The notes under the pieces were generated by a model that searched no databases, had not been told where the DNA came from, and saw nothing but the letters and a program-made list of their open reading frames with translations. From the NCBI RefSeq assembly GCF_900129985.1, contig NZ_FQXN01000005.1:62001-126000 (forward strand): a stretch of 64,000 nt of DNA, read 5' to 3'. The stretch comes from Thermosipho atlanticus DSM 15807. Lineage in GTDB: Bacteria; Thermotogota; Thermotogae; Thermotogales; Fervidobacteriaceae. Position numbers and translations under genes: made by a program. Shown piece by piece: positions 1 to 64,000 of the stretch; within the stretch, counting starts at the first letter, position 1, and the number at the start of each line of letters is the position of its first letter.

Positions 1-482
1 TACTAATGAATGAACAACATTGGCCATATGGACTAATTCTTGATGCTGTTATCTCTGGAATAGGGTGGGCAGCAATTAATATTTCCATGCTTATCTTTCC
101 TATGGAAGCTGCTAAAAGAATCTCACCTATGTACTTCGCTGTTTTCGGATTTTTTGGGGGAGTCGGCGGATTAATAGGCTCTTTCTCCGGAGGATATTTA
201 GCCTCATATTTTAACCAATTAAATTTTTACATTGGTAATTACCATCTCTTTGGTCTTCAAGTTTATTTTATAATTGAAGGTTTACTTAGATTTCTCTCAA
301 TTCCCTTATTTGCAAGTGTCAAAACCAAAAAATATGTTTCACCTAGAATATTTATTTTCAATATATTAAATATTATTGCTAGAAGACCTACACAGAGAAT
401 TTACGAAAACGCCAAACTGGGAAATGTTTATATACTAAAAAAAGTATCATTAAAAAACCAGAGAATCAAAAGATGGTGGTAA
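1..482 (+). CDS. Membrane transporter, C-terminal part (MFS-like), 5' truncated by window
   Basis: The reading frame is open to the left edge of the window (the codon at 3-5 is CTA), so the ATG at 6 is probably internal and the gene starts upstream. The visible 158 residues contain about three or four hydrophobic segments, including a Gly-rich one (FFGGVGGLIGSFSGGYLAS, about residues 50-68) and IIEGLLRFLSIPLFAS near residue 90-104, then a basic cytoplasmic tail. Paired helices with Gly-rich packing and a basic tail suggest a major facilitator type carrier, but the signature N-terminal half is missing, so substrate and family are uncertain. It converges on the phoR end at 513. Confidence 0.6.
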   Translation, partial: LMNEQHWPYGLILDAVISGIGWAAINISMLIFPMEAAKRISPMYFAVFGFFGGVGGLIGSFSGGYLASYFNQLNFYIGNYHLFGLQVYFIIEGLLRFLSIPLFASVKTKKYVSPRIFIFNILNIIARRPTQRIYENAKLGNVYILKKVSLKNQRIKRWW

Positions 483-512
483 CTAGTTTTACAAACATTA
501 AAATACAATAAA

Positions 513-1466
513 TTAGGTATTTAGAACAACAATTACCTTGGTGCCCATCATATAGTTAGATTCTATTTTTAGTTTATAATTACATATTGAACAAATATGT
601 TTTACAACAGAAAGACCTAAACCTGATCCTGTTGCCATTTTTATTGCATCCTTTGTCCTATAAAATCTCTCTGTTACCTTTTCCAACTCTTCTTTCTTTA
701 TACCTATTCCTCTGTCTTCGATTATTATCATATTATCTATTGTTTCTATTTTTACAGTTGAGTTTTTATATGAATATTTCACAGCATTCGAAATTAAATT
801 CTTTAATATGGTATAAATTAAAAAACCATCTGCTCGAAAATATCTTTGAACAATTTTCTTCTCAATAGTTATCGATTTTGCTTTTATTTTCATATTAAGA
901 TCCTCTATAACTTCTTTTAAAACTTTCTCTATATCAATCTCATTATACTTTGGCATATAAAGACCTAATTCCAACATAGAAAGTATTTTTAATTGTTTTA
1001 TAATCCTTTCCATCCTTTTTACCGATTTTTCAATTTCTCTAAGTGCAGTTTCAACAGTTTCTTTGTTATCTAAAAGAAGATAAACATTTGCCTTTATAAC
1101 CGATAACGGATTGAAAAGTTCGTGTGAAACTGCTGTAGTAAAATTTATTTTTGCCTCCTTTAATCTTTCAATTTCAGTAACATCTTTGATTATTAATAAG
1201 TTGCTGCTGCTATTATACGATAAAACCACATCTCTTGTCTGAGAAATTTGAAAAAAATACATCTTGGTTCGAATTTTAAAATCTTTCTCACTGAAAATAT
1301 GTTCAACCAACTCATCAATTTTATCAAACGTAAAAACCGAAAATATTTCAATAGATTCATTAATACCGTATTTTTCGGCTAATTTATTTCTCCTCTTTAT
1401 TTTTAATTTTTCAAGTAAAATAACTATTTCATCAAAAAAGTCAAAAACTTCGAAATTAAACATCAT
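513..1466 (-). CDS. phoR: Soluble sensor histidine kinase, PhoR-like
   Basis: This is the sensor kinase of the phosphate two-component pair and the last gene of the pst operon. The H-box is FTTAVSHELFNPLSVIKAN (about residues 108-126), the N-box is LKNLISNAVKYS, the G1 box EDRGIGI and the G2 box GSGLGLSVVK, so HisKA and HATPase_c domains are complete. The first 100 residues look PAS-like. No transmembrane segment is present, unlike Escherichia coli PhoR, so the protein is predicted to be cytosolic and to take its signal from PhoU or the Pst transporter (inference). Its ATG overlaps the regulator gene by about 11 bp, which suggests translational coupling. Confidence 0.88.
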   Translation of the reverse strand: MMFNFEVFDFFDEIVILLEKLKIKRRNKLAEKYGINESIEIFSVFTFDKIDELVEHIFSEKDFKIRTKMYFFQISQTRDVVLSYNSSSNLLIIKDVTEIERLKEAKINFTTAVSHELFNPLSVIKANVYLLLDNKETVETALREIEKSVKRMERIIKQLKILSMLELGLYMPKYNEIDIEKVLKEVIEDLNMKIKAKSITIEKKIVQRYFRADGFLIYTILKNLISNAVKYSYKNSTVKIETIDNMIIIEDRGIGIKKEELEKVTERFYRTKDAIKMATGSGLGLSVVKHICSICNYKLKIESNYMMGTKVIVVLNT

Positions 1467-2124
1467 ATCCCCTTGTATTAAATCTATAACCCATTCCCCT
1501 CACAGTAACAATCCAGTGTTTTCCAATTTTATCTCTCAAATTACTTATGTGAACGTCAACCGCTCTGTCAGATATAAATTCGTCCTCCCACACTCTTTTT
1601 ATTATTTCATCCCTTGAAAACACTTTGTTACTATTCTTTGCAAGCAAACACAATATTTCAAACTCTTTGGACGTAAGCTCAACCTCTTTATCTCCAATTT
1701 TAACTATATAATTATCACAGTAAATTTTTAAATTTCCAAACCTTAAAATTTCACCTGTATTACTTGTTCTTCTAAAATATGCCTTAATCCGAGCAATCAC
1801 TTCTCTTGGATTAAAAGGCTTAGTAATATAATCATCAGCACCTATTTCAAGCCCATATATTTTGTCTATATCACTGTCTCTAGCTGAAATTATTATAATT
1901 CCAATCTCTGGATAATTAATTTTTATTTCAGGTAATTCATCTATCGAAAAACCATCTGGAAGCATTATATCAAGTAAGATCATATCGTATTTCTCATTTT
2001 CAAGTTTTTCCCTCATTTCCAAAATACTTCCAGCTTCCTCAACTTCATAATTTTCAGAAATTAAAAATTTAGCAAGAACTTCTCTTATTGGTACATCATC
2101 CTCCACTATCAGAATTCTCTTCAT
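1456..2124 (-). CDS. phoP: OmpR/PhoB-family response regulator
   Basis: The N-terminal receiver domain shows ILIVEDD, the phospho-acceptor in YDMILLDIMLPDG, and the conserved Lys in DYITKPF. The C-terminal half is a winged-helix DNA-binding domain ending RGMGYRF, as in OmpR/PhoB regulators. The start at 2124 is chosen because GAGGGTG lies seven bases upstream and the protein then begins MKRILIVEDD. An in-frame start further upstream would add a Lys-rich extension encoded inside phoU. It overlaps phoU by 29 bp and phoR by about 11 bp. The position after pstSCAB-phoU identifies it as the phosphate regulator. The name phoB would serve equally well. Confidence 0.88.
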   Translation of the reverse strand: MKRILIVEDDVPIREVLAKFLISENYEVEEAGSILEMREKLENEKYDMILLDIMLPDGFSIDELPEIKINYPEIGIIIISARDSDIDKIYGLEIGADDYITKPFNPREVIARIKAYFRRTSNTGEILRFGNLKIYCDNYIVKIGDKEVELTSKEFEILCLLAKNSNKVFSRDEIIKRVWEDEFISDRAVDVHISNLRDKIGKHWIVTVRGMGYRFNTRGYDV

Positions 2125-2773
2125 TTTTGTCACCCTCAAGAATTTTTTTAATTTCTTCACCTTTTTCAATGTAAATAATTTCTTCACACAAATTTGTCAA
2201 ATGATCTCCTATTCTTTCTAAATCTCTTGCAATTAACACACTCAGTATATCACAATTCTTTTCTCCTTTTACAATTCCTCTTATTTCAATTTCTATATCA
2301 TCTAATTTTTGATCTTCAAACCATATTTTTTTAGAAAGTTCTACATCCCTTTTTGAAAATGCCAAAAATGTATCATGAAGCATCTTCAAAGTTATTCCAA
2401 ACATTTCTTTAATTTGCTTTGGCATATTATAACTCTGTTTATTATTATATAAATCTATTGTTTTCTCAGCAACATTACATGAAAGGTCTGCAATTCTCTC
2501 CAAATTGTTGGAAAATTTTATCATAGTTATTACGTATCTCAAATCTTTCGAAATGGGAGTATATCTTGCAATAATCTCATATACTTTTTCCTCTATTTCC
2601 CTATTAATTGCATCTATTTCATCGTCAAGAAGTAAAACTTTTCTTGCAAGATTTGGGTCAATAAGTTCTAAAGAGCTGAGTGACATTTCAAATGAATCTG
2701 CGACAAGCGAAAGCATCTTTGAAATATCCGCTTTTAATAAAGAAAACTCTCTTTCATAATGCAATGTATCCAT
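2096..2773 (-). CDS. phoU: Phosphate transport regulator PhoU
   Basis: The 225-residue all-helical protein has two PhoU repeats. Each carries the E/DxxxD metal-binding pattern, seen in NNLERIADLSCNVAEK (first repeat) and RDLERIGDHLTNLCEE (second repeat). PhoU links the Pst transporter to the sensor kinase and represses the pho response in high phosphate. I place the start at the second ATG (2773), because AAGGAGG lies eight bases before it. The first ATG at 2779 is only two bases from the Shine-Dalgarno sequence. It lies between pstB and the response regulator gene, a common arrangement. Confidence 0.92.
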   Translation of the reverse strand: MDTLHYEREFSLLKADISKMLSLVADSFEMSLSSLELIDPNLARKVLLLDDEIDAINREIEEKVYEIIARYTPISKDLRYVITMIKFSNNLERIADLSCNVAEKTIDLYNNKQSYNMPKQIKEMFGITLKMLHDTFLAFSKRDVELSKKIWFEDQKLDDIEIEIRGIVKGEKNCDILSVLIARDLERIGDHLTNLCEEIIYIEKGEEIKKILEGDKNEENSDSGG

Positions 2774-2786
2774 GTACATTTCCTCC

Positions 2787-3542
2787 TTATCCTATTTTGC
2801 CAGTCAAATATTGTTCAGTTAAAGAATTTTTAGGATTTTTCACAATTTCTGATGTTTCCCCAAACTCAATTAACTCTCCTCTGTACATGAACATCATATA
2901 TTCTGATATTCTTATTGCTTGACCAATATTATGAGTAACTAGTATTATTGTATAAAATTCTGATAACTTTTCCAAAAGAATTTCCAATTTTCGCGTTGCA
3001 ATAGGATCAAGAGCAGATGTTGGTTCATCAAGCAAAAGAACTTCAGGTTCCACTGCTAATGTTCTTGCTATACACAATCTTTGCTGTTGACCTCCCGAAA
3101 GTGCTGTTCCCGGTTTTGAAAGTTCGTCTTTAACTTCATCCCACAAAAAAGCTTGTTTTAAAGACTGTTCAACGATTTCATCAAGTTTTCTTTTACTTTT
3201 TATTCCATGAATTTTAGGTCCAAATGCTACATTGTTGTATATACTCATGGGAAATGGCGTCGGTTTTTGAAAAACCATCCCTACTTTTTTCCTATATAAA
3301 GTTACATCATCTATATCTCTATAAATATCTTTCCCTTCAAAATAAATATTTCCCTCTATTCTAAACCCGGGAATCTCATCATTAATTCTATTAATACTTC
3401 TTAAAAGAGTCGACTTCCCACAACCTGATGGTCCAATTATAGCAGTAATTTTGTTTTTATAAATATCCACAGTAACATTACTCACGGCCTTTTTCTCTCC
3501 ATAATAAGCACTAAAATTTTTTATTTCAATTATTTTATCCAT
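2787..3542 (-). CDS. pstB: Phosphate ABC transporter ATP-binding protein PstB
   Basis: This is the ATPase of the high-affinity phosphate importer, about 251 residues. Walker A is GPSGCGKSTLLR, the Q-loop is VFQKPTPFPMSIYNN (the PFPMSIY pattern is typical of PstB), the signature is LSGGQQQR, Walker B is VLLLDEP followed by TSALDPIA, and the switch His is in VTHNIGQA. An ATG at 3542 preceded by GGAGG eight bases upstream fits better than an upstream TTG at 3557, which would overlap that ribosome binding site. The start overlaps the 3' end of pstA by 8 bp. Confidence 0.95.
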   Translation of the reverse strand: MDKIIEIKNFSAYYGEKKAVSNVTVDIYKNKITAIIGPSGCGKSTLLRSINRINDEIPGFRIEGNIYFEGKDIYRDIDDVTLYRKKVGMVFQKPTPFPMSIYNNVAFGPKIHGIKSKRKLDEIVEQSLKQAFLWDEVKDELSKPGTALSGGQQQRLCIARTLAVEPEVLLLDEPTSALDPIATRKLEILLEKLSEFYTIILVTHNIGQAIRISEYMMFMYRGELIEFGETSEIVKNPKNSLTEQYLTGKIG

Positions 3543-4356
3543 TTCTTCTACCTCCAACCAAAAATGCTATTAAATATATACCTAACACAAATATCATTAA
3601 AAAGCTTGCGGTCCCTTGAGCCATCCACTTGGCACTTTCGCCATACGCAGCAACAAGATAGTAAATATGTGTTGGAAGTGTCATCACAGGAGAAAAAATG
3701 TTTTTTGGAAGTGAAGTGGAATAGAAAACAGCACCAGTTAAAAGAATAGGAGCAGTTTCTCCGATTGTTCTTCCAAAACCTATTAAAGCTGCTGTTATAA
3801 GCCTCTTTTTTGCGGCAGGTAATAACACCTTAAAAATTACTTCGTTCCTTTTCAAACCTAGAGCATATGCTGATTCCTTTAATTCAACGGGAATTGCACA
3901 TATTGCTTCCGCTGTTGCAGATGAAATTACAGGAAGAGTCATTATTGAAAGAGTAAGTGCTCCAGCAATTAAAGAAGTACCAAATCCCAGAGTTATACAA
4001 AACAATGAAAGTCCGAAAAGACCAAAAACAATTGAAGGAACACCACTAAGTGAAGTAACAGATAAATCAATTATTTTAGAAAGTTTATTTTCTGAAAATT
4101 CAGCAAGAAAAACTCCTGTAATTATTCCAAATGGTATAGCAAAAATTGAACTTAAAAGTATCATGTAAATACTTCCAAGAATAGCAGGAAAAATTCCTCC
4201 ATTTCTCATTCCGTCAGTAGGATATGAAGTAAAAAACTCTACTGAAAAGTACTTCATTCCATTAACAATTACTAAGATTAAAAATATCAAAACCAAAAAA
4301 GATATAGAATACGACAACATCTTTAACAAAATAGAAATAACATTATCTTTCTTCAT
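3535..4356 (-). CDS. pstA: Phosphate ABC transporter permease PstA
   Basis: The 273-residue integral membrane protein has about six transmembrane helices. A BPD_transp_1 EAA-type loop is visible in ESAYALGLKRNEVIFKVLLPAAKKRLITAALIGFGRTIGET, including the RTIGETAP motif found in PstA and PstC. It pairs with PstC to form the phosphate channel in the inner membrane. It lies between pstC (6-bp gap) and pstB (overlap) on the minus strand. PstA rather than PstC is assigned from gene order and its shorter N-terminal region. Confidence 0.93.
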   Translation of the reverse strand: MKKDNVISILLKMLSYSISFLVLIFLILVIVNGMKYFSVEFFTSYPTDGMRNGGIFPAILGSIYMILLSSIFAIPFGIITGVFLAEFSENKLSKIIDLSVTSLSGVPSIVFGLFGLSLFCITLGFGTSLIAGALTLSIMTLPVISSATAEAICAIPVELKESAYALGLKRNEVIFKVLLPAAKKRLITAALIGFGRTIGETAPILLTGAVFYSTSLPKNIFSPVMTLPTHIYYLVAAYGESAKWMAQGTASFLMIFVLGIYLIAFLVGGRRNG

Positions 4357-4361
4357 TTATC

Positions 4362-5216
4362 TCACCTTCTACTAAATCTTTTTGATAAAAAAGTAAGGAA
4401 CATAGAAATTGAAAGTAGAATGAGACCTGCAAGAAAAAGGGCGTGATAATGTAAACTTCCGATGGCAACTTCACCCATTTCACTTGCAATTGCAGCAGTT
4501 AGTGGTTTTACTGGATCAAATATGCTCGAAGGAATCATAGCAGCTCCACCTGCAACAAGCAGTACAACCATTGTTTCACCAATAATTCTATTAATCGTAA
4601 GTATTACAGAATTCAAAATTCCTGAAATTGCTGCTTTTGAAGTTACTTTCAATGTAGTATGAAATTTATTAACTCCAAGTGCTAATGAGCTTTCCTCTAA
4701 TGATCTATCGACCGAATCCAAAGATTCAGTCATCAAAGAAACGGTATATGGTAAAGAAAGGATAATTAAACCTATACTTGCTAATAAAAAGTTTTCTGTT
4801 GACCAAATCTCAAATTTCAAAAGTATAGGTGAAATATATATTAATATAAACATTCCAATAATTACTGAAGGAACACCAGATAAGATTTCAATAATCGACT
4901 TTATGAATCTTTTTTCTCTTGGAGTGGAGTAAGTATGCAGATAAAATGAAACAAAATAACCAATTGGAATAACAAATATCGAAGAAAAACCTGTTAAAAG
5001 TAGTGTTGCAACAATCAATGCAAGCATTCCAAATTCTGGCTTTCTAGCAGTTGGATACCAATAAATACTGGTAAAAGGTTCTTTTCCGAGTTCCCTAATT
5101 GCGGGGGCAGCTTCTTTGAAAACAAAAAATATAAGAAAAAGAAGCGCCACAATGGCTGTGAGCGCAAAAGAAAATATTAATAACATCTGAGTAAAATATC
5201 TTATATTTCTTAACAA
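4362..5216 (-). CDS. pstC: Phosphate ABC transporter permease PstC
   Basis: The 284-residue membrane protein has about six transmembrane helices and the conserved loop ESSLALGVNKFHTTLKVTSK followed by NRIIGETMVVLLVAGG. It forms the phosphate permease with PstA. The likely start is a TTG at 5216 with GGGGG eight bases upstream. No ATG gives a comparable ribosome binding site. The gene follows pstS with a short gap of about 16 bp, so it is in the same transcript. Confidence 0.93.
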   Translation of the reverse strand: MLRNIRYFTQMLLIFSFALTAIVALLFLIFFVFKEAAPAIRELGKEPFTSIYWYPTARKPEFGMLALIVATLLLTGFSSIFVIPIGYFVSFYLHTYSTPREKRFIKSIIEILSGVPSVIIGMFILIYISPILLKFEIWSTENFLLASIGLIILSLPYTVSLMTESLDSVDRSLEESSLALGVNKFHTTLKVTSKAAISGILNSVILTINRIIGETMVVLLVAGGAAMIPSSIFDPVKPLTAAIASEMGEVAIGSLHYHALFLAGLILLSISMFLTFLSKRFSRR

Positions 5217-5232
5217 TCAATATTCCCCCTTT

Positions 5233-6057
5233 TTAATATCCATAAGCTGCTACATAACCGGCTTTTTCTACTAACTCTTGTCCTTTTTTCGAAAGACCAA
5301 ATGTAATATAATCCTTTATTAATCCTCTCTCAGGATATCCATCAGTGGCATCTATGAACATAAATAGTGGTCTTGAAATAGGGTACTTCCCACTTAGAAT
5401 ATTTTCTTTTGTTGGTAAAACACCATTAACCTTTAATACTTTTACTTTTTCAGTTACATATCCAACCCCTACATATGCTATTGCATAAGGATTTTTTTCA
5501 ACTGTTTGTATTTCAAATTGGGTACTTTCCACCATTCTTACCCATGGAGCCATGTTTTCGCCTTTTAAAATTATTTTTTCAAATGTTTCGTATGTTCCTG
5601 AAGCAGTATTTCTTGAGTAAACTAATATTGTTTTTTTAGGAAGATTGGGATCAATTTGGTTCCAATATCTTATTTTTCCAGAATATATTTTTGCAAGTGT
5701 TTCAATAGAAATTTCATCAATTTTGAGATTTTTATTCACAATTATTGCTATTCCGTCATATCCTATTACTATAGGAATAAAATACTTTCCTAACTCATGC
5801 ATTTTTTGTAACTCTTTATCTTTTAACCAACGACTAGCATTTGCTATATCTGTTGTTCCGTTAAATAATGCAGCAATTCCTGTTGAAGACCCAGCTCCTT
5901 CTAATGTGATCTCAACATTTGGATGTACCTTTTTAAACTCTTCAATCCACAACTGAGCAATTGGAAAAATCGTGTTCGATCCTTTAATAACCAACGTACT
6001 CGAAAATGCTACACCAAAAAATGCGAAAATAACAATAAGAAAATAAACTTTTTTCAC
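5233..6057 (-). CDS. pstS: Periplasmic phosphate-binding protein PstS
   Basis: This is the phosphate receptor of the Pst importer. A signal peptide (KKVYFLIVIFAFFGVAFSS) is followed by LVIKGSNTIFPIAQLW, EGAGSSTGIAALFNGTTDIANASR and YSRNTASGTYETFEK. These supply the phosphate-binding Ser/Thr, Arg and Asp residues of PBP-like-2 proteins. The start is a GTG at 6057 with AAGGAGG about nine bases upstream. An ATG 54 bp further upstream would put a charged extension before the signal peptide. It is the first gene of the pst-pho operon. A direct repeat just upstream is a candidate PhoP site. Confidence 0.94.
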   Translation of the reverse strand: MKKVYFLIVIFAFFGVAFSSTLVIKGSNTIFPIAQLWIEEFKKVHPNVEITLEGAGSSTGIAALFNGTTDIANASRWLKDKELQKMHELGKYFIPIVIGYDGIAIIVNKNLKIDEISIETLAKIYSGKIRYWNQIDPNLPKKTILVYSRNTASGTYETFEKIILKGENMAPWVRMVESTQFEIQTVEKNPYAIAYVGVGYVTEKVKVLKVNGVLPTKENILSGKYPISRPLFMFIDATDGYPERGLIKDYITFGLSKKGQELVEKAGYVAAYGY

Positions 6058-6123
6058 GAAAATCACCTCCTTTTCTACTTCACCTTTATTATCTTCTGAA
6101 ATCTTTTCCATTTTTTTTAGTTT

Positions 6124-6140
6124 TGTTAAGAAATATTAAG
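6124..6140 (-). promoter_or_regulatory. Candidate PhoP/PhoB box upstream of pstS
   Basis: Read on the minus strand the sequence is CTTAATATTTCTTAACA. It contains two copies of a CTTAA-like element exactly 10 bp apart, one helical turn. OmpR-family regulators bind tandem repeats of about 10-11 bp, and Bacillus PhoP boxes are TT(A/T)ACA-like. It lies about 70 bp before the pstS GTG. The base composition is A+T rich, so chance similarity is possible. Confidence 0.35.
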
Positions 6141-6173
6141 AAAACTAGGAATTCAAATTAGAGTTAGAAAGTA

Positions 6174-6208
6174 AAATAAAAAAAGCCATACTCATTATGA
6201 GTATGGCA
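6174..6208 (-). terminator. Rho-independent terminator after glpX
   Basis: A perfect 10-bp stem (GCCATACTCA at 6185-6194 with TGAGTATGGC at 6198-6207) has a 3-nt loop. On the minus strand it is followed by a T tract (the A run at 6174-6184). It separates glpX from the pst operon. Confidence 0.9.
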
Positions 6209-6250
6209 CCAAACAAAGTTATATTAAATTGGAAGCCCGATTTACCTGTT

Positions 6251-7282
6251 TTACTTCATCTTATTATTCGTCGTTTTTTTACCATTTAAAAATCTTACTT
6301 CACCTTCAGATTTTAAAGGAATAGTCTTGTATTTGAGATTATGATGAGAAATAATTCTTCTCAAAGTCTTTGTTTTTGACCTCATTACTAATGATTCAGT
6401 TATTGCAATATTTTTTGTGTATTTCACTCCTCTAAGCAAATCTCCATCAGTCACTCCAGTTGCCGCAAAAATAACATTGTCACTTTTAATCAAATCATCC
6501 GTTTTGTAAACTCTATTTGCGTCATATCCCTTTTCTGCCATTAGATTCCTTTCATTTTCATCTATAGGCCATAACTTTAATTGAATTTCTCCTCCTAATG
6601 ATTTTAAGGCTGCTGCCGCTAAAATAGCTTCTGGTGAACCACCTATACCTAAGTAAATATTCACATAACTTTCTGGAAGAGCTGTTGCAATTGCGGCAGC
6701 TATATCCCCATCACTTATTAGTTTTATCCTAGCACCTACTCTTCTAACCTCTTCTATGATTTCTCTATGTCTTTCTCTGTTTAAAATTACCACAGTAAGT
6801 TCGGAAATATCTATGTTCAAGATAGCAGCTGCCACTCGTAAGTTTTCCCTAATTGACGCGTTTATATCAAGTTTTCCAGCAAGTTCTGGCCCAACTGCTA
6901 ATTTGTAGGAATAAAAAGTTGGTAAGTATTCGATAGCCCCTCTATCTGTAGCAGCAATTACACTAATCGCATTTGGAAGCCCGTATGCCACAAGTCTAGT
7001 ACCATCTATAGGATCAACAGCTATATCCAACTCAGGAGTATCTTCTTCCCAATTTCCAACTTTTTCGCCTATGTAAAGCATAGGAGCATTGTCTTTTTCT
7101 CCTTCACCTATTACTACTACTCCTTTCATATCTATGTAATCTAACATTCCCCGCATAGAATCACTAGCAATTTTATCAACTGTTTCCTTATTCCCCCTCC
7201 CCAAATGTCTACTAGCCATTAATGCTGCAGCTTCAGTTACCCTTACTAATTCCAAGGTAATTTCTTTAGGTACTTTACTCAC
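6251..7282 (-). CDS. glpX: Class II fructose-1,6-bisphosphatase GlpX
   Basis: The 343-residue protein catalyses hydrolysis of fructose 1,6-bisphosphate in gluconeogenesis. Diagnostic stretches are VIGEGEKDNAPMLYIGEKVG, then DIAVDPIDGTRLVAYG (metal-binding DPxDGT of the Li-sensitive phosphatase fold), and GIGGSPEAILAAAALK, all typical of GlpX. The start is a GTG at 7282 spaced five bases from GGGGGGTG. The upstream TTG would consume that site. It is separated from the pst operon by a strong terminator, and the C-terminal tail KKTTNNKMK is unconserved-looking. Confidence 0.95.
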   Translation of the reverse strand: MSKVPKEITLELVRVTEAAALMASRHLGRGNKETVDKIASDSMRGMLDYIDMKGVVVIGEGEKDNAPMLYIGEKVGNWEEDTPELDIAVDPIDGTRLVAYGLPNAISVIAATDRGAIEYLPTFYSYKLAVGPELAGKLDINASIRENLRVAAAILNIDISELTVVILNRERHREIIEEVRRVGARIKLISDGDIAAAIATALPESYVNIYLGIGGSPEAILAAAALKSLGGEIQLKLWPIDENERNLMAEKGYDANRVYKTDDLIKSDNVIFAATGVTDGDLLRGVKYTKNIAITESLVMRSKTKTLRRIISHHNLKYKTIPLKSEGEVRFLNGKKTTNNKMK

Positions 7283-7392
7283 TTTTTCACCCCCCAAAAT
7301 TTTTGCAATAATATTATAAACATTTGTAACATAATTGAAAAATTCTATAAACTTTATTTACGAGCGCTTAAATTGAAAAAATGAGATTATCT

Positions 7393-8097
7393 TTATTTTT
7401 CCAACGCTAATCTTATCTTTTTATAAGGGACTTCTACCCACTCTCCGGGATGTAACCCAAAATCTTCTAATTTTAATTTCCCTATTCTTATTCTTACAAT
7501 TTCTTTATACATTAACCCAATTGCTTTAGTTATTAATTTCACCTCATGGAACTTTCCTTCTGTAATAATTATCGATATCATATCTTCATTTACTTTTTTA
7601 ATTTTAGCTGGAGCAAATTTTACTCCATTTTTTAATTCAATCCCTCTTTCAACCATTTTAATTTTTTCTTCCGTTAGTTTCCCTTCTATTCTTACAAGAT
7701 ACTCTTTCTCTATTTTTGACTTGGGGGAAATTACTTTATGAGTGAATTCTCCATCATTTGTTAATAATAGAAGTCCCCTTACATCTTTGTCTAACCTTCC
7801 AACTATATGGAGTTTTTTTAAATAAGGATGATTAATAAACTCAAATATGTTCCTTTCAAATTCAGATTTACTGGAAGTAAACCCTGCAGGTTTATACATT
7901 ACTATGTAAACTTTATGATAAGGTACTATTTCATCGTTATCCAAATAGACCTTCTGATTTTCCTCTACCTCAAATGAAGGATTTTTAATTATTTCACCTT
8001 CAACTCTAACTCGCCCATCTTTTATAAGATATTTTACTTTTTTTCTACTTCCAACACCTGCATTTGAAAGAAATTTGTCAAGCCTCATTTTATTCAA
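7393..8097 (-). CDS. RsuA/RluB-family pseudouridine synthase
   Basis: An N-terminal S4 RNA-binding domain (MRLDKFLSNAGVGSRKKVKYLIKDGRV) is followed by the synthase core with the catalytic Asp in GRLDKDVRGLLLLTNDGEF. The C-terminal motif is GKFHEVKLI. The enzyme isomerises a uridine in ribosomal RNA. 16S (RsuA) and 23S (RluB/RluE/RluF) substrates cannot be separated from sequence alone. The TTG at 8097, ten bases after AGGAGG, is the likely start. An ATG three codons later is the alternative. The gene stands alone, between glpX and a 378-bp gap. Confidence 0.9.
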   Translation of the reverse strand: MNKMRLDKFLSNAGVGSRKKVKYLIKDGRVRVEGEIIKNPSFEVEENQKVYLDNDEIVPYHKVYIVMYKPAGFTSSKSEFERNIFEFINHPYLKKLHIVGRLDKDVRGLLLLTNDGEFTHKVISPKSKIEKEYLVRIEGKLTEEKIKMVERGIELKNGVKFAPAKIKKVNEDMISIIITEGKFHEVKLITKAIGLMYKEIVRIRIGKLKLEDFGLHPGEWVEVPYKKIRLALEK

Positions 8098-8475
8098 TTC
8101 TAAAAATCCTCCTAATCAATTGTTTTTACATTTAATTTGCATTTATTATCTTCTCAATGGGTTCTATGAACATTCTTAAATAACCACCTTCACACTAATT
8201 ACTGTTTTATGTATTAAAATTACACTTTAATATTCTCAATTACAAAAAACTATTTTTTTAGTTTTTAATACAATTTTTATAATATTGCTTTTATTTCATG
8301 CATAAATAATCCTATATACAAAAAAGCCGAGATGTTCACAAAAAATTGGTAGGTTTATTCTAATCTTGGAAGGATATTCACATTCACTATTTCTTTTTTT
8401 ATTTGATAAGTCCTTTTTGCCTTCAGCATTAAGTGTCAGTTTCTTCAAACCTATAACCGACTAAACTCACATTTT
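8098..8475. other. Intergenic gap without a recognisable gene
   Basis: This 378-bp A+T-rich stretch lies between folP and the pseudouridine synthase gene, both on the minus strand. It holds a low-GC inverted repeat (AAAAACTA at 8245-8252 with TAGTTTTT at 8259-8266, 6-nt loop) flanked by T runs that might terminate folP transcription. A roughly 50-codon open frame on the minus strand around 8300-8450 has no convincing ribosome binding site and no similarity I recognise. Confidence 0.5.
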
Positions 8476-9300
8476 CTAACTTTTTAATATACTTTCCACA
8501 ACTTTGACCACTCTATAATTTTCTTTTACGTCGTGCACTCTAATTATATCTACACCATTCATAACACCAACAGCAGTTATTGCCAATGTTCCTTCCAAAC
8601 GTTCTTCAACTGGAAGATCCAAAATCATTCCTATCATTGATTTTCTACTTGCTCCTAATAAAATAGGATATCCCAACTCTTTAAATTTCTTAATATGTTT
8701 GATTATAAGTAGGTTATCAATTAATCTTTTCCCAAAACCTATGCCTGGATCAATAATTATCTTATTTATTCCATTTTGTTGAGCAAAAATTATTCTTTCT
8801 TTTAAAAACTCGAAAATTTCTGAAATCGGATCTTCATAAAATGGGTTTTTTTGCATGTTTTTTGGGGTACCTTTCATGTGCATCAAAATCACTGGACAAT
8901 CAAATTTTTTAGCTACATCAACCATTTTTTCATCAAACCTAAAGGCACTAATATCATTTATAATATCTGCGCCTACTTTTAAACTTTCGTATGCTACTTT
9001 TGATTTATAAGTATCTACTGAAACAATTATATCAAATTTATTTTTTATAATTTCTATAGCGGGAACAACTCTATTTAATTCTTCCTCAAGTGGCACTTCA
9101 TCTGCTCCAGGTCTAGTGCTTTCGCCTCCTACATCAATAATCTCTGCTCCATCTTTTATCATTTTTGCTACGGTGTCGATCAATTTATCTTTACTTATTC
9201 TACTCCCTGGAAAAAACGAGTCAGGAGTAACGTTAACTATACCCATTATATAGGTGTGATCAAATACCATTTTTTTATTTTCATTTAAATAATATTCCAT
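8476..9300 (-). CDS. folP: Dihydropteroate synthase
   Basis: The enzyme joins 4-aminobenzoate to dihydropterin pyrophosphate in folate synthesis. The 274-residue TIM-barrel protein shows the pterin-binding signatures IMGIVNVTPDSF (residues about 18-29) and IIDVGGESTRPGA, plus DIINDISAF, IIIDPGIGFGKR and LLGASRKSMIG. The ATG at 9300 is preceded by AGGAGGTGAGAAAT. An in-frame GTG nine bases upstream lies inside that site and is rejected. No other folate gene is adjacent, so it is either transcribed alone or with the downstream pseudouridine synthase gene. Confidence 0.96.
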   Translation of the reverse strand: MEYYLNENKKMVFDHTYIMGIVNVTPDSFFPGSRISKDKLIDTVAKMIKDGAEIIDVGGESTRPGADEVPLEEELNRVVPAIEIIKNKFDIIVSVDTYKSKVAYESLKVGADIINDISAFRFDEKMVDVAKKFDCPVILMHMKGTPKNMQKNPFYEDPISEIFEFLKERIIFAQQNGINKIIIDPGIGFGKRLIDNLLIIKHIKKFKELGYPILLGASRKSMIGMILDLPVEERLEGTLAITAVGVMNGVDIIRVHDVKENYRVVKVVESILKS

Positions 9301-9337
9301 ATTTCTCACCTCCTTTTTTTTGATTTTATCACGTTAT

Positions 9338-9387
9338 TTGTTTTTTTTAACCAAAAGAGTATAATTTTTATGTGTCGTATCATACAA
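9338..9387 (+). promoter_or_regulatory. Promoter and near-palindromic operator candidate for the GntP gene
   Basis: A -35-like TTGTTT (9338-9343) and a -10 TATAAT (9360-9365) are 16 bp apart. The near-palindrome TCGTATCATACAA (9375-9387) lies at the expected transcription start and resembles GntR/FCD-type operators (TTGTATnATACAA). Only one outer base breaks the symmetry. The regulator is not in the window. Confidence 0.5.
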
Positions 9388-9401
9388 AAGGAGGGGTATT
9401 G

Positions 9402-10745
9402 ATGGCTGTTTGGTTAATTATTCTACTACTTTTGACAATTCTGTTCATTGTAATTTCCACTGTTAGATGGAAACTTCATCCTTTTCTCGCTTTGATATTC
9501 TCTGCGTTTATTTTTGGACTTTTGTCTGGTATGAATTTTAAAGACATTTTATCTTCAATCACTGCGGGATTTGGTGGCACTCTGGGATCTATTGGAATTG
9601 TCATAGTTGCTGGAACAATTATTGGTGTTTTTCTTGAAAGATCTGGTGGAGCTTTCACTATGGCAGAGTCTATTTTGAAAATTACTGGAAAAAAGAATGT
9701 TCCACTTGCAATGGGAATTATAGGTTACATTGTTTCAATACCTGTCTTTTGTGATTCAGGATTTGTAATTCTATCACCGCTAAACAAAGCTATGAGTAAA
9801 AGAGCAAAAATTACCTTGGCAGTTAGTGCCATTACATTAAGTTTAGGTTTATATGCCACACATACTATGGTTCCACCAACACCTGGTCCAGTAGCTGCTG
9901 CAGGAATTTTAAATGCTGATCTTGGTATAGTTATTATTTGGGGTCTAATTGTTTCTATACCTTCTTTGATCGTTGGTTGGTTATTCGCTTTAAAGTTTGC
10001 TTCAAAAATACAAATTGATCCAGAACCTGATATGACGGAAGAAGAAATTTCAAATACAATGAAAGATGCTCCAAGTTCAAAAAAAGCATTCTTACCACTT
10101 ATAGTACCTATTATTTTAATTGTTTTCAAATCAATTTCTGACTTTCCAACAAGACCTTTCGGAGACGGTGCGTTAAGAACTTTCTTTGGTTTTATAGGTC
10201 ACCCTGTTACTGCTCTAATTATAGGCGTTCTTATAGCATTTTTACTTCCTAAAAAGCTAGAGAAAAACATGTTATCTGTCAATGGTTGGGTTGGAAAAGC
10301 TGTTTTAAATGCAGGTGTAATTATATTAATCACCGGTGCAGGTGGAGCATTTGGAAAAGTATTACAAAATTCAGGAATTGCAAGCGTTCTCGGAGAATCT
10401 CTTGCAAATGCAAAGCTTGGAATATGGCTTCCATTTTTAATCGCAGCAGCAATAAAGAGTGCTCAAGGTTCATCCACTGTAGCAATTATTACGACTGCTT
10501 CCCTTATGGCTCCTTTAATGGATCCTCTTGGGTTCACTGCACCTATCGCTAAAGCACTTGTTGTTGTTGCTATAGGTGCAGGATCAATGGTTGTATCTCA
10601 TGCAAATGATAGCTATTTCTGGGTAGTAACACAATTTTCCAATATGGATGTCAAAACCGGATATAAACTACAAACCTTTGGAACATTGGTCGAGGGTTTA
10701 ACCGCTGCTATAATAGTATGGCTTATAAGTATTCCTTTAATATGA
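9402..10745 (+). CDS. GntP-family gluconate/organic-acid permease
   Basis: The 447-residue carrier has about twelve transmembrane segments. Characteristic stretches are FGGTLGSIGIVIVAGTIIGVFLE, FCDSGFVILSPL, HTMVPPTPGPVAAAGIL and SAQGSSTVAIITTASL, all typical of the GntP family (gluconate, idonate, glycerate and similar sugar acids). The ATG at 9402 has AGGAGGGG about seven bases upstream. A strong terminator follows at 10785, so the gene is likely a single-gene transcript. Substrate within the family is not deducible here, although an FGGY kinase and an alcohol dehydrogenase lie nearby. Confidence 0.92.
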   Translation: MAVWLIILLLLTILFIVISTVRWKLHPFLALIFSAFIFGLLSGMNFKDILSSITAGFGGTLGSIGIVIVAGTIIGVFLERSGGAFTMAESILKITGKKNVPLAMGIIGYIVSIPVFCDSGFVILSPLNKAMSKRAKITLAVSAITLSLGLYATHTMVPPTPGPVAAAGILNADLGIVIIWGLIVSIPSLIVGWLFALKFASKIQIDPEPDMTEEEISNTMKDAPSSKKAFLPLIVPIILIVFKSISDFPTRPFGDGALRTFFGFIGHPVTALIIGVLIAFLLPKKLEKNMLSVNGWVGKAVLNAGVIILITGAGGAFGKVLQNSGIASVLGESLANAKLGIWLPFLIAAAIKSAQGSSTVAIITTASLMAPLMDPLGFTAPIAKALVVVAIGAGSMVVSHANDSYFWVVTQFSNMDVKTGYKLQTFGTLVEGLTAAIIVWLISIPLI

Positions 10746-10784
10746 TTTATATAATATAAAAAGACATTAAAAATGAAAGTCTCC

Positions 10785-10815
10785 ATGCCCTCGTATTTTT
10801 ACGAGGGCATTTTTG
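10785..10815 (+). terminator. Rho-independent terminator after GntP permease
   Basis: An 11-bp perfect stem (ATGCCCTCGTA at 10785-10795 with TACGAGGGCAT at 10800-10810) has a TTTT loop and is followed by TTTT. Confidence 0.92.
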
Positions 10816-10859
10816 TGATAAGATAATATTTAGAAACCAAAACTAAGAGGTGATTATAA

Positions 10860-11636
10860 ATGAATCTTTTTGATTTAAAAAGTGATATTAAAACAATAGA
10901 CATCTCTCAACCCGTGTTTTTAAAAGGTACAAATAAAAAGGGAGTTTTATTAATTCACGGTTTTACCGGTAGTCCACATGACATGTTATATCTAGGTAAA
11001 AGACTAAACGAAGCAGGTTTTTCCGTTTCTATACCCAGGCTTCCCGGACATGGAACTTCCTCAGAAGATTTTTTAAGAAGTACTTGGAAAGATTGGTTAC
11101 GAAGAGTTCTTGATTCTTATTTTGATCTTTCTGGAATCTGTGAAGAAGTATACATTGCTGGTCTTTCAATGGGAGGTGTTTTAACTTTAATTTTGTCTAG
11201 CATAGTCAATTCTCCAAAAATTGTTACAATAGCGGGCGCAATTATGATTAATGATTGGAAAATAATTTTAACACCTTTAATTTCTTTATTCACAAAAAAA
11301 TTAGAGCGAAAAAATGTCGAAAAGAACTATGAAAATAAATCTCTTATCTATCTTGCTGATGAATACTGGTCTTACAACTGGCCTCTTCAAGGCAAGCATC
11401 TTTTAAAATTAATTAATATTGCTAAGAAAAGATTAAAATATGTGAAATCTGACATTCTAATTCTTGCCTCCGAAAAAGATGAAACAGTACCTTTGAAAGC
11501 AGCACATTATATCTATAAAAATGTTTCCTCAGGTACTAGAGAAATTAAAATATTTAAAGAATCGGGTCATGTTATGACAAATGACATTGAAAAAGAAAAA
11601 GTAGCAGATGAAATAATTAAATGGTTTAATCGATAG
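10860..11636 (+). CDS. Alpha/beta hydrolase, carboxylesterase/lipase-like
   Basis: The 258-residue cytosolic enzyme carries an oxyanion-hole stretch LLIHGFTGSPHDM (about residues 30-42), the nucleophile elbow GLSMGG (Ser near 101), a likely acidic residue in ASEKDETVPL, and the catalytic His in KESGHVMTND. This order and the GFTGSP motif match the Est30/monoacylglycerol-lipase type carboxylesterases. No signal peptide is present. AGAGGTGATTATAA gives a clear ribosome binding site. It is followed 68 bp later by a second, unrelated-looking alpha/beta hydrolase. Confidence 0.85.
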   Translation: MNLFDLKSDIKTIDISQPVFLKGTNKKGVLLIHGFTGSPHDMLYLGKRLNEAGFSVSIPRLPGHGTSSEDFLRSTWKDWLRRVLDSYFDLSGICEEVYIAGLSMGGVLTLILSSIVNSPKIVTIAGAIMINDWKIILTPLISLFTKKLERKNVEKNYENKSLIYLADEYWSYNWPLQGKHLLKLINIAKKRLKYVKSDILILASEKDETVPLKAAHYIYKNVSSGTREIKIFKESGHVMTNDIEKEKVADEIIKWFNR

Positions 11637-11704
11637 GTTATGCTTATTTCAAATTCTGTTTCATACTAAAACCAATTTTTAGTTTCTTAGCAAGGAGAAT
11701 GTAA

Positions 11705-12613
11705 ATGTTACCTTTTGAATATATCAATAGCAAAATTTCTCCTCAGATAATAAAAAAAGAAAAATTTAATATAATAAAATTCGACGCTCCATATAACCCA
11801 GAAGTAAAGGAGTCAGAAAAGATCATTTTACATGAATATCTTTCAAAAACTCCAAAGGCCAATCTGATCTTCCTCCATGGGATAGGAAATGGACACATAT
11901 TATATTTAAAGTGGTTTGCAGAAAAATTTAAAGATTTTGGCATTAATACATATTTTTTAATCCTTCCATTTCACTTAAATCGAGCTCCTGACAATTGGAA
12001 AGGTGGAGAATTATTCTACTCTGCTTCTCCCAGAAAATGTGAAGTTCGTTTCCACCAGGCAGTAGTTGATGTAAGAAGAACCATTGACTATATCGAATCA
12101 ATATCGAATTTTCCTGTGTATATTATGGGATTTTCTTTTGGAGGAATGATTTCTACTCTTTCAATGGCCGTTGATAAAAGAATAAAAAAAGGAGTTTTAG
12201 CATTTACTGGAGGAAATTGGAGATGGATCAACTGGTATTCACCCTACACAGAAAGTATAAGAATTGAATACAAAACTATAAAAAACGAAATGGGATGTTA
12301 TTCGGAAGAATATTGTGCTAAAATGCGCGGAAATCCAGAAAAAGTTATTTCAAAGTTTAAAGAAATAACTGATATTTTTAAATATCCTGTTGGATGTTAT
12401 CATTATGATCCCATGGCTTTTGCTAAATTTGTCAATCAGAAAGTTCTTATGTTCACTGGACTCTTTGACAAAGTCATAAACAAAAAAAGCTCAGATAGCC
12501 TTTATAAAATGCTTCCAAACGCAAAAAGGATCTTCATACCAGCTGGTCACAAATCTTCCTATCTTTTCAGAAAATATGTTGCCTGGAAAACCAAGAATTT
12601 TCTTTTTTCATAA
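11705..12613 (+). CDS. Alpha/beta hydrolase family protein
   Basis: The 302-residue protein has the hydrolase fold landmarks LIFLHGIGNGHILYLKWFAEKF (oxyanion region, residues about 52-73), the nucleophile elbow MGFSFGGM (Ser near 142), a plausible acid in FTGLFDKVINKKS, and a C-terminal His in IPAGHKSSY. The long insert between HG and the elbow (residues 85-130, FYSASPRKCEVRFHQ) sets it apart from the neighbour at 10860. The substrate is unknown. The ribosome binding site is AAGGAGAATGTAA. It ends 18 bp from the convergent FGGY kinase gene, with no obvious terminator between them. Confidence 0.8.
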   Translation: MLPFEYINSKISPQIIKKEKFNIIKFDAPYNPEVKESEKIILHEYLSKTPKANLIFLHGIGNGHILYLKWFAEKFKDFGINTYFLILPFHLNRAPDNWKGGELFYSASPRKCEVRFHQAVVDVRRTIDYIESISNFPVYIMGFSFGGMISTLSMAVDKRIKKGVLAFTGGNWRWINWYSPYTESIRIEYKTIKNEMGCYSEEYCAKMRGNPEKVISKFKEITDIFKYPVGCYHYDPMAFAKFVNQKVLMFTGLFDKVINKKSSDSLYKMLPNAKRIFIPAGHKSSYLFRKYVAWKTKNFLFS

Positions 12614-12631
12614 ATGTAAACAAAAATACAC

Positions 12632-14188
12632 TTAATCATCCGGATATTTTGTGATTTTTTTAATTTCTATATTTATCCTTTTTAATGATTTATAGATTTT
12701 TTTATACACTTTATTATAAAGTTCCTCGTATATTTCCACTTCATCTTTTTGTGGTTCATAAGTTTTTGAATAAGTCACCATATTTTTCACAGCTTCAAAT
12801 ATTGAGTTATAGTAACCTATTCCCGTAAAGACACAAATAGCTGCTCCTAAACCTGCAGTTTCATGAGTTTGAGTTTTAAGAACAGGTAAATTAAACATAT
12901 TTGCAGTAATTTGACATATTTTTTCGCTCTGTGAACCTCCTCCGGACACCATCAACTTTTTTACTTTTACTTTCCCTCTCTTTTCTATTCGTTCCAAACC
13001 ATCTCGTAATGCATAATTTATACCTTCAACAATCGCTCTATATACATGTGCTCTTGTATGAACATCTCCAAAACCAATTATTGCACCTTTTGCGTTTGGC
13101 ATATCAATGCCAGGTGTCCACATAGGATGCAAAACAAGACCTTGAGAACCCGGGGGAACACTGTTTAACAATGGTTCAAGTAGAACTTCCGGTGAAACAC
13201 CAAGTTTCCTCGCTTTTTCCATTTCGGTAATACCAAACTCTTTCAAAAACCAACTTATCAACCAATATCCTCTAAAAATTTCTATTTCAGGGTTATAATA
13301 TCCTGGTACAACAGCAGGATATGGCGGAATAAAAGGAATTACTTCAAAATATCTTTTTGAAGTCGTTTGAACAGTTGCGGTTGTACCAAAACTCAAACTT
13401 GCAGAATCAGTATTAAAGCATCCTACACCTATTGTTTCACAACCTTTGTCAGAACCTGAAGTAATTATTGGTATGCCTTTTGGAATTCCTGTCTCTTCGG
13501 CCACTTTTTCAGAAATAATACCAACTTTTTCACAAGAGCCCACTAATTTTGGTAATTTTTCTACTTCAACACCAAAAATTCTCCATCTCCAATGTCGCTT
13601 ACTTTTTGTCCAATTTTGGTTCTTATAATCAAATGGTATATGGCCGATCTGTGAAGCCTTTGAATCAATAAATTGCCCCGTAAGTTTATATAAAAAATAA
13701 CCAGAAAGTAACAAAAATTTGTGTGTTTTTTTCCAAATATCTTTCTCGTTTTCTTTGATCCAGTTTGGTCTACTCCGTCTATATGCTCTAATTGCCGTGT
13801 TTTTTTTATTAATCACAACAAAACCTATATTCTCAAAAAAATTTAAAGGATTTTTCTTAAGAGCCTTTCTTTGATCAACCCAAAGAATAGCAGGTCTAAC
13901 CGGCTTGCCATTTTCATCTACTAAAACAACTGTATCACGTTGAGTTGTTACAGTAACACCAATAATTTTGCTAAATCTTTTTTTATTTCTATCTTCCAAT
14001 TTCCTAATAGCTTTTATCATTGATTTCCAATAAAGCTCTGGATCTTGTTCGGCCCACCCAGGATATTTTGAAAAATACGGAGGATTAAATTTTACTCTTT
14101 CCATATCCACTAAATTTCCTTTTTCATCAAATAAAATTGCTCTTAGACTTTGTGTTCCACAATCTATGCTCAAAGCAAGTTCTTTCAA
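12632..14188 (-). CDS. FGGY-family carbohydrate kinase
   Basis: The protein phosphorylates a sugar or polyol. The ATPase-fold phosphate-1 loop is LSIDCGTQSLRAILFDEKGN at the N-terminus, the FGGY N-terminal domain shows TQRDTVVLVDENGKP and AILWVDQRK, and the C-terminal domain shows GSDKGCETIGVG, SLSFGTTATVQTT and the signature VSGGGSQSEKICQITANMF. Length (about 518 residues) is in the xylulokinase/gluconokinase range, but the substrate is not resolved. The start is TTG at 14188, five bases after AAGGGGTGG. It is divergent from an iron alcohol dehydrogenase, and the two may share a regulatory region. Confidence 0.87.
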   Translation of the reverse strand: MKELALSIDCGTQSLRAILFDEKGNLVDMERVKFNPPYFSKYPGWAEQDPELYWKSMIKAIRKLEDRNKKRFSKIIGVTVTTQRDTVVLVDENGKPVRPAILWVDQRKALKKNPLNFFENIGFVVINKKNTAIRAYRRSRPNWIKENEKDIWKKTHKFLLLSGYFLYKLTGQFIDSKASQIGHIPFDYKNQNWTKSKRHWRWRIFGVEVEKLPKLVGSCEKVGIISEKVAEETGIPKGIPIITSGSDKGCETIGVGCFNTDSASLSFGTTATVQTTSKRYFEVIPFIPPYPAVVPGYYNPEIEIFRGYWLISWFLKEFGITEMEKARKLGVSPEVLLEPLLNSVPPGSQGLVLHPMWTPGIDMPNAKGAIIGFGDVHTRAHVYRAIVEGINYALRDGLERIEKRGKVKVKKLMVSGGGSQSEKICQITANMFNLPVLKTQTHETAGLGAAICVFTGIGYYNSIFEAVKNMVTYSKTYEPQKDEVEIYEELYNKVYKKIYKSLKRINIEIKKITKYPDD

Positions 14189-14344
14189 GTTTTCCACCCC
14201 TTTTTTATTTAAAACTACCACGTTTCATAATTTTCATAGTGAAATGCATAAAAACTTACAAAGAAAGTGTTCATAGATATTAAAAACATTACCTGTTTCA
14301 AGTTTATCATATTTTCTCAATAACAATAAAATGATTATTTTGTG

Positions 14345-14378
14345 AATTAATTAACGAAATCTTCATTGTTAATTAATT
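14345..14378. promoter_or_regulatory. Spaced inverted repeat in the kinase/ADH divergent region
   Basis: AATTAATTAAC (14345-14355) and GTTAATTAATT (14368-14378) form an exact 11-bp inverted repeat with a 12-nt spacer. It sits midway in the 258-bp divergent region and could be an operator for either gene. It is entirely A+T apart from the end bases. Confidence 0.35.
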
Positions 14379-14406
14379 TAAACACAACACAAACGGTAAA
14401 AATAAC

Positions 14407-14435
14407 TGTTATAATATTTGTGAAAATATTCACAG
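14407..14435 (+). promoter_or_regulatory. Extended -10 promoter overlapped by a Rex operator
   Basis: The extended -10 element TGTTATAAT lies at 14407-14415. The element TTGTGAA-AATA-TTCACAG at 14418-14435 matches the Rex consensus TTGTGAA-N4-TTCACAA at all but the last base. It would cover the transcription start. Rex is the NADH/NAD+-sensing repressor of fermentative dehydrogenases, and the gene downstream is an alcohol dehydrogenase. Confidence 0.75.
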
Positions 14436-14446
14436 GAGGTGAAACT

Positions 14447-15664
14447 ATGTGGGAAAATAAAGTTGATATTTTTAATGTATTTGAATTAAGATGTAAAACC
14501 ACCTGTTATTTTGGTGTAGGAGCTATCAATAAAATTGCTGATATCCTAGACTCTTTAAAAGAACAAGGTATCAACAACGTAATTTTTGTCACAGATAAAG
14601 TTGCATACAAAATCACAGGTGCATGGGATGTTATTGAACCAGAACTGAAAAAAAGAAATTTTGAATATGTAATTTACGAAGATGTTTCTCCAAACCCCAC
14701 AACTACACAAATTAATGAAGCTACAAAATTGGCAAAAGAAAAAGGAGCAAAAGCAGTTATCGGAATAGGTGGAGGAAGCCCAATAGATGCAGCAAAAAGT
14801 GTTGCGGTTCTTTTAGAATATACAGATAAAACTGCAGAAGAACTTTATGAAGGAAAATTCATTCCAACAAAAGCAAAACCAATAATTGCCATAAATACTA
14901 CACATGGGACAGGGACAGAAGTTGATAGATTTGCAGTTGCTACTATTCTTGAAAAAGAGTACAAGCCTGCGCTAGCATATGATTGCATTTACCCATTATA
15001 TGCTATTGATGACCCTCAACTTATGAAAACACTTCCAAAAAATCAAACAATATTTACCTCCATCGATGCTGTTAATCACGTAACAGAAGCTGCTACTACA
15101 TTAGTTGCAAGTCCTTATTCCATTCTTTTAGCAAAAGAAGCAATTAGACTAATTTCAAGATATCTTCCACAAGCAGTTGCACACCCAGATGATCTAACTG
15201 CAAGATATTATCTGCTTTATGCATCTACAATCGCTGGAATATCCTTTGATAACGGGCTTTTGCATTTCACACACGCTCTTGAACATCCATTAAGTGCTGT
15301 AAAACCTGATCTTGCTCATGGTCTTGGACTAGCTATGTTATTACCGGCTGTTGTAAAACATATTTATTCTGCACAACCCGAAGTACTTGCAGACATTTAT
15401 TCTCCAATTGTTCCTGGATTAAAAGGTGTACCAGGTGAAGCTGAAAAAATTGCTGCAGGAATAGAAAATTGGTTATTTAATCTTGGTGTTACCGAAAAAT
15501 TAGAAGATATGGGATTTACAGAAAATGATATACCAAAACTTGTTAAACTTGCTCTTGAAACTCCATCCTTAGGACTTCTATTAAGTATGGCTCCTATTAA
15601 AGCTGATGAAAAAACTATCGAATCAATTTACAGAGATTCCTTAAAGCCATACATTTATAGATAA
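14447..15664 (+). CDS. Iron-containing alcohol dehydrogenase
   Basis: The 405-residue enzyme belongs to the Fe-ADH superfamily, which reduces aldehydes or ketones with NAD(P)H. The nucleotide-binding signature is GIGGGSPIDAAKSVA (about residues 107-121), followed by THGTGTEVDRFAV. The metal ligands are in the pattern Asp (TSIDAVNHVTEA), His and His (FTHALEHPLSAVKPDLAHGLGLA). The ATG at 14447 is preceded by CAGGAGGTGAAACT. An N-terminal extension in the same frame would run through the promoter and is rejected. The Rex site upstream suggests a redox-balancing fermentative role. Confidence 0.93.
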   Translation: MWENKVDIFNVFELRCKTTCYFGVGAINKIADILDSLKEQGINNVIFVTDKVAYKITGAWDVIEPELKKRNFEYVIYEDVSPNPTTTQINEATKLAKEKGAKAVIGIGGGSPIDAAKSVAVLLEYTDKTAEELYEGKFIPTKAKPIIAINTTHGTGTEVDRFAVATILEKEYKPALAYDCIYPLYAIDDPQLMKTLPKNQTIFTSIDAVNHVTEAATTLVASPYSILLAKEAIRLISRYLPQAVAHPDDLTARYYLLYASTIAGISFDNGLLHFTHALEHPLSAVKPDLAHGLGLAMLLPAVVKHIYSAQPEVLADIYSPIVPGLKGVPGEAEKIAAGIENWLFNLGVTEKLEDMGFTENDIPKLVKLALETPSLGLLLSMAPIKADEKTIESIYRDSLKPYIYR

Positions 15665-15997
15665 ACTAACACAAAATGTTATAAAGGTTTAATGGTTCTT
15701 TTTAAAACATCTGCTTCTGTCGTTGTTTCTTGTTAGTGGATTGACCAAAAGAAGTAACGTGGCTCCTCGAGGAGCCACGTCTTTTATAGATAACAATTTA
15801 ACTCATTCTATATTTATTATTAACAAAAACTTTTAAAATAACTATTGTTTCTATAAAATAGAAATATTCGTATATATTTATAAATATTGGCAAATACTGT
15901 TAAAATTCTTTAAAAATTCTCAAATTTTATTCTTTTCCAATATCAATTTTTGTGATATCATTGTTAGATACCTTTGTATAAATGTTGGAGGGATCTA
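15665..15997. other. Intergenic region between ADH terminator and PiT gene
   Basis: Beyond the ADH terminator this 333-bp A+T-rich stretch contains an inverted repeat (TTTCTAT 15848-15854 with ATAGAAA 15858-15864) and a tandem pair TTAAAATTCT/TTAAAAATTCT (15900-15920). No coding frame is convincing. The PiT promoter must lie in its last 150 bp, but I could not choose a -35/-10 pair with confidence. Confidence 0.5.
15757..15786 (+). terminator. Rho-independent terminator after ADH gene
   Basis: The 24-bp perfect palindrome from 15757 to 15780 folds as a 10-bp stem (ACGTGGCTCC/GGAGCCACGT) with a TCGA loop, followed by CTTTTAT. The T tract is short. Confidence 0.8.
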
Positions 15998-16936
15998 ATG
16001 TTCTTGTTTCTCTTACCAGCAATCTTTTTTGGTTGGTCCCTAGGAGCTAATGATGCTGCAAATATTTTTGGAACAGCGGTGTCAAATAGAATCATTAAAT
16101 ACAGGGTGGCAACGATAATATCAGCCATCTTTATTGTCATTGGAGCAGTCCTTGGTGGGGCAAAAGGTATAGAAACAATAAGTAGTGTTTCAAGTACGAA
16201 CATTATTATGGCATCCATATCTGTTTTATCTGCTGCTTTAACTATGACAATTATGACATATTTAGGTGTGCCTGTGTCTTCCTCTCAAGCAATTGTTGGT
16301 TCCATCATAGCAACGGGACTCATAGAAGGTGGAGTAAATTGGGGAATAATTTTAAAACTTATTTCTGCTTGGGTTGGTACGCCTATTGGAGGTATGCTTT
16401 TCGGATTCCTGGCGTATAAGATATTTGCTATTCCCTTTAATAAAATCAAATCAATCTATGTAAAAGAAAGGATTATTTTAATTAGTACGATAATAATAGG
16501 AGCGTATGGAGCGTATTCTCTTGGTGCAAATAATGTTGCAAACATAACCGGGGTTTTTGCAAATGAAATAGGAGTTGAAATGGCTGCATTGATTGGTGGC
16601 CTAAGTATAGCGTTTGGAGTTTTAACTTATAGTTATAAAGTTATGATGACAGTAGGCACTCAAATAATAGAATTAGATTATTTTTCTGCAACAATTGCTG
16701 TATTAGGAGAATCTATAACGGTTTGGATATACGCTTTACTTGGAATACCGGTATCTACATCTCAGGCAATTGTTGGAGCAGTTATAGGGGCTGGCTATGC
16801 AAGAGGTTCAAAGTTAATAAATAAAAAAATTGTTTTAAAAATAATTGGTGCCTGGGTTAATACACCTGTCTCTTCTGGAATTATAACTTTTCTGCTATAC
16901 TTATTATTGAAAGGAGTTTTCAAAGTTAACATCTAG
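15998..16936 (+). CDS. PiT-family inorganic phosphate permease
   Basis: This low-affinity, cation-coupled phosphate carrier has about ten transmembrane segments. The duplicated PiT signature is visible as GWSLGANDAANIFGTAV (residues about 12-28) and YSLGANNVANITGVFA (second repeat), with GVPVSSSQAIVGSI and GIPVSTSQAIVGAV as further repeat pairs. The ATG at 15998 follows TGGAGGGATCTA. The next gene encodes a PhoU-like DUF47 protein 12 bp downstream, the usual partner of PiT carriers. This is the second phosphate uptake system in the window after the Pst operon. Confidence 0.93.
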   Translation: MFLFLLPAIFFGWSLGANDAANIFGTAVSNRIIKYRVATIISAIFIVIGAVLGGAKGIETISSVSSTNIIMASISVLSAALTMTIMTYLGVPVSSSQAIVGSIIATGLIEGGVNWGIILKLISAWVGTPIGGMLFGFLAYKIFAIPFNKIKSIYVKERIILISTIIIGAYGAYSLGANNVANITGVFANEIGVEMAALIGGLSIAFGVLTYSYKVMMTVGTQIIELDYFSATIAVLGESITVWIYALLGIPVSTSQAIVGAVIGAGYARGSKLINKKIVLKIIGAWVNTPVSSGIITFLLYLLLKGVFKVNI

Positions 16937-16948
16937 GAGGTGTTCAAA

Positions 16949-17596
16949 GTGAGTTTATTCTTTGGTAAAAAAGAACAACTAGTTATAGAACTATTCCACC
17001 AACATCTAGATGCTGTAGAAGATACAATTAAAAAATTATTAGATTTAATTCAAAGTATGGAAAATAATAATAATGATAAAGTAAAAGAACTTGCAGAAGA
17101 GGTAAGAAAATCAGAAACAATAGCTGATAAAATAAGAAGGAAAGCTGAATTAGAAATGTATTCTGGAGCATTCTTACCAAACTTTAGAGGAGATTTGTTA
17201 GGTACAATTGAATCTCTTGATAAAATTGCCAATAAAGCTGAATCTGTCGCAGACGAAATAGATCTCCAAAATTTAAAAATTCCCGCAGAACTTTTTAAAG
17301 ATTTTGAAAATCTAGTGCAGAAATCTCTTGAAACTTATCTGGCATTAAAAGACGCTGCAAGAGAAATGTTTGAAGATTTTGAAAGTGCCAGTTTAAAAAT
17401 AACAGACACTGAAAAATTTGAACATGAAACAGATAAAATTGAAAGAAATACTATAAGAAAAATTTTTTCTATGGATCTTCCTCTTGCTGAAAAAATACAA
17501 CTAAAAAAACTTGTTCATAGAATAGCTGATATTTCTGACACTGCGGAAGACGTTTCTGATAGAATTCAAATAATTTTGTATAAAAGAAAAGTATAA
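16949..17596 (+). CDS. DUF47 / PhoU-like Pit accessory protein
   Basis: The 215-residue, highly charged helical protein shows the repeated PhoU-type pattern: ESLDKIANKAESVADEID in the first half and VHRIADISDTAEDVSDRIQ in the second. DUF47 proteins accompany PiT carriers and are thought to regulate them. The GTG at 16949 with AGGAGGTG seven bases upstream is preferred over the GTG at 16940, which lies in the ribosome binding site. It forms a two-gene operon with the PiT gene. Confidence 0.9.
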   Translation: MSLFFGKKEQLVIELFHQHLDAVEDTIKKLLDLIQSMENNNNDKVKELAEEVRKSETIADKIRRKAELEMYSGAFLPNFRGDLLGTIESLDKIANKAESVADEIDLQNLKIPAELFKDFENLVQKSLETYLALKDAAREMFEDFESASLKITDTEKFEHETDKIERNTIRKIFSMDLPLAEKIQLKKLVHRIADISDTAEDVSDRIQIILYKRKV

Positions 17597-17616
17597 TTAT
17601 TGAAATTAATTTTAGC

Positions 17617-19191
17617 TCAACTTTTTCTTCGTGATTTTAAAAATTCATCATCGGGATAAAACTCCGACTTTTCGGTTTCAAGGCAAATTCGCAATTTAAC
17701 ATTACCAATTTTTGTCCCAAAAGATTTTATTTCAAATCCTTTTGACATAATTCCTTTTATGAACGGTTTTCCATTTCTAAGTTTCAACGACGCGAAAAAT
17801 AAATAGTTTTCTAGATCTTTTCCTAAATCATCACTTACAAATATCATATTATTTAAAATACCAGCTGTTAAGGCATACATTTTCTTTTGCTGATTTGTAA
17901 GTTCTGTTTCACTATTTCTCAATAACAAACAGTCAGGATCGTTCCACCACCAAACACCATTAGTAAAATATCTCATTATGACATTTCTCAAGGCATAATA
18001 CGCATTTGGAATCATAACATCTGGTGCGTTTTTGTTATAAAATGGTGCTGTATCTGGTCCTATTCTCATTCCATCAACATAACCTATTGATGGTAGAAGA
18101 GGAGCACCACATCCTAAAACAAATGACTTGTCTACCACTTTCCTTATTATTTTCAATCCTTCTCTATACGCTTGTATGGGAGATATATTTGAATATCTTT
18201 TTCCAGGAATTGCCCCTGCAAATAGAAAATCTATTTTAAAATAATCAAAACCTGCATCTTTTAATTTTATAAAAAGTTCTTCAAGATATTTTTTCACTTC
18301 AGGATGAGTCAAATCAAGTGCATAAATTCTTTTATTCCAATTTTCATAGGCAACGAGAGGCTCTCCGTCTTCATTTCTCACTAACCAATCTTTATGTACT
18401 TTAAATATTTTTGAGGTTTCCGAAACACTAAACGGTGCAAGCCAAATTCCTGGTTTATAACCAAATTTTTTTATCGTTTCTGCCATTTCTTTAAAACAAG
18501 GGAAATTTTCTTTAGGTTCCCAATCTCCTATATCTTTTTGCCAAGAATCGTCTATTTGAAATACTTCAAAGGGATATTTTATAGAAAAGTTTAAATTTCT
18601 TAATACATCTTCCCAAGTTAGATTTTGGAAATAATAGTACCAACTAGACCAACCTATGGGATTCCAATTTAAAAAGTTCGGTTTCATTTCCTGCTTTACA
18701 TACTCTGCATACACGTGTAATAAAACATCAATATTTCCAAACAAAATAACCATCGGTTCTATTTCTACATAATCATCAAATTCGGTATTAAAATAGTCTA
18801 TATAGCCTTTTATTTTTCCTCGTTTAATAACAAAATATGGGTGCCCTATTTTGGAAGAAAGAAAACCAACTAACATATTTTCATTTCCTACAAAGTAATC
18901 ACTAACTATTGCCTCTAACAATAATTGTGGATTCGGATTCAAAGAAAAAGCATTCTTTTTTAAAAGTTCTTTTGGGATGTTTAAAACATCATTCGCATCA
19001 ATTATTTTTGTTGGACCCCAGCTTTGCCAATTGTTTATAAGCAATTTACCTTCCAGATCTATTTCAAACAATTTCACTTTTCCTGGTTTTCCCTTTACTT
19101 TTCCTCTCACTATTATTCCGTGAGATATTCTTTCCTTTTTTAATTGCAAAAAATAATTTTCATTCTTTATTTCTCCTTCAAATATTTCCAT
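17617..19191 (-). CDS. galA: Alpha-galactosidase, glycoside hydrolase family 36
   Basis: The 524-residue enzyme removes terminal alpha-1,6-galactose from melibiose, raffinose or galactomannan fragments. The GH36/GH-D barrel shows WSSWYYYFQNLTW, EVFQIDDSWQKDIGDWE, the nucleophile region DYFKIDFLFAGAIPG, and the acid/base region GMRIGPDTAPF, then WWWNDPDC. No signal peptide is seen, so it should be cytosolic and act on imported oligosaccharides. The ATG at 19191 has AGGAGG about eleven bases upstream. It is divergent from a radical SAM gene, and no galactose genes are adjacent. Confidence 0.92.
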   Translation of the reverse strand: MEIFEGEIKNENYFLQLKKERISHGIIVRGKVKGKPGKVKLFEIDLEGKLLINNWQSWGPTKIIDANDVLNIPKELLKKNAFSLNPNPQLLLEAIVSDYFVGNENMLVGFLSSKIGHPYFVIKRGKIKGYIDYFNTEFDDYVEIEPMVILFGNIDVLLHVYAEYVKQEMKPNFLNWNPIGWSSWYYYFQNLTWEDVLRNLNFSIKYPFEVFQIDDSWQKDIGDWEPKENFPCFKEMAETIKKFGYKPGIWLAPFSVSETSKIFKVHKDWLVRNEDGEPLVAYENWNKRIYALDLTHPEVKKYLEELFIKLKDAGFDYFKIDFLFAGAIPGKRYSNISPIQAYREGLKIIRKVVDKSFVLGCGAPLLPSIGYVDGMRIGPDTAPFYNKNAPDVMIPNAYYALRNVIMRYFTNGVWWWNDPDCLLLRNSETELTNQQKKMYALTAGILNNMIFVSDDLGKDLENYLFFASLKLRNGKPFIKGIMSKGFEIKSFGTKIGNVKLRICLETEKSEFYPDDEFLKSRRKS

Positions 19192-19244
19192 CTTTCTTTT
19201 TCCTCCTTTCAAACTTACATTATCATTTTATACTAAATTTTACT

Positions 19245-19301
19245 TTTGAAGCATTTAAAACTATGATATAATATACATATGTATATATATATATACACAT
19301 C
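19245..19301 (+). promoter_or_regulatory. Promoter and TA-repeat leader of the radical SAM gene
   Basis: An extended -10 TGATATAAT (19264-19272) has a weak -35 TTTGAA at 19245-19250. Between this and the ribosome binding site lies a TA-dinucleotide tract (about 19273-19297) containing self-complementary segments that could fold in the short 5' leader. Confidence 0.55.
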
Positions 19302-19313
19302 GGAGGGGAAATT

Positions 19314-20495
19314 ATGAATTTGGATAAAAAACTCAAAATCCTCATTTCCTCAGCAAAATACGACGTTGCTTGTTCCTCAATATACCTAAAAAACAGAAAC
19401 TTCCTAAACTTAGGCTATAGTAGTAAATGTGTTCCTCTTTTAAAGGTTCTTTTTTCAAATGCTTGTATATACGATTGCGCATACTGTATTAATAGAAAGT
19501 CAAATAACATTCCACGCGCAACTTTTTCTGTTAATGAACTTGTAAATATTACAATAAGCTTTTACAAAAAAAATTATACTAAAGGTCTTTTTTTAAGTTC
19601 TGCTATCATTAAAAATCCTGATTACACTATGGAACAAATGATAAAAGTTGTAAAAAAACTTAGAACAAAAGAAAAATTTAATGGATATATACATTTAAAG
19701 ATTATACCAGGGGTTGACGAAAAACTAATTGAAGAGGCAGGATTATACGCTGATAGACTCAGCATAAATGTTGAATTTCCAACAAAAAAATCTCTTAAAT
19801 TTCTCGCTCCAGATAAAGAACCTGAATCTATACAAAAACCTCTTATTGTGTCTTCAAAAAAATATATTGAAACAATTTCTGAAGTAAAAAAATACAAACA
19901 TGCGAAACTTTTTTCTCCAGCAGGCCAAACTACACAATTAATAGTCGGTGCAACTCCTGAATCAGATAAGAAAATACTTTCTTTTGCTGATAAGTTATAT
20001 AAAGATTATAAATTGAAAAGAGTCTATTATTCAGCATACATTGCTGTAAATTATGATAAAAAACTTCCCACAACAAGTGAATCACAAATACGTGAAAATA
20101 GGCTCTATCAAGCGGATTTCCTTATAAGACTGTATAATTTCCGAATAGAAGAACTTTTCGAAAAGTCTGAAAGGCTTGATCTAAAAATAGATCCAAAAAC
20201 AAAATGGGCAATTAACCATCCGGAATTCTTTCCTATAGAAATAAACAGTGCTTCATATGACGAACTTATCAGAGTGCCAGGGATAGGGATTAAAACTGCA
20301 AAACTAATAATAAAAGCAAGAAAATTGTCTTCTCTCAATTTTGATAATCTTATTAAAATTGGAGTTCTTTTGAAAAAAGCAAAATATTTTATCACTTGCA
20401 ACGGAAAAAAATATAACAACCTCGAAAGATCCACGCCTTTGTTTTCCATTAACTTTTCCAAAGAAGAAGATAAAACGGAATGTTTTAGCTTATAA
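19314..20495 (+). CDS. Radical SAM protein with C-terminal HhH, putative DNA modification/repair
   Basis: The 393-residue protein carries a radical SAM cluster motif CIYDCAYC (Cys51, Cys55, Cys58; CX3CX2C) and a helix-hairpin-helix DNA-binding motif near residues 310-335 (IRVPGIGIKTAKLIIKARK). This combination, and the opening KLKILISSAKYDVACSSIY, fits the family annotated as putative DNA modification/repair radical SAM protein, usually encoded next to a uracil-DNA-glycosylase-like partner. No such partner is present here: the next 430 bp are non-coding. The ATG at 19314 follows GGAGGGGAAATT. Function is inferred from family context only. Confidence 0.85.
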   Translation: MNLDKKLKILISSAKYDVACSSIYLKNRNFLNLGYSSKCVPLLKVLFSNACIYDCAYCINRKSNNIPRATFSVNELVNITISFYKKNYTKGLFLSSAIIKNPDYTMEQMIKVVKKLRTKEKFNGYIHLKIIPGVDEKLIEEAGLYADRLSINVEFPTKKSLKFLAPDKEPESIQKPLIVSSKKYIETISEVKKYKHAKLFSPAGQTTQLIVGATPESDKKILSFADKLYKDYKLKRVYYSAYIAVNYDKKLPTTSESQIRENRLYQADFLIRLYNFRIEELFEKSERLDLKIDPKTKWAINHPEFFPIEINSASYDELIRVPGIGIKTAKLIIKARKLSSLNFDNLIKIGVLLKKAKYFITCNGKKYNNLERSTPLFSINFSKEEDKTECFSL

Positions 20496-20927
20496 AAATT
20501 ATTTTTTAATGCTAATATAAATTCCCCGAAAGATTATGCAATAAAGATTCACTCATAAATTCAGTAAATTCCTTTCTTATTTGTAAAGATAATTTATAAT
20601 AAAATCCTCAAATAATCAATGCTTTCAAAACCTTATCATTTGTTAAGTACATTAAGTACATTCTCTGATAAAAAAGAAGTATTAAAAGTAGACCATATCT
20701 TTTTCTAAAATTAACTAAAATGATTATTTAAAATTAATGTGAAATTAAAAACTCACAAACTGAAACATTCTAACAAAAGAATAGAATTTTGCTTTCTGAG
20801 TTAAAATAAAAACATTAAACCTGGTTATGCTTGTTTAGATTTTTAAATTTATTATTTTCTCATTTCACTTTTAAATTCTTTGTGTGATAAAATTTTATTT
20901 GTATTTTATTACAAAGGAGGTGCTTTT
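20496..20927. other. Intergenic gap without a recognisable gene
   Basis: This 432-bp stretch is very A+T rich with stops in all frames. It includes a short direct repeat TTAAGTACA/TTAAGTACA near 20643-20662. An extended -10-like TGTGATAAAAT near 20883-20893 is the probable promoter of the LysM-phosphatase gene. It may contain remains of a lost gene, but I see no readable similarity. Confidence 0.45.
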
Positions 20928-21863
20928 ATGAAAAAACTTATTGTTGTTTTATTAGTCATTTTGTTTGCTACTCTTCTATTGAGTACAGAGTTTTATATTG
21001 TAAAAGAGGGAGATACCTTATCGAAAATCGCTAAAGAAAACGGTTTAACTGTCGAGGAATTGGTGCAGTACAATAATCTTGAAAATCCAGATTTAATTTT
21101 CGTTGGTCAGAAACTTCGTCTAACACCTAAATACACCCAAAAAGATTTAAATGAACAACTAGTAATGTCTATTCTTTGGTACCAAAATTCTGGAGAAATG
21201 AGAGCACTTGCTTATCAAGCGTTTAATGTTGCAAAATTGATTTATGACATGGATCTAAAAGAAGAAGCAACGCAAACAAGGGCGGTAATTGTAGATGTCG
21301 ATGAAACAGTCCTTAATAACAGTCCATATGACGCCGGACATATTGGTACAGAACATGCGTATCCAGTTGGCTGGACAGAGTGGTGTGAAGCAAGGCTTGC
21401 AACGGCAATTCCTGGTGCTGTTGAATTTTTAAATTATGTTGCCAAAACTGGCGGAGAAGTTTTCTATATTACCAATAGGAAAGAAAACGTTAAACAAGCA
21501 ACTATAGATAATTTAAAAATGCTTGGCTTTCCATTCGCTGATGAAGAACATGTGTTGACTAGAACAACAACTTCAGATAAGGAACCCAGAAGACAGATGG
21601 TTGCAAAAAAATATAGAATTGTACTTTTAATGGGAGACAATTTAAACGACTTCTCTTCGCTATTTGCGAAAAAAAGTGTAGAAGAGAGAGCCGCTCTTGT
21701 TGATAAAATGAAAGAAATGTGGGGTACAAAATTTATAGTTCTTCCAAATCCAATTTATGGAGACTGGGAGGGAGCAATTTATAATTATAATTGGGGATTA
21801 AGTCCTGAGGAAAAAGACAAAGCAAGGAAAGAACATTTATTTATGTGGAAATATGAACAATAG
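20928..21863 (+). CDS. Secreted LysM-domain acid phosphatase (HAD class B / lipoprotein e(P4)-like)
   Basis: The 311-residue protein begins with a signal peptide (KKLIVVLLVILFATLLLS), then one LysM domain (FYIVKEGDTLSKIAKENGLTVEEL... GQKLRL, about residues 22-66). A HAD phosphatase domain of the acid phosphatase/e(P4) type follows, with the nucleophile motif VIVDVDETVLNNS, motif II-like YITNRKE, and LMGDNLNDF. It has no lipobox Cys, so anchoring would be by LysM binding to peptidoglycan. It probably releases phosphate from nucleotides or sugar phosphates outside the cytoplasm. AAGGAGGTGCTTTT precedes the ATG at 20928. A strong terminator follows. Confidence 0.88.
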   Translation: MKKLIVVLLVILFATLLLSTEFYIVKEGDTLSKIAKENGLTVEELVQYNNLENPDLIFVGQKLRLTPKYTQKDLNEQLVMSILWYQNSGEMRALAYQAFNVAKLIYDMDLKEEATQTRAVIVDVDETVLNNSPYDAGHIGTEHAYPVGWTEWCEARLATAIPGAVEFLNYVAKTGGEVFYITNRKENVKQATIDNLKMLGFPFADEEHVLTRTTTSDKEPRRQMVAKKYRIVLLMGDNLNDFSSLFAKKSVEERAALVDKMKEMWGTKFIVLPNPIYGDWEGAIYNYNWGLSPEEKDKARKEHLFMWKYEQ

Positions 21864-21871
21864 CCACTTAA

Positions 21872-21906
21872 AAACCTGGCTCTTTATGGGCCAGGTTTTT
21901 TTCTTC
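21872..21906 (+). terminator. Rho-independent terminator after LysM phosphatase gene
   Basis: The stem AACCTGGC (21873-21880) with GCCAGGTT (21890-21897) is followed by a long T run. Confidence 0.9.
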
Positions 21907-21950
21907 CGAATATTCATAAATATCGTATTTCTCAAAAAACTAAATGTCAG

Positions 21951-21979
21951 TTGACATCTCAATCATAATATAATATAAT
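21951..21979 (+). promoter_or_regulatory. Consensus sigma-A promoter for tRNA-Pro
   Basis: A perfect -35 TTGACA (21951-21956) and a perfect -10 TATAAT (21974-21979) are separated by 17 bp. The tRNA starts 13 bp downstream. Confidence 0.9.
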
Positions 21980-21991
21980 TATTTTTGCAGT

Positions 21992-22068
21992 CGGGGTGTA
22001 GCGCAGTTGGCTAGCGCGCTTGCATGGGGCGCAAGAGGTCGCTGGTTCAAGTCCAGTCACCCCGACCA
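21992..22068 (+). tRNA. tRNA-Pro (anticodon GGG)
   Basis: A full cloverleaf can be drawn. The acceptor CGGGGTG pairs with CACCCCG, the D stem GCGC with GCGC, and the anticodon stem CTTGC with GCAAG. The loop ATGGGGC places GGG at positions 34-36. The T arm is GCTGG-TTCAAGT-CCAGT. The discriminator A and CCA are encoded. Anticodon GGG reads CCC and CCU. A T run follows within a few bases and probably terminates transcription. Confidence 0.96.
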
Positions 22069-22073
22069 TTTTT

Positions 22074-22907
22074 TTATCCCTTCAAACCGCTGCTAACCAA
22101 ACTTTTAACAAACAAATTTTGAATTAAGAAAAAAACTAATAAAGTTGGAGCAAGAACAATCATAGTACCTGCCATTATTGTTCCCCAATTGTTTGCCGCT
22201 TCTGCATCAATTAGCATTTTTACGCCAATCTGGGCTGTTTTCATTTTGTCCTCCATAGTTATAACTAAAGGCCACAAATACATATTCCAAGCATAAACAA
22301 AGTTAATTAATGCTGCACCTCCTATCATTGCTTTTGATAGTGGTAATAACACTTTTATAAGATATTGCATAGGAGTTGCTCCATCTATTCTTGCTGCATC
22401 ACTTAGTTCTTGAGGAATTGTCTTAAAATGTTGCCTCATTAAAAACGTATTTGTTGCACTTGCAGTAAATGGAATTATTAAAGCCAAATATGTATTTACC
22501 CACCCTAAACTTTTCATGAGTAAAAACAAAGGTACAATCATTACCGTTTCAGCAGGTAAAAACAAAGTTATAAATAAAGTAGAAAATGCTATTTTTTTAC
22601 CTTTAAAATTAAAATTAGAAAAAGCATAACCTGCTAGAATACCCGTAACTAACTTTCCCAAAGTTATAAAAACAGCTACTATAACCGAATTAATAATCAT
22701 TCTACCAAGTGGAACTAGTCTCAAAGCCTCCTTATAATTTTGCCAGTATAAACTGCTTGGTACAATTTTAGGAGGAAAACTAAATACTTCTGCAGGTTTC
22801 ATAAAACTCATTAAAAAAGCAAGTAAAATAGGAGAAAACATCATGAACGTAATAACAACCAAAAGAACCTCAGAAATTATAAAGTACACTTTATTTTTTC
22901 TTCTCAT
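22074..22907 (-). CDS. Sugar ABC transporter permease, MalG/UgpE-like
   Basis: The 277-residue permease has about six transmembrane helices. The EAA loop is DAARIDGATPMQYLIKVLLPLSKAMIGG, characteristic of CUT1-family sugar importers. It is the last gene of the three-gene sugar operon, 9 bp after the first permease. The ATG at 22907 follows GAGGTGATAAT. The gene ends six bases from the tRNA-Pro on the other strand. Substrate is unknown. Confidence 0.9.
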   Translation of the reverse strand: MRRKNKVYFIISEVLLVVITFMMFSPILLAFLMSFMKPAEVFSFPPKIVPSSLYWQNYKEALRLVPLGRMIINSVIVAVFITLGKLVTGILAGYAFSNFNFKGKKIAFSTLFITLFLPAETVMIVPLFLLMKSLGWVNTYLALIIPFTASATNTFLMRQHFKTIPQELSDAARIDGATPMQYLIKVLLPLSKAMIGGAALINFVYAWNMYLWPLVITMEDKMKTAQIGVKMLIDAEAANNWGTIMAGTMIVLAPTLLVFFLIQNLFVKSLVSSGLKG

Positions 22908-22916
22908 ATTATCACC

Positions 22917-23783
22917 TCACTGATAATGTACGCCTTTTTCTACAAACCTGAAATACATATATGTTATAACCGACATCACTCCAAACATAACCACAGACTG
23001 TGCCGCCGCAAGTCCATTATCCTGAAAAGCAAAGCCATCAAGATACAGTCGATAAATCATGGTCGTTGTACTTCCAAGAGGTCCACCTCGAGTCATAATA
23101 TCAATAATACCAAATGATGAAAACATGGTAGTTGTAAAATTCATGATGAACAAATAAAAAGTTATAGGAGTAACAAGCGGGAATTTTATTCGCCACATTC
23201 TTGTCCAAGTACTTGCTCCATCTAACATTGAAGATTCTAAAATTGAATCAGGAATATTCTGAAGAGCTGCAATATAAAAGATTAAATCAAAAGGCAACAT
23301 CTTCCAAACAGTAGCGGCAATAAGTGCTATCATTGCATATGGCACTGTAGTTAACCAATCTACATTTATATTAAAGGTTATTTGAAATAGATAATTCAAA
23401 AGGCCTGCGGTTGGAGTAAAAAGCATAGCCCACAATGTTGCAGAAATCGCTGGGGATACAGCATATGGAGAAAACATTAACGTTCTAAATACTCTTGTAC
23501 CCGGCAAATTTTGCACTAACAGTTGGGAAATTAAAAAGGCTAAAAATATTGTTATTCCAACACTTGTAAATGAATAAATAAAAGTTGTTTTTAAAACTTT
23601 GTAATACTCGCTATCTGTAAACAAGTCAATGTAATTATCCAATCCTACAAAAATAGACCTATCACCAAATGGGGATTCCTGAAAGAAACTTAACTTGAAT
23701 GAACTAAACGCAGGGAAATAAATAAAAAATATGATAATTACAAAAGTTGGTATTAAAAGAATGTAAGGTGTTAATCTTTTCAA
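22917..23783 (-). CDS. Sugar ABC transporter permease, MalF/UgpA-like
   Basis: The 288-residue permease has about six transmembrane helices, with the EAA loop ESSMLDGASTWTRMWRIKFPLVTPI. It pairs with the permease gene 9 bp downstream. The start is taken as the TTG at 23783, eight bases after TAGGAGG. An in-frame GTG at 23792 falls against that site. A GC-rich hairpin at 23810-23828 lies between the binding-protein gene and this one. Confidence 0.9.
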   Translation of the reverse strand: MKRLTPYILLIPTFVIIIFFIYFPAFSSFKLSFFQESPFGDRSIFVGLDNYIDLFTDSEYYKVLKTTFIYSFTSVGITIFLAFLISQLLVQNLPGTRVFRTLMFSPYAVSPAISATLWAMLFTPTAGLLNYLFQITFNINVDWLTTVPYAMIALIAATVWKMLPFDLIFYIAALQNIPDSILESSMLDGASTWTRMWRIKFPLVTPITFYLFIMNFTTTMFSSFGIIDIMTRGGPLGSTTTMIYRLYLDGFAFQDNGLAAAQSVVMFGVMSVITYMYFRFVEKGVHYQ

Positions 23784-23809
23784 ATAAAACACCTCCTAAT
23801 TTTTTAAAC

Positions 23810-23828
23810 GCGCCCCAAAATGGGGCGC
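23810..23828 (-). terminator. Intercistronic hairpin between sugar-binding protein and permease genes
   Basis: GCGCCCCA (23810-23817) pairs exactly with TGGGGCGC (23821-23828) around a 3-nt loop. There is no clean T run on the minus-strand transcript. It probably acts as a 3' stabiliser or partial attenuator that keeps binding-protein mRNA in excess of permease mRNA. Confidence 0.65.
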
Positions 23829-23866
23829 TAATTTATTTTGTTTAATGTAAACAACCGGTATATTTA

Positions 23867-25180
23867 TTATTCATAAAGTCTGTTATACTTCTTAAGCGCT
23901 CTTGTCACTTCTTTAGCTGCCCAGTCGAGTGCTTGATCGACAGTTAATTCTCCGTTTATAACTTTTTCATATGCTGTTTCTATTATTTCTCTTGTTTCTG
24001 GGAATACTCCTATAATTGCTCCATTTGTATTTGGAGTTTGTTTTGAAAGTAATAATTGGAAGATGGCTGTTAAGTAATTAGGATGATCAGCATAAAAACC
24101 CTCCATAAGGAGTTGTTCAACTGCATCTTTTCTTACTGGGAAATACCCCGTTTCAAGATGCCATTTAATCTGTTGTGCAGGTTCAGTCATCCACTTTACA
24201 AATTCCCATGCTGCATCAATTTCTTCTTGAGGATGATTTTTTAATATCCACAATGAACCTCCTCCAATTACTACTCCACCTTGTACAGACAAATCTGGTT
24301 TTGGTAAAAACGCAGTACCAACTTCCCAACCATTTTCTCTTGCTGTTTCAGTAATAAATTTTACATCAGATGTTGAATAGAATAACATAGCAGCTTTTCC
24401 AGAAAGGAATATCTGTCTTGCTCCACTCCAATCTTCCCTTTTTGTATTAATTAACAATCCTTCTTTGGTCATTTTTGCAAGTAATTCGAATATATTTTTC
24501 CCAGCTTGGCTGTTAAAAACTGCTTCAGTTGGTCTTTTACCGCCTCTACCGTTATCATTATTTACTAATGGAGCATTCTGAACAGCCATAAGTTGCTCAA
24601 AGAACCATGAATGTGTTGGCCATGTAAGACCATATCTAATAATGTTTCCTTTTTCATCTTTCTTTACTAACTTTCTACTATACTCAATTAATTCTTCAAA
24701 AGTTCTTGGTGGTTTATTTGGATCAAGACCTGCTTCCTTGAAAAAGGTTTTGTTGTAGAACAAAATTGCATTAGATGAATTAAATGGCATTGAATAAAGT
24801 TTTCCTCCAACTGTGTAATAATTGAGTACTTGAGGTAAAAATGCTCCTAAATCAATGGAAGGATCCTTTGCAATTAAATCTCCTATTGGTACCGCAATGT
24901 TTCCATCTATCATAGCTCTTGTACCAATATCATAAATTTGCACCACATGAGGTGGCTTCCCTGCTTTTACCGCAGCAATAGTTTTGTTAAACGTGTCTCT
25001 GTAAGATCCTGTATACTGAACATTTATTTGTATATCAGGATGTGTTGCCATGAACTCCTTAGCCATGTTTTCTAAAAGTTCTATCCTCCATCCACTCATA
25101 GCATGCCAAAATTCAATAGTAACTTTTGAAAAACTTAAGATACTAATTAAAACAAGCATAACAATTAATACTTTTTTCAT
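23867..25180 (-). CDS. Sugar ABC transporter substrate-binding protein
   Basis: The 437-residue periplasmic protein has a signal peptide (KKVLIVMLVLISILSFS) and the type 1 extracellular solute-binding architecture. Landmarks include TIEFWHAMSGWRIELLENMAKEF, NAILFYNKTFFKEAGLDPNKPPRTFEELI and the C-terminal EEIDAAWEFVKWMTEPAQQIKWH. It resembles UgpB-like members (glycerol-3-phosphate or oligosaccharide binding), but the ligand cannot be read from sequence. The ATG at 25180 is preceded by GGGAGGGGTATAC. It is the first gene of the operon. No ATPase is encoded, so a shared MsmX-type ATPase elsewhere is expected. Confidence 0.92.
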   Translation of the reverse strand: MKKVLIVMLVLISILSFSKVTIEFWHAMSGWRIELLENMAKEFMATHPDIQINVQYTGSYRDTFNKTIAAVKAGKPPHVVQIYDIGTRAMIDGNIAVPIGDLIAKDPSIDLGAFLPQVLNYYTVGGKLYSMPFNSSNAILFYNKTFFKEAGLDPNKPPRTFEELIEYSRKLVKKDEKGNIIRYGLTWPTHSWFFEQLMAVQNAPLVNNDNGRGGKRPTEAVFNSQAGKNIFELLAKMTKEGLLINTKREDWSGARQIFLSGKAAMLFYSTSDVKFITETARENGWEVGTAFLPKPDLSVQGGVVIGGGSLWILKNHPQEEIDAAWEFVKWMTEPAQQIKWHLETGYFPVRKDAVEQLLMEGFYADHPNYLTAIFQLLLSKQTPNTNGAIIGVFPETREIIETAYEKVINGELTVDQALDWAAKEVTRALKKYNRLYE

Positions 25181-25392
25181 GTATACCCCTCCCTTCCAAT
25201 TGTGTGTTACTAATTATACACAAAATTTTTATTTTTTTTTCATCCAGAAAACAAAAGCAATTCAAAGATATATATAGATAATGTATAATAATTTTATGTA
25301 AAATATTCTGACAAAAAATTTTTTATTTATTCAAATTATTTACAATAAATGTCTTTAAATGTTATTATTAAAAAAGATAAGGAGGAACTATC

Positions 25393-26457
25393 GTGAAAAA
25401 AGTTTTCTTTACAATTTTTCTTCTGCTCTTTATCATCTCTGCTTTTAAGGTTTCTAGACCATTTATTGAAAAAAAACATGATAACAATTTAATATACAAC
25501 AACCTAATGAAAATCAAGATGACATCTGAGGATTTTACATTCGTTGTTCTTGGTGATAACAAAAACTCTGTTTCGACTTTTGAAAAAATTATTTCAAAGA
25601 TTAATAACGATCCAACAGTAAAATTTGTAATTAATACTGGTGACATGGTTTTTGATGGAAATCCTATTAAATACGACTTTTTTTTAAAACAAATAAAAAA
25701 ATTTAAAGTTCCTTTGTTAGTCGTTCCAGGAAATCACGATATTTCAGATAATGGTTATGAAAATTATATAAATTTTTTTGGACCACTTTATTATTCTTTC
25801 TCAATAAAAAACTCATATTTCATAATACTCAACAACGCCAATCAAACAGAAGTAGATCCTTACCAAATGTTATGGCTTGAAAAAAATCTCAATTTTTCTC
25901 AACAATATAAATACAGATTTGTGTTCATGCATGTTCCTTTGTTTGATCCCAGATTCGAACAACAACCAGGACATTCTATGAAAAATCTTAAAAATGCAAA
26001 CAAATTGTTGGATCTGTTTAAAAAATACAAAGTTACTATGCTCTTTTTTGGCCATATTCATGGATTTTTTGAAGGTAATTGGGATGGAGTTCCTTATTTG
26101 ATAACTGGAGGAGCTGGTGCCGAACTAGTTGGAACTGATCCTAATCATTATTTTTATCATTACATAAAAGTTCATGTCTCAAGTAAAGGGGTAAGCTACA
26201 AAATTATTAAAATGAACTCTCCAGATTTTAATTTTATAGATAGAGTTGGGGCTTTTATTTGGTTGTATATATACTCTTTTATTGTTATCAATTACTGGGT
26301 TCTTGTTCTTATTATTACTAGTTTCAGCCTCGGTTTTTTTATTCTAACATCTGATAGTTTCCTATTATTTGTTAAAAACTCATTCAAAAATTTTTCTAAA
26401 TTAACTTTTGTTAACTTAATTATCTCATTTTTTAAAAAATTTAAAAAAACCAAATAA
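25393..26457 (+). CDS. Membrane-anchored calcineurin-like metallophosphoesterase
   Basis: The 354-residue protein has the dinuclear metallophosphoesterase motifs in order: VVLGDNK (D), INTGDMVFDG (GD), VPGNHDIS (GNHD), FMHVPL (H) and FFGHIHGF (GHxH). An N-terminal hydrophobic segment (residues 4-17) and one or two hydrophobic segments at residues 287-325, ending in a basic Lys-rich tail, suggest both ends are in or at the membrane with the catalytic domain outside. Its substrate is unknown. The start is a GTG at 25393 following AAGGAGGAACTATC. A 57-bp gap separates it from the nucleotidyltransferase gene. Confidence 0.85.
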   Translation: MKKVFFTIFLLLFIISAFKVSRPFIEKKHDNNLIYNNLMKIKMTSEDFTFVVLGDNKNSVSTFEKIISKINNDPTVKFVINTGDMVFDGNPIKYDFFLKQIKKFKVPLLVVPGNHDISDNGYENYINFFGPLYYSFSIKNSYFIILNNANQTEVDPYQMLWLEKNLNFSQQYKYRFVFMHVPLFDPRFEQQPGHSMKNLKNANKLLDLFKKYKVTMLFFGHIHGFFEGNWDGVPYLITGGAGAELVGTDPNHYFYHYIKVHVSSKGVSYKIIKMNSPDFNFIDRVGAFIWLYIYSFIVINYWVLVLIITSFSLGFFILTSDSFLLFVKNSFKNFSKLTFVNLIISFFKKFKKTK

Positions 26458-26514
26458 GCTCATCTTCTATGTGTTATAATCAAATTGGGTAAATGTAAAA
26501 AAGGGGGGCAAAGA

Positions 26515-27594
26515 ATGAAAGCTCTTATATTATGCGCTGGTAAAGGCACCAGATTAAGACCTTTGACTTTTACAATAGCAAAACATCTTATTCCTATTGC
26601 AAACAAACCCGTTATTTACTATAGCCTTGAAAAAATTAAAAATGCTGGTATCGAAGAAATAGGTATTGTTGTAAACCCAGAAAACATTAAAGATTTTCAG
26701 AAATTTATTGGTAACGGTAACCATTTTGGTCTAAAAGTGGAGTATATAATTCAAGAAGAACCCAAAGGGCTCGCTCACGCTGTTTGGATCTCAAAAGATT
26801 TTGTTGGAGACGAAGATTTTTTAATGTATCTTGGTGACAACCTAATTTTAGATAACATTAACCCATTTGTTGAGGAATTCGAAAAAGATACTAACTTACA
26901 AGCTTCTATACTTCTTTCTCCCGTAAAAGATCCTTCCAGATTTGGTATTGCTGTTGTTAAGAATGGAGAAATAGTTCAAGTTATTGAAAAACCTAAAGAA
27001 CCACCTTCCAATCTTGCAATTATTGGACTATATTTATTCAGAAAAACCATATTTGAAGGAATTAAAAATATAAAACCTTCTTGGCGTGGAGAATTGGAAA
27101 TAACAGACGCAATAGGTTATTTAATTACAAATGATTTTAAAGTCAAAGGTCATATAATATATGGTTGGTGGAAAGATACTGGAAAACCTGAAGATTTAAT
27201 TGAAGCTAACAGAAAAATTTTAGATGATAGTTACATAAAACACGAGATTAAAGGAGTATCAGACTCGTCGTCTGATATTCAAGGAAGAGTTTCAATAGGG
27301 GAAAATACTGAAATTATAAATAGCACTATAAGAGGTCCCGTAATTATTGGGAAAAATTGTGTGGTTAAAAATTCTTATATTGGACCATATTCATCAATAG
27401 GGAATAACGTAATCGTTGAAAACTGCGAAATTCAAAATAGTATAATCATGGATAACGTAAAACTTTTAAACTTGCCATATCCAATCGACTCTTCTCTCAT
27501 AGGAAAACATGTTCAAATTGTTGAAAGCGAAAAAAAGCCAAAAGCTATGAGATTAGTTATTGGAGACATGGGAAAAGTTGAAATTGTGAGGTGA
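26515..27594 (+). CDS. Glucose-1-phosphate thymidylyltransferase-like nucleotidyltransferase (long RmlA type)
   Basis: The 359-residue enzyme has an N-terminal nucleotidyltransferase domain (ALILCAGKGTRLRPLTFTIAKHLIP, EYIIQEEPKGLAHAV, YLGDNLI, IIEKPKEPPSNLAIIGLYLF) and a C-terminal left-handed beta-helix hexapeptide region from about residue 255 (for example ENTEIINSTIRGPVIIGKN). This is the long RmlA-type layout, which activates glucose-1-phosphate as dTDP-glucose for surface polysaccharide synthesis. No other rml gene is in the window. Start ATG at 26515 follows AAGGGGGGCAAAGA. It overlaps or abuts the HAD gene downstream. Confidence 0.88.
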   Translation: MKALILCAGKGTRLRPLTFTIAKHLIPIANKPVIYYSLEKIKNAGIEEIGIVVNPENIKDFQKFIGNGNHFGLKVEYIIQEEPKGLAHAVWISKDFVGDEDFLMYLGDNLILDNINPFVEEFEKDTNLQASILLSPVKDPSRFGIAVVKNGEIVQVIEKPKEPPSNLAIIGLYLFRKTIFEGIKNIKPSWRGELEITDAIGYLITNDFKVKGHIIYGWWKDTGKPEDLIEANRKILDDSYIKHEIKGVSDSSSDIQGRVSIGENTEIINSTIRGPVIIGKNCVVKNSYIGPYSSIGNNVIVENCEIQNSIIMDNVKLLNLPYPIDSSLIGKHVQIVESEKKPKAMRLVIGDMGKVEIVR

Positions 27595-27599
27595 AAAAA

Positions 27600-28421
27600 T
27601 TGATTAAACTCATTGTTAGTGACCTAGATGGAACTCTCTTGAATGATGAAAAACATATACCACCAAGGAATATAAATGCTCTAAAAAAAGCAATAAACAA
27701 AGGTATCCATGTAAGCATCGCAACAGGTAGAAATTATTTTTCTGCAAAAAAGTATATAGAAGAACTTGGACTTGATGTTCCAATAGTATTACAAAATGGT
27801 GCTTTTATATATATGCCTTTTGAAAACAAAATTTTGTATGAATCTCCTCTTCCATCATCAATAGCAAAAGAAATTATTCTTCTCGCTCGAAAAAATAAAA
27901 TTGATTACATTCTATTTTCTGATTTTCTTGATAAAAAAGATATGTACATGGATAAAAGGCATGAAGGAGGATACAAAAAATATATCGAACAGAATAGTTG
28001 GAGACTAACTTATGTAGATGATGTTCTAAAGCACATTATTAAAGATGTTGTTGCGGAAGTCGTCTTAATTGGAAAAGAAGAGAAAATTTTAAAAATAAAA
28101 GAAATTATCGAAAAAAAATTTCCTGGAAAATTCAGTTTAGTAAAAAACAGTGTAAATGAGGGGTTGGCTTTTTTTGAATTTTTCGGCAGAGGTGCCTCTA
28201 AAGAAGAAGCTTTATCTTTTTTATTAAACTACTTCAATGTAAAACCTGAAGAAACTATGTTTCTTGGAGATAATTACAATGATGTTGGAGTAATGAAAAT
28301 TGTTGGATTTCCTGTTGCTATGGCAAATGCTCCTGAAGATGTTAAATCATTAGCAAGATTTATTAGTGTTTCAAATAATGATGGGGGAGTGGGTTTTGCG
28401 GTTGAAAAATTTGTTCTTTAG
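27600..28421 (+). CDS. Cof-type HAD phosphatase
   Basis: The 273-residue HAD-IIB phosphatase shows motif I VSDLDGTLLND, motif II SIATGRN, the Lys of motif III, and motif IV FLGDNYNDVGVM. A C2-type cap lies between residues 85 and 190. Members dephosphorylate sugar phosphates or nucleotide cofactors, and specificity is not predictable. I choose a TTG at 27600 because GAGGTG lies six bases upstream. The GTG at 27591 is inside that site. The gene overlaps both the upstream nucleotidyltransferase transcript and the downstream TPR gene, so the three are probably co-transcribed. Confidence 0.87.
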   Translation: MIKLIVSDLDGTLLNDEKHIPPRNINALKKAINKGIHVSIATGRNYFSAKKYIEELGLDVPIVLQNGAFIYMPFENKILYESPLPSSIAKEIILLARKNKIDYILFSDFLDKKDMYMDKRHEGGYKKYIEQNSWRLTYVDDVLKHIIKDVVAEVVLIGKEEKILKIKEIIEKKFPGKFSLVKNSVNEGLAFFEFFGRGASKEEALSFLLNYFNVKPEETMFLGDNYNDVGVMKIVGFPVAMANAPEDVKSLARFISVSNNDGGVGFAVEKFVL

Positions 28422-29100
28422 TATACTGTTAATTACTTCTATAATCTCTTTTGCATATACTAAGCTTGAACTTCAAATTGCTGTGGGAGAAAGAAATCAA
28501 GAAAAAGTTCTAAAAATAATTAATTCTCTTGACTATCAATCACTTCCTCTCGATTTCAAATGTGAAGTAGTTCTTGCATATACTGATCTTTATGTTTGGG
28601 GTACCGGAAATGTCAAGATATATCAAGATATAGCTAAAAAATATGTTGAAAACCTCTTAAAATCTTTCCCCACTTATTGGAAATGTCAATATGCCGCTGC
28701 GATGGTTTATGGGCATTACGTCCAAAAGAATTTTTTGCTTGCTTTGATTTATTACAAGAAAATTTTTGAATTTGCGGAAAATGCCGTAAAATACGGTCCT
28801 GATCAATATCTAGCTCATCTTTTAGTTGGAATATTAAACCTTGAAACACCTTTTGGAAATCTTTCAAAAGCTCAATATCATCTTTTTAAAGCTCTTGAGT
28901 TAAACCCAAATCATGTGTATACTTATGTAGAATTAGGAAAATTTTACGAGAGAACAAACAACTGTCAAAAAGCGATTGAAATGTATTCAAAAGCTTTAAA
29001 AGTGAAAGGAGAAGTTATCTGGAAATATATAAATGAGGAAGGAAGACAAGTAGCAAACGAAAGACTTTTGGAGGTGAAAAAAAAGTGTACAAAAAAATAA
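28396..29100 (+). CDS. Exported TPR-repeat protein
   Basis: The roughly 234-residue protein has an N-terminal signal peptide (RLKNLFFSILLITSIISFAYT) and helical repeats. The clearest tetratricopeptide units are AQYHLFKALELNPNHVYTYVELGKFYERTNN and CQKAIEMYSKALKVKG near the C-terminus. The start is probably a TTG at 28396 about six bases after GGGGGAG, inside the 3' end of the HAD gene. Other in-frame starts nearby cannot be excluded. Its 3' end overlaps the hisS start by 16 bp. Likely a periplasmic scaffold. The partner is unknown. Confidence 0.75.
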   Translation: MRLKNLFFSILLITSIISFAYTKLELQIAVGERNQEKVLKIINSLDYQSLPLDFKCEVVLAYTDLYVWGTGNVKIYQDIAKKYVENLLKSFPTYWKCQYAAAMVYGHYVQKNFLLALIYYKKIFEFAENAVKYGPDQYLAHLLVGILNLETPFGNLSKAQYHLFKALELNPNHVYTYVELGKFYERTNNCQKAIEMYSKALKVKGEVIWKYINEEGRQVANERLLEVKKKCTKK

Positions 29101-30344
29101 AAGGCACAGAGGATATTTTTGGGGAAGATATGAAATATTGGTACTTTATAGAAAACAAAGCAAGAGAAACTGCAAGATTATATGGTTATTCGGAAATTAG
29201 AACCCCTATATTTGAACAAACAGAACTATTTGTAAGAAGTGTTGGGGAAGAAACCGACATTGTCCAAAAAGAAATGTACACATTCGAAGATAAAGGTGGT
29301 AGAAGTATTACTCTCAGACCTGAAGGAACAGCCCCTACCATTAGAGCGTTTGTTGAAAATTCAATGGTTACTACAGGTCTTCCAAAACGTCTTTTTTATA
29401 TAGGACCTATGTTTAGATATGAAAGACCTCAACTTGGACGACAAAGACAATTCCATCAATTTGGGGTTGAATTGATCGGGTCATCTTCTCCACTTGCAGA
29501 TGTTGAAGCTATAATTCTTGCAGATAAATTCATCAAAAATCTCGGGCTTGTTAATTATAAGATTAAGATTAATTCTTTAGGTTGTGAAAAAGATAGACAA
29601 GAATATAGAAAAGCTCTAAAAGAATATTATAGGAATATTCTTGATAAAGTATGTAATGATTGTAAAAAAAGATATAATACAAACGTTTTGAGACTTTTAG
29701 ATTGTAAAGTAGATACAAAATATGCAGAAAATGCTCCTAATATAACAGACTATCTCTGTGAAGATTGTAAAAATCATTATGAAAAAACTAAAGAATTCTT
29801 AGAACTTATGGAAATTAATTTCGAAGAAGATCCAAGACTTGTTAGAGGACTTGATTATTATAATGGAATAATCTTTGAAATACACCATGGAAAACTTGGT
29901 GCTCAAAGTGCTGTTGGCGGAGGAGGAAGATACGATAAGTTAATAAAAGAATTAGGAGGAACTAACACCCCTTCTTTAGGGTTTGCAATGGGTATAGAAA
30001 GATTGATAATAGCATTAAAACAAGAAAACATTCCCATAGAAAATATCAAGAATAATGAAATATTTGTGGCTCATCTTGGAGAAAAGGCAAAAATTGAAGC
30101 TTTGAAAATATCCGAAGAATTGCGTGAAATCGGGATTTCTGTTGTCTTTAATACTATGGAACGCGGTTTAAGTGCCCAATTAAAACACGCTTCACGTTTA
30201 AATTGCAAACTTTGTATTATAGTTGGTGAAAATGAACTTGAAAGAGACGTAGTAATATTACGTAATCTTGAAACCGGTGAACAAGTGGAAATTGAAAGAG
30301 ATTTTATAGTTGGTACTGCAAAAGAATGGCTTGAAGAAAGATAG
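29085..30344 (+). CDS. hisS: Histidyl-tRNA synthetase
   Basis: The 419-residue class II synthetase charges tRNA-His. Motif 1 region IRTPIFEQTELFVRSVGEETDIV, motif 2 FRYERPQLGRQRQFHQFGVE, the histidine-A loop VRGLDYYNGIIFEI and motif 3 SLGFAMGIERL are all present, followed by the anticodon-binding HGTP domain (IFVAHLGEKAKIEALKI). The start is GTG at 29085 behind GGAGGTG. It lies within a run of overlapping genes and is followed immediately by a small pseudopilin-like ORF. Confidence 0.96.
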   Translation: MYKKIKGTEDIFGEDMKYWYFIENKARETARLYGYSEIRTPIFEQTELFVRSVGEETDIVQKEMYTFEDKGGRSITLRPEGTAPTIRAFVENSMVTTGLPKRLFYIGPMFRYERPQLGRQRQFHQFGVELIGSSSPLADVEAIILADKFIKNLGLVNYKIKINSLGCEKDRQEYRKALKEYYRNILDKVCNDCKKRYNTNVLRLLDCKVDTKYAENAPNITDYLCEDCKNHYEKTKEFLELMEINFEEDPRLVRGLDYYNGIIFEIHHGKLGAQSAVGGGGRYDKLIKELGGTNTPSLGFAMGIERLIIALKQENIPIENIKNNEIFVAHLGEKAKIEALKISEELREIGISVVFNTMERGLSAQLKHASRLNCKLCIIVGENELERDVVILRNLETGEQVEIERDFIVGTAKEWLEER

Positions 30345-30355
30345 GAGGGGGATAA

Positions 30356-30694
30356 ATTAATTATATTGAAGCTCTTATTGCCATTTTAATTTTAGGTATC
30401 GCAATTACTGTTATTTTTCCAACTATAAATGCTCAAAAAATTGTGTATGAAAAAATTAAACAGGAAGAAATTGTACAACTTTATGCAGAAAATGTGTTCT
30501 GGGATAGTTTGTATAATTTTAATTATAACTTCGAGGAACTAAAAGTGCTTTCTGTAAAATTGTCAGAGGAAAATTTTACAATTGTTGAAAACAACGGTGA
30601 AAAAAATACAGGTTTACGGAAAGTTATGTTCTATTCACTCGAATTTAAAAATAAAACTTATAATATAAGAATAATATATGATTTTAGAAAATGA
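30356..30694 (+). CDS. Small pseudopilin-like protein, apparent ATT start
   Basis: A coding frame of 112 codons runs from an ATT at 30356 to a stop at 30692-30694. It opens NYIEALIAILILGIAITVIF, which looks like the hydrophobic N-terminal helix of mature (pseudo)pilins, including the Glu near position 5. The expected leader ending in Gly is absent. AGGAGGGGG lies about four bases before the ATT, and an in-frame TAA at 30353 blocks any earlier start. The first conventional start (GTG at 30443) has no ribosome binding site and would remove the helix. Function is unknown; a minor pseudopilin is the best guess. Confidence 0.6.
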   Translation: MNYIEALIAILILGIAITVIFPTINAQKIVYEKIKQEEIVQLYAENVFWDSLYNFNYNFEELKVLSVKLSEENFTIVENNGEKNTGLRKVMFYSLEFKNKTYNIRIIYDFRK

Positions 30695-30720
30695 TCTTTT
30701 TCTACTTTGGAGGGGTACAA

Positions 30721-31473
30721 ATGATAAAAGCAAAAAATCTTACCAAAAAGTTCAAAGACTTTATAGCCGTTGATCACATAAACATAGAAGTTCCCAAAGG
30801 ACAAATATTTGGTTTTTTAGGACCAAATGGAGCTGGAAAAACCACAACAATTCGTATGTTAACTGGTACTCTTAAACCTACGGAAGGTGAAATCGAAATT
30901 CTAGGTCTTGATATGAAAAAAAACGAAATTGAAATAAAAAGAAGAATAGGAGTTGTTCCTGATGAACCAAAGATTTATAATCATCTTAAAGGTTTTGAAT
31001 ACTTGGAATTTGTAATGGATATATATAACACCAATAATTCAGAAACACTTAATAGAATTAACGAGCTTTGCAAAGCTTTCGAAGTAAATTATCTTGAAAA
31101 ACTAATTTCTGATATGTCGCATGGTATGAAGCAAAAACTAATTCTAATTAGTGTGTTAATGAGAAAACCTGAAGTAATTTTCCTTGATGAACCTACAGTT
31201 GGCCTTGACGCTAAAAGTGCAAAAATATTGAAAGAACTTTTAAAAAAATATTCAGAGCAAGGAACAACAATATTTTTAACCACTCACATCCTCGAAATAG
31301 CAGAAAAAATGTGTGATGTTATAGCAATAATAAATAAAGGAAAGATAATTGCTCAGGGAACAATTGATGGTTTAAAAAAACAAAGCGGTAGTAAAAACAA
31401 AACCCTTGAAGATTTATTTTTGGAATTAACTGCTCAAGAAGAAGATATAAAACGTATTGTTGAATCATTGTAG
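30721..31473 (+). CDS. ABC transporter ATP-binding protein (ABC-2 type exporter)
   Basis: The 250-residue ATPase has Walker A GPNGAGKTTTIRML, a Q-loop around GVVPDEPKIYNHLKG, an unusual signature region ISDMSHGMKQKLILI in place of LSGGQ, Walker B VIFLDEPTVGLDAKSAK, and the switch His in LTTHILEI. This form is typical of ABC-2/Nat-type exporter ATPases. ATG at 30721 follows TTGGAGGGGTACAA. The permease gene begins 13 bp downstream. The substrate (antibiotic, lipid or peptide) is unknown. Confidence 0.92.
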   Translation: MIKAKNLTKKFKDFIAVDHINIEVPKGQIFGFLGPNGAGKTTTIRMLTGTLKPTEGEIEILGLDMKKNEIEIKRRIGVVPDEPKIYNHLKGFEYLEFVMDIYNTNNSETLNRINELCKAFEVNYLEKLISDMSHGMKQKLILISVLMRKPEVIFLDEPTVGLDAKSAKILKELLKKYSEQGTTIFLTTHILEIAEKMCDVIAIINKGKIIAQGTIDGLKKQSGSKNKTLEDLFLELTAQEEDIKRIVESL

Positions 31474-31486
31474 AGGTGATCGTATA

Positions 31487-32980
31487 ATGAGAGAATTTTT
31501 TATTTTACTTAAATATGGTATTACTAGCTTTCAACCTCAAAGAAGTTCAACCAAAAAAAATAAATACAATTCTTTCAAAAATACCCTGATCTTATCTTTA
31601 TTTGGTTCCTTGCCTCTCGGTATCATAGTTTTTTTCTTTTCCAAAAGTTTTTTTACTAAGTTAAATTCAGTTGATCCACAAATTACTAAACTCTTATTTC
31701 TCTTTTGGATGACTATTCTTTCTTTGTTTTTTATAATTGGATACATTGGTATGGCAATGTATGCCTTTTCCAGAAACGAAGAGATAGAACTTCTTTTAAC
31801 AATGCCAATTAAAAGAAAAATTCTTACAATCTATCAAATATTTGTTTCAACAATTTCACAAATATTTGTTCTTTCATTTTACTTTTTTATCTACCTTGCT
31901 TATTCTGTAGTTACAAAAGAAAATTTATTCTTGGCAATTATTAAGATCTTCACACATTTTCTCTTTTTACTAGCCTTTTCTTCAGTTATTGCAATTTTAC
32001 TAGGTAAAAAAGCAAACAAAGGAATTGTAAGAAAAATAAACTTATTAATTTCTCTTTCAGCAATATTCTTTTATTTTTTTATTATAAGCTTTCAAAACAT
32101 AAATGTAATGGAGTTTCAAGCACTAGCTAATTTACTAAGTTTTTCAAATAAAGCTTACAATTTTCTAGTATGGAGTTTTATCTCATCTGAAACATTACTT
32201 TTTGCTTTTATAACTGCTTTCTTCCTTATAATTATTTTCTCAATTTTAGCAAATAATATGGCTTTTGAATCTATTGAAAGAAAAACTAAAAAGAACTATA
32301 AAATCAAAGGTTCAGGTTCAGTATTTAAAGCAATTTTTTATAAAGACTTTAAAGCTGTTAAAAGATACGAACAATTTTTATACTTTATATTATATCCAAT
32401 AGGCTTTGGAATTTTCTTCTCTCTTGTTAACAAAGATCCTTTTGTAACTATTTTTACTATAATTCCTATAACTACTTTTTATGTCGCGTTTGAAACTGCT
32501 ATACTAACCACTGCGGAAGTTTCAAATATTAAAATTACTCTCACATATCCTATAAAACTTACTAATTTAATGGTTCCTAAAATAAGCATTCCAACTATTT
32601 TAAATTTTTTAATCGTAGTAGGAGTGTTTCTCATTTCATCTATTAAAATGAGTCCTTCTCCACTCATTTTAATTATTCTCCCTATTTCTTTCCTTCTATT
32701 TACAATGAGTTCCATAATCGGAATGTACTTTGTCGTAAAGAATCCTCCAAGTACCGAGAACATGAGTAAAATTTTCGGGATATGGCAGACTCTAACAATT
32801 GAAGGTATTACTATGGGAACTGGTTTTGGAGCAATATTTCCATTAATATTTTTAAGTAATCCTCAGGCATCTTATTCAACCAAACTTTTTTCTTTACTTG
32901 CTATGATTGGTTCTATTACTGTTGCTGTAATTATATCAATTACCACATTTAAAAAGCTTAAACGATTATTACTATCTTAA
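31487..32980 (+). CDS. ABC transporter permease, large multi-spanning
   Basis: The 497-residue membrane protein has about ten to twelve hydrophobic helices separated by short loops. A conserved-looking cytoplasmic segment ALLAMP-like (EIELLLTMPIKRKILTIYQIFVS, about residues 94-116) is typical of ABC-2-type permeases, where LLxxP coupling motifs touch the ATPase. It is the partner of the ATPase at 30721. ATG at 31487 follows GAGGTGATCGTATA. Its stop codon overlaps the convergent RecQ-fusion gene by 9 bp. Confidence 0.85.
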   Translation: MREFFILLKYGITSFQPQRSSTKKNKYNSFKNTLILSLFGSLPLGIIVFFFSKSFFTKLNSVDPQITKLLFLFWMTILSLFFIIGYIGMAMYAFSRNEEIELLLTMPIKRKILTIYQIFVSTISQIFVLSFYFFIYLAYSVVTKENLFLAIIKIFTHFLFLLAFSSVIAILLGKKANKGIVRKINLLISLSAIFFYFFIISFQNINVMEFQALANLLSFSNKAYNFLVWSFISSETLLFAFITAFFLIIIFSILANNMAFESIERKTKKNYKIKGSGSVFKAIFYKDFKAVKRYEQFLYFILYPIGFGIFFSLVNKDPFVTIFTIIPITTFYVAFETAILTTAEVSNIKITLTYPIKLTNLMVPKISIPTILNFLIVVGVFLISSIKMSPSPLILIILPISFLLFTMSSIIGMYFVVKNPPSTENMSKIFGIWQTLTIEGITMGTGFGAIFPLIFLSNPQASYSTKLFSLLAMIGSITVAVIISITTFKKLKRLLLS

Positions 32981-35900
32981 TATTACTTTTGCTTTCTTAA
33001 ATTCCGATTTTTTTAACTTCTTTTCATTAATATCCATACAATAATTCCTTGCGATTTTTTGAATTTTTTTCAGAACTTTTTCCACAAAGAGTTTGTTTGA
33101 ATACAATGAAAAGATTCTAAGATTATTAATAACAATTTTTTCCTTTTGGTTCTTCAACCCCAAAAGAGCTTTGATTAAATATAAATATGAATTGTCTGGG
33201 TAATTTTCAAAAAGTCTTTCAATATTTGAGCTTAAAAACTCCAGTTCTTTTCTGCTTGCTTCTTCATTTATTTCATCTATAAAACTCAATAATTTTCTCT
33301 CATCTTTTTTTTGAATTATTTCTATAATTTTTCTGGTATAAATTGATTCATTAAAATAATTTAAAATATATCGCTTTACTTCTTCGTTACTACTTGCATT
33401 TCTAGCTAATTGAACTAAATTAAATAATGTTTTTCTCCTTTGTTTTTCCACTCTCTCATACATATAGTCAATTAATATCTTTATAGCTTCTTCTACTCTT
33501 ACCCTTTTATCAATATTCTCAATTTTTTTGACTCCAAATAAAAATTTATTTAAATTAAAAGCCACATCTTCCTGCGTTTTTTTCGAAATTTTTAATTCAT
33601 ATATCTTTTCATTAGCTTTATATTCCACAGTATAATTGTCAATAATCCCTAAAACGTTTAGTCTATAAAGTATCTTTTCAAAATAATTCTCCTTAGATTT
33701 CACCTCAATGAATTTGTAACTCCCTTCATTTATTGTTGAAATGTATTTCTTAATTTTTTCGTAAAAATTTAGAGTTTTTGCTATTTCATAACTTTTACCT
33801 TTAAACGAATTAAAATGAAAATGTAATTGAGAAAAAATATCATCATTTATAAATTTATAATTCTCAAATATTTTTAAAGCAATTTTATTAGAAATTTTTG
33901 TATTAAGAATAACATCAGTCAGCGCGGGATTCTTTTCTGTAAAAATCAAAAAAGAATATGATTTTTTCCTATCCCTTCCCGCCCTTCCTGCTTCTTGGTA
34001 AAAAGACTCAATAGATGAAGGAAGGTTATAATGAATGGTATATCTAATATTTGATTTATCAATTCCCATTCCAAAAGCTTTTGTTGCAACTAATAATTGT
34101 ATTTCCTCATTTAGAAACTTGGATTGTATTTCTTGTTTGTACCTATTATAATCTTTCGTTTTTAACTTTTTTGGTTTTTTACCAGAATAAATCCCTGGTT
34201 TTAAACCACAATTCTTTAATGTTTTATAAATAGAATAAACCCCATTTTCCCCGGAAATAGTGTTTGAAAAAATTATTCCAGCCACTTCAAAAGTGTTTTC
34301 TACATTTAACAACTTTGGTAACCTCTTATATAGAATATCTATTAAAACTTGCTCTTTTTCAAATGTTTTGATAACCTCCATATGTAATTCTTTTCTGTCA
34401 AATGTTTTAGGAGTTAGAATTGAAACGTTATCTTTAAGATTTAAAATCTCTTGGATATCTTTTAAAACAACATACGATGCTGTTCCTGTTAGGGCTATTA
34501 TTTTAGGGTTTTTGTCATTTACAATTTGTTTTAAATTTTTAGAAACGTTTAAATAAGATGGTCGAAAATCATGTCCCCACTCCGAGATACAATGAGCTTC
34601 ATCAATTACCAAAAAAGGTAACTTCAAGTTTATCTCATTTAATAATTTTCTAAAACTTTTTATTTGTAGTCTTTCAGGAGAAATAAATAAAAATTTATAT
34701 CTACCAAATTTTAAATCTTTCAAAATTAATTCCTTGTTTTCTTTTTTCTGATCACTGTTTATATATGCACAGGAATTTATACCTAATTCTTTTAACTTTT
34801 TAACTTGATCTTCCATCAAAGACTTTATTGGATCAACTATAACAATGGTTCCTGGTTGCAACAAAGCACTTAATTGGTATGTAAGTGATTTTCCACTTCC
34901 CGTAGGAAAAAGACCAATTACTGATTTTGTTCCTAAGATATTTGATATTAATTCCAGTTGTCCCTCTCTAAAATCTTTCTTTCTAAACACATTTTCAAGG
35001 ATAAATTTTAAAGAATTCTCTTTTTCCTTATTTATAGTATATTTTTGAATTTCAAAATCATAAAATTCTTTAGAGTTATCAGATAAAGCATAATACAATG
35101 GAAAAACTTTAATGTACTTATTATTCTTTATGTTATATTGTCTCCTCTTAACATTCATTCCAAAATCAATAATGAGGTCAAATTTTTCATCGCTTTCAAT
35201 TTCCGGCAAATTCTTGTACTGAACTTCAATTAACTCACTATTTTCCAACAAATCTACGTCTTCTTCTCTAAAAACTGTTAAATTAATTTTTGGAAATGTG
35301 GAATCAAACAATCTTGATAAATTTTTCATGTACAATGAAAAATCTTCCATAGCAATCTTTGAAAAGGAAGCATCATTTTCAATAACTGCTATTCTCCACT
35401 CTTTTTTCTCATTTAAACCACCATATACTATTTCTTTAACAAGAATTTTATGGAGCCATGAAGAAAGGATAGAAATTGCGAAAATGTTATCTTTTGAAAC
35501 CTGAAGATTTTTTAGTTCTGTTATATATCTGTCTATAGACGTTTTATTAACTTTTTCGCTTAATTTCCTCTCAAAGAAAAGTGAGGAATAAGTAGGAACA
35601 CCTCTTTGAAGAATATTATTATATATCTTTGCAGTCAAAATAAGGGGGGTGTTGTCTTCTTCTGGTGTGAAAATAAAAGAGTCATCTATAAAAAAGTTTG
35701 AAAATCCAATAAAAAAATTCATATCTAATTTACTTAGTATGTTATCAAAAAACTTTGGATAAAAAAGACAATTATAACTCGTTAATGAAGAAACCTTTTC
35801 GTTATTCCTTATAGTTTGTGCAAGAAATACTCCAATTACATCTTTTGCACCATATGCAATGAGAGTATCCGCTATTTTTTGAAATGAATTACCAGTTGTA

Positions 35901-36403
35901 ATGATATCATCAAATAAAATTACTGTTTTATTTTTAATTTTTTTAGAATTGATTTTTACATATTTCAAAATGTTTTCTTCTTTTCCAGAAATGTGCTTAG
36001 GTTTTTTTTCTTTCAAAATTCTTAAGAATTTATAACCATTATTAATACCTAGTTTTCTCGAAACAAGTTTAGAAAATTTCTTGTATCTAATTTTATTACT
36101 TTTTTTCGTAGAAGCAGGTATTACACAAAAAACTGTATCTTTATCAATATTTTTACTAAGTAAATTTGAAATAACTTTAGCGAAACTATTTATTGTCTCT
36201 CTTTCACCATTTTTAAACTTGTAAATTTTTTGCCTTAAAATTCTTTCATCATTCTCAAGTATTTCATCTGGAAAGCTATTCAAAGGATAATATTTTGCCA
36301 GAATAAAAATGTTATATCTACCAAGTTTTTCTTTAAATTTAAATTCTTTAAAATTTTTTTCTATAAGATTTGAATTTTCAAATATTTCATAGTCCGTTGT
36401 CAA
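32972..36403 (-). CDS. Phosphoribosyltransferase-RecQ helicase fusion protein
   Basis: The 1143-residue protein has an N-terminal phosphoribosyltransferase-like domain (about residues 60-215) with VFCVIPASTKKSNKIRYKKF and a PRPP loop TVILFDDIITTGNS at 160-173, resembling ComF-type proteins. After a 250-residue linker it has a RecQ-type SF2 helicase: Walker A TGSGKS at 501-506, DEAHCISEWGHDFRPS from 601, and motif VI QEAGRAGRD at 803-811. The Cys-rich zinc-binding region and the HRDC domain of standard RecQ are not visible. The last 250 residues are helical and Lys-rich. A TTG start at 36403 follows AAAGGAGATAAAGTA. It is the terminal gene of the minus-strand operon. Confidence 0.87.
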   Translation of the reverse strand: MTTDYEIFENSNLIEKNFKEFKFKEKLGRYNIFILAKYYPLNSFPDEILENDERILRQKIYKFKNGERETINSFAKVISNLLSKNIDKDTVFCVIPASTKKSNKIRYKKFSKLVSRKLGINNGYKFLRILKEKKPKHISGKEENILKYVKINSKKIKNKTVILFDDIITTGNSFQKIADTLIAYGAKDVIGVFLAQTIRNNEKVSSLTSYNCLFYPKFFDNILSKLDMNFFIGFSNFFIDDSFIFTPEEDNTPLILTAKIYNNILQRGVPTYSSLFFERKLSEKVNKTSIDRYITELKNLQVSKDNIFAISILSSWLHKILVKEIVYGGLNEKKEWRIAVIENDASFSKIAMEDFSLYMKNLSRLFDSTFPKINLTVFREEDVDLLENSELIEVQYKNLPEIESDEKFDLIIDFGMNVKRRQYNIKNNKYIKVFPLYYALSDNSKEFYDFEIQKYTINKEKENSLKFILENVFRKKDFREGQLELISNILGTKSVIGLFPTGSGKSLTYQLSALLQPGTIVIVDPIKSLMEDQVKKLKELGINSCAYINSDQKKENKELILKDLKFGRYKFLFISPERLQIKSFRKLLNEINLKLPFLVIDEAHCISEWGHDFRPSYLNVSKNLKQIVNDKNPKIIALTGTASYVVLKDIQEILNLKDNVSILTPKTFDRKELHMEVIKTFEKEQVLIDILYKRLPKLLNVENTFEVAGIIFSNTISGENGVYSIYKTLKNCGLKPGIYSGKKPKKLKTKDYNRYKQEIQSKFLNEEIQLLVATKAFGMGIDKSNIRYTIHYNLPSSIESFYQEAGRAGRDRKKSYSFLIFTEKNPALTDVILNTKISNKIALKIFENYKFINDDIFSQLHFHFNSFKGKSYEIAKTLNFYEKIKKYISTINEGSYKFIEVKSKENYFEKILYRLNVLGIIDNYTVEYKANEKIYELKISKKTQEDVAFNLNKFLFGVKKIENIDKRVRVEEAIKILIDYMYERVEKQRRKTLFNLVQLARNASSNEEVKRYILNYFNESIYTRKIIEIIQKKDERKLLSFIDEINEEASRKELEFLSSNIERLFENYPDNSYLYLIKALLGLKNQKEKIVINNLRIFSLYSNKLFVEKVLKKIQKIARNYCMDINEKKLKKSEFKKAKVILR

Positions 36404-36407
36404 TACT

Positions 36408-37406
36408 TTATCTCCTTTTGTAAATATTCTTATTCTTTTCTTTTTCTTTATACATTCTCATATCAGATATGTTAAGAGCCTCTTGTAGATTATTCGTTTC
36501 ATCTGGAAATATTGCATAACCACAAGATATACCTATATTTACCACCTGATTATCTATAGATATTTCTCTCTTACTAACAAACTGCTTAATTCTATTTATA
36601 ATTTTGTTTACTCCTTCTGTGTTTTTTGTTAAAACAACAAATTCATCTCCACCATACCTTATAACATCATCTGTAGATTTAACAATATTTTTAATTCTTT
36701 TTGATGCTATTTTCAATACCTCATCTCCAAATTTATGACCATACTTATCATTAATATTTTTAAAACCATCTAAATCACAGAATATAATTCCAATCTTTTC
36801 AGAGTTATCTATCTCACTAAATACCTTTTCCAGATAAAATCTATTCTTGAGTCCAGTGAGAGGATCAATATATTTCTGATCAAAAAGTGCTTTTATATCC
36901 AAAAATTTTGAAGCATATACAAAAAAATTCTTTTGAAAATGATCTAAAAATATTTTATTCTTAGTTGTTAATTTTTTTGGTGTGAAATATTCCAAGTTTA
37001 AAATTGTGTAAACATCAATATCTTTGAATATAAGAGGAATTCCAATCCAAGAAGATAATATATTTCCCCTAGGAATCCATATTTCTTCTTTTTGTAAATT
37101 TTTTATATATCTCCATCTTCTCTTACTTTTAACCTGCATATAAATAAATTTCTCTCTATTAGACATTTTCTCCTCAATTTTCTCAAAATTCAATCTTTCA
37201 TAATGTTTTGAATAAGCGATAAATTTCGGTTTGTTCTCTAAGATACCAACAACTGTCCAACCATCAAAATTTAAGAAACTCTTCAATTTTTCCGAAAGTG
37301 TTTCAAAAAATACAGGAACATCCCCTTTTTTTAATATTTCAATGGATGTTTCTAAAATAATTTTACTAGTAACTAAATCACAATATTCACTTAAGTTGAT
37401 TCTCAA
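36408..37406 (-). CDS. GGDEF-domain diguanylate cyclase with GAF-like N-terminus
   Basis: The 332-residue protein has an N-terminal GAF-like sensory region (about residues 25-165) and a C-terminal GGDEF domain starting DPLTGLKNRFYL. IIFCDLDGFKNINDKYGHKFGD supplies metal-binding residues and RYGGDEFVVL the active site at about 252-256. The inhibitory I-site RxxD position reads KSTD, so product inhibition may be weakened. No transmembrane helix is present. It should make cyclic di-GMP. The TTG at 37406 after AGGGTGATTAAA is preferred over the GTG at 37415 inside that site. It overlaps the rSAM gene upstream. Confidence 0.87.
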   Translation of the reverse strand: MRINLSEYCDLVTSKIILETSIEILKKGDVPVFFETLSEKLKSFLNFDGWTVVGILENKPKFIAYSKHYERLNFEKIEEKMSNREKFIYMQVKSKRRWRYIKNLQKEEIWIPRGNILSSWIGIPLIFKDIDVYTILNLEYFTPKKLTTKNKIFLDHFQKNFFVYASKFLDIKALFDQKYIDPLTGLKNRFYLEKVFSEIDNSEKIGIIFCDLDGFKNINDKYGHKFGDEVLKIASKRIKNIVKSTDDVIRYGGDEFVVLTKNTEGVNKIINRIKQFVSKREISIDNQVVNIGISCGYAIFPDETNNLQEALNISDMRMYKEKEKNKNIYKRR

Positions 37407-37411
37407 TTTAA

Positions 37412-38950
37412 TCACCCTAAAATCAAATCTTTAACCAAAAGATTTGGATATTTATTCTTTATCTCTTCTGCTTTTCTTTTTCCTATTCCTGGAATTTTCG
37501 TAAGCTCACTTAATGATAATTCATGAACTCTTAAGTTTTTTACAATTCCTGTAATTGACCTAATTCCGTGATCAATTACAATTATATCACTCTTTTCATT
37601 AAATCTCCCAATTACTCCAATAAGGATAGGATAAGTACCAAGTGGTCTTCCAAACTTAATATTCCCTTCAGAAAATTCGGGTATAACATTTTTTATTTCT
37701 GTACCTTTTGGAAATACACGTTTTATCATTTCTGAATCTATATTATTTCTAATCAAGTATTTGTAATGCTTGAACAACTTATGATTAATTTTTACTCTAC
37801 GCTTTTTAGCTAAATACCACAGTGGTGTATCTTGAACTATCATTAATTGCCTTAAATTTATTCTACGAAGTAAAATCCCCTCATCTAAATACTGTTTTAA
37901 TTTTGAATATAATAATTCATATGATTTTTTTGTTTCACCCGGAAGTCCGAATATAAAATTCAATCCTGGTAATAATTTTGGAACACCATTTACCCTAATA
38001 CCACCAATTTCATTAACTAATTTAATAGAAAAATCAATATCATCTATACCACCTTGAATATTGTTTTTTCTTCTTACAATCTCGTCAAAACTTTCTATAC
38101 CAAATGATAAAACATCACCTTCGGAATTATTTTTCACAATGATTTCTAAAGCCTTTGCACTTTCTGGATAATTCTGTGCAATAAATGCTGGATTAGCATT
38201 ATCTGTATGTAACACCTCTAGATCTGGTGCTACCCTTCTTATTCCTTCGTATAATTCTTTAATATATGCAACATTAATTCTTTTATTATTTTTCTCAAAT
38301 CCATATGCGAGTATATTTGCACTTCTTCCAAGTCTAAAAGCTTTAACTCCGTTTTTGTAAAGTTCTTCAATTTCATCAATAATATCTTTTACGGGTCTTG
38401 AAATAAAACCTGGATGTAAAATTGGTTCACTACAAAACGTACAAAAAGTTCTCCGTTCACAACCAAGAGAAACTTCTATCTCACAAATAACCTCAGGATA
38501 CCTAGGATGTTTCTTTACAATCTTAGCTCCTTCAAGAGATACTTTTCGAATAATGTTATAATCTTTTTTCTCAAAAGCATAATACACAAAATCTTCTGCT
38601 ATGTCATCTATTTCTGTGATATTTACAACTTTTACTGAAGCACCGGTTAAAATTCTTAAAGGTTTTTTATTCAATTCAAAAATTTTATTGATTTCGTTCA
38701 ATTTTATAGGAATACCACCTATGTATTTTCCAGGGACAGTAATAGAAGAAAGAATAACTAAAACATCATAGTTATTAAACCTTTGCCAAAGGTTTCTTTT
38801 TCTGATTTCATCAATTGTAATATAATCAACATCAAATCCTTTAATAAACAAAGTACCCGCTATGTAGCGGGTATATGTACTTATATATGGAGGTACTCCT
38901 AAAACTGCTGGTTCATCAACATATCCATCAATTATTACTGCTGATTTCAT
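37412..38950 (-). CDS. Radical SAM protein with CX5CX2C cluster and C-terminal HhH
   Basis: The 512-residue protein starts with a possible cobalamin-binding-like Rossmann region (residues 1-120, KSAVIIDGYVDEPAVLGVPPY). The radical SAM core has Cys164, Cys170 and Cys173 (GCERRTFCTFC), an unusual CX5CX2C spacing instead of CX3CX2C. Later strands include FGIESFDEIV and NFIFGLPGETKKSYE. The C-terminus (about 475-512) has a helix-hairpin-helix, LTKIPGIGKRKAEEIKNKYP. Similar proteins are, to my knowledge, found in archaea and thermophiles without assigned function. It lies between a secreted protein gene and the GGDEF gene, overlapping both. Confidence 0.85.
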   Translation of the reverse strand: MKSAVIIDGYVDEPAVLGVPPYISTYTRYIAGTLFIKGFDVDYITIDEIRKRNLWQRFNNYDVLVILSSITVPGKYIGGIPIKLNEINKIFELNKKPLRILTGASVKVVNITEIDDIAEDFVYYAFEKKDYNIIRKVSLEGAKIVKKHPRYPEVICEIEVSLGCERRTFCTFCSEPILHPGFISRPVKDIIDEIEELYKNGVKAFRLGRSANILAYGFEKNNKRINVAYIKELYEGIRRVAPDLEVLHTDNANPAFIAQNYPESAKALEIIVKNNSEGDVLSFGIESFDEIVRRKNNIQGGIDDIDFSIKLVNEIGGIRVNGVPKLLPGLNFIFGLPGETKKSYELLYSKLKQYLDEGILLRRINLRQLMIVQDTPLWYLAKKRRVKINHKLFKHYKYLIRNNIDSEMIKRVFPKGTEIKNVIPEFSEGNIKFGRPLGTYPILIGVIGRFNEKSDIIVIDHGIRSITGIVKNLRVHELSLSELTKIPGIGKRKAEEIKNKYPNLLVKDLILG

Positions 38951-39641
38951 CTTCTATTTCCTTCCTAGTGTCATCTGAAGCTTCTAGAATTGTTATATAA
39001 TAATTTTCAACTTGGAAATCCCCACTCTTATCAGAAATCTCAAATATAACATTTTCACCATTTTTGTCTACAGCATACACTTTTAACTTATCGTCTTCGT
39101 ATTCTACATTAAACCATAGGAGTAAATTAAAGACATCATATATTTTTTCAGGTATCTCACTTTTATCAATCAATTTAAAAGACGAAAGAATATCCTCAAA
39201 CGTATACCTTGATGGAACGTATATATATATCATTTCAGTAATAACATTTTCGAATTTTCTGATAATCTTTTCTAACATGCCATTAATTTTTATCGCTTTC
39301 ATTGTAAAAGCTTTCTCGGAAATTGTTATTTCTCCATCAACGTCCAAGGAAATTTTATGAAAATTAGCATAGTCATAGAAAATATCTTCTAAATCCTTTA
39401 TGGGAGGACATAATTTTAATTCATTTGTAGTTCCAATGTAATATTTTTCCCCCAGCTTAACCCAAACAACTTTCTTTGGACTTTTCACAAAAACAATTTT
39501 ATCTCCATCTTTGTAAAAAACTTCTTCATATCTTGTATATTGCGCATCTTTAGTGTACTCAATTACAAAACGATACGCATGATAGCTTATAGCAAAAATA
39601 TAAACCGAAAACAAAAGTAATATAACAACAAATTTCTTCAC
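38928..39641 (-). CDS. Exported protein, possibly LolA/RseB-like, in sigma/anti-sigma operon
   Basis: The 237-residue protein has an N-terminal signal peptide or anchor (KKFVVILLLFSVYIFAISY) followed by a beta-rich region (YRFVIEYTKDAQYTRYEEVFYKDGDKIVFV) that resembles the LolA/RseB-type half-barrel. I do not recognise it firmly. Its place directly after an ECF sigma and a membrane anti-sigma gene fits an RseB-like periplasmic modulator (inference). The GTG at 39641 follows GAGAGGTGAAAAA. The 3' end overlaps the radical SAM gene by about 23 bp. Confidence 0.6.
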   Translation of the reverse strand: MKKFVVILLLFSVYIFAISYHAYRFVIEYTKDAQYTRYEEVFYKDGDKIVFVKSPKKVVWVKLGEKYYIGTTNELKLCPPIKDLEDIFYDYANFHKISLDVDGEITISEKAFTMKAIKINGMLEKIIRKFENVITEMIYIYVPSRYTFEDILSSFKLIDKSEIPEKIYDVFNLLLWFNVEYEDDKLKVYAVDKNGENVIFEISDKSGDFQVENYYITILEASDDTRKEIEDEISSNN

Positions 39642-39652
39642 TTTTTCACCTC

Positions 39653-39958
39653 TCAAAATCCATCACTAACAAGACTTATATCCAAAATAGGCTCATATTT
39701 TTTTGGAATTTGTTGAGAATTTTCGTAAGCTGAGTATAACGGTCTTTGTTTTATGGTAGTAGTCATGTTATTGAATACTAAAATTGTAGCAATAACTACA
39801 ATAGCTGTTATTAATACTGCCACTCTTGCTACACTAAATCTTTTTTTCTTTTTTATCCGACTAATAATCTTTTCTTCAAGCATACTTCCTGGATTATAAT
39901 AAATTCTTTTTTCAAGAGCATTAATAGCTTTAGTATAAATTTCTTCTTCAATTCTCAT
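39653..39958 (-). CDS. Putative membrane anti-sigma factor
   Basis: The 101-residue protein has a helical cytoplasmic N-terminus (EEEIYTKAINALEKRIYYNPGSMLEEKIISRIKKK), one transmembrane helix (VARVAVLITAIVVIATILVF, about residues 45-64) and a short external tail. There is no HxxxCxxC zinc anti-sigma motif. Its ATG overlaps the stop of the ECF sigma gene in ATGA, the classic arrangement for a cognate anti-sigma factor. Assignment is from position and topology, not from sequence similarity. Confidence 0.65.
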   Translation of the reverse strand: MRIEEEIYTKAINALEKRIYYNPGSMLEEKIISRIKKKKRFSVARVAVLITAIVVIATILVFNNMTTTIKQRPLYSAYENSQQIPKKYEPILDISLVSDGF

Positions 39959-40575
39959 ATGAAACCTTCCTCCTTCAAAGCCTTTTTAAGTTTTTCTCTT
40001 GCACTATGTAATCTGCTTTTTACTGTTCCCTCAGGAATGTCCAAAATTTTGGCAATTTCACTGTATGAAAGTCCATCGATATCCCTTAGTTTAATTAAAA
40101 TTCTTTCTTTTTCAGGTAATTTTTCCAAAATATCTAAGATTTTTTCATACAGTAGTTCCTGTTGAACTTCTCTGTAAACATCTCTTCTTGGATCTACTAT
40201 TTCAATCTCTCTTTCCCCATCTTCGTCATTTTGAACACTGAAAACTTTTTCATTTTTCTTCTTATATTTTTCATACAATGTATTACAAACATTCATTGTT
40301 ATTCTATAAATCCAAGTTGACAATGATGAATTGCCTTTAAATTTCTTTATTCCTTTAAAAATTCTCAACATTACCTCTTGAACAACATCATCGATATCGT
40401 CTGTACCAAAATACGTTCTTGCAAAAGCACCTATTTTTGGTGCATATTCTCTGTATAGTTTTCTATAAGCCAATTCTTCACCACGTTTTAAGGCCTTTAT
40501 AAATTCTTTTTCATCATTCCACTTTTTTTGACTATTACTACTTTCTATATGTTCTTTTTTATTGAAAAATGTCAA
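39955..40575 (-). CDS. ECF-type RNA polymerase sigma factor
   Basis: The roughly 206-residue protein has sigma region 2 (AYRKLYREYAPKIGAFARTYFGTDDIDDVVQEVMLRIF ... LSTWIYRITMNVC) and region 4 (LPEKERILIKLRDIDGLSYSEIAKILDIPEGTVKSRLHSAREKLKK) but no region 3, as in ECF/RpoE-like factors. The exact start is uncertain. I choose a TTG at 40575 behind GGTGGTG, inside the 3' end of the DUF72 gene. It is co-transcribed with its predicted anti-sigma factor and should direct transcription in response to an envelope or other stress. Confidence 0.88.
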   Translation of the reverse strand: MTFFNKKEHIESSNSQKKWNDEKEFIKALKRGEELAYRKLYREYAPKIGAFARTYFGTDDIDDVVQEVMLRIFKGIKKFKGNSSLSTWIYRITMNVCNTLYEKYKKKNEKVFSVQNDEDGEREIEIVDPRRDVYREVQQELLYEKILDILEKLPEKERILIKLRDIDGLSYSEIAKILDIPEGTVKSRLHSAREKLKKALKEEGFI

Positions 40576-41308
40576 TTTTTTCACCACCAACAAGTTTTCT
40601 AAAAAGTAATGCATTCTTTAGTGCTTTTCCTTTGAAACAATTGTTAAAATAGATTGCTTTATCTCCTCTAAATTTTTTTATCGTTTCCCATATTTTTATC
40701 ATTTCATTTGTTGAGTAATTATAATTGTATCTTGTTTTAACATCATGTTTAAACCAATTTTTGTTTCTGCCATGAAGTCTTACATATAAGAACTTTTTTG
40801 CTTTTATAATAAAAGGATAAAAATTGGGCAATTTTGGTTGATCAATTGTTACGATCTCAAATTTTTCTGAGTCAAATGAAATCCAAGAAGCATGCCGGAA
40901 TTCGACGAACAGCCTAGGGACTTTTTCTGCTATTAAATTTACAAATAATATGTTTTCTTTTGTTTTCATAAAAGAAAATGGAAATTGTGCTAAATAACCA
41001 ATTAATCGATTTTCTTCCATAAGTATCTTTGTGTTTTCGAGAAATTTATCCAGATATTCAAGATTCTTTTCATGAGTAATCTTACCATATAATTTAACTG
41101 AAATGTAAAAATTATGCGGAAGTTTCCTCAAAATAGTTACTATAGATCTGTAGCTTGGCAATGTATAGTAAGTAAAATTAAGCTCGACTGTATTAAAACC
41201 ATAATGCATCCAATAGTAATTTAAAAGTTCTTTCGACTTTATGTTTTCTGGATAAACTTCGCCAATCCAATCGTCAAATTGATAACCGCTTGTACCAACA
41301 AAAATCAT
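40559..41308 (-). CDS. DUF72 family protein
   Basis: The 249-residue protein has the DUF72 opening IFVGTSGYQFDDWIGEVYPENI, then NTVELNFTYYTLPS, FVEFRHASWIS and, near the C-terminus, YVRLHGRN and IYFNNCFKGKALKNAL. These features define a TIM-barrel family of unknown biochemical function (YecE-like). Its ATG overlaps the stop of the UvrD-like gene in ATGA, indicating translational coupling to the helicase. This 250-residue version is of normal length. Confidence 0.88.
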   Translation of the reverse strand: MIFVGTSGYQFDDWIGEVYPENIKSKELLNYYWMHYGFNTVELNFTYYTLPSYRSIVTILRKLPHNFYISVKLYGKITHEKNLEYLDKFLENTKILMEENRLIGYLAQFPFSFMKTKENILFVNLIAEKVPRLFVEFRHASWISFDSEKFEIVTIDQPKLPNFYPFIIKAKKFLYVRLHGRNKNWFKHDVKTRYNYNYSTNEMIKIWETIKKFRGDKAIYFNNCFKGKALKNALLFRKLVGGEKIDIFQ

Positions 41309-43221
41309 TTTCCCACTCCATATTCTAGATGTTCGACAAGATGAAAAGGAATATCATCAATAAAGTTTTTTCCTCGACGCATGATGTAGTCATTTCCGTA
41401 GAATATTCGTGAAGATCCACCGACGCTGTAAATTAAATATAGGTAATCTTTTGCTCTAGTAATTGCTACATAAAATAGTCTTTCTTCTTCGTCTAAATTA
41501 TTTTCTCTTAAAGACATAATGTGTGGAAAGTCCCCGGGATTTATACTTAATATGAAAACAACTTTCCATTCAAGTCCTTTTGCTTGATGGACAGTTGTTA
41601 AAGTAACTTTTTCTTTTTCCTTGTCAGTTTCAAACTCATTTACTTGAGATATTTCGTAACTTTCACTGATTAAGATGTCTGTAAGAAAATTTTCTGTATT
41701 TTGGTAAAATCCTGCCATTTCAATTAATCTTTCTAAATCTTCTTGTCTTTCTCTGTAGTCATCATACGATCGTTCAAGATAGCTTCTATAAAATTCTAAA
41801 TAAAACTTTTCTAGTCTTTTTCCAGGATTTTCGAATTCTAAACTCTCCAGAATAATTTTCCTAACTGTTTTGAATTCCTCACTTTTTTCTTTTATATTTT
41901 CTAATTCCTTGAATGGATTTTGTGATTTGACAATGCTTTCGGCTATTCTATTGGCCTTAATCTTTCCAATACCTGATAACAATTTAAGTAATCTAGTCCA
42001 TGAAATTTTTTCAGATGGATTTACTGTAACTTTAAGGAAAGCAAGAGAATCTTTTACATGGGCTGTTTCGGTAAATCTTAGACCAGAAAATATTTTAAAA
42101 GGTATACCGTGTTTCGAAAGTTCAAGTTGGAGTTCAAGGGAATGAGCATGAGCCCTGTATAATACTGCTATATCGTTTAATGAAATACCTTGATTGTGGT
42201 AGTTTAATATTTCGTTAGCAACAAAGTCAGCTTCATCATAGTGATCGAAGACTTGAACAAGAAAAGGTTTTGTTCCTGTTTTACGTGTAGCACGTAAAAC
42301 TTTAGGGATAGCTTTTTTTGGAAGGAGTTCGTTAATAAGATTGACTATTTCTTGAGAACTGCGATAGTTTGTTTGAATTTTAAAAACTTTGGCTTCTTTT
42401 TGGAACTCAAGAACATTCTCAAATCTTGCCCCTCTGAAAGAATAGATACTTTGTGCATCATCACCAACAACCATTAAGTTACCATGTACTTCTGAAAGAA
42501 GGTTTGCTATTTGGAATTGAACTATGTTAGTATCTTGAAATTCGTCGACAAGTATCCATTTGAATCTTGAAGACTCTTTGAGTCTAATTGCTTTGTTTGT
42601 AGAAAGAATATGTAATGTATTAATTAGAAGATCATCATAGTCTAGAGAATTTTGAAGAGATTTTTCTTGTTGATATTTTATGAGTATTTGTTCTATGATA
42701 TGTTCGTGTTCAAGGAAAGCTGGGTTAAATTTAGAGATAGCTTCTCTTATGGAACAAAGTGTGTTGTTCATGTATGAATTGATTGCAAGGAGTTGCTTGG
42801 CTGTAGGCATCCGTTTTTTTTCAGATTTTGGAATTATTTGTGCTCTTGCATTTTCCATGACGTCTTTTGAATCTTCTGTATCTAGGATTGTAAAGTTGTT
42901 TTTTATACCAATAACTGTCCCATATTTTCTGAGGAATAGGTTGCAGATATGGTGAAAAGTTCCTCCTAGTAATCCTTCTAGTTTTGATTTTGATACTTGT
43001 TTTGCTCTTTGTAACATTTCTTTTGCTGCTGCTTTTGTGAAGGTAACGAGCATTATTTCAGATGGTTTTATTCCTTTACTAATTAAATAGGCTATTTTAT
43101 AGGTTATGACTCTTGTTTTTCCACTGCCTGGTCCTGCTATAACAAGTGTTTTACCCTCGGATTTTGTTACAGCATCGAATTGTTCTTGGTCAAGTTCGTT
43201 TTTTAAAATTTCTTCTATCAT
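41305..43221 (-). CDS. UvrD/PcrA-type DNA helicase
   Basis: The 638-residue SF1A helicase unwinds DNA with 3'-5' polarity in the family. Motifs are Q-motif ELDQEQFDAVTKSEG, Walker A VIAGPGSGKTRVITYK, motif Ia LVTFTKAAAKEM, motif II ILVDEFQDTN, motif III MVVGDDAQSIYSFRGA, motif IV FKIQTNYRSSQEIV, motif V VTLTTVHQAKGLEWKVVFI, and motif VI ERRLFYVAITRA-like EEERLFYVAITRAKDYLYL. It is shorter than typical PcrA (about 720 residues), lacking the extended C-terminal tail. It is the first gene of the overlapping minus-strand operon. Confidence 0.92.
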   Translation of the reverse strand: MIEEILKNELDQEQFDAVTKSEGKTLVIAGPGSGKTRVITYKIAYLISKGIKPSEIMLVTFTKAAAKEMLQRAKQVSKSKLEGLLGGTFHHICNLFLRKYGTVIGIKNNFTILDTEDSKDVMENARAQIIPKSEKKRMPTAKQLLAINSYMNNTLCSIREAISKFNPAFLEHEHIIEQILIKYQQEKSLQNSLDYDDLLINTLHILSTNKAIRLKESSRFKWILVDEFQDTNIVQFQIANLLSEVHGNLMVVGDDAQSIYSFRGARFENVLEFQKEAKVFKIQTNYRSSQEIVNLINELLPKKAIPKVLRATRKTGTKPFLVQVFDHYDEADFVANEILNYHNQGISLNDIAVLYRAHAHSLELQLELSKHGIPFKIFSGLRFTETAHVKDSLAFLKVTVNPSEKISWTRLLKLLSGIGKIKANRIAESIVKSQNPFKELENIKEKSEEFKTVRKIILESLEFENPGKRLEKFYLEFYRSYLERSYDDYRERQEDLERLIEMAGFYQNTENFLTDILISESYEISQVNEFETDKEKEKVTLTTVHQAKGLEWKVVFILSINPGDFPHIMSLRENNLDEEERLFYVAITRAKDYLYLIYSVGGSSRIFYGNDYIMRRGKNFIDDIPFHLVEHLEYGVGK

Positions 43222-43607
43222 TAGATCATTCCTTTCTATTATTTAATCTTTTTTAGTAGTAATAATAGGTAAGTTGTGTTCTTGGAAAGTTATATCAATA
43301 AAGTCTTTCTAAACATTGCTATATATAATTTTATAACTTACCGCAACCATGGAAAGTTATAGTAGTTGATAGTGGTAAGAAATTTAGAAAATTAGAATAT
43401 AAAAGCTTCTATTGCGGTTATTTTTCTATGTTGTTTTAAATCCAAGAATTATTTAGTAACGTCTATAAATAAAATGGTAAGAAACTAAGGTTTTGGAAAT
43501 CTAAAATTCTTACCGCTGGTAAGAAAAACAATATATTGTATTACTTATTTACCAAACAACAATATATTGTTGTGAAAAATTCCAAAAAACTAACCAAATT
43601 CTAACAT
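43222..43607. other. Repeat-rich intergenic region upstream of the helicase operon
   Basis: This 386-bp gap between the SRPBCC gene and the UvrD-like gene contains six copies of GGTAAG/CTTACC: 43268-43273, 43337-43342 (inverted), 43374-43379, 43476-43481, 43509-43514 (inverted) and 43518-43523. Three are extended as GGTAAGAAA. It also has two palindromes, ACAATATATTGT (43528-43539) and CAACAATATATTGTTG (43557-43572), both followed by T runs on the minus strand. No coding frame is convincing. The region may combine SRPBCC transcript termination with operator sites for the helicase operon. Confidence 0.6.
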
Positions 43608-44051
43608 TTATATAATTATCAGTCCTTTTTCGATATAAGTTTTAGCATATACCATCATTTGTCCCCAACCGTACGCACATCCGTATCTTATTTCAAGTTC
43701 ATTTAGATTTTTAACTAGAGTGTGATCTGTTATTGTTATCCAAGTTCCTTTATTGTCATCCCTCTGGAACTTCATCGTTGCTCTTGATCTAAAACCGTCT
43801 TCATATTCATACCACCAAAATTCCCAAAGTTTATTTTGAACTAAATAAACGGTGTATCCACTATCGGTAACTATTTCTCCATTTGTGAGACGTACCCATC
43901 TGAAGGAAATTTTTCCTCCTTCTTTTAATTCCATTTTCATTCCATCTGTAAACCATGGATCCCAACCATTTTCATTTACAAAAGTATTCCATACTTTTTC
44001 TATTGGAGCTTGGATATATTCTGTAAAAACTATAGGTTTTAATTCAAGCAT
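43608..44051 (-). CDS. SRPBCC (START-like) domain protein
   Basis: The 147-residue protein resembles the AHSA1/SRPBCC ligand-binding fold: FTEYIQAPIEKVWNTFVNENGWDPWFTDG at the N-terminus, GGKISFRW in the middle, and a C-terminal long helix (YGCAYGWGQMMVYAKTYIEKG). Members bind hydrophobic ligands or act as chaperone cofactors. The role is unknown. The ATG at 44051 follows AGGAGAGGTTAA. It lies 20 bp after the lacI-type gene, so it may be part of the cinA-lacI transcript. Confidence 0.8.
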   Translation of the reverse strand: MLELKPIVFTEYIQAPIEKVWNTFVNENGWDPWFTDGMKMELKEGGKISFRWVRLTNGEIVTDSGYTVYLVQNKLWEFWWYEYEDGFRSRATMKFQRDDNKGTWITITDHTLVKNLNELEIRYGCAYGWGQMMVYAKTYIEKGLIII

Positions 44052-44071
44052 TTAACCTCTCCTTTTAAAAT

Positions 44072-45058
44072 TTACGTTTTTCTTAAAATAAGTTCAGGTT
44101 TTAAAACAATTGTTTGGGGTTTTCTAACATAACCTAAAATTTTCCTCAGAAGTATTTGACCTGCAATTGATCCCATTTCTACAATTGGTTGTTTTATAGT
44201 AGTAATATTTAAAATATCAGAAAGTGTAAGATTATCAAATCCACAAAGGTGGAAATCTTTGTTTGGTTCTAACCCCACAACTCTTGCGTATTCTAATACA
44301 GGAAAGGCAAAGTAATCAGTAGCAGCAAAGATAGCACACTTTTTTGAATTTGAAAAGATTATTTTAGCTGTGTTAAACGCTTGAAGCCAGTCGAGTTGGA
44401 TTTCAAAAATTTGCGTTACTTTTCTTCCTTTTCTTTCGATAGATTCAATAAATCCGTTTACTCGTTCTTCAAAAACAGTACTTTCAAGTTGACCTTCTTT
44501 TTTATGAGTAATAATATAAATTTCTTCGTCGAAATTTGCAAGATAATCTCCTGCAAGCATTCCACCGTAATAATTATCTACTAGAACAGAATCATACATT
44601 TCAGATTCGTACTCCACAGAGACAACTGGCATATTTTTGGGAATAAATTGTAAAAGAAGTTGATCAACATTTAATGCATCAACTATTAAACCATCAGTTC
44701 CTAGCACAAAATCTGAACTTTCACGGACAAAGTTATACCTGTTCTCACTGTATAGAGGGTAAACAAATGAAGTATATCCTTCCTTTTCAAGTTCACTGTC
44801 AATACCACTTAATAGTAATTGATGAAATTCTCCAACCATTTGAGGAAATATAGTAGTTACTATTTTTGTGTGTCCACTTGAAAGCCTCCTTGCATGTGGA
44901 TTAGGCAAATAACCAAGTTCTTGTATAACTTTTAGGACGTGTTCCTTGGTTTGAGCTTTAACATGTGGATTATTATTAATTACTCTTGAAACTGTTCCAA
45001 CGCCTACCCCCGCTTTTTTTGCCACATCCTTAATTGTTATTTTTCTTTTTTTCCTCAT
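44072..45058 (-). CDS. LacI-family transcriptional regulator
   Basis: The 328-residue repressor has an N-terminal LacI helix-turn-helix with hinge (TIKDVAKKAGVGVGTVSRVINNNPHVKAQTKEHVLKVIQELGYLPNPHARRLSSG) and a periplasmic-binding-protein-like sensor domain (from TKIVTTIFPQMVG to the C-terminus). The effector is probably a sugar but cannot be deduced. ATG at 45058 follows AAGGAGGTTAATCC and overlaps the cinA 3' end by 29 bp. A LacI-type palindrome lies upstream of cinA at 46312-46330, suggesting autoregulation. Confidence 0.93.
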   Translation of the reverse strand: MRKKRKITIKDVAKKAGVGVGTVSRVINNNPHVKAQTKEHVLKVIQELGYLPNPHARRLSSGHTKIVTTIFPQMVGEFHQLLLSGIDSELEKEGYTSFVYPLYSENRYNFVRESSDFVLGTDGLIVDALNVDQLLLQFIPKNMPVVSVEYESEMYDSVLVDNYYGGMLAGDYLANFDEEIYIITHKKEGQLESTVFEERVNGFIESIERKGRKVTQIFEIQLDWLQAFNTAKIIFSNSKKCAIFAATDYFAFPVLEYARVVGLEPNKDFHLCGFDNLTLSDILNITTIKQPIVEMGSIAGQILLRKILGYVRKPQTIVLKPELILRKT

Positions 45059-46274
45059 GGATTAACCTCCTTAGAAGATTGAAAGAATGTAAAACAGCTT
45101 TGTATCTAATTATTTCCCTATTCCCTTTAAATAAGAACTTTTCATATAAGTATTCATTGCTTTCAAGTTTATAAGCACAAATCCAAACAGTACCAACAGG
45201 TTTTTCTTTCGAGCCTCCTGTAGGTCCTGCTATACCGGAAATTGCGATCGAATAGTCTGTAGAAAACAAAGAGGAGACTCCTTTTGCCATCTCCATTACA
45301 CATTCCTTGCTAACTGCTCCAAATTGTTGCAAAGTTTCTTTTTTTACGTTTAATATTTTTTCTTTTATTTCGTTAGAATATGCAACAATTGCACCTTTAA
45401 AAACTTTTGAAATTCCAGGAACATTTACGAAGATTGAAGAAACAAGCCCTCCTGTACAAGATTCGGCAAAGGAAACAGTTTTGCCAAGCATCTTCAATTT
45501 TTCAAAAAGCACTTCTTCAATATTTTTTTCATCAATAGCATAAACATATTCAGAAATTTTTTCTAAAAGCTTTTGGACGATTTTGTCTATTTCATTTTTT
45601 AACGAATACTTTCCAGAAAATCTTAATTCAACTCCGGATTTATAACTTGCCATTGTTGCAACAGTTATGTCAGGTCGCGAGTATATGATTTTTTTATATT
45701 TTTCAACGAGAACAGCTTCCGGAATTCCTATTGTTTTTATTCTTCTAACGTATATAGGATTGTCTTTTTCAAGATATTTTAATATTTTTTGAAAGATAGG
45801 TTGTAATTCCGTGGGAGGACCAGGTAGAATGATAATGGTTTTGTTTCCGAGTTTTAACAATTGTCCTGGAGCTGTTCCCACAGGATTTTCAATAACAATG
45901 GCTCCTTCGAAAATATATCCTTGTCTTTTAACGTTTTCTGGAACTTCTTTGTAATATTCTTCTGCTTTTTTTAGGATTTTTTCTCCTAACTTTTCGTTAT
46001 ATATTAGCTTCTTTCCTGTAGCAAGAGATATGGCTTCGCGAGTTAAATCATCATTTGTTGGTCCAAGTCCTCCAGTTGTTACAACTAAGTCGGCTTTATC
46101 TAATGATTCTTTTATTTCCGGAACAAGAATTTCTAAATCATCTGGTAAGGTTTTAATGGCAATTATTTTAAAACCATAGTCTAATAGTTTATTTGCTACA
46201 TATTTTGAATTAGTATCAACAATAATTCCTTCAACAAGTTCATTTCCGATAGCAAGTATTATAGCATTTTTCAT
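45030..46274 (-). CDS. cinA: CinA family protein (competence/damage-inducible; NMN deamidase type)
   Basis: The 414-residue protein has an N-terminal MoaB/MogA-like domain (AIILAIGNELVEGIIVDTNSKY, TTGGLGPTNDDLTREAIS, LPGPPTELQPIF) and a C-terminal CinA domain (SFAESCTGGLVSSIFVNVPGISKVFKGAIVAYSN, SIAISGIAGPTGGSKEKPVGTVW), the layout of the full-length CinA family whose members hydrolyse ADP-ribose or deamidate NMN in pyridine nucleotide recycling. The ATG at 46274 is preceded by CGAGGTGTTACAA. An in-frame GTG nine bases earlier lies in the ribosome binding site. Its coupling to a lacI-type gene is unusual. Confidence 0.93.
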   Translation of the reverse strand: MKNAIILAIGNELVEGIIVDTNSKYVANKLLDYGFKIIAIKTLPDDLEILVPEIKESLDKADLVVTTGGLGPTNDDLTREAISLATGKKLIYNEKLGEKILKKAEEYYKEVPENVKRQGYIFEGAIVIENPVGTAPGQLLKLGNKTIIILPGPPTELQPIFQKILKYLEKDNPIYVRRIKTIGIPEAVLVEKYKKIIYSRPDITVATMASYKSGVELRFSGKYSLKNEIDKIVQKLLEKISEYVYAIDEKNIEEVLFEKLKMLGKTVSFAESCTGGLVSSIFVNVPGISKVFKGAIVAYSNEIKEKILNVKKETLQQFGAVSKECVMEMAKGVSSLFSTDYSIAISGIAGPTGGSKEKPVGTVWICAYKLESNEYLYEKFLFKGNREIIRYKAVLHSFNLLRRLIHEEKKKNNN

Positions 46275-46297
46275 TTGTAACACCTCGATTGTAAATT

Positions 46298-46330
46298 ATT
46301 ATATTAGAGAGATTTGGAAACGTTCCAAAT
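46298..46330 (-). promoter_or_regulatory. Promoter and LacI-type operator of the cinA-lacI operon
   Basis: On the minus strand a -10 TATAAT lies at 46303-46298. Upstream, ATTTGGAA-ACG-TTCCAAAT (46312-46330) is an 8-bp exact inverted repeat with a central CG-containing spacer, as in LacI/CcpA operators. It covers the -35 region and would block transcription of cinA and the lacI-type gene. Confidence 0.6.
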
Positions 46331-46436
46331 ATATAATATCATAAAAATATAAAACCTGTAACTTTATTTAACTTTAAAGCAACACTAATTATAAAATAAG
46401 ATAGTAGAATAAATTTGTAAAGGAGGGATTTTGAGC

Positions 46437-48014
46437 GTGCCTCAAAAGTTTATAGTAGTAACTGGAGGAGTTTTAAGTGGTATAGGAAAAGGGATTTTTT
46501 CAGCATCTTTAGCAAGGATTTTAAAAGATAGTGGAATTAATGTAAATATTTTAAAAATAGATCCATACTTGAATGTAGACGCTGGAACAATGAATCCAAA
46601 CCAACATGGAGAAGTTTTTGTAACGGAAGATGGATATGAAGCAGATCTTGATCTTGGGCATTATGAAAGATTTCTAGGTATAGATGTCTCAAGGAAAAAT
46701 AATATTACAGCTGGTCAAATTTATCTTTCAGTGATTCAAAGAGAACGAGAAGGAAAGTACTTAGGTTCAACTGTTCAAATTGTCCCTCATGTTACTGCTG
46801 AAATTAAAGAAAGAATAAAATCAATGTCTGGAGACCTTCTAGTTATTGAAATAGGAGGAACCGTTGGAGATATTGAAGGAGAAGTCTTTCTTGAAGCAGT
46901 TAGGGAACTTGCATTTGAAATAGGAAGAGAGAATTTTTTATTTGCCCATGTAACGTATGTGCCTTTTCTTAGAACTACAAATGAGTTTAAAACTAAACCA
47001 ACTCAACAATCAACTCAATTATTAAGAAAAATAGGCATACACCCTGATACTATAGTTGTACGAACTGAAGGTCCTATTGATGCAAATAGTTTATATAAGG
47101 TAGCGTTATTTAGTGGTGTTCCTAGAAATATGGTTATAAATCTTCCAGATTCTCCGAACGTGTATGAAGTTCCAAACATTTTACATTCACTTGGTCTTCA
47201 TAGGCTTGTGGCAAGAAAGTTAAACTTAGAAATTAGAGATAATTATACCTGGCATTATCCAAAATCTTTTGAACTTTTAAAAATAGCAATAATTGGAAAA
47301 TATTTGGGAACTGATGATGCTTATAAAAGCATAATAGAGTCAATTTACCTTTCTGGTTCACAAAAACCTGTTATTGTAGATGCCCAGGAATTGGAGGAAA
47401 TGTCTGATGACCAGATTGAGGCTTATCTTGAACAGTTTGATGCTCTAATTATTCCTGGTGGATTTGGTAGAAGAGGAATAGAAGGAAAAATAAAGGCTAT
47501 AAAGTACGCAAGAGAGAATAAAAAACCGATTCTTGGTATTTGTCTTGGAATGCAATTAATGGCAATTGAATTTGCTAGAAATGTTGGAGGATTAAAAGAG
47601 GCAAATTCTACGGAATTTGATAAAAACACACCCTATCCTATAGTAAATATGATGGAATCCCAAAAGAAAATATTAAATCTTGGAGGTACGATGAGATTAG
47701 GTGCACAGAAAACCATTATTGAACAAGGAACTCTCTTAAGTAGAGTTTATAAAGGACAGGAAATAGTATATGAAAGGCACAGACATAGATACGAAGTTGA
47801 CGTCGATGCCTATGCAGATTTATTTAAAAAACCAGGGGAACAAGGATATAAATTAACTATTTCAGCAAGGTCCGATTTTGTGGAAGCAATAGAGCTTGAT
47901 GAACATCCATTTTTTGTTGGAGTTCAGTATCATCCAGAGTATAAGACCAAAGTAGGAGCCCCTCATCCGTTGTTTAAAGCTCTTGTTGATGTTGCAGGAG
48001 GGAATAAAATATGA
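46437..48014 (+). CDS. pyrG: CTP synthase
   Basis: The enzyme aminates UTP to CTP using glutamine. The N-terminal synthase domain starts KFIVVTGGVLSGIGKGIFSASLARIL and continues with KIDPYLNVDAGTMNPNQHGEVFVTEDGYEADLDLGHYERF. The C-terminal class I glutaminase shows PGGFGRRGIEGK, the nucleophile elbow LGICLGMQLM (Cys) and the distal VGVQYHPEYK (His, Glu). The start is either GTG at 46437 (ten bases after GGAGG, chosen) or TTG at 46431 (four bases after). Its stop overlaps the next gene's start in ATGA. Confidence 0.96.
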   Translation: MPQKFIVVTGGVLSGIGKGIFSASLARILKDSGINVNILKIDPYLNVDAGTMNPNQHGEVFVTEDGYEADLDLGHYERFLGIDVSRKNNITAGQIYLSVIQREREGKYLGSTVQIVPHVTAEIKERIKSMSGDLLVIEIGGTVGDIEGEVFLEAVRELAFEIGRENFLFAHVTYVPFLRTTNEFKTKPTQQSTQLLRKIGIHPDTIVVRTEGPIDANSLYKVALFSGVPRNMVINLPDSPNVYEVPNILHSLGLHRLVARKLNLEIRDNYTWHYPKSFELLKIAIIGKYLGTDDAYKSIIESIYLSGSQKPVIVDAQELEEMSDDQIEAYLEQFDALIIPGGFGRRGIEGKIKAIKYARENKKPILGICLGMQLMAIEFARNVGGLKEANSTEFDKNTPYPIVNMMESQKKILNLGGTMRLGAQKTIIEQGTLLSRVYKGQEIVYERHRHRYEVDVDAYADLFKKPGEQGYKLTISARSDFVEAIELDEHPFFVGVQYHPEYKTKVGAPHPLFKALVDVAGGNKI

Positions 48015-48727
48015 TAGATTATCATTTGCATAGTGTGTTTTCTCCAGATTCAACAGCAAAGGTTGAAGATATACTAAAAAAAGCAAAAGAAAAAGGGATT
48101 GATCATATAATAATAACGGATCATTTTGAAGTAGTAAAAGGAGAACATAATTTTAAATTTGATGTTGAAGAATATAGAAGGACAATGGAAAAGTATTGTT
48201 TACCTGTCGGTGTGGAATTAGGTTGGGACGGAGTGACTGACATATCAATAGATCTTGAAAATTTCGATTTTGTTATTTTGTCACTTCATGAATTTTCGAA
48301 ACCTGTTACTCAGAAAAGTTACAAAGAATATTTGGAAAGAATATTAAATATTCTAACAAAATTTGATAGTTATCATGTTCTCGGACACCTTGATTTTCCA
48401 AGAAGGTATTCGGAAAGTTTTGAACCTTTTTCAAAGAATCTCTATCCCATATTGGAAGAGATATTTAAACTAGTAATTGAAAAAGGAAAGGGTATTGAAG
48501 TGAATACTGCTAGTATGTTAAAATATGGAGAGCCGAACCCTTCGTATGATTTACTAAAAATTTACAAGAAACTTGGTGGGGAATTTATTACGATTGGATC
48601 AGATGCTCATAGGATTGAAGATGTCGGCCAAAATGTAGAAAAAGTAGCACAAATGTTAAAAGAAATAGGATTTGGATATATAGGAGTATTAAAAGGTGAA
48701 TGGAATATGTTAAAAATTGGTTGCTAA
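48011..48727 (+). CDS. PHP-domain phosphoesterase, histidinol-phosphatase-like
   Basis: The 238-residue protein has the PHP motifs YHLHSVFSPDS (HxH), IDHIIITDHFE, the metal ligand region PVGVELGW, VLGHLDFPRR, EVNTASML and TIGSDAHRIEDVGQN. This set matches the HisK/HisJ-type histidinol-phosphatase branch. No other his biosynthesis gene is near, so a different phosphoester substrate is possible. It overlaps pyrG by 4 bp (ATGA) and is followed by tsf 24 bp later. Confidence 0.85.
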   Translation: MIDYHLHSVFSPDSTAKVEDILKKAKEKGIDHIIITDHFEVVKGEHNFKFDVEEYRRTMEKYCLPVGVELGWDGVTDISIDLENFDFVILSLHEFSKPVTQKSYKEYLERILNILTKFDSYHVLGHLDFPRRYSESFEPFSKNLYPILEEIFKLVIEKGKGIEVNTASMLKYGEPNPSYDLLKIYKKLGGEFITIGSDAHRIEDVGQNVEKVAQMLKEIGFGYIGVLKGEWNMLKIGC

Positions 48728-48751
48728 ATAAAATAAAAGGGAGGAGAAAGG

Positions 48752-49345
48752 ATGGCGATTAGTGCACAACAGGTTAAAGAATTGAGAGATAGGACAGGTG
48801 CTGGTATGTTAGATTGTAAAAAAGCACTTGAAGAAGCAAACGGTGATATGGAACTTGCAATTGAAATTTTGAGAAAAAAAGGTATAGCAAAAGCCGCAAA
48901 GAAAGCTTCTAGAGCAACAGGTGAAGGAATAATTGCATCATATGTACACTTCAACAAAAAGATAGGAGTTCTTGTAGAACTTAATTGTGAAACCGATTTT
49001 GTTGCAAGGACAGAGGAATTTCAAGAACTTGGTAATAAAATTGCAATGCATATTGCAGCAATGTCACCAAGGTGGGTAAAAAGGGAAGATGTACCTCAAG
49101 ATGTAATAGAAAAAGAGAAAGAAATTTACAAAGAACAACTAAAAGATTCTGGAAAACCAGAGCATGTAATTGAAAAAATTGTTGAAGGAAAACTAAATAA
49201 ATTCTTTGAAGAAAACTGTTTATATGAGCAAAAATTTGCATTTGATGAAGAAAAAACAGTAGAAGAACTTATAAAAGAATCAATTGCAAAAATAGGAGAA
49301 AACATTCAAGTTTCAAGATTTGTTAAGTTTGTTGTGGGAGAATAA
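48752..49345 (+). CDS. tsf: Elongation factor Ts
   Basis: The 197-residue guanine-nucleotide exchange factor of EF-Tu begins with a UBA-like helix domain, [60 protein letters not shown], followed by the [10 protein letters not shown] motif ([16 protein letters not shown]). The short length is characteristic of thermophilic lineages with a single dimerisation subdomain. AGGAGAAAGG precedes the ATG. rpsB, its usual partner, is not adjacent here: a PHP gene is upstream. Confidence 0.96.
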
Positions 49346-49362
49346 TTTGTTTTACAAGCGTA

Positions 49363-49397
49363 AAAAAAACACGCAGCACTACGCTGCGTGTTTTTTA
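49363..49397. terminator. Bidirectional terminator between tsf and glyA
   Basis: CACGCAGC (49370-49377) pairs with GCTGCGTG (49383-49390) around a 5-nt loop. An A run precedes it and a T run follows it, so it can end transcription from both convergent genes. Confidence 0.94.
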
Positions 49398-49405
49398 TGT
49401 TAAGT

Positions 49406-50680
49406 TTATAACTTAATTTTGTCTTTGTAAAGAGGAAATCTATTGCAAAGATCAAGTACTTGCTTTCGTACTTTTTCAATAATTTCTTCTGAGATATTAC
49501 CATCTTCATCTTTAACATTTTTTAGTACAGTTACAATTAGTTCGGCAATTTCTTCCATTTCCTGTTCTTTCATTCCCCTTGTTGTTAATGCAGGTGTTCC
49601 AAGTCTAATTCCACTAGCAACAAAAGGTGATCTTGTTTCGTTTGGTATAGTGTTTTTGTTGACTGTAATATGACATTTTCCAAGAGCTATTTCCGCAGCT
49701 TTTCCTGTAACATTAAGTGGGTTAAGATCTACGAGCATTAAGTGTGTATCTGTACCTCCTGAAACAATTCTAAGTCCTCTTTTTTCAAGTTCTTGAGCAA
49801 GTTTCTTTGCGTTTTTAACAACTTGTTTTTGATATTCTTTAAATTCATCTGTTAATGCCTCTTTGAAACAAACAGCCTTTGCTGCTATAACGTGCATTAA
49901 AGGCCCACCTTGAATTCCAGGGAAAATACTCTTATTAATTGCTTTGTATATTTCACTGTCATTTGTTAAGATCATTCCACCTCTAGGACCACGTAATGTT
50001 TTGTGAGTTGTACTTGTTACAATATGAGCATATTCAACAGGATTTGGATATATACCTGCGGCAACTAATCCAGCAAAATGTGCCATATCTACAATTAAGT
50101 ATGCGCCAACTTCATCGGCTATTTCTCTAAATTTTTTGAAATCTATAATTCTTGAATAAGCACTTCCTCCTGCAACAATAACTTTTGGTTTGTGAGTAAG
50201 AGCTAAATCTCTTACCATATCGTAGTTTATAACCTCTGTTTCTGGATCAACACCATACGCTACAACTTTGTACAATTTTCCAGAAAAATTAACTTGAGCG
50301 CCATGTGTAAGGTGTCCCCCATGACTTAATGACATACCCATGAGAGTATCTCCGGGATTTGATACTGCAAAGTAGGCCCCCATATTTGCTTGAGAACCAG
50401 AATGGGGTTGGACGTTTGCATATTTTACATTAAATAATTGTTTAGCTCTTTTTCTTGCTAATCTTTCAGCAACATCTACCCATTCACAACCACCGTAGTA
50501 TCTTCTTCCAGGGTACCCTTCAGCATATTTGTTTGTAAGAAGGCTCCCCATTGTTTCAATTACGGCAAGAGAAGCAAAATTTTCTGAGGCAATAAGCTCG
50601 AGACCATATTCCTGTCTTTCCCATTCCTTTAACAGTACTTCATATATTTCGGGGTCAATTTGTTTTACAAAGTTCCACAT
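49406..50680 (-). CDS. glyA: Serine hydroxymethyltransferase
   Basis: The 424-residue PLP enzyme interconverts serine and glycine with tetrahydrofolate. It shows [15 protein letters not shown] at the N-terminus, [55 protein letters not shown] and the PLP-lysine site [18 protein letters not shown], then the C-terminal [23 protein letters not shown] at 50680 is preceded by AAGGAGGTTTTAAA. It is a single-gene transcript ending at a bidirectional terminator. The folate link to folP elsewhere in the window is metabolic only. Confidence 0.97.
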
Positions 50681-50994
50681 TTTAAAACCTCCTTGAGAGT
50701 TATTTTTAAACTTATTCTATTCTATTCTATCATTAATATAAAACATTTGAAACTTTAAAAATTGGTTATAGAATATAGAATTTGATGAATTAACTTGAAA
50801 AAAAAGATTATTTTTGCTTTGTTAATAAAATATCATCAATGTATTTTAACAATATAAGTTGTAGAAACCCGTATTAATAAATGTTTTTTTAAGGGAAAAA
50901 TTCTTTAAAGTTATAATTTATTTAAAAAACTTGCTTTTTTTGTTTTTTATGTGGTAAAATATAAAACAGAAAAATTAAAATAGGAGGTGGATTT
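50681..50994. other. Intergenic region with the first pilin promoter
   Basis: This 314-bp divergent region between glyA and the pilin genes is mostly A+T. Its right end contains a promoter: -35 TTGCTT (50931-50936), 18-bp spacer, extended -10 TGGTAAAAT (50952-50960). No other gene-like structure is seen. Confidence 0.6.
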
Positions 50995-51417
50995 ATGAGG
51001 ATGAGAAAAGGTTTTACACTTATTGAATTATTGATCGTTCTTGCTATCATTGCAGCATTAATGGGAGTTGTTACACCTATAGCATTGAATGCAGTAAAAA
51101 AAGCAAAAGCAACACAAGTAGCAACGAACTTTCAAAACATCAAAGCAGCAATAGAAAATTATGTAAACGTTAAACAGGCTTTACCGCAAAGTTTAAACAT
51201 TCTTGTAAGTGAAGGATATCTAAATAGAACACCTGATGGATTTAGTTTAGAAGTTGATAATACTTTCAACAACGGAATAGCTGTTGCAACGATAACGTAT
51301 ACTGCAGGAGACGTAGATATGAATTTGGTAGCACAGGTTAATCCGGAAGTAACAACCGTAATAGCAAATGGATCAGCAGCATCAGGGGTAGCGATTACTT
51401 TCCAAAAATGGTGGTAA
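50995..51417 (+). CDS. Type IV pilin-like protein 1 (prepilin)
   Basis: The 140-residue prepilin has a short basic leader MRMRKG cleaved before FTLIELLIVLAIIAALMGVV, the class III/type IV signature with Glu at mature position 5. The helix continues NAVKKAKATQVATNFQNIKAAIENYV. The globular part ends in AITFQKWW. ATG at 50995 follows AGGAGGTGGATTT. An extended -10 promoter lies upstream and a terminator follows at 51464. The gene is a tandem duplicate of the one at 51761. Likely a major pilin of a type IV pilus or a pseudopilus. Confidence 0.93.
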   Translation: MRMRKGFTLIELLIVLAIIAALMGVVTPIALNAVKKAKATQVATNFQNIKAAIENYVNVKQALPQSLNILVSEGYLNRTPDGFSLEVDNTFNNGIAVATITYTAGDVDMNLVAQVNPEVTTVIANGSAASGVAITFQKWW

Positions 51418-51760
51418 GATGGTAAGTTAGTTGAAATATAAATTTAGGATATAGGCAAAGTACAAAAAAGCCCCTAATATTAGGGGCTTTTTTGTTGTAA
51501 ATTTTTCCATACATAATTTAATATTGTTTTACATCAAACCAATAAATTATTTCAAATGATACAAAACGATTATTAGACTCAATCATTAAATAAGAAAAAT
51601 GATATAGTAATTTTCAGTGATTATTAGTAAAAAATTGTTTTAACAAAAAATTTTTTAATAAAATAAATAAAATATAATAATTTTATTTACAAAAAATTAC
51701 CAATATAGCTTGTTTGTATGATAAAATAAAACTACAAAAGCTAAAATAGGAGGTGGATTT
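51418..51760. other. Intergenic region between duplicated pilin genes
   Basis: The 343-bp spacer contains the terminator of pilin 1 (51464-51493), an A+T-rich stretch with no gene, and the promoter of pilin 2, an extended -10 TGATAAAAT at 51719-51727 with a poor -35. The last 20 bp before the ATG match those before pilin 1, marking the duplication's left edge. Confidence 0.55.
51464..51493 (+). terminator. Terminator after pilin 1
   Basis: A near-continuous 30-bp palindrome has core GCCCCTAATATTAGGGGC (51470-51487) flanked by A6 and T6, giving a strong hairpin with a T tail. Confidence 0.93.
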
Positions 51761-52186
51761 ATGAGAATGAGAAAAGGTTTTACACTTATTGAACTATTAA
51801 TTGTTCTTGCTATCATAGCATCATTAATGGGTATTGTTACACCAGTTGCGTTGAACGCGGTAAAAAAAGCAAAAGCAACACAGGTAGCAGCAAACTTTAG
51901 AAACATCAAAGCAGCTTTAGAAAGTTATGTGAATGTTGAACAAAACATGCCACTTAGTTTGAATCAGTTGAAAGACGCTGGATATTTAAATACTATTCCT
52001 TCTGGATTTAGTTACATTTATGAAGATAAATTTGATGTCAATGGAACAGCAATAGCAACGATAACATATACAGCAGGAGATATAGATATAAATTTAGTAG
52101 CGAAGGTTAATCCAGAAGTAAAGACAGTAATACTACCTGGAGGAGCAGCTTCAGGAATCGCAGTTACTTTCCAAAAATGGTGGTAA
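51761..52186 (+). CDS. Type IV pilin-like protein 2 (prepilin), paralog of pilin 1
   Basis: This 141-residue prepilin is a close paralog of the protein encoded at 50995. The leader MRMRKG, the helix FTLIELLIVLAIIASLMGIVTP, the segment NAVKKAKATQVAANFRNIKAALESYVNV, the later ATITYTAGDIDINLVAKVNPEV and the C-terminal AVTFQKWW all align nearly residue for residue. The variable stretch lies at residues 60-90. AGGAGGTGGATTT precedes the ATG, identical to pilin 1. A terminator follows at 52228. The pair arose by tandem duplication, including the ribosome binding site. Confidence 0.93.
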   Translation: MRMRKGFTLIELLIVLAIIASLMGIVTPVALNAVKKAKATQVAANFRNIKAALESYVNVEQNMPLSLNQLKDAGYLNTIPSGFSYIYEDKFDVNGTAIATITYTAGDIDINLVAKVNPEVKTVILPGGAASGIAVTFQKWW

Positions 52187-52227
52187 GATAGCAAGTTAAT
52201 TAAAATAAAATAAAGAAAAAGATATGT

Positions 52228-52257
52228 AAAAGCCCCTGTTAATAGGGGCTTTTTTTG
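52228..52257 (+). terminator. Terminator after pilin 2
   Basis: GCCCCT (52232-52237) pairs with AGGGGC (52244-52249), with extra A-T pairs outside and T7 after the stem. Confidence 0.9.
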
Positions 52258-52343
52258 TTAGTATGATTTTTTTGGGAAAATTAAAATTTTTATGATATAA
52301 TTTAATATTAGAATAGATAATATTTCTTAATTAGGGGGATATT

Positions 52344-52766
52344 ATGAAAAAAGCATTTACTTTAATAGAACTTCTCGCTGTAATAGCTATTATAGCTTTT
52401 TTGCTAGTTATTGTAACTCCAAATGCATTGGAGGCTGTAAAAAAAGCTCAGGCAACAAAAGTGGCAAGGAATCTTAGAAATATACTTAAATCAGGAGAGA
52501 CATATATTAATGTTGAGAAACCTGGAGATATTTCAAACTTATCAATTTTGTTATTAAAAGATAAAGGATATTTAGAAGATAGCATGAAAGAATCTGATTT
52601 GGCAAAATATCTGATAAAAGCAACAGATCTAGGAAATAGGATTGTTTTAGAGTCAGTTTACATTGGAAATGATGTAAGTACTTTTTTGGTAACGGACATA
52701 TTACCAGTTATAAAGGCATCTGGTGTAATACTTTATTTTCGGTCAATTTTAGGGAAGTGGTGGTAA
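52344..52766 (+). CDS. Type IV pilin-like protein 3 (divergent prepilin)
   Basis: The 140-residue prepilin has leader MKKA and helix FTLIELLAVIAIIAFLLVIVTPNALEAVKKAQATKVARNLRNIL. The leader ends in Ala, not the usual Gly, before Phe, which is a point against standard processing. The C-terminal domain differs from pilins 1 and 2 in the middle, but it too ends in KWW (RSILGKWW). ATG at 52344 follows AGGGGGATATT. It lies 19 bp upstream of nagA with no terminator, so the two are probably co-transcribed. Confidence 0.88.
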   Translation: MKKAFTLIELLAVIAIIAFLLVIVTPNALEAVKKAQATKVARNLRNILKSGETYINVEKPGDISNLSILLLKDKGYLEDSMKESDLAKYLIKATDLGNRIVLESVYIGNDVSTFLVTDILPVIKASGVILYFRSILGKWW

Positions 52767-52785
52767 AACACACAGGTGGGGTTGC

Positions 52786-53847
52786 ATGGTTATAGAAAGA
52801 GTATTAATAGTTGATCCCATTGATGGAGAATATTGTGGAAGTGTGGTAATAGAAAACGGCGTTATAGTGGATATTATAAAAAATAATTCTGCTCCAAGGT
52901 ACATCGTTATGCCAGGGTTTGTTGACTCCCACTCTCATGGAAAAGCAGGTATTGACTGCATGACTGCATCATCATTAGAATTTGAAAATTGGGCTGAGCA
53001 CGTAAGGACAGAAGGAGTAACCTATCTTTTTCCTACAACTGTTTCTTCCTCTAAGAAATCTTTAGAAAATGTGGTTGCCAATTTTTCTAAAGCTAATCAT
53101 CCCGTTCTTAATTTTCTTCATTTTGAAGGTCCTTTTATTAATATTGAAAGATCCGGAGCACAAAATAAAAAATATATTACAAGTTTTTCAAAAGATAGAT
53201 TGCCTGAAGTGAAAGATAAGGTGAAAATAATTACTGCGGCACCTGAAGTGGAAAAGTTCAATGAATTAATAAAATTTGCAAAAAAGGAAAACATTGTAAT
53301 ATCTTTAGGTCATTCAAATGGAACATTTAAAGATTTTAAAGAATCGTTTGAAAAAGGAATAAATAGAGTTCCCCATTTTCCAAATGCTTTAAAAAGATTT
53401 CATCATCGAGATGTGGGCCCGATTGGTGCGGTTTTTTTGTATAAATTTTATGTAGAACTCATTGTTGACAATATGCATTTGTCCAACGAGTTTTTAAAAC
53501 TTGTATATAATATATTAGGTCCAAAGAGAATAATGCTAGTTACTGATAGTATTCCAGCAGCAGGTTTAGAAGATGGCATATATAACCTTGGAGAAATGAA
53601 TGTAAAAGTAAAAAATGGAGTAGCAAGGCTTGAAAATGGGTCACTTGCTGGAAGTACTTTAAAATATATTGAAGGGGTAAAAAATTTTAGAAAGGCAACA
53701 AATTGTTCTTTAAAAGAACTTTCAATGGTAACATCATATAATTCTCTTAAGCTACTTGGAATAAAAGGAGGAAGAATAAGAAGGGGTTATCCGGCAAAAA
53801 TTGTAATTTTAGACGAAGATTTAAATGTGAAAAAAACAATAGTTTAA
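52786..53847 (+). CDS. nagA: N-acetylglucosamine-6-phosphate deacetylase
   Basis: The 353-residue amidohydrolase removes acetate from GlcNAc-6-phosphate in amino-sugar recycling. It shows VMPGFVDSHSHGKAG (metal site 1), LHFEGPFINIERSGAQ (Glu ligand), ISLGHSNGT (His ligand), NRVPHFPNALKRFHHRD, and the catalytic Asp in MLVTDSIPAAGLEDG. The C-terminal beta-sandwich returns in RIRRGYPAKIVILDEDLNVKKTI. Length is slightly short for NagA (about 380), but all catalytic elements are there. The ribosome binding site is GGTGGGG. It is joined to pilin 3 upstream, which is unexpected functionally. Confidence 0.92.
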   Translation: MVIERVLIVDPIDGEYCGSVVIENGVIVDIIKNNSAPRYIVMPGFVDSHSHGKAGIDCMTASSLEFENWAEHVRTEGVTYLFPTTVSSSKKSLENVVANFSKANHPVLNFLHFEGPFINIERSGAQNKKYITSFSKDRLPEVKDKVKIITAAPEVEKFNELIKFAKKENIVISLGHSNGTFKDFKESFEKGINRVPHFPNALKRFHHRDVGPIGAVFLYKFYVELIVDNMHLSNEFLKLVYNILGPKRIMLVTDSIPAAGLEDGIYNLGEMNVKVKNGVARLENGSLAGSTLKYIEGVKNFRKATNCSLKELSMVTSYNSLKLLGIKGGRIRRGYPAKIVILDEDLNVKKTIV

Positions 53848-53856
53848 AATGTAAGC

Positions 53857-54408
53857 TCAAAATTGTAAAAATTCTAAGTTATATATTTTCTCATAAAGAT
53901 AAGCGTAAAAGATATAACCATCTTCACATATCTGTATTATCAAAGCTCCGTTAAACTTTTCTTTGCTACTTTCTGCTGCATTAAGTGGGAACAAATATTT
54001 GTTTGGATTATCTATTGCCTTTGCTATTTTAATTTTTCTTTGTGAAATAACTACAGCAGCACTTTCAGCACTACTTACTTGAAGAGTTGTTATTATTTCA
54101 CTGTTTTTGTTCAGTGGGTTGTAGATTTTGATACCTGTATTAGTTAATTTTGCTTTCAATTCATTCCTAAGGTAAAAGGGATTGGTGGCATTTTCGTAGG
54201 ATGGAAGTGTAGAGTCAAAAACTATAGATACAACTGCTTCCATCAAAACTTTTTGGTTTGCTTTTAAAGTATTTATTATACTTCGTTCAACAATTTTTGG
54301 ATATGAAAAAGCAACTATGAGCATAAGAGCAGCAATAATAGCTAAGATAATTAATAATTCGATTAATGTAAAACCGTTTTTGAATTGTTTTTTTTTGTAT
54401 TTTTCCAT
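53857..54408 (-). CDS. Prepilin-type N-terminal cleavage/methylation domain protein
   Basis: The 183-residue protein has a basic leader MEKYKKKQFKNG followed by FTLIELLIILAIIAALMLIVAF, with a standard Gly-Phe cleavage site and Glu5. The rest, with segments RSIINTLKANQKVLMEAVVSIV and a C-terminal YIFYAYLYEKIYNLEFLQF, is not similar to the three pilins upstream. It is convergent with nagA. The ATG at 54408 has GGAGG eight bases upstream. The in-frame TTG at 54423 lies inside that site. It probably is a minor pilin or pseudopilin. Confidence 0.87.
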   Translation of the reverse strand: MEKYKKKQFKNGFTLIELLIILAIIAALMLIVAFSYPKIVERSIINTLKANQKVLMEAVVSIVFDSTLPSYENATNPFYLRNELKAKLTNTGIKIYNPLNKNSEIITTLQVSSAESAAVVISQRKIKIAKAIDNPNKYLFPLNAAESSKEKFNGALIIQICEDGYIFYAYLYEKIYNLEFLQF

Positions 54409-54523
54409 ATACTCTTCCTCCAATGGTATTTGAGGTTAGCTTTTTTGAAAATTATAACAAAATATGGAATAAACGCAAAAAAAGGCTAAAAAATACGTTA
54501 AAAGACAAAATTGTTAGTCTCTT

Positions 54524-54898
54524 TTAATTTTTGTTAGTTTCTACCATTATGCACAAATCGTGGGCAGCTTTTATGTTATTTTTTTTCAAATACTCGTTTA
54601 TATCTTCAGAATAAGCTCCTGGTTGGTACCACAAATTTTTAAATCCGTATTTAAGTGCTTCTTTAGTAATCTCAAGGCCTACTTTTGGGGGAACAACAAA
54701 TACAAGAAGATCAACTTCTTTGGGTAAATCCTTAACTTCTTTTACAGTTTTAATTCCTTCTATTTCATCATATTTTGGTGTAACTGGAATAATTTCAAAT
54801 CCTTTCTTTTTTAGATCTCTAATGATGATATTTCCATATTTTTCTCTGTTGGTTGTTGCACCAATTACAGCGACTTTCTTTATTGTTTTCAAATTCAT
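54524..54898 (-). CDS. CoA-binding domain protein (YccU-like)
   Basis: The 124-residue single-domain Rossmann protein begins KKVAVIGATTNREKYGNIIIRDLKKKGFEIIPV and continues VDLLVFVVPPKVGLEITKEALKYGFKNLWYQPGAYS, characteristic of the CoA_binding_2 (YccU) family. The biochemical role is unknown. ATG at 54898 follows AGGAGG. It stands alone, divergent from an aldo/keto reductase gene with a 138-bp gap. Confidence 0.9.
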   Translation of the reverse strand: MNLKTIKKVAVIGATTNREKYGNIIIRDLKKKGFEIIPVTPKYDEIEGIKTVKEVKDLPKEVDLLVFVVPPKVGLEITKEALKYGFKNLWYQPGAYSEDINEYLKKNNIKAAHDLCIMVETNKN

Positions 54899-55036
54899 TT
54901 TAAAATACCTCCTTTTAGAATTTTCTTGACATTAATATTATATCAAGAATGGGAATGATTTAAAATTCATAATATTTTACCGTTTTTTCGAGAATTATGA
55001 TGTATAATAAAATAAAAAATGAAAGAGGATGAAAAT

Positions 55037-55915
55037 ATGCAAGTTAAGTTGAGTAGAGTAATTCATGGAATCATGCGAATAAAGGATTGGGGTTATTCAT
55101 TAAAAGAGTTTTTAGATTTTATACATCAATTAATTGATATTGGTGTTACGACATTTGATTTGGCAGATATATATGGGGATTATGAGGCTCAAGAGATATT
55201 TGGGAGAATTTTTGAGATTGAACCATCTTTAAGAAAAAAAGTGCAAATAATATCTAAAACTGGTATAGTGCTATTGTCACAAAAAAAGCCTCAAATTTAT
55301 ATAAAGCACTATGATACATCAAAAAAGCACATTTTAAAATCTGTTGAAAGAACACTTAAAGATTTGCGAACGGATTATTTAGATGTTCTTTTAATTCATA
55401 GACCAGATCCTTTGATGAATCCAGAGGAAATCTCAGAAGCGTTTGAGTATTTAAGAGAAAATGGTTTGGTACTGACTTTTGGTGTCTCAAATTTCAATCC
55501 TCACCAAATGTCTCTTATTAAATCAAAGGTTAAAGAACCGATCCTTTACAATCAAATAGAAATTTCTCCTCTACAAGTTAACCCATTTTTCGATGGAACA
55601 CTTGATTATTGTTTAGAAAAAAATATAATTCCAATGGCATGGTCTCCGGTTGCAGGTGGAAGAATTTTTAAGATTAACAATGAGAGAAATTTAAGAGTAT
55701 TAAAAGCTTTGAAAAAAGTTGCAGAAAATCATGGAACTTCGGTTGAGCATATCATATATGCATTTTTGTATAAACATCCTTCTAAGATATACCCCGTAGT
55801 TGGAAGTGGTAAGTTCGAGAGAGTAAAGGTTGCTGTTGAAGCTTTAGAATTAGAGCTTGATAGACAAGAATGGTTTTACATTTTAAAAGCTTCAACAGGA
55901 TACGATGTTCCATAG
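55037..55915 (+). CDS. Aldo/keto reductase
   Basis: The 292-residue NADPH-dependent oxidoreductase has the AKR barrel landmarks GVTTFDLADIYGDYEAQEIFGRIF (catalytic Asp and Tyr), IISKTGI (Lys), DYLDVLLIHRPDPLMN (His), FGVSNFNPHQMSLI and YPVVGSGKFERVKVAVEAL, a YdhF-like set. The ATG at 55037 follows GAGGATGAAAAT. An upstream in-frame ATG at 55019 has no ribosome binding site. The start of a decayed PhzF-like gene lies 26 bp downstream. Substrate is unknown. Confidence 0.92.
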   Translation: MQVKLSRVIHGIMRIKDWGYSLKEFLDFIHQLIDIGVTTFDLADIYGDYEAQEIFGRIFEIEPSLRKKVQIISKTGIVLLSQKKPQIYIKHYDTSKKHILKSVERTLKDLRTDYLDVLLIHRPDPLMNPEEISEAFEYLRENGLVLTFGVSNFNPHQMSLIKSKVKEPILYNQIEISPLQVNPFFDGTLDYCLEKNIIPMAWSPVAGGRIFKINNERNLRVLKALKKVAENHGTSVEHIIYAFLYKHPSKIYPVVGSGKFERVKVAVEALELELDRQEWFYILKASTGYDVP

Positions 55916-55941
55916 AGTGAATTTTTTGAGGGCGGAATTAA

Positions 55942-56331
55942 GGATTCTTTGTTGTGGAGGCATTTACAAAAGAACCTTTTAAAAGAAATAAATTTGCTGA
56001 TTATGAAAAATAACTTTTAGCAACTGAAATTAGATTTTCTGAAACAGAATTTAAAATAGACTATTTTACCCCTGTTTCTGAGATAAATCTCTGCAGTCAT
56101 GCTACAATTGCTTCTTTTGGTGTTTTGAAGAAATTGCATTTTATAAAATCAAAAGAGTATAATTTTTGTGTATCGTGTTATACAAAAGGCAGAATTGTAA
56201 ATGCTAAAGATTTTGTGCATTTGTATAGAATTGAAGAGGAATCTACAACAGCTACAGCAAATGGCATGCTTTTATATTATTTGCATCACTATGGGATTGC
56301 AAAGAAGGAAAGAGTTTATAAAATAATTTAA
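55942..56331 (+). pseudogene. Degenerate PhzF-family (phenazine biosynthesis-like) gene
   Basis: In one continuous frame the sequence reads FFVVEAFTKEPFKRNKFADYEK, then an in-frame TAA at 56011-56013, then FSETEFKIDYFTPVSEINLC and SHATIASFGVLKK, and near the end a segment STTATANGMLLYYLHHYG. These match the PhzF order: VDAFTxxPFxGNP, FTPxxEVxLCGHATLA, and the C-terminal ATGSANGALG-type motif. The intact family is about 260-290 residues, but only about 130 codons remain. The middle is deleted, the start is missing (a stop precedes it at 55939), and a nonsense codon interrupts it. The last 68 codons could still be translated from 56125 but would be a fragment. Confidence 0.75.
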
Positions 56332-56440
56332 AATAGAGATTTAAAATAGAAGATCCAAAATTTTCATAAAAATAAAGATCAGAATATTTAAAAGTTAAAA
56401 TAGTGGGAAGAGCTAGAATTACATTATCAGGTAAATTGGA

Positions 56441-56474
56441 AATATAAAAGTCCGCATGTGCGGACTTTTATATT
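56441..56474. terminator. Bidirectional terminator at the epimerase 3' end
   Basis: A 34-nt perfect palindrome has core AAAGTCCGCATGTGCGGACTTT. It overlaps the last codons of the dipeptide epimerase gene (stop at 56468-56470) and can serve both the minus-strand gene and the plus-strand pseudogene region. Confidence 0.88.
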
Positions 56475-57499
56475 GCGATATGATAGGGTATTTCAGTTTT
56501 GTATTTTCCTCTAAATTTATCTTCTTTAAGCATCAGAGCGCTATCAAGGTCGTGAAAATCAAAAGCACCTGTTCCAAGAGCAAAATGAACACTCTGGTTT
56601 ATTCCAAGACTTGATTCTCCCATACATCCGATCATGAGATGTAAATTTGCAGCTTTTGCCATTTCAACAATTGCTAAGGCATCTGATATACCACTTTTCA
56701 TAAGCTTGATGTTGATATAATCAACTGCTTCTTCTTTGATTAATCTTAAAACATCGTATTTTGTTTTTGCACTTTCATCTGCTCCCACAGGAAACGGTGA
56801 ATTAAATCTGACAAATTTTAATCCTTCAATATCATGCATTGGAACAGGTTGTTCAAAGACATGAATATCTATCCCTTTTTTATAGATTTCTTTTGCAAAC
56901 TTTATAGCTTGTTTTGGAGTATACCCCATATTTGCATCAACTATGTATTTTGCTCCTTTTGAAACTTCATAAATTTTTTCCATTGCTTCTATGTCTTCTT
57001 TTAAATTTTCTCCAACTTTGATTTTTATTATTCTAAATCCTTCTTCGAAAATATTTTTTGCATCCAATACTCTCTCTTCTAGGGAGCCAATACTTACAGT
57101 TTTATCTGTTTCTATTTTGTTTTTGGATCCTCCAAGAATTTTATATACAGGAACACCTATTTCTTCTGAAAAAGCATCCAAGGTTGCATACTGAACAGCT
57201 GCTTTTATACTTGGGGATGCGAAAAATTTATCGGTGATATCAAAAATTTGTCTGTAGTTTTGAACATCCAGTCCTTTTAATGCTTCGTTAATAATTGGTT
57301 CTAAGGAAAGTAATGCTTCAACTTTTTCGCCATTTACTCTAAATGAGGGAGAAGCTTCTCCATATCCAACTACACCACTATCTAATTCTATAGATACTTC
57401 AATGTTGTTGGATTGACTAGAAATACTTCCAGTTATATGAAATGGTTTTTCATATTTAAATGTAGTCAATTTGAATTTTATTAACTTTATTTTTCCCAT
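56468..57499 (-). CDS. Dipeptide epimerase (L-Ala-D/L-Glu epimerase type), enolase superfamily
   Basis: The 343-residue enzyme probably interconverts L-Ala-D-Glu and L-Ala-L-Glu from peptidoglycan peptides. The muconate-lactonizing-enzyme barrel shows the KxK catalytic lysines in RIIKIKVG, metal ligands in YIVDANMGYTP (Asp), VFEQPVPMHD (Glu) and VGADESAKTK (Asp), and a second-side Lys in DYINIKLMKSG. A C-terminal DLDSA-type specificity segment is present (FHDLDSALML), as in dipeptide epimerases. ATG at 57499 follows AAAGGAGGAATAACAT. It lies downstream of a transglutaminase-like gene, an apt partner for peptide metabolism. Confidence 0.88.
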   Translation of the reverse strand: MGKIKLIKFKLTTFKYEKPFHITGSISSQSNNIEVSIELDSGVVGYGEASPSFRVNGEKVEALLSLEPIINEALKGLDVQNYRQIFDITDKFFASPSIKAAVQYATLDAFSEEIGVPVYKILGGSKNKIETDKTVSIGSLEERVLDAKNIFEEGFRIIKIKVGENLKEDIEAMEKIYEVSKGAKYIVDANMGYTPKQAIKFAKEIYKKGIDIHVFEQPVPMHDIEGLKFVRFNSPFPVGADESAKTKYDVLRLIKEEAVDYINIKLMKSGISDALAIVEMAKAANLHLMIGCMGESSLGINQSVHFALGTGAFDFHDLDSALMLKEDKFRGKYKTEIPYHIAI

Positions 57500-57514
57500 A
57501 TGTTATTCCTCCTT

Positions 57515-58837
57515 TTATTTGATTTCTTCAAATGTTAATATTTCTATTTTTGATTCAGTATCAATAATATAACTGTGTTCAGATTCCATCTCACCGATTT
57601 GGTTATCATATGGATCATTTCTGAAATATTTCTTTTTTGGACTGAAACTTGCTTGAAAATCTAAATTTGCAAACATTCTGTAACCGTCTAAGTTAGTAAA
57701 ATAAAACTGTCTCATTTCTTCGTTATTGCGCCTGCTGGAACCGAAAGATAAATCAGCTGGAACCCAACCAGAATCTTTCAAATAAATTAATGCCCAATCA
57801 TGTGGAGAAGCTCCCAATGGTGTTACGAACCAGCCAGATTGCCATTTTGCTGGTATGCCTGCCATTCTACAAAGGGTAATAAATGTTGAAGCGTAAAAAC
57901 CACAATCTCCTCTAAATACTGTTGTGACATATTCTGGAATATTATCGTATAAAGCATATGGTAATACGTATGAGTAACGTACATTGAGAGTAAGGAAATC
58001 GTATATTTTTCTTGCAATTTCATAATCATTGTCTTTATTAGTTCCCTTTAAAATTTTATTTAAAACTTTTTGAAGATAAGGAGTGAACAAAATATGAGGA
58101 GATTTTTCGGAAAGATCTTTCTTTGTGGGAAGGGGTTTAAAAAATTTGAATTTTTCTTTAATCCATTCAGAAACTATATAACTAAATTCTATCCAAAATT
58201 CATCTGTATCTTTCCCTTCCATATAGACTGTTCTTTGAAGAGATTTACTAGAAGCAAGTTTGTAATCATGACTTGTTTTAATTAATTTTACATTATTTTG
58301 TTGATACTTTTCTAAAGGAAACGGAAGCCAAACAAAGACTTTTTCATTAAGAGGTTTCTTCCTTTTTATAGACACTCTTGCTTTTACAAAGTATTTTTTT
58401 GGTTCTTTGGTATTTAAAAGTCTTTCAACAGATTCGTTTGTTAGCTTGCGTATTTTCTTGCGTTCAGGATCGACTTTTTGTTTTTTACTATATTCTTCAA
58501 GAGAAAAACCAATATTGTAGTGAAATCTTTCCTGAAATTTAATTTCGCCATTAATGTATCTAAAATCTAAGTAACCATTCTTTAGTAAATTTTCAAAATC
58601 AGATTTTTTAACTCCTTTGAAAAGTTTTTTAAAAAGTTTTACAGCTTCGTCTTTGGTGTAGGGATAAGATTTCTCAAGAAGTTCTAATCTAAAAAGTTCG
58701 AATTTTAATCTTTCTTTCATTTCTTTTGGAATAGGTTTTTTCATTCTTTCCTTTATTGAATTTCTTGCTTGTTCGAACATGCCAAGCCAGATAAGTTTTC
58801 TAATGTCTTCTGGTAAAGGAGTAGTTAGAAAATCCAT
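57515..58837 (-). CDS. Transglutaminase-like (papain-fold) protein
   Basis: The 440-residue protein has a C-terminal transglutaminase core with the triad Cys in FRGDCGFYASTFITLCRMAGIPAKW, His in GASPHDWALIYL and Asp in GWVPADLSFG. The N-terminal 150 residues are helical (LPEDIRKLIWLGMFEQARNSIKERM) and a beta-rich domain precedes the core. No signal peptide is seen, so it is cytosolic. It likely is a protease or amidase rather than a crosslinker. ATG at 58837 follows GAGGGGGGATAAAG. It is 15 bp upstream of the dipeptide epimerase gene, so one operon is likely. Confidence 0.82.
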   Translation of the reverse strand: MDFLTTPLPEDIRKLIWLGMFEQARNSIKERMKKPIPKEMKERLKFELFRLELLEKSYPYTKDEAVKLFKKLFKGVKKSDFENLLKNGYLDFRYINGEIKFQERFHYNIGFSLEEYSKKQKVDPERKKIRKLTNESVERLLNTKEPKKYFVKARVSIKRKKPLNEKVFVWLPFPLEKYQQNNVKLIKTSHDYKLASSKSLQRTVYMEGKDTDEFWIEFSYIVSEWIKEKFKFFKPLPTKKDLSEKSPHILFTPYLQKVLNKILKGTNKDNDYEIARKIYDFLTLNVRYSYVLPYALYDNIPEYVTTVFRGDCGFYASTFITLCRMAGIPAKWQSGWFVTPLGASPHDWALIYLKDSGWVPADLSFGSSRRNNEEMRQFYFTNLDGYRMFANLDFQASFSPKKKYFRNDPYDNQIGEMESEHSYIIDTESKIEILTFEEIK

Positions 58838-58932
58838 CTTTATCCCCCCTCTGCTCATTTGTTTTAATTATAACACTGGATTAGTTAGCAAAACAAATTT
58901 TTTGTTTTTATTTTTGCATTTCATATAATTTG

Positions 58933-58961
58933 TTGACATATTTGTTGCTTTATGTTACAAT
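58933..58961 (+). promoter_or_regulatory. Promoter of the trp leader
   Basis: A perfect -35 TTGACA (58933-58938) has a 17-bp spacer to the -10 TACAAT (58956-58961), with a TG extension at 58953-58954. Transcription would start about 20-25 bp before the leader peptide ATG. Confidence 0.9.
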
Positions 58962-58990
58962 ATTGAAAACATGCAAAGGAAGGTAAAGAT

Positions 58991-59098
58991 ATGCAGGAAA
59001 AACTTTCAAAGAAAATAATGTATGTTAGTTCAATTCATGGTAAAAGTTTTGTTTGGTGGTGGAAAAGTGGCAATTGTCCACCACCTTTGTTGTGGTAA
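58991..59098 (+). CDS. trpL: Tryptophan leader peptide (TrpL-like), 35 residues
   Basis: The ORF starts at the ATG 58991 behind GGAAGGTAAAGAT. It encodes a 35-residue peptide with three consecutive Trp codons (59054-59062) and a fourth Trp as the last residue before the TAA at 59096-59098. Trp is 4 of 35 residues, far above the usual 1 percent. The Trp codons themselves (TGGTGGTGG) form one arm of the first hairpin. It is too short for usual gene calls. Function is inferred to be cis: ribosome stalling reports tryptophanyl-tRNA supply. Confidence 0.93.
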   Translation: MQEKLSKKIMYVSSIHGKSFVWWWKSGNCPPPLLW

Positions 59099-59152
59099 AG
59101 AACTATTTTTAAAAGGACAATTGCCGGGCAAATATGCCCGGCTTTTTTTTTT
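59055..59152 (+). promoter_or_regulatory. Tryptophan attenuator: pause hairpin, antiterminator, terminator
   Basis: Segment 1 GGTGGTGG (59055-59062) pairs with segment 2 CCACCACC (59078-59085). The loop between them holds GGCAATTGTCC (59069-59079), which is exactly complementary to GGACAATTGCC (59115-59125). That antiterminator pairing uses the first bases of the terminator stem GCCGGGC (59123-59129) with GCCCGGC (59136-59142), which is followed by T10. A ribosome stalled at the first Trp codon would free segment 59069-59079 and favour readthrough. Confidence 0.92.
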
Positions 59153-59160
59153 AAAAGAAA

Positions 59161-59257
59161 ATTTTAAAAAGGAGGTATGAAGCAGATCTACCGTTCAAAC
59201 TTGATCCACCTCTTGATCCCGAAACAAACAAACCAATGCCAGCAGAAAAATTACTGA
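59161..59257 (+). other. Disrupted 5' region of trpB2 and out-of-frame upstream ORF
   Basis: In the trpB2 frame, 59161-59235 encodes ILKRRYEADLPFKLDPPL and then DPETNKP, which corresponds to the conserved N-terminal stretch of TrpB2 proteins (xDLPxxLPPPLxPxTG). No ATG, GTG or TTG is available in that frame before 59236, and an in-frame TAA lies at 59152. An ATG at 59177, only one base after AGGAGG, opens a different frame of 26 codons ending at 59257. Adding one base near 59180 would join that ATG to the conserved stretch. Confidence 0.7.
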
Positions 59258-60381
59258 AAATTTTCGCATATCCTTTGTTGGAACAAGAAATGTCAAACGA
59301 ACGATTTATTAAAATTCCAGATGAAATATTAAATGAATATGCAGTCTTTAGACCAACACCGTTGATTAGAGCTAATTTTCTTGAAGAATACTTGGAAACG
59401 CCTGCAAAAATTTTCTATAAATATGAAGGAGTAAGCCCTACGGGAAGTCATAAGGTTAATACGGCTCTTGCACAAGCGTATTACAACAAACTTGTAGGAA
59501 CCAAAGAGCTTTACACAGAAACAGGAGCAGGACAGTGGGGGAGTGCTCTTTCATATGCTGGATTGAAATTTGACTTGAGTATAAAAGTATTTATGGTCAG
59601 AGTTAGTTATATGCAAAAACCTGCTAGAAAACAATTAATAAATCTTTTTGGAGGTGAAGTTGTTCCCTCTCCAAGTAGATTGACTACTTCGGGCAGGAGA
59701 TATGAAGAAAACCATCCGGGAAGCCTTGGAATTGCAATTAGTGAAGCAATGGAGAAAGTAATAGAGCAAGAAGATGCAAAATACGCTCTTGGAAGCGTGA
59801 TGAACCATGTGCTTTTGCATCAAACAATAATAGGATTAGAAATAAAGAAGCAACTTGAAAAGATAGGATTAAAACCTGATGTATTGATAGGATGTCATGG
59901 AGGAGGTTCAAATTTTGGAGGAACAATTCTTCCATTTGTTTCTGAAAAATTATCTGGAAAGAACTTAAAATTTCTAGCATGTGAACCTGAAAGTTGCCCG
60001 ACTTTGACAAAAGGTGAATACAGATACGATTATGGTGACAGTGTAGGTCTAACTCCTCTTTTAAAAATGTACACACTTGGTAAGGATTTTGTCCCACCTA
60101 AAATACATGCTGGAGGGCTAAGATATCACGGGGCAGCTCCTATTATTTCTGCACTTGTCAAACATGGTTTGGTAGAACCTAGTTTTTTTAGTCAAGAGGA
60201 AACTTTTAAAGTTGCAAAGCTTTTTGTAAAGTTGGAAGGAATTATACCTGCTCCCGAATCTGCTCATGCGATAGCTGGAGCAATAAAAGAAGCGTTAAAA
60301 GCAAAGGAAGAAAATAAAGAAAAAGTAATTGTTTTTACACTTTCTGGACATGGTTTATTTGATTTAGCTGCATATGTATAA
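59236..60381 (+). CDS. trpB: Tryptophan synthase beta chain, TrpB2 type (5' end disturbed)
   Basis: The 381-residue PLP enzyme is the TrpB2 branch found in many archaea and thermophiles, converting indole and serine (or phosphoserine) to tryptophan. The PLP lysine is in TGSHKVNTALAQAYY, the serine-binding loop is TETGAGQWGSAL, the phosphate loop is GCHGGGSNFGG, and VFTLSGHGLFDLAAY closes the protein. It is about 40 residues shorter than the family at the N-terminus. Homologous codons continue upstream without a start (see 59161). The only in-frame ATG (59236) has no ribosome binding site. It follows a tryptophan attenuator. No trpA or other trp gene is adjacent. Confidence 0.9.
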   Translation: MPAEKLLKIFAYPLLEQEMSNERFIKIPDEILNEYAVFRPTPLIRANFLEEYLETPAKIFYKYEGVSPTGSHKVNTALAQAYYNKLVGTKELYTETGAGQWGSALSYAGLKFDLSIKVFMVRVSYMQKPARKQLINLFGGEVVPSPSRLTTSGRRYEENHPGSLGIAISEAMEKVIEQEDAKYALGSVMNHVLLHQTIIGLEIKKQLEKIGLKPDVLIGCHGGGSNFGGTILPFVSEKLSGKNLKFLACEPESCPTLTKGEYRYDYGDSVGLTPLLKMYTLGKDFVPPKIHAGGLRYHGAAPIISALVKHGLVEPSFFSQEETFKVAKLFVKLEGIIPAPESAHAIAGAIKEALKAKEENKEKVIVFTLSGHGLFDLAAYV

Positions 60382-60385
60382 ATGA

Positions 60386-60412
60386 TAAAAAGCCACCGAG
60401 AGGTGGCTTTTT
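60386..60412. terminator. Bidirectional terminator between trpB2 and the phosphosugar mutase gene
   Basis: GCCACC (60392-60397) pairs with GGTGGC (60402-60407) around a GAGA loop, with A5 before and T5 after. Confidence 0.92.
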
Positions 60413-62138
60413 ATACTGATTTAACTATTTCTTTAAAGGTTTTTTCTATGAGTTTTAGTTTTTCTTCAGATCTTTTCCTGTCTTTGTCAAAGGAATATAT
60501 ATATACCTTGAGCTTTGGTTCTGTACCAGATGGTCTTACAGCATACCAACTTCCATCATCAAAGAAAAATCTTAGAACATTTGAAGAAAGAATATGGTCT
60601 TTATTCACTTCACCTATTTTATTTCCTTCACTATCGTATATATTTCCATACAAATAGTCAATATATTTTACTAATTTTAATTCTCCAATTTGTTTTGGGA
60701 AGTTTTCTCTGTAAAAGCTCATGATTTTATTTATTTTTTTCATACCTTCAATGCCTTCGAATATTAAAGAAAAGTTGTTTTCAAGGTAGTATCCATATTT
60801 TTCATATAATTCATTTAATACATCTACAAGGGTTTTTCCGAATTTTTTGTAATATCCTGTTGCTTCAGAAAGCAACATAGCAGAAATGACGCCATCTTTA
60901 TCTCTGACAAAGGTTCCTGTAACAAAACCAATACTTTCTTCATATCCAAATTCAAATTGATAATCCTCTTTTTCAAGTTTGTTTTCAAGTCCACAGATAT
61001 TTTTGAAACCAGTTAATGTTTCGAAAGTTTCAACATTAAATTCTTTTGCAACTCGCTTTCCGAGGTTTCCGGTAACAATGGATTTGATTATTATACTTTT
61101 CGAAGATAATAGATTTTTCTTCTTTCTTTGGCTTAAAAGGTATTGAATTAAGATAGCTCCAGTTTGATTCCCATTAAGTGGAACATACTCACCATTATGA
61201 TATACCATTACAGCTAATCTATCACAATCTGGGTCGGTGGCAAGTATTATATCTGCCTTTTTTTCATGAGCCAGTTTAAGAGCAAGTTTGAAAGCTTTGA
61301 TATCTTCAGGATTAGGGTATCCAACTGTTTTAAAATCAGGATCTGGAGATTCTTGTTCTTTGACAACAAAGACATTTTTGAACCCTCTTACGCTTAATAT
61401 GTGACGTACTGGAATATTACCTGTACCATTTAATGGTGTGTAAACAATTTTGATATTTTTATCAATTTCTTCATTTAAAGCAAGATTTAACACATTTTTG
61501 TAATATTCTTCATCAATTTCTCTACCTATCATTTCGATTAACCCTTTTGAGATTCCTTCATCAAATGGTATTTTTTTTATTACACCGAAATCCTTGATTG
61601 CTTGAATATTCTTTTGAACAGGTATTGCAACGTCATCTAAAATCTGAGAACCTTCATCCCAATATACTTTGTATCCATTATATTCCGGTGGATTATGACT
61701 TGCTGTAATAACTATGCCAGCTGTGGCGTGTAAGTGTCTAACAGCAAATGACAATTCGGGGGTTGGTCTAATGTCGTTAAAAATATAAACTTTTATACCA
61801 TTACCCGCAAGAACCTCAGCAGAGATCCTGGCAAAATCTTTAGAAAAGTGCCTTACATCATATGCAATTACAACTCCTTTTTGGGCTAAGTTTTTACCTT
61901 TAGAATTTATAAAATCTGCAAGCCCTTGTGTTGCTCGTGCAACAATGTATTTGTTCATTCTGTTAGTCCCAGCACCCAACTTACCCCTTAACCCTGCTGT
62001 ACCAAATTCAAGATCTTTAAAAAATCTTTCTTTTATTTCTTCTTCATTTCCTTCAATTAACCGAAGTTCCTTTTTAGTTTCTTCGTCTATATATGGACTT
62101 TCAAGCCATCTTTTATATTCTTCAAGATAATTTTTCAT
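60411..62138 (-). CDS. Phosphoglucomutase/phosphomannomutase family protein
   Basis: The 575-residue alpha-D-phosphohexomutase moves a phosphate between C1 and C6 of glucose or mannose. The active-site serine loop is ITASHNPPEYNGYKVYW, the metal loop is ATDPDCDRLAVM, the sugar-binding loop is EFGYEESIGFV and the phosphate-binding loop RPSGTEPKLKVY. The N-terminus has FGTAGLRGKLGAGTNRMN, as in the long phospho-sugar mutases related to PGM of Firmicutes. ATG at 62138 follows AAGGAGGTGTTGAA. The 5' region faces the LacI-type operator at 62208, so it may share regulation with the sugar-binding protein gene. Confidence 0.94.
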   Translation of the reverse strand: MKNYLEEYKRWLESPYIDEETKKELRLIEGNEEEIKERFFKDLEFGTAGLRGKLGAGTNRMNKYIVARATQGLADFINSKGKNLAQKGVVIAYDVRHFSKDFARISAEVLAGNGIKVYIFNDIRPTPELSFAVRHLHATAGIVITASHNPPEYNGYKVYWDEGSQILDDVAIPVQKNIQAIKDFGVIKKIPFDEGISKGLIEMIGREIDEEYYKNVLNLALNEEIDKNIKIVYTPLNGTGNIPVRHILSVRGFKNVFVVKEQESPDPDFKTVGYPNPEDIKAFKLALKLAHEKKADIILATDPDCDRLAVMVYHNGEYVPLNGNQTGAILIQYLLSQRKKKNLLSSKSIIIKSIVTGNLGKRVAKEFNVETFETLTGFKNICGLENKLEKEDYQFEFGYEESIGFVTGTFVRDKDGVISAMLLSEATGYYKKFGKTLVDVLNELYEKYGYYLENNFSLIFEGIEGMKKINKIMSFYRENFPKQIGELKLVKYIDYLYGNIYDSEGNKIGEVNKDHILSSNVLRFFFDDGSWYAVRPSGTEPKLKVYIYSFDKDRKRSEEKLKLIEKTFKEIVKSV

Positions 62139-62207
62139 TTCAACACCTCCTTATAATATATTTTAACACATTAAAGTTTTTTATTAAGTCTTTACAGTAA
62201 TCAAAAG

Positions 62208-62221
62208 TGTAAACGCTTACA
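62208..62221. promoter_or_regulatory. LacI-family operator 1
   Basis: TGTAAACGCTTACA is a perfect-arm palindrome with a central CG typical of LacI/GalR operators. It lies 70 bp upstream of the phosphosugar mutase gene and is identical to operator 2. Confidence 0.85.
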
Positions 62222-62343
62222 GAAAAATTAAGTTATTTTTAGAAAAACAAAGATTTTTGGGGATAATTTTTGTTAATTTTCTGTATTTACGAGGAATTTT
62301 ATTTGTTTCTTTTGTGCCAAATATGGTAATTTACTAACAAGCA

Positions 62344-62357
62344 TGTAAACGCTTACA
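62344..62357. promoter_or_regulatory. LacI-family operator 2
   Basis: This is an exact second copy of TGTAAACGCTTACA, 136 bp from operator 1 and 20 bp upstream of the sugar-binding protein ATG. It would sit at or just after the transcription start and act as a roadblock, with the distant copy assisting by looping. Confidence 0.87.
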
Positions 62358-62376
62358 ATAATAAGGAGGTGGGAAA

Positions 62377-63630
62377 ATGAGAAATTTTGTAATTATTATC
62401 TTAGTTCTGTTAAGTTTAGTTGTGTTTTCCACGAAGATTGTTTTTTGGACAGCGCCAAATCCTTTGCAAGAGCAATTTTGGAAACCTTTAATTGAGGAAT
62501 GGAACAATAACCATCCAAATGCTCAGATTGATTGGAAAACCATTCCTGCGGCAGGAAGTTCCGAAGAAGCTATACTTACTGCGGTTGCCGCTGGAAGTGC
62601 CCCGGATTTTTGTACGAATATTTTTAGTGGATTTGCGGCCCAACTTGCTGAACAAGGTATTATTGTTCCTTTAGATGAGGAGTTTGGTAAAGAATTTTTT
62701 GATTTAGTTGAAGTTAGGAAAATGAAAAACATCATTGAAGGTTGGAAGTTGAATGGTCATTATTATGTCTTTCCGATTTACTCCAATCCAATTTTGATGT
62801 GGTGGAGAAAAGACAAGCTTCAGGAACTAGGTTTTGATAGACCTCCTAGAACATATTCTGATATCTATGAAATTGCGAAAAAATATGCCAATCCACCAGA
62901 TAGATATGCAATGCAGGTTGTTCAAGGTAGAAATTGGTGGGACAGATGGTTTGACTTTATAACATATTATTATGCTGCAAGTTCAGGAAAATCTTATATT
63001 GATACAAAAAGATACAGAGCAATCTTTAACGATGAGTATGGAAAAGCAGTGGCTAACTTTATCTATACAATGTTTAAGAACAAATGGACAGCAGTAGAAA
63101 TGGGTAATCAATTTTCACTTTCTAGTGGGAAAGCATTAGGTGTTCTGCAAGGTCCGTGGTCAATAAATTGGGCCAAGAATACATATCCAGAAGTATATGA
63201 AAACCTTTGGATTTCTCCTCCGCCTGTTCCTGATAACTATAAAGGAGAATCTGTCAAAACTTTTGCTGATACAAAAGGTTTAGTAGTGTTTAGTAGTTCG
63301 AAACACAAAAAAGAAATTTTCGAATTTATTAAATGGGTATTTAGTGATCCTAGGAATGATGTAAGGTGGATTGAACTTACCAAAATGCCACCTGCAAGAG
63401 AAGATCTTATAACAAATCCTTTGTTTAAAAAATTCATGGATGAAGATCCATATTTTGCAGCTTATGCCAAAGAAGTTGGAAATGCTGTTCCACCAGCCCT
63501 TATTACTAACACTATTGATGTACAGGATGCAATGACCACTTACTTGATTGAGCCTTTAATGTATTTAAAAAGTAAACCTGAAGATGCTTTGAAAAGATGT
63601 GTAAAAGAAATTAACAAGATACTTTATTAA
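62377..63630 (+). CDS. Sugar ABC transporter substrate-binding protein
   Basis: The 417-residue exported protein has a signal peptide (RNFVIIILVLLSLVVFS) and a type 1 solute-binding fold, with KIVFWTAPNPLQEQFWKPLIEEWNNNHPNAQIDW, TAVAAGSAPDFCTNIFSGFAAQLAEQG, VFPIYSNPILMWWRKDKL and, near the end, KEIFEFIKWVFSDPRNDVRWIELT. It differs from the binding protein at 23867. Ligand is unknown, likely an oligosaccharide. AAGGAGGTGGGAAA precedes the ATG. Two LacI-type operators control it, and an exported protein gene follows within 15 bp, so an operon extends beyond the window. Confidence 0.92.
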   Translation: MRNFVIIILVLLSLVVFSTKIVFWTAPNPLQEQFWKPLIEEWNNNHPNAQIDWKTIPAAGSSEEAILTAVAAGSAPDFCTNIFSGFAAQLAEQGIIVPLDEEFGKEFFDLVEVRKMKNIIEGWKLNGHYYVFPIYSNPILMWWRKDKLQELGFDRPPRTYSDIYEIAKKYANPPDRYAMQVVQGRNWWDRWFDFITYYYAASSGKSYIDTKRYRAIFNDEYGKAVANFIYTMFKNKWTAVEMGNQFSLSSGKALGVLQGPWSINWAKNTYPEVYENLWISPPPVPDNYKGESVKTFADTKGLVVFSSSKHKKEIFEFIKWVFSDPRNDVRWIELTKMPPAREDLITNPLFKKFMDEDPYFAAYAKEVGNAVPPALITNTIDVQDAMTTYLIEPLMYLKSKPEDALKRCVKEINKILY

Positions 63631-63644
63631 GAGGAGGGGTATAT

Positions 63645-64000
63645 ATGAAAAGATTGTTGATTTTTGCTCTTATATTCATTGGTGTTTTAGTTTTACCTTT
63701 CACTTTAAAAATTCATGCAGGTAGTGTAGAAGTACCAATTACAATGAAAATGTCCGATTTTCTCGATTACGTTCCTGACGATGTAGATCTATATTGGGAT
63801 GGAATAAGGGTAAAAGTGGGTGGCTTATATGTTCCATTTCAAATTGATGATGTCGATGGAAATGGAAGAATTTCAGGAAATGATTATTTAGTTTTCCTTG
63901 GCAAAGGAGAATGTGAGATAATTATACCAGAAAATGAAACTGCAGTTGTGAATTTTGAAAATTACTTTTCTGTTAACAAAGATGGTAATGACTGGGTAGT
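63645..64000 (+). CDS. Exported protein with EF-hand/dockerin-like loop, 3' truncated by window
   Basis: The visible 118 codons start at an ATG preceded by GAGGAGGGGTATAT. They encode a signal peptide (KRLLIFALIFIGVLVLPFT) and then VPITMKMSDFLDYVPDDVDLY and a segment FQIDDVDGNGRISGNDYLVF. The last contains DVDGNGRISGND, the spacing DxDxNGxIxxxD of calcium-binding EF-hand or dockerin loops. I do not recognise the family. Co-transcription with the sugar-binding protein suggests an extracellular carbohydrate-related role, such as a polysaccharide-active enzyme or surface protein. The C-terminus is outside the window. Confidence 0.7.
   Translation, partial: MKRLLIFALIFIGVLVLPFTLKIHAGSVEVPITMKMSDFLDYVPDDVDLYWDGIRVKVGGLYVPFQIDDVDGNGRISGNDYLVFLGKGECEIIIPENETAVVNFENYFSVNKDGNDWV

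Follow-up and report, generated by a model that had tools for sequence, protein, structure and literature searches.

RecQ-like helicases joined to a phosphoribosyltransferase (PRTase) have been described before. The closest system is RqlH/RqlI (PsyrT/PsyrA), which consists of a RecQ-like helicase with a C-terminal PRTase and a DprA-like antitoxin (PMC4670107). The PRTase is the toxic part of RqlH and brings about DNA damage stress; RqlI, which resembles DprA, restrains the toxin via this domain (PMC4670107). The RqlH of M. smegmatis without the PRTase retains helicase and ATPase activity, according to work cited in PMC4670107. In ShosT/ShosA, a PRTase toxin is combined with a DprA antitoxin (PDB 8zvb-8zvd; PMC9122126), and E. 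coli equipped with a PRTase and DprA is protected from the phages T7 and lambda (PMC9122126). The fusion of RecQ and PRTase as such is already known from RqlH.

The gene studied here lies in a stretch of 64,000 nucleotides from Thermosipho atlanticus DSM 15807, hereafter the window. It occupies positions 32972..36403 of the minus strand and encodes 1143 amino acids, with a TTG start after AGGAG. The frame contains no internal stop codon. When the window was Markov-shuffled 30 times, stop-free stretches reached at most 181 amino acids, and a frame of 1143 codons is therefore far beyond chance. A sequence-only reading had described a PRTase and a RecQ-like helicase in one polypeptide, and this description is upheld by the frame and by the domain searches. 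The same reading had named, as an alternative, two genes joined by a sequencing error. No point was found in support of a sequencing or assembly joining, and the identical single-frame layout recurs in seven independent, intact copies, each from another genome; we consider an artefact practically out of the question and rejected it. The fusion is present in 8/8 genomes of two related genera (Thermosipho), the window genus and its sister genus (one copy being broken), and in 0/95 other Thermotogota, which likewise argues against an assembly error.

The fusion follows an operon-like run of genes behind a UvrD-type helicase (window 36408-43221), which is conserved in the genus. The order of the run is a DUF72-like gene, a sigma-70-type factor with a small membrane protein, a radical SAM protein and a GGDEF gene, then the fusion. 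The GGDEF gene (36408..37415, minus strand) lies 4 nt upstream of the fusion, and both are probably co-transcribed. Since the sister genus carries a GGDEF gene without the fusion, this neighbour is regarded as context only. There, the radical SAM and GGDEF neighbours run into an HD-domain gene, so the fusion was either inserted at this site or lost from it.

In the window genus, the fusion is intact and stands at one syntenic place in 4/4 genomes, and the proteins of the three sister species share 56-60% identity with it. In the sister genus, it is found in 4/4 genomes at three other places, which makes four different places across the eight genomes. Three of these copies are intact. The copy of genome G012 is broken between the PRTase and the middle part (L032 4194-7566; frames of 203 and 859 aa). 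Between the two genera, the fusion is 42-46% identical, against 80-82% for HisS; the fusion diverges fast. A profile of residues 216-460 matched 8 of the 103 Thermotogota genomes, every one a member of these two genera; the sister genera g2-g4 of the family gave no match to the middle domain. In a pattern scan for the N-terminal half across 84,980 species genomes, full coverage was seen, among the matches listed, only in Thermosipho. A plasmid search returned no record covering 80% of the fusion, and a search of a phage collection returned PRTase-level matches only. Besides the fusion, no RecQ-family protein exceeds the family cut-off in any of the eight genomes.

The N-terminal part of the protein (residues 20-215; 35759..36346, minus strand) is a predicted class I PRTase domain. 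It matches PF00156 (1.4e-7, residues 112-195) in Pfam and the comF family TIGR00201 (4e-10) in NCBIfam. Its best PADLOC PRTase match, ShosT (1.8e-16), is stronger than that to comF. The PRPP loop VILFDDIITTGNS (residues 161-173; 35885..35923, minus strand) is intact, its LFDDI and loop glycine being invariant in seven homologues. Within the genus, the PRTase is conserved as well as the motor (67% vs 66%). For residues 20-215, an AlphaFold model that drew on 17 relatives reached a mean pLDDT of 87.5, and Foldseek matched it to many PDB PRTases with a probability of 1.0. The highest TM-scores among the top PDB matches (0.50-0.54) were those of ShosT structures containing either phosphate or PRPP-Mg. 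The score to ShosT-PRPP was 0.54, and the sequence profile match to the solved ShosT was weak (E = 0.14). Because the TM-scores are moderate, the PRTase fold predicted for residues 20-215 is well supported and the exact subfamily is not. The fold proposed earlier for the N-terminal 215 residues is borne out by this model and its PDB matches.

The PRTase tree joins the window domain to stand-alone PRTases from mobile elements of Bacteroidota (support 93), within a larger set supported at 89, and near ShosT-type PRTases sitting beside DprA. ComF proteins are grouped elsewhere, as are the PRTases of RqlH. The deepest splits of this tree are weak, so that an origin of the window domain outside ComF is favoured rather than proven. 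The PRTase branch of the enterobacterial locus L044 was too long for placement. Some of the stand-alone Bacteroidota PRTases (L051 and L055, both 7450-7992) overlap a next gene that looks, by eye, like SLOG/DUF1273 and may be related to the DprA fold.

The RecQ-type helicase core (residues 461-840; 33884..35023, minus strand) has intact motifs 0-VI. Pfam reports DEAD (1.6e-24) and Helicase_C (2.8e-17), and the RecQ family model TIGR00614 matches residues 468-840 at 2.7e-87, above the family cut-off. Like canonical RecQ, the window protein possesses the aromatic-rich loop SEWGHDFRP along with the helicase motifs; it differs in lacking the zinc, RQC and HRDC regions and in its large N- and C-terminal additions. 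RecQ_Zn_bind, RQC and HRDC gave no match in the fusion up to E = 1. The protein has six cysteines (93, 212, 545, 605, 732 and 1122), only one of which follows residue 840, and a Cys4 site is hence impossible there. The earlier statement that a full set of RecQ motifs is present and that the zinc and HRDC regions are missing agrees with all these results.

The protein has three further regions. The motif AKIYNNILQRGVPTYSSLF (residues 258-276; 35576..35632, minus strand) contains an RGxPT signature common to a group of nuclease-bearing relatives. The middle domain (residues 306-460; 35024..35488, minus strand), with an IAVIExD core, was found by profiles in 8/103 Thermotogota genomes and in 14/395 genomes of a Bacteroidota sample. 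A full-length AlphaFold model built from five sequences had a mean pLDDT of 44.8 and was set aside, save for the hint that the middle domain may be alpha/beta. The C-terminal helical region (residues 841-1143; 32972..33883, minus strand) was matched by its profile in L043-L047, L128, L130 and most of L192-L205. The C-terminal 250 residues had been called unfamiliar in the sequence-only reading; about 300 residues are in fact common to a clade of RecQ-like proteins in Rhodothermota, Bacteroidota, Thermus and Enterobacteria, and the absence of zinc and HRDC regions from this end was correctly noted.

The relatives found on plasmids, on viral contigs and in the 395-genome Bacteroidota sample are helicases 1141-1737 residues long that have the middle and C-terminal regions in common with the window protein. 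RGxPT is shared as well, except by the members from Thermus and Thermomicrobium. Many of them carry a DUF559/PD-(D/E)xK-type nuclease between RGxPT and the middle domain. The clade includes proteins of Rhodothermus, Salinibacter, Haliscomenobacter and enterobacterial plasmids, annotated just as RecQ or DEAD helicases. In a careful helicase tree, the nuclease-bearing relatives and Thermosipho form one clade apart from RecQ and RqlH (support 100/99), and the Thermosipho branch (96/94) lies within the nuclease-bearing set. The window protein has the helicase core, RGxPT, middle domain and C-terminal region of this clade, but differs from it in having a PRTase and no nuclease. Only about 30 residues follow RGxPT where relatives have the nuclease; a DUF559-type nuclease gave no match in the window protein and there is no room for one between RGxPT and the middle domain. 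As its branch lies inside the nuclease-bearing set, the simplest reading of the tree is that the Thermosipho lineage lost the nuclease and carries the PRTase instead. In two other loci (L130 4357-9570 and L192 2021-6577), some 300 N-terminal residues without a Pfam match precede RGxPT. They hold a motif resembling those of SAM methyltransferases (DWGCGQG, seen in L130) and may be a third effector type.

An enterobacterial relative occurs in a cassette of E. coli, Raoultella and Klebsiella (L044 2669-8792; L166 8075-14162; L175 8075-14162), in which a DprA gene (ShosA 7e-68), a 1558-residue protein and a 162-residue coiled-coil protein follow one another. The 1558-residue protein contains HAD, a weak PRTase match (9e-4, FLIIDDVLTSG), DUF559 and RecQ parts. 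The cassette was found in 7/5426 E. coli genomes. In two of three chromosomal cases, it is flanked by a type I restriction system on one side and the MZA antiphage system on the other, and in the third it adjoins the restriction system; the E. coli relative is in a defence island.

Two kinds of partner genes accompany the fusion in part of its range. In two sister species, G010 and G014, a divergent DprA gene (323 or 349 residues, PF02481) adjoins the fusion, and its best-scoring PADLOC model is ShosA (2e-49 and 6e-57). No DprA stands beside the fusion in the window genus, G007 or G012, and no ShosA gene is present in the 64-kb window. The sole DprA of the window genome, presumably the housekeeping copy, is encoded on another contig and is 39% identical to the partner DprA of the sister species. 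Within the clade, DprA is found beside PRTase-bearing members only (the enterobacterial cassette, G010 and G014) and never beside nuclease-only members. Because the sample is small and related, this co-occurrence is taken as a lead.

The second partner is a coiled-coil protein of 106-203 aa with a C-terminal membrane helix, encoded directly behind the fusion in G007, G012 and G014 and absent from this place in the window genus and G010. The same kind of gene stands directly behind nearly all clade helicases; in Thermosipho, it accompanies the fusion in three species only. A strict coiled-coil/tail-anchor detector was run on 2351 ORFs with lengths of 90-320 aa, from loci some of which overlap or repeat; it reported 19 genes, 17 of them directly behind a clade helicase. 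Looser inspection added a coiled-coil partner in L046, L194, L195 and L205. In L128, the coil lacks a membrane helix, and in L197 no coiled-coil gene was seen behind the helicase. Genes with the coil and the C-terminal helix are located at L043 8844-9452, L044 8304-8792, L045 9657-10220, L046 9013-9891, L126 9506-10327, L130 9576-10367, L177 8654-9295 and elsewhere. The clade helicase and the coiled-coil gene apparently form a conserved two-gene module. No description of the clade or of its coiled-coil partner was found in the open-access literature searched, and the open-access texts found on defence helicases do not mention RecQ, PRTase or DprA in this sense.

Several named defence systems resemble parts of the fusion. 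ShosT is both its best PADLOC PRTase match and its top structural match, and ShosA is the best-scoring model for the DprA genes of both G010 and G014. ShosT is, however, a stand-alone protein (HAD and PRTase in enterobacterial and Prevotellaceae examples), while the window PRTase is fused to RecQ, and Pfam gave no match to a HAD domain in the window protein. DpdF is a RecQ-type helicase too, and its PADLOC models match the fusion with scores of up to 4e-94. These matches cover the motor only, and no other dpd genes were recognised beside the fusion; a DpdF identity was rejected on this coverage. Several DpdF models, among them PDLC02864 and PDLC02868, match RecQ-like helicases in general. In the E. 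coli HAD-PRTase-DUF559-RecQ protein, the match of PDLC02868 begins close to the nuclease and extends to the C-terminus, and PADLOC may therefore label members of the clade DpdF. One further locus (L068 5095-8547) carries a RecQ-like, a PRTase and a DprA gene next to one another but unfused, as a split version of RqlH-RqlI.

On balance, we lean towards the fusion being a DNA-surveillance helicase of the defence or toxin type with a PRPP-dependent effector, which would be orphaned in the window genus. Its clade would comprise large accessory helicases that couple an N-terminal effector, mostly a DUF559-type PD-(D/E)xK nuclease, to a RecQ motor. In Thermosipho, the nuclease would have gone and a ShosT-like PRTase of the ComF superfamily would occupy the N-terminus. 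The motor may engage invading or abnormal replicating DNA, and its DNA-dependent ATPase cycling may release or activate the PRTase. The PRTase would then use PRPP, either by a consumption that alters nucleotide pools or by modifying nucleotides or DNA, and phage or host replication would stop. Where present, the ShosA/DprA-type protein may restrain the fusion, either as an antitoxin or as a brake that senses DNA, and the coiled-coil protein with its tail anchor may hold the complex at the membrane. This scheme of a sensing motor and a PRTase effector is inferred by analogy. As both partners are lost in the window genus, the fusion there may be self-restrained, controlled by its operon or domesticated as the sole RecQ-family helicase. 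The partners in sister species and the defence-island setting of the clade point to a toxin or defence role, and a machine of this type is more likely than a metabolic sensor.

The main rival follows from the same loss of both partners in a genus that keeps the gene stably. The fusion could be a domesticated DNA-repair helicase which replaces a missing canonical RecQ, the PRTase acting as an allosteric sensor of PRPP or nucleotides or as an interaction fold; a sensing role had been the idea of the sequence-only reading. As the sole RecQ-family member above the cut-off, it would suit this role, and the activity of M. smegmatis RqlH without its PRTase, as cited in PMC4670107, is in line with it. 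The window-genus gene is vertically kept, tight behind the GGDEF gene and outside an evident defence island, which speaks against defence; vertical retention without partners fits a domesticated function equally well. A repair role is nevertheless rather unlikely in our view, given the fast divergence, the four loci and the broken copy, a PRTase catalytic loop conserved as well as the motor, the ShosA-type partner in two sister species and the lack of the middle domain in genera g2-g4.

Two other proposals were weighed against the toxin or defence reading. The fusion could be a toxin of the RqlH/PsyrT type with shuffled domain order. Both combine a RecQ-type motor and a PRTase with an intact loop in one chain, loci related to the window fusion hold a DprA-family partner (G010 and G014), and the PADLOC PsyrT model matches the helicase at 8.6e-90. 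In RqlH/PsyrT systems, the adjacent DprA-like gene is itself not found in every case. However, the helicase tree places the window motor in another clade, outside that of RqlH, as did an earlier quick tree with another set of rows. The PRTase is N-terminal (helicase at 461-840) and not C-terminal, and RqlH-type PRTases form their own clade. RGxPT, the middle domain and the C-terminal region are shared with the nuclease helicases, unlike RqlH, and no zinc-binding remnant is left; the coiled-coil membrane partner of the relatives and the absence of DprA in the window genus are further differences. Membership of RqlH/PsyrT appears very improbable and was rejected on the helicase tree and the domain order, though an RqlH-like mode of action is possible by analogy. 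A competence function, in which a ComF-like PRTase and a helicase would serve DNA uptake in parallel to ComFA/ComFC, draws on the comF match and on the DprA association in some species. The domain assignment in the sequence-only reading stands, but its argument that a tie to ComF, and so to DNA uptake, suggests a helicase which senses PRPP is weak: ShosT is the stronger match, and the domain lies outside the ComF set in a tree with weak deepest splits. The patchy loci, the relatives in defence islands and five other PRTase genes in the genome, one of which (~209 aa) is possibly ComF, make competence the least probable of these functions.

For the family as a whole, a wider reading may be offered tentatively. 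The clade could be a widespread, undescribed defence module with a core of RecQ-like motor and tail-anchored coiled-coil protein, and an interchangeable N-terminal effector (DUF559 nuclease, HAD-PRTase with nuclease, or a PRTase by itself). A regulator of the DprA type would accompany just the PRTase-bearing members, and Thermosipho would then represent a replacement of the nuclease by a PRTase. RecQ and PRTase were fused more than once, in different orders and with DprA-family partners in reach, and it can be argued from this that PRTase, DNA motor and DprA are one functional unit. A protein from a thermophile makes the use of PRPP by the PRTase directly testable and may suit structural work. 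The fusion also draws attention to a helicase and coiled-coil membrane module known to databases just as a RecQ or DEAD helicase.
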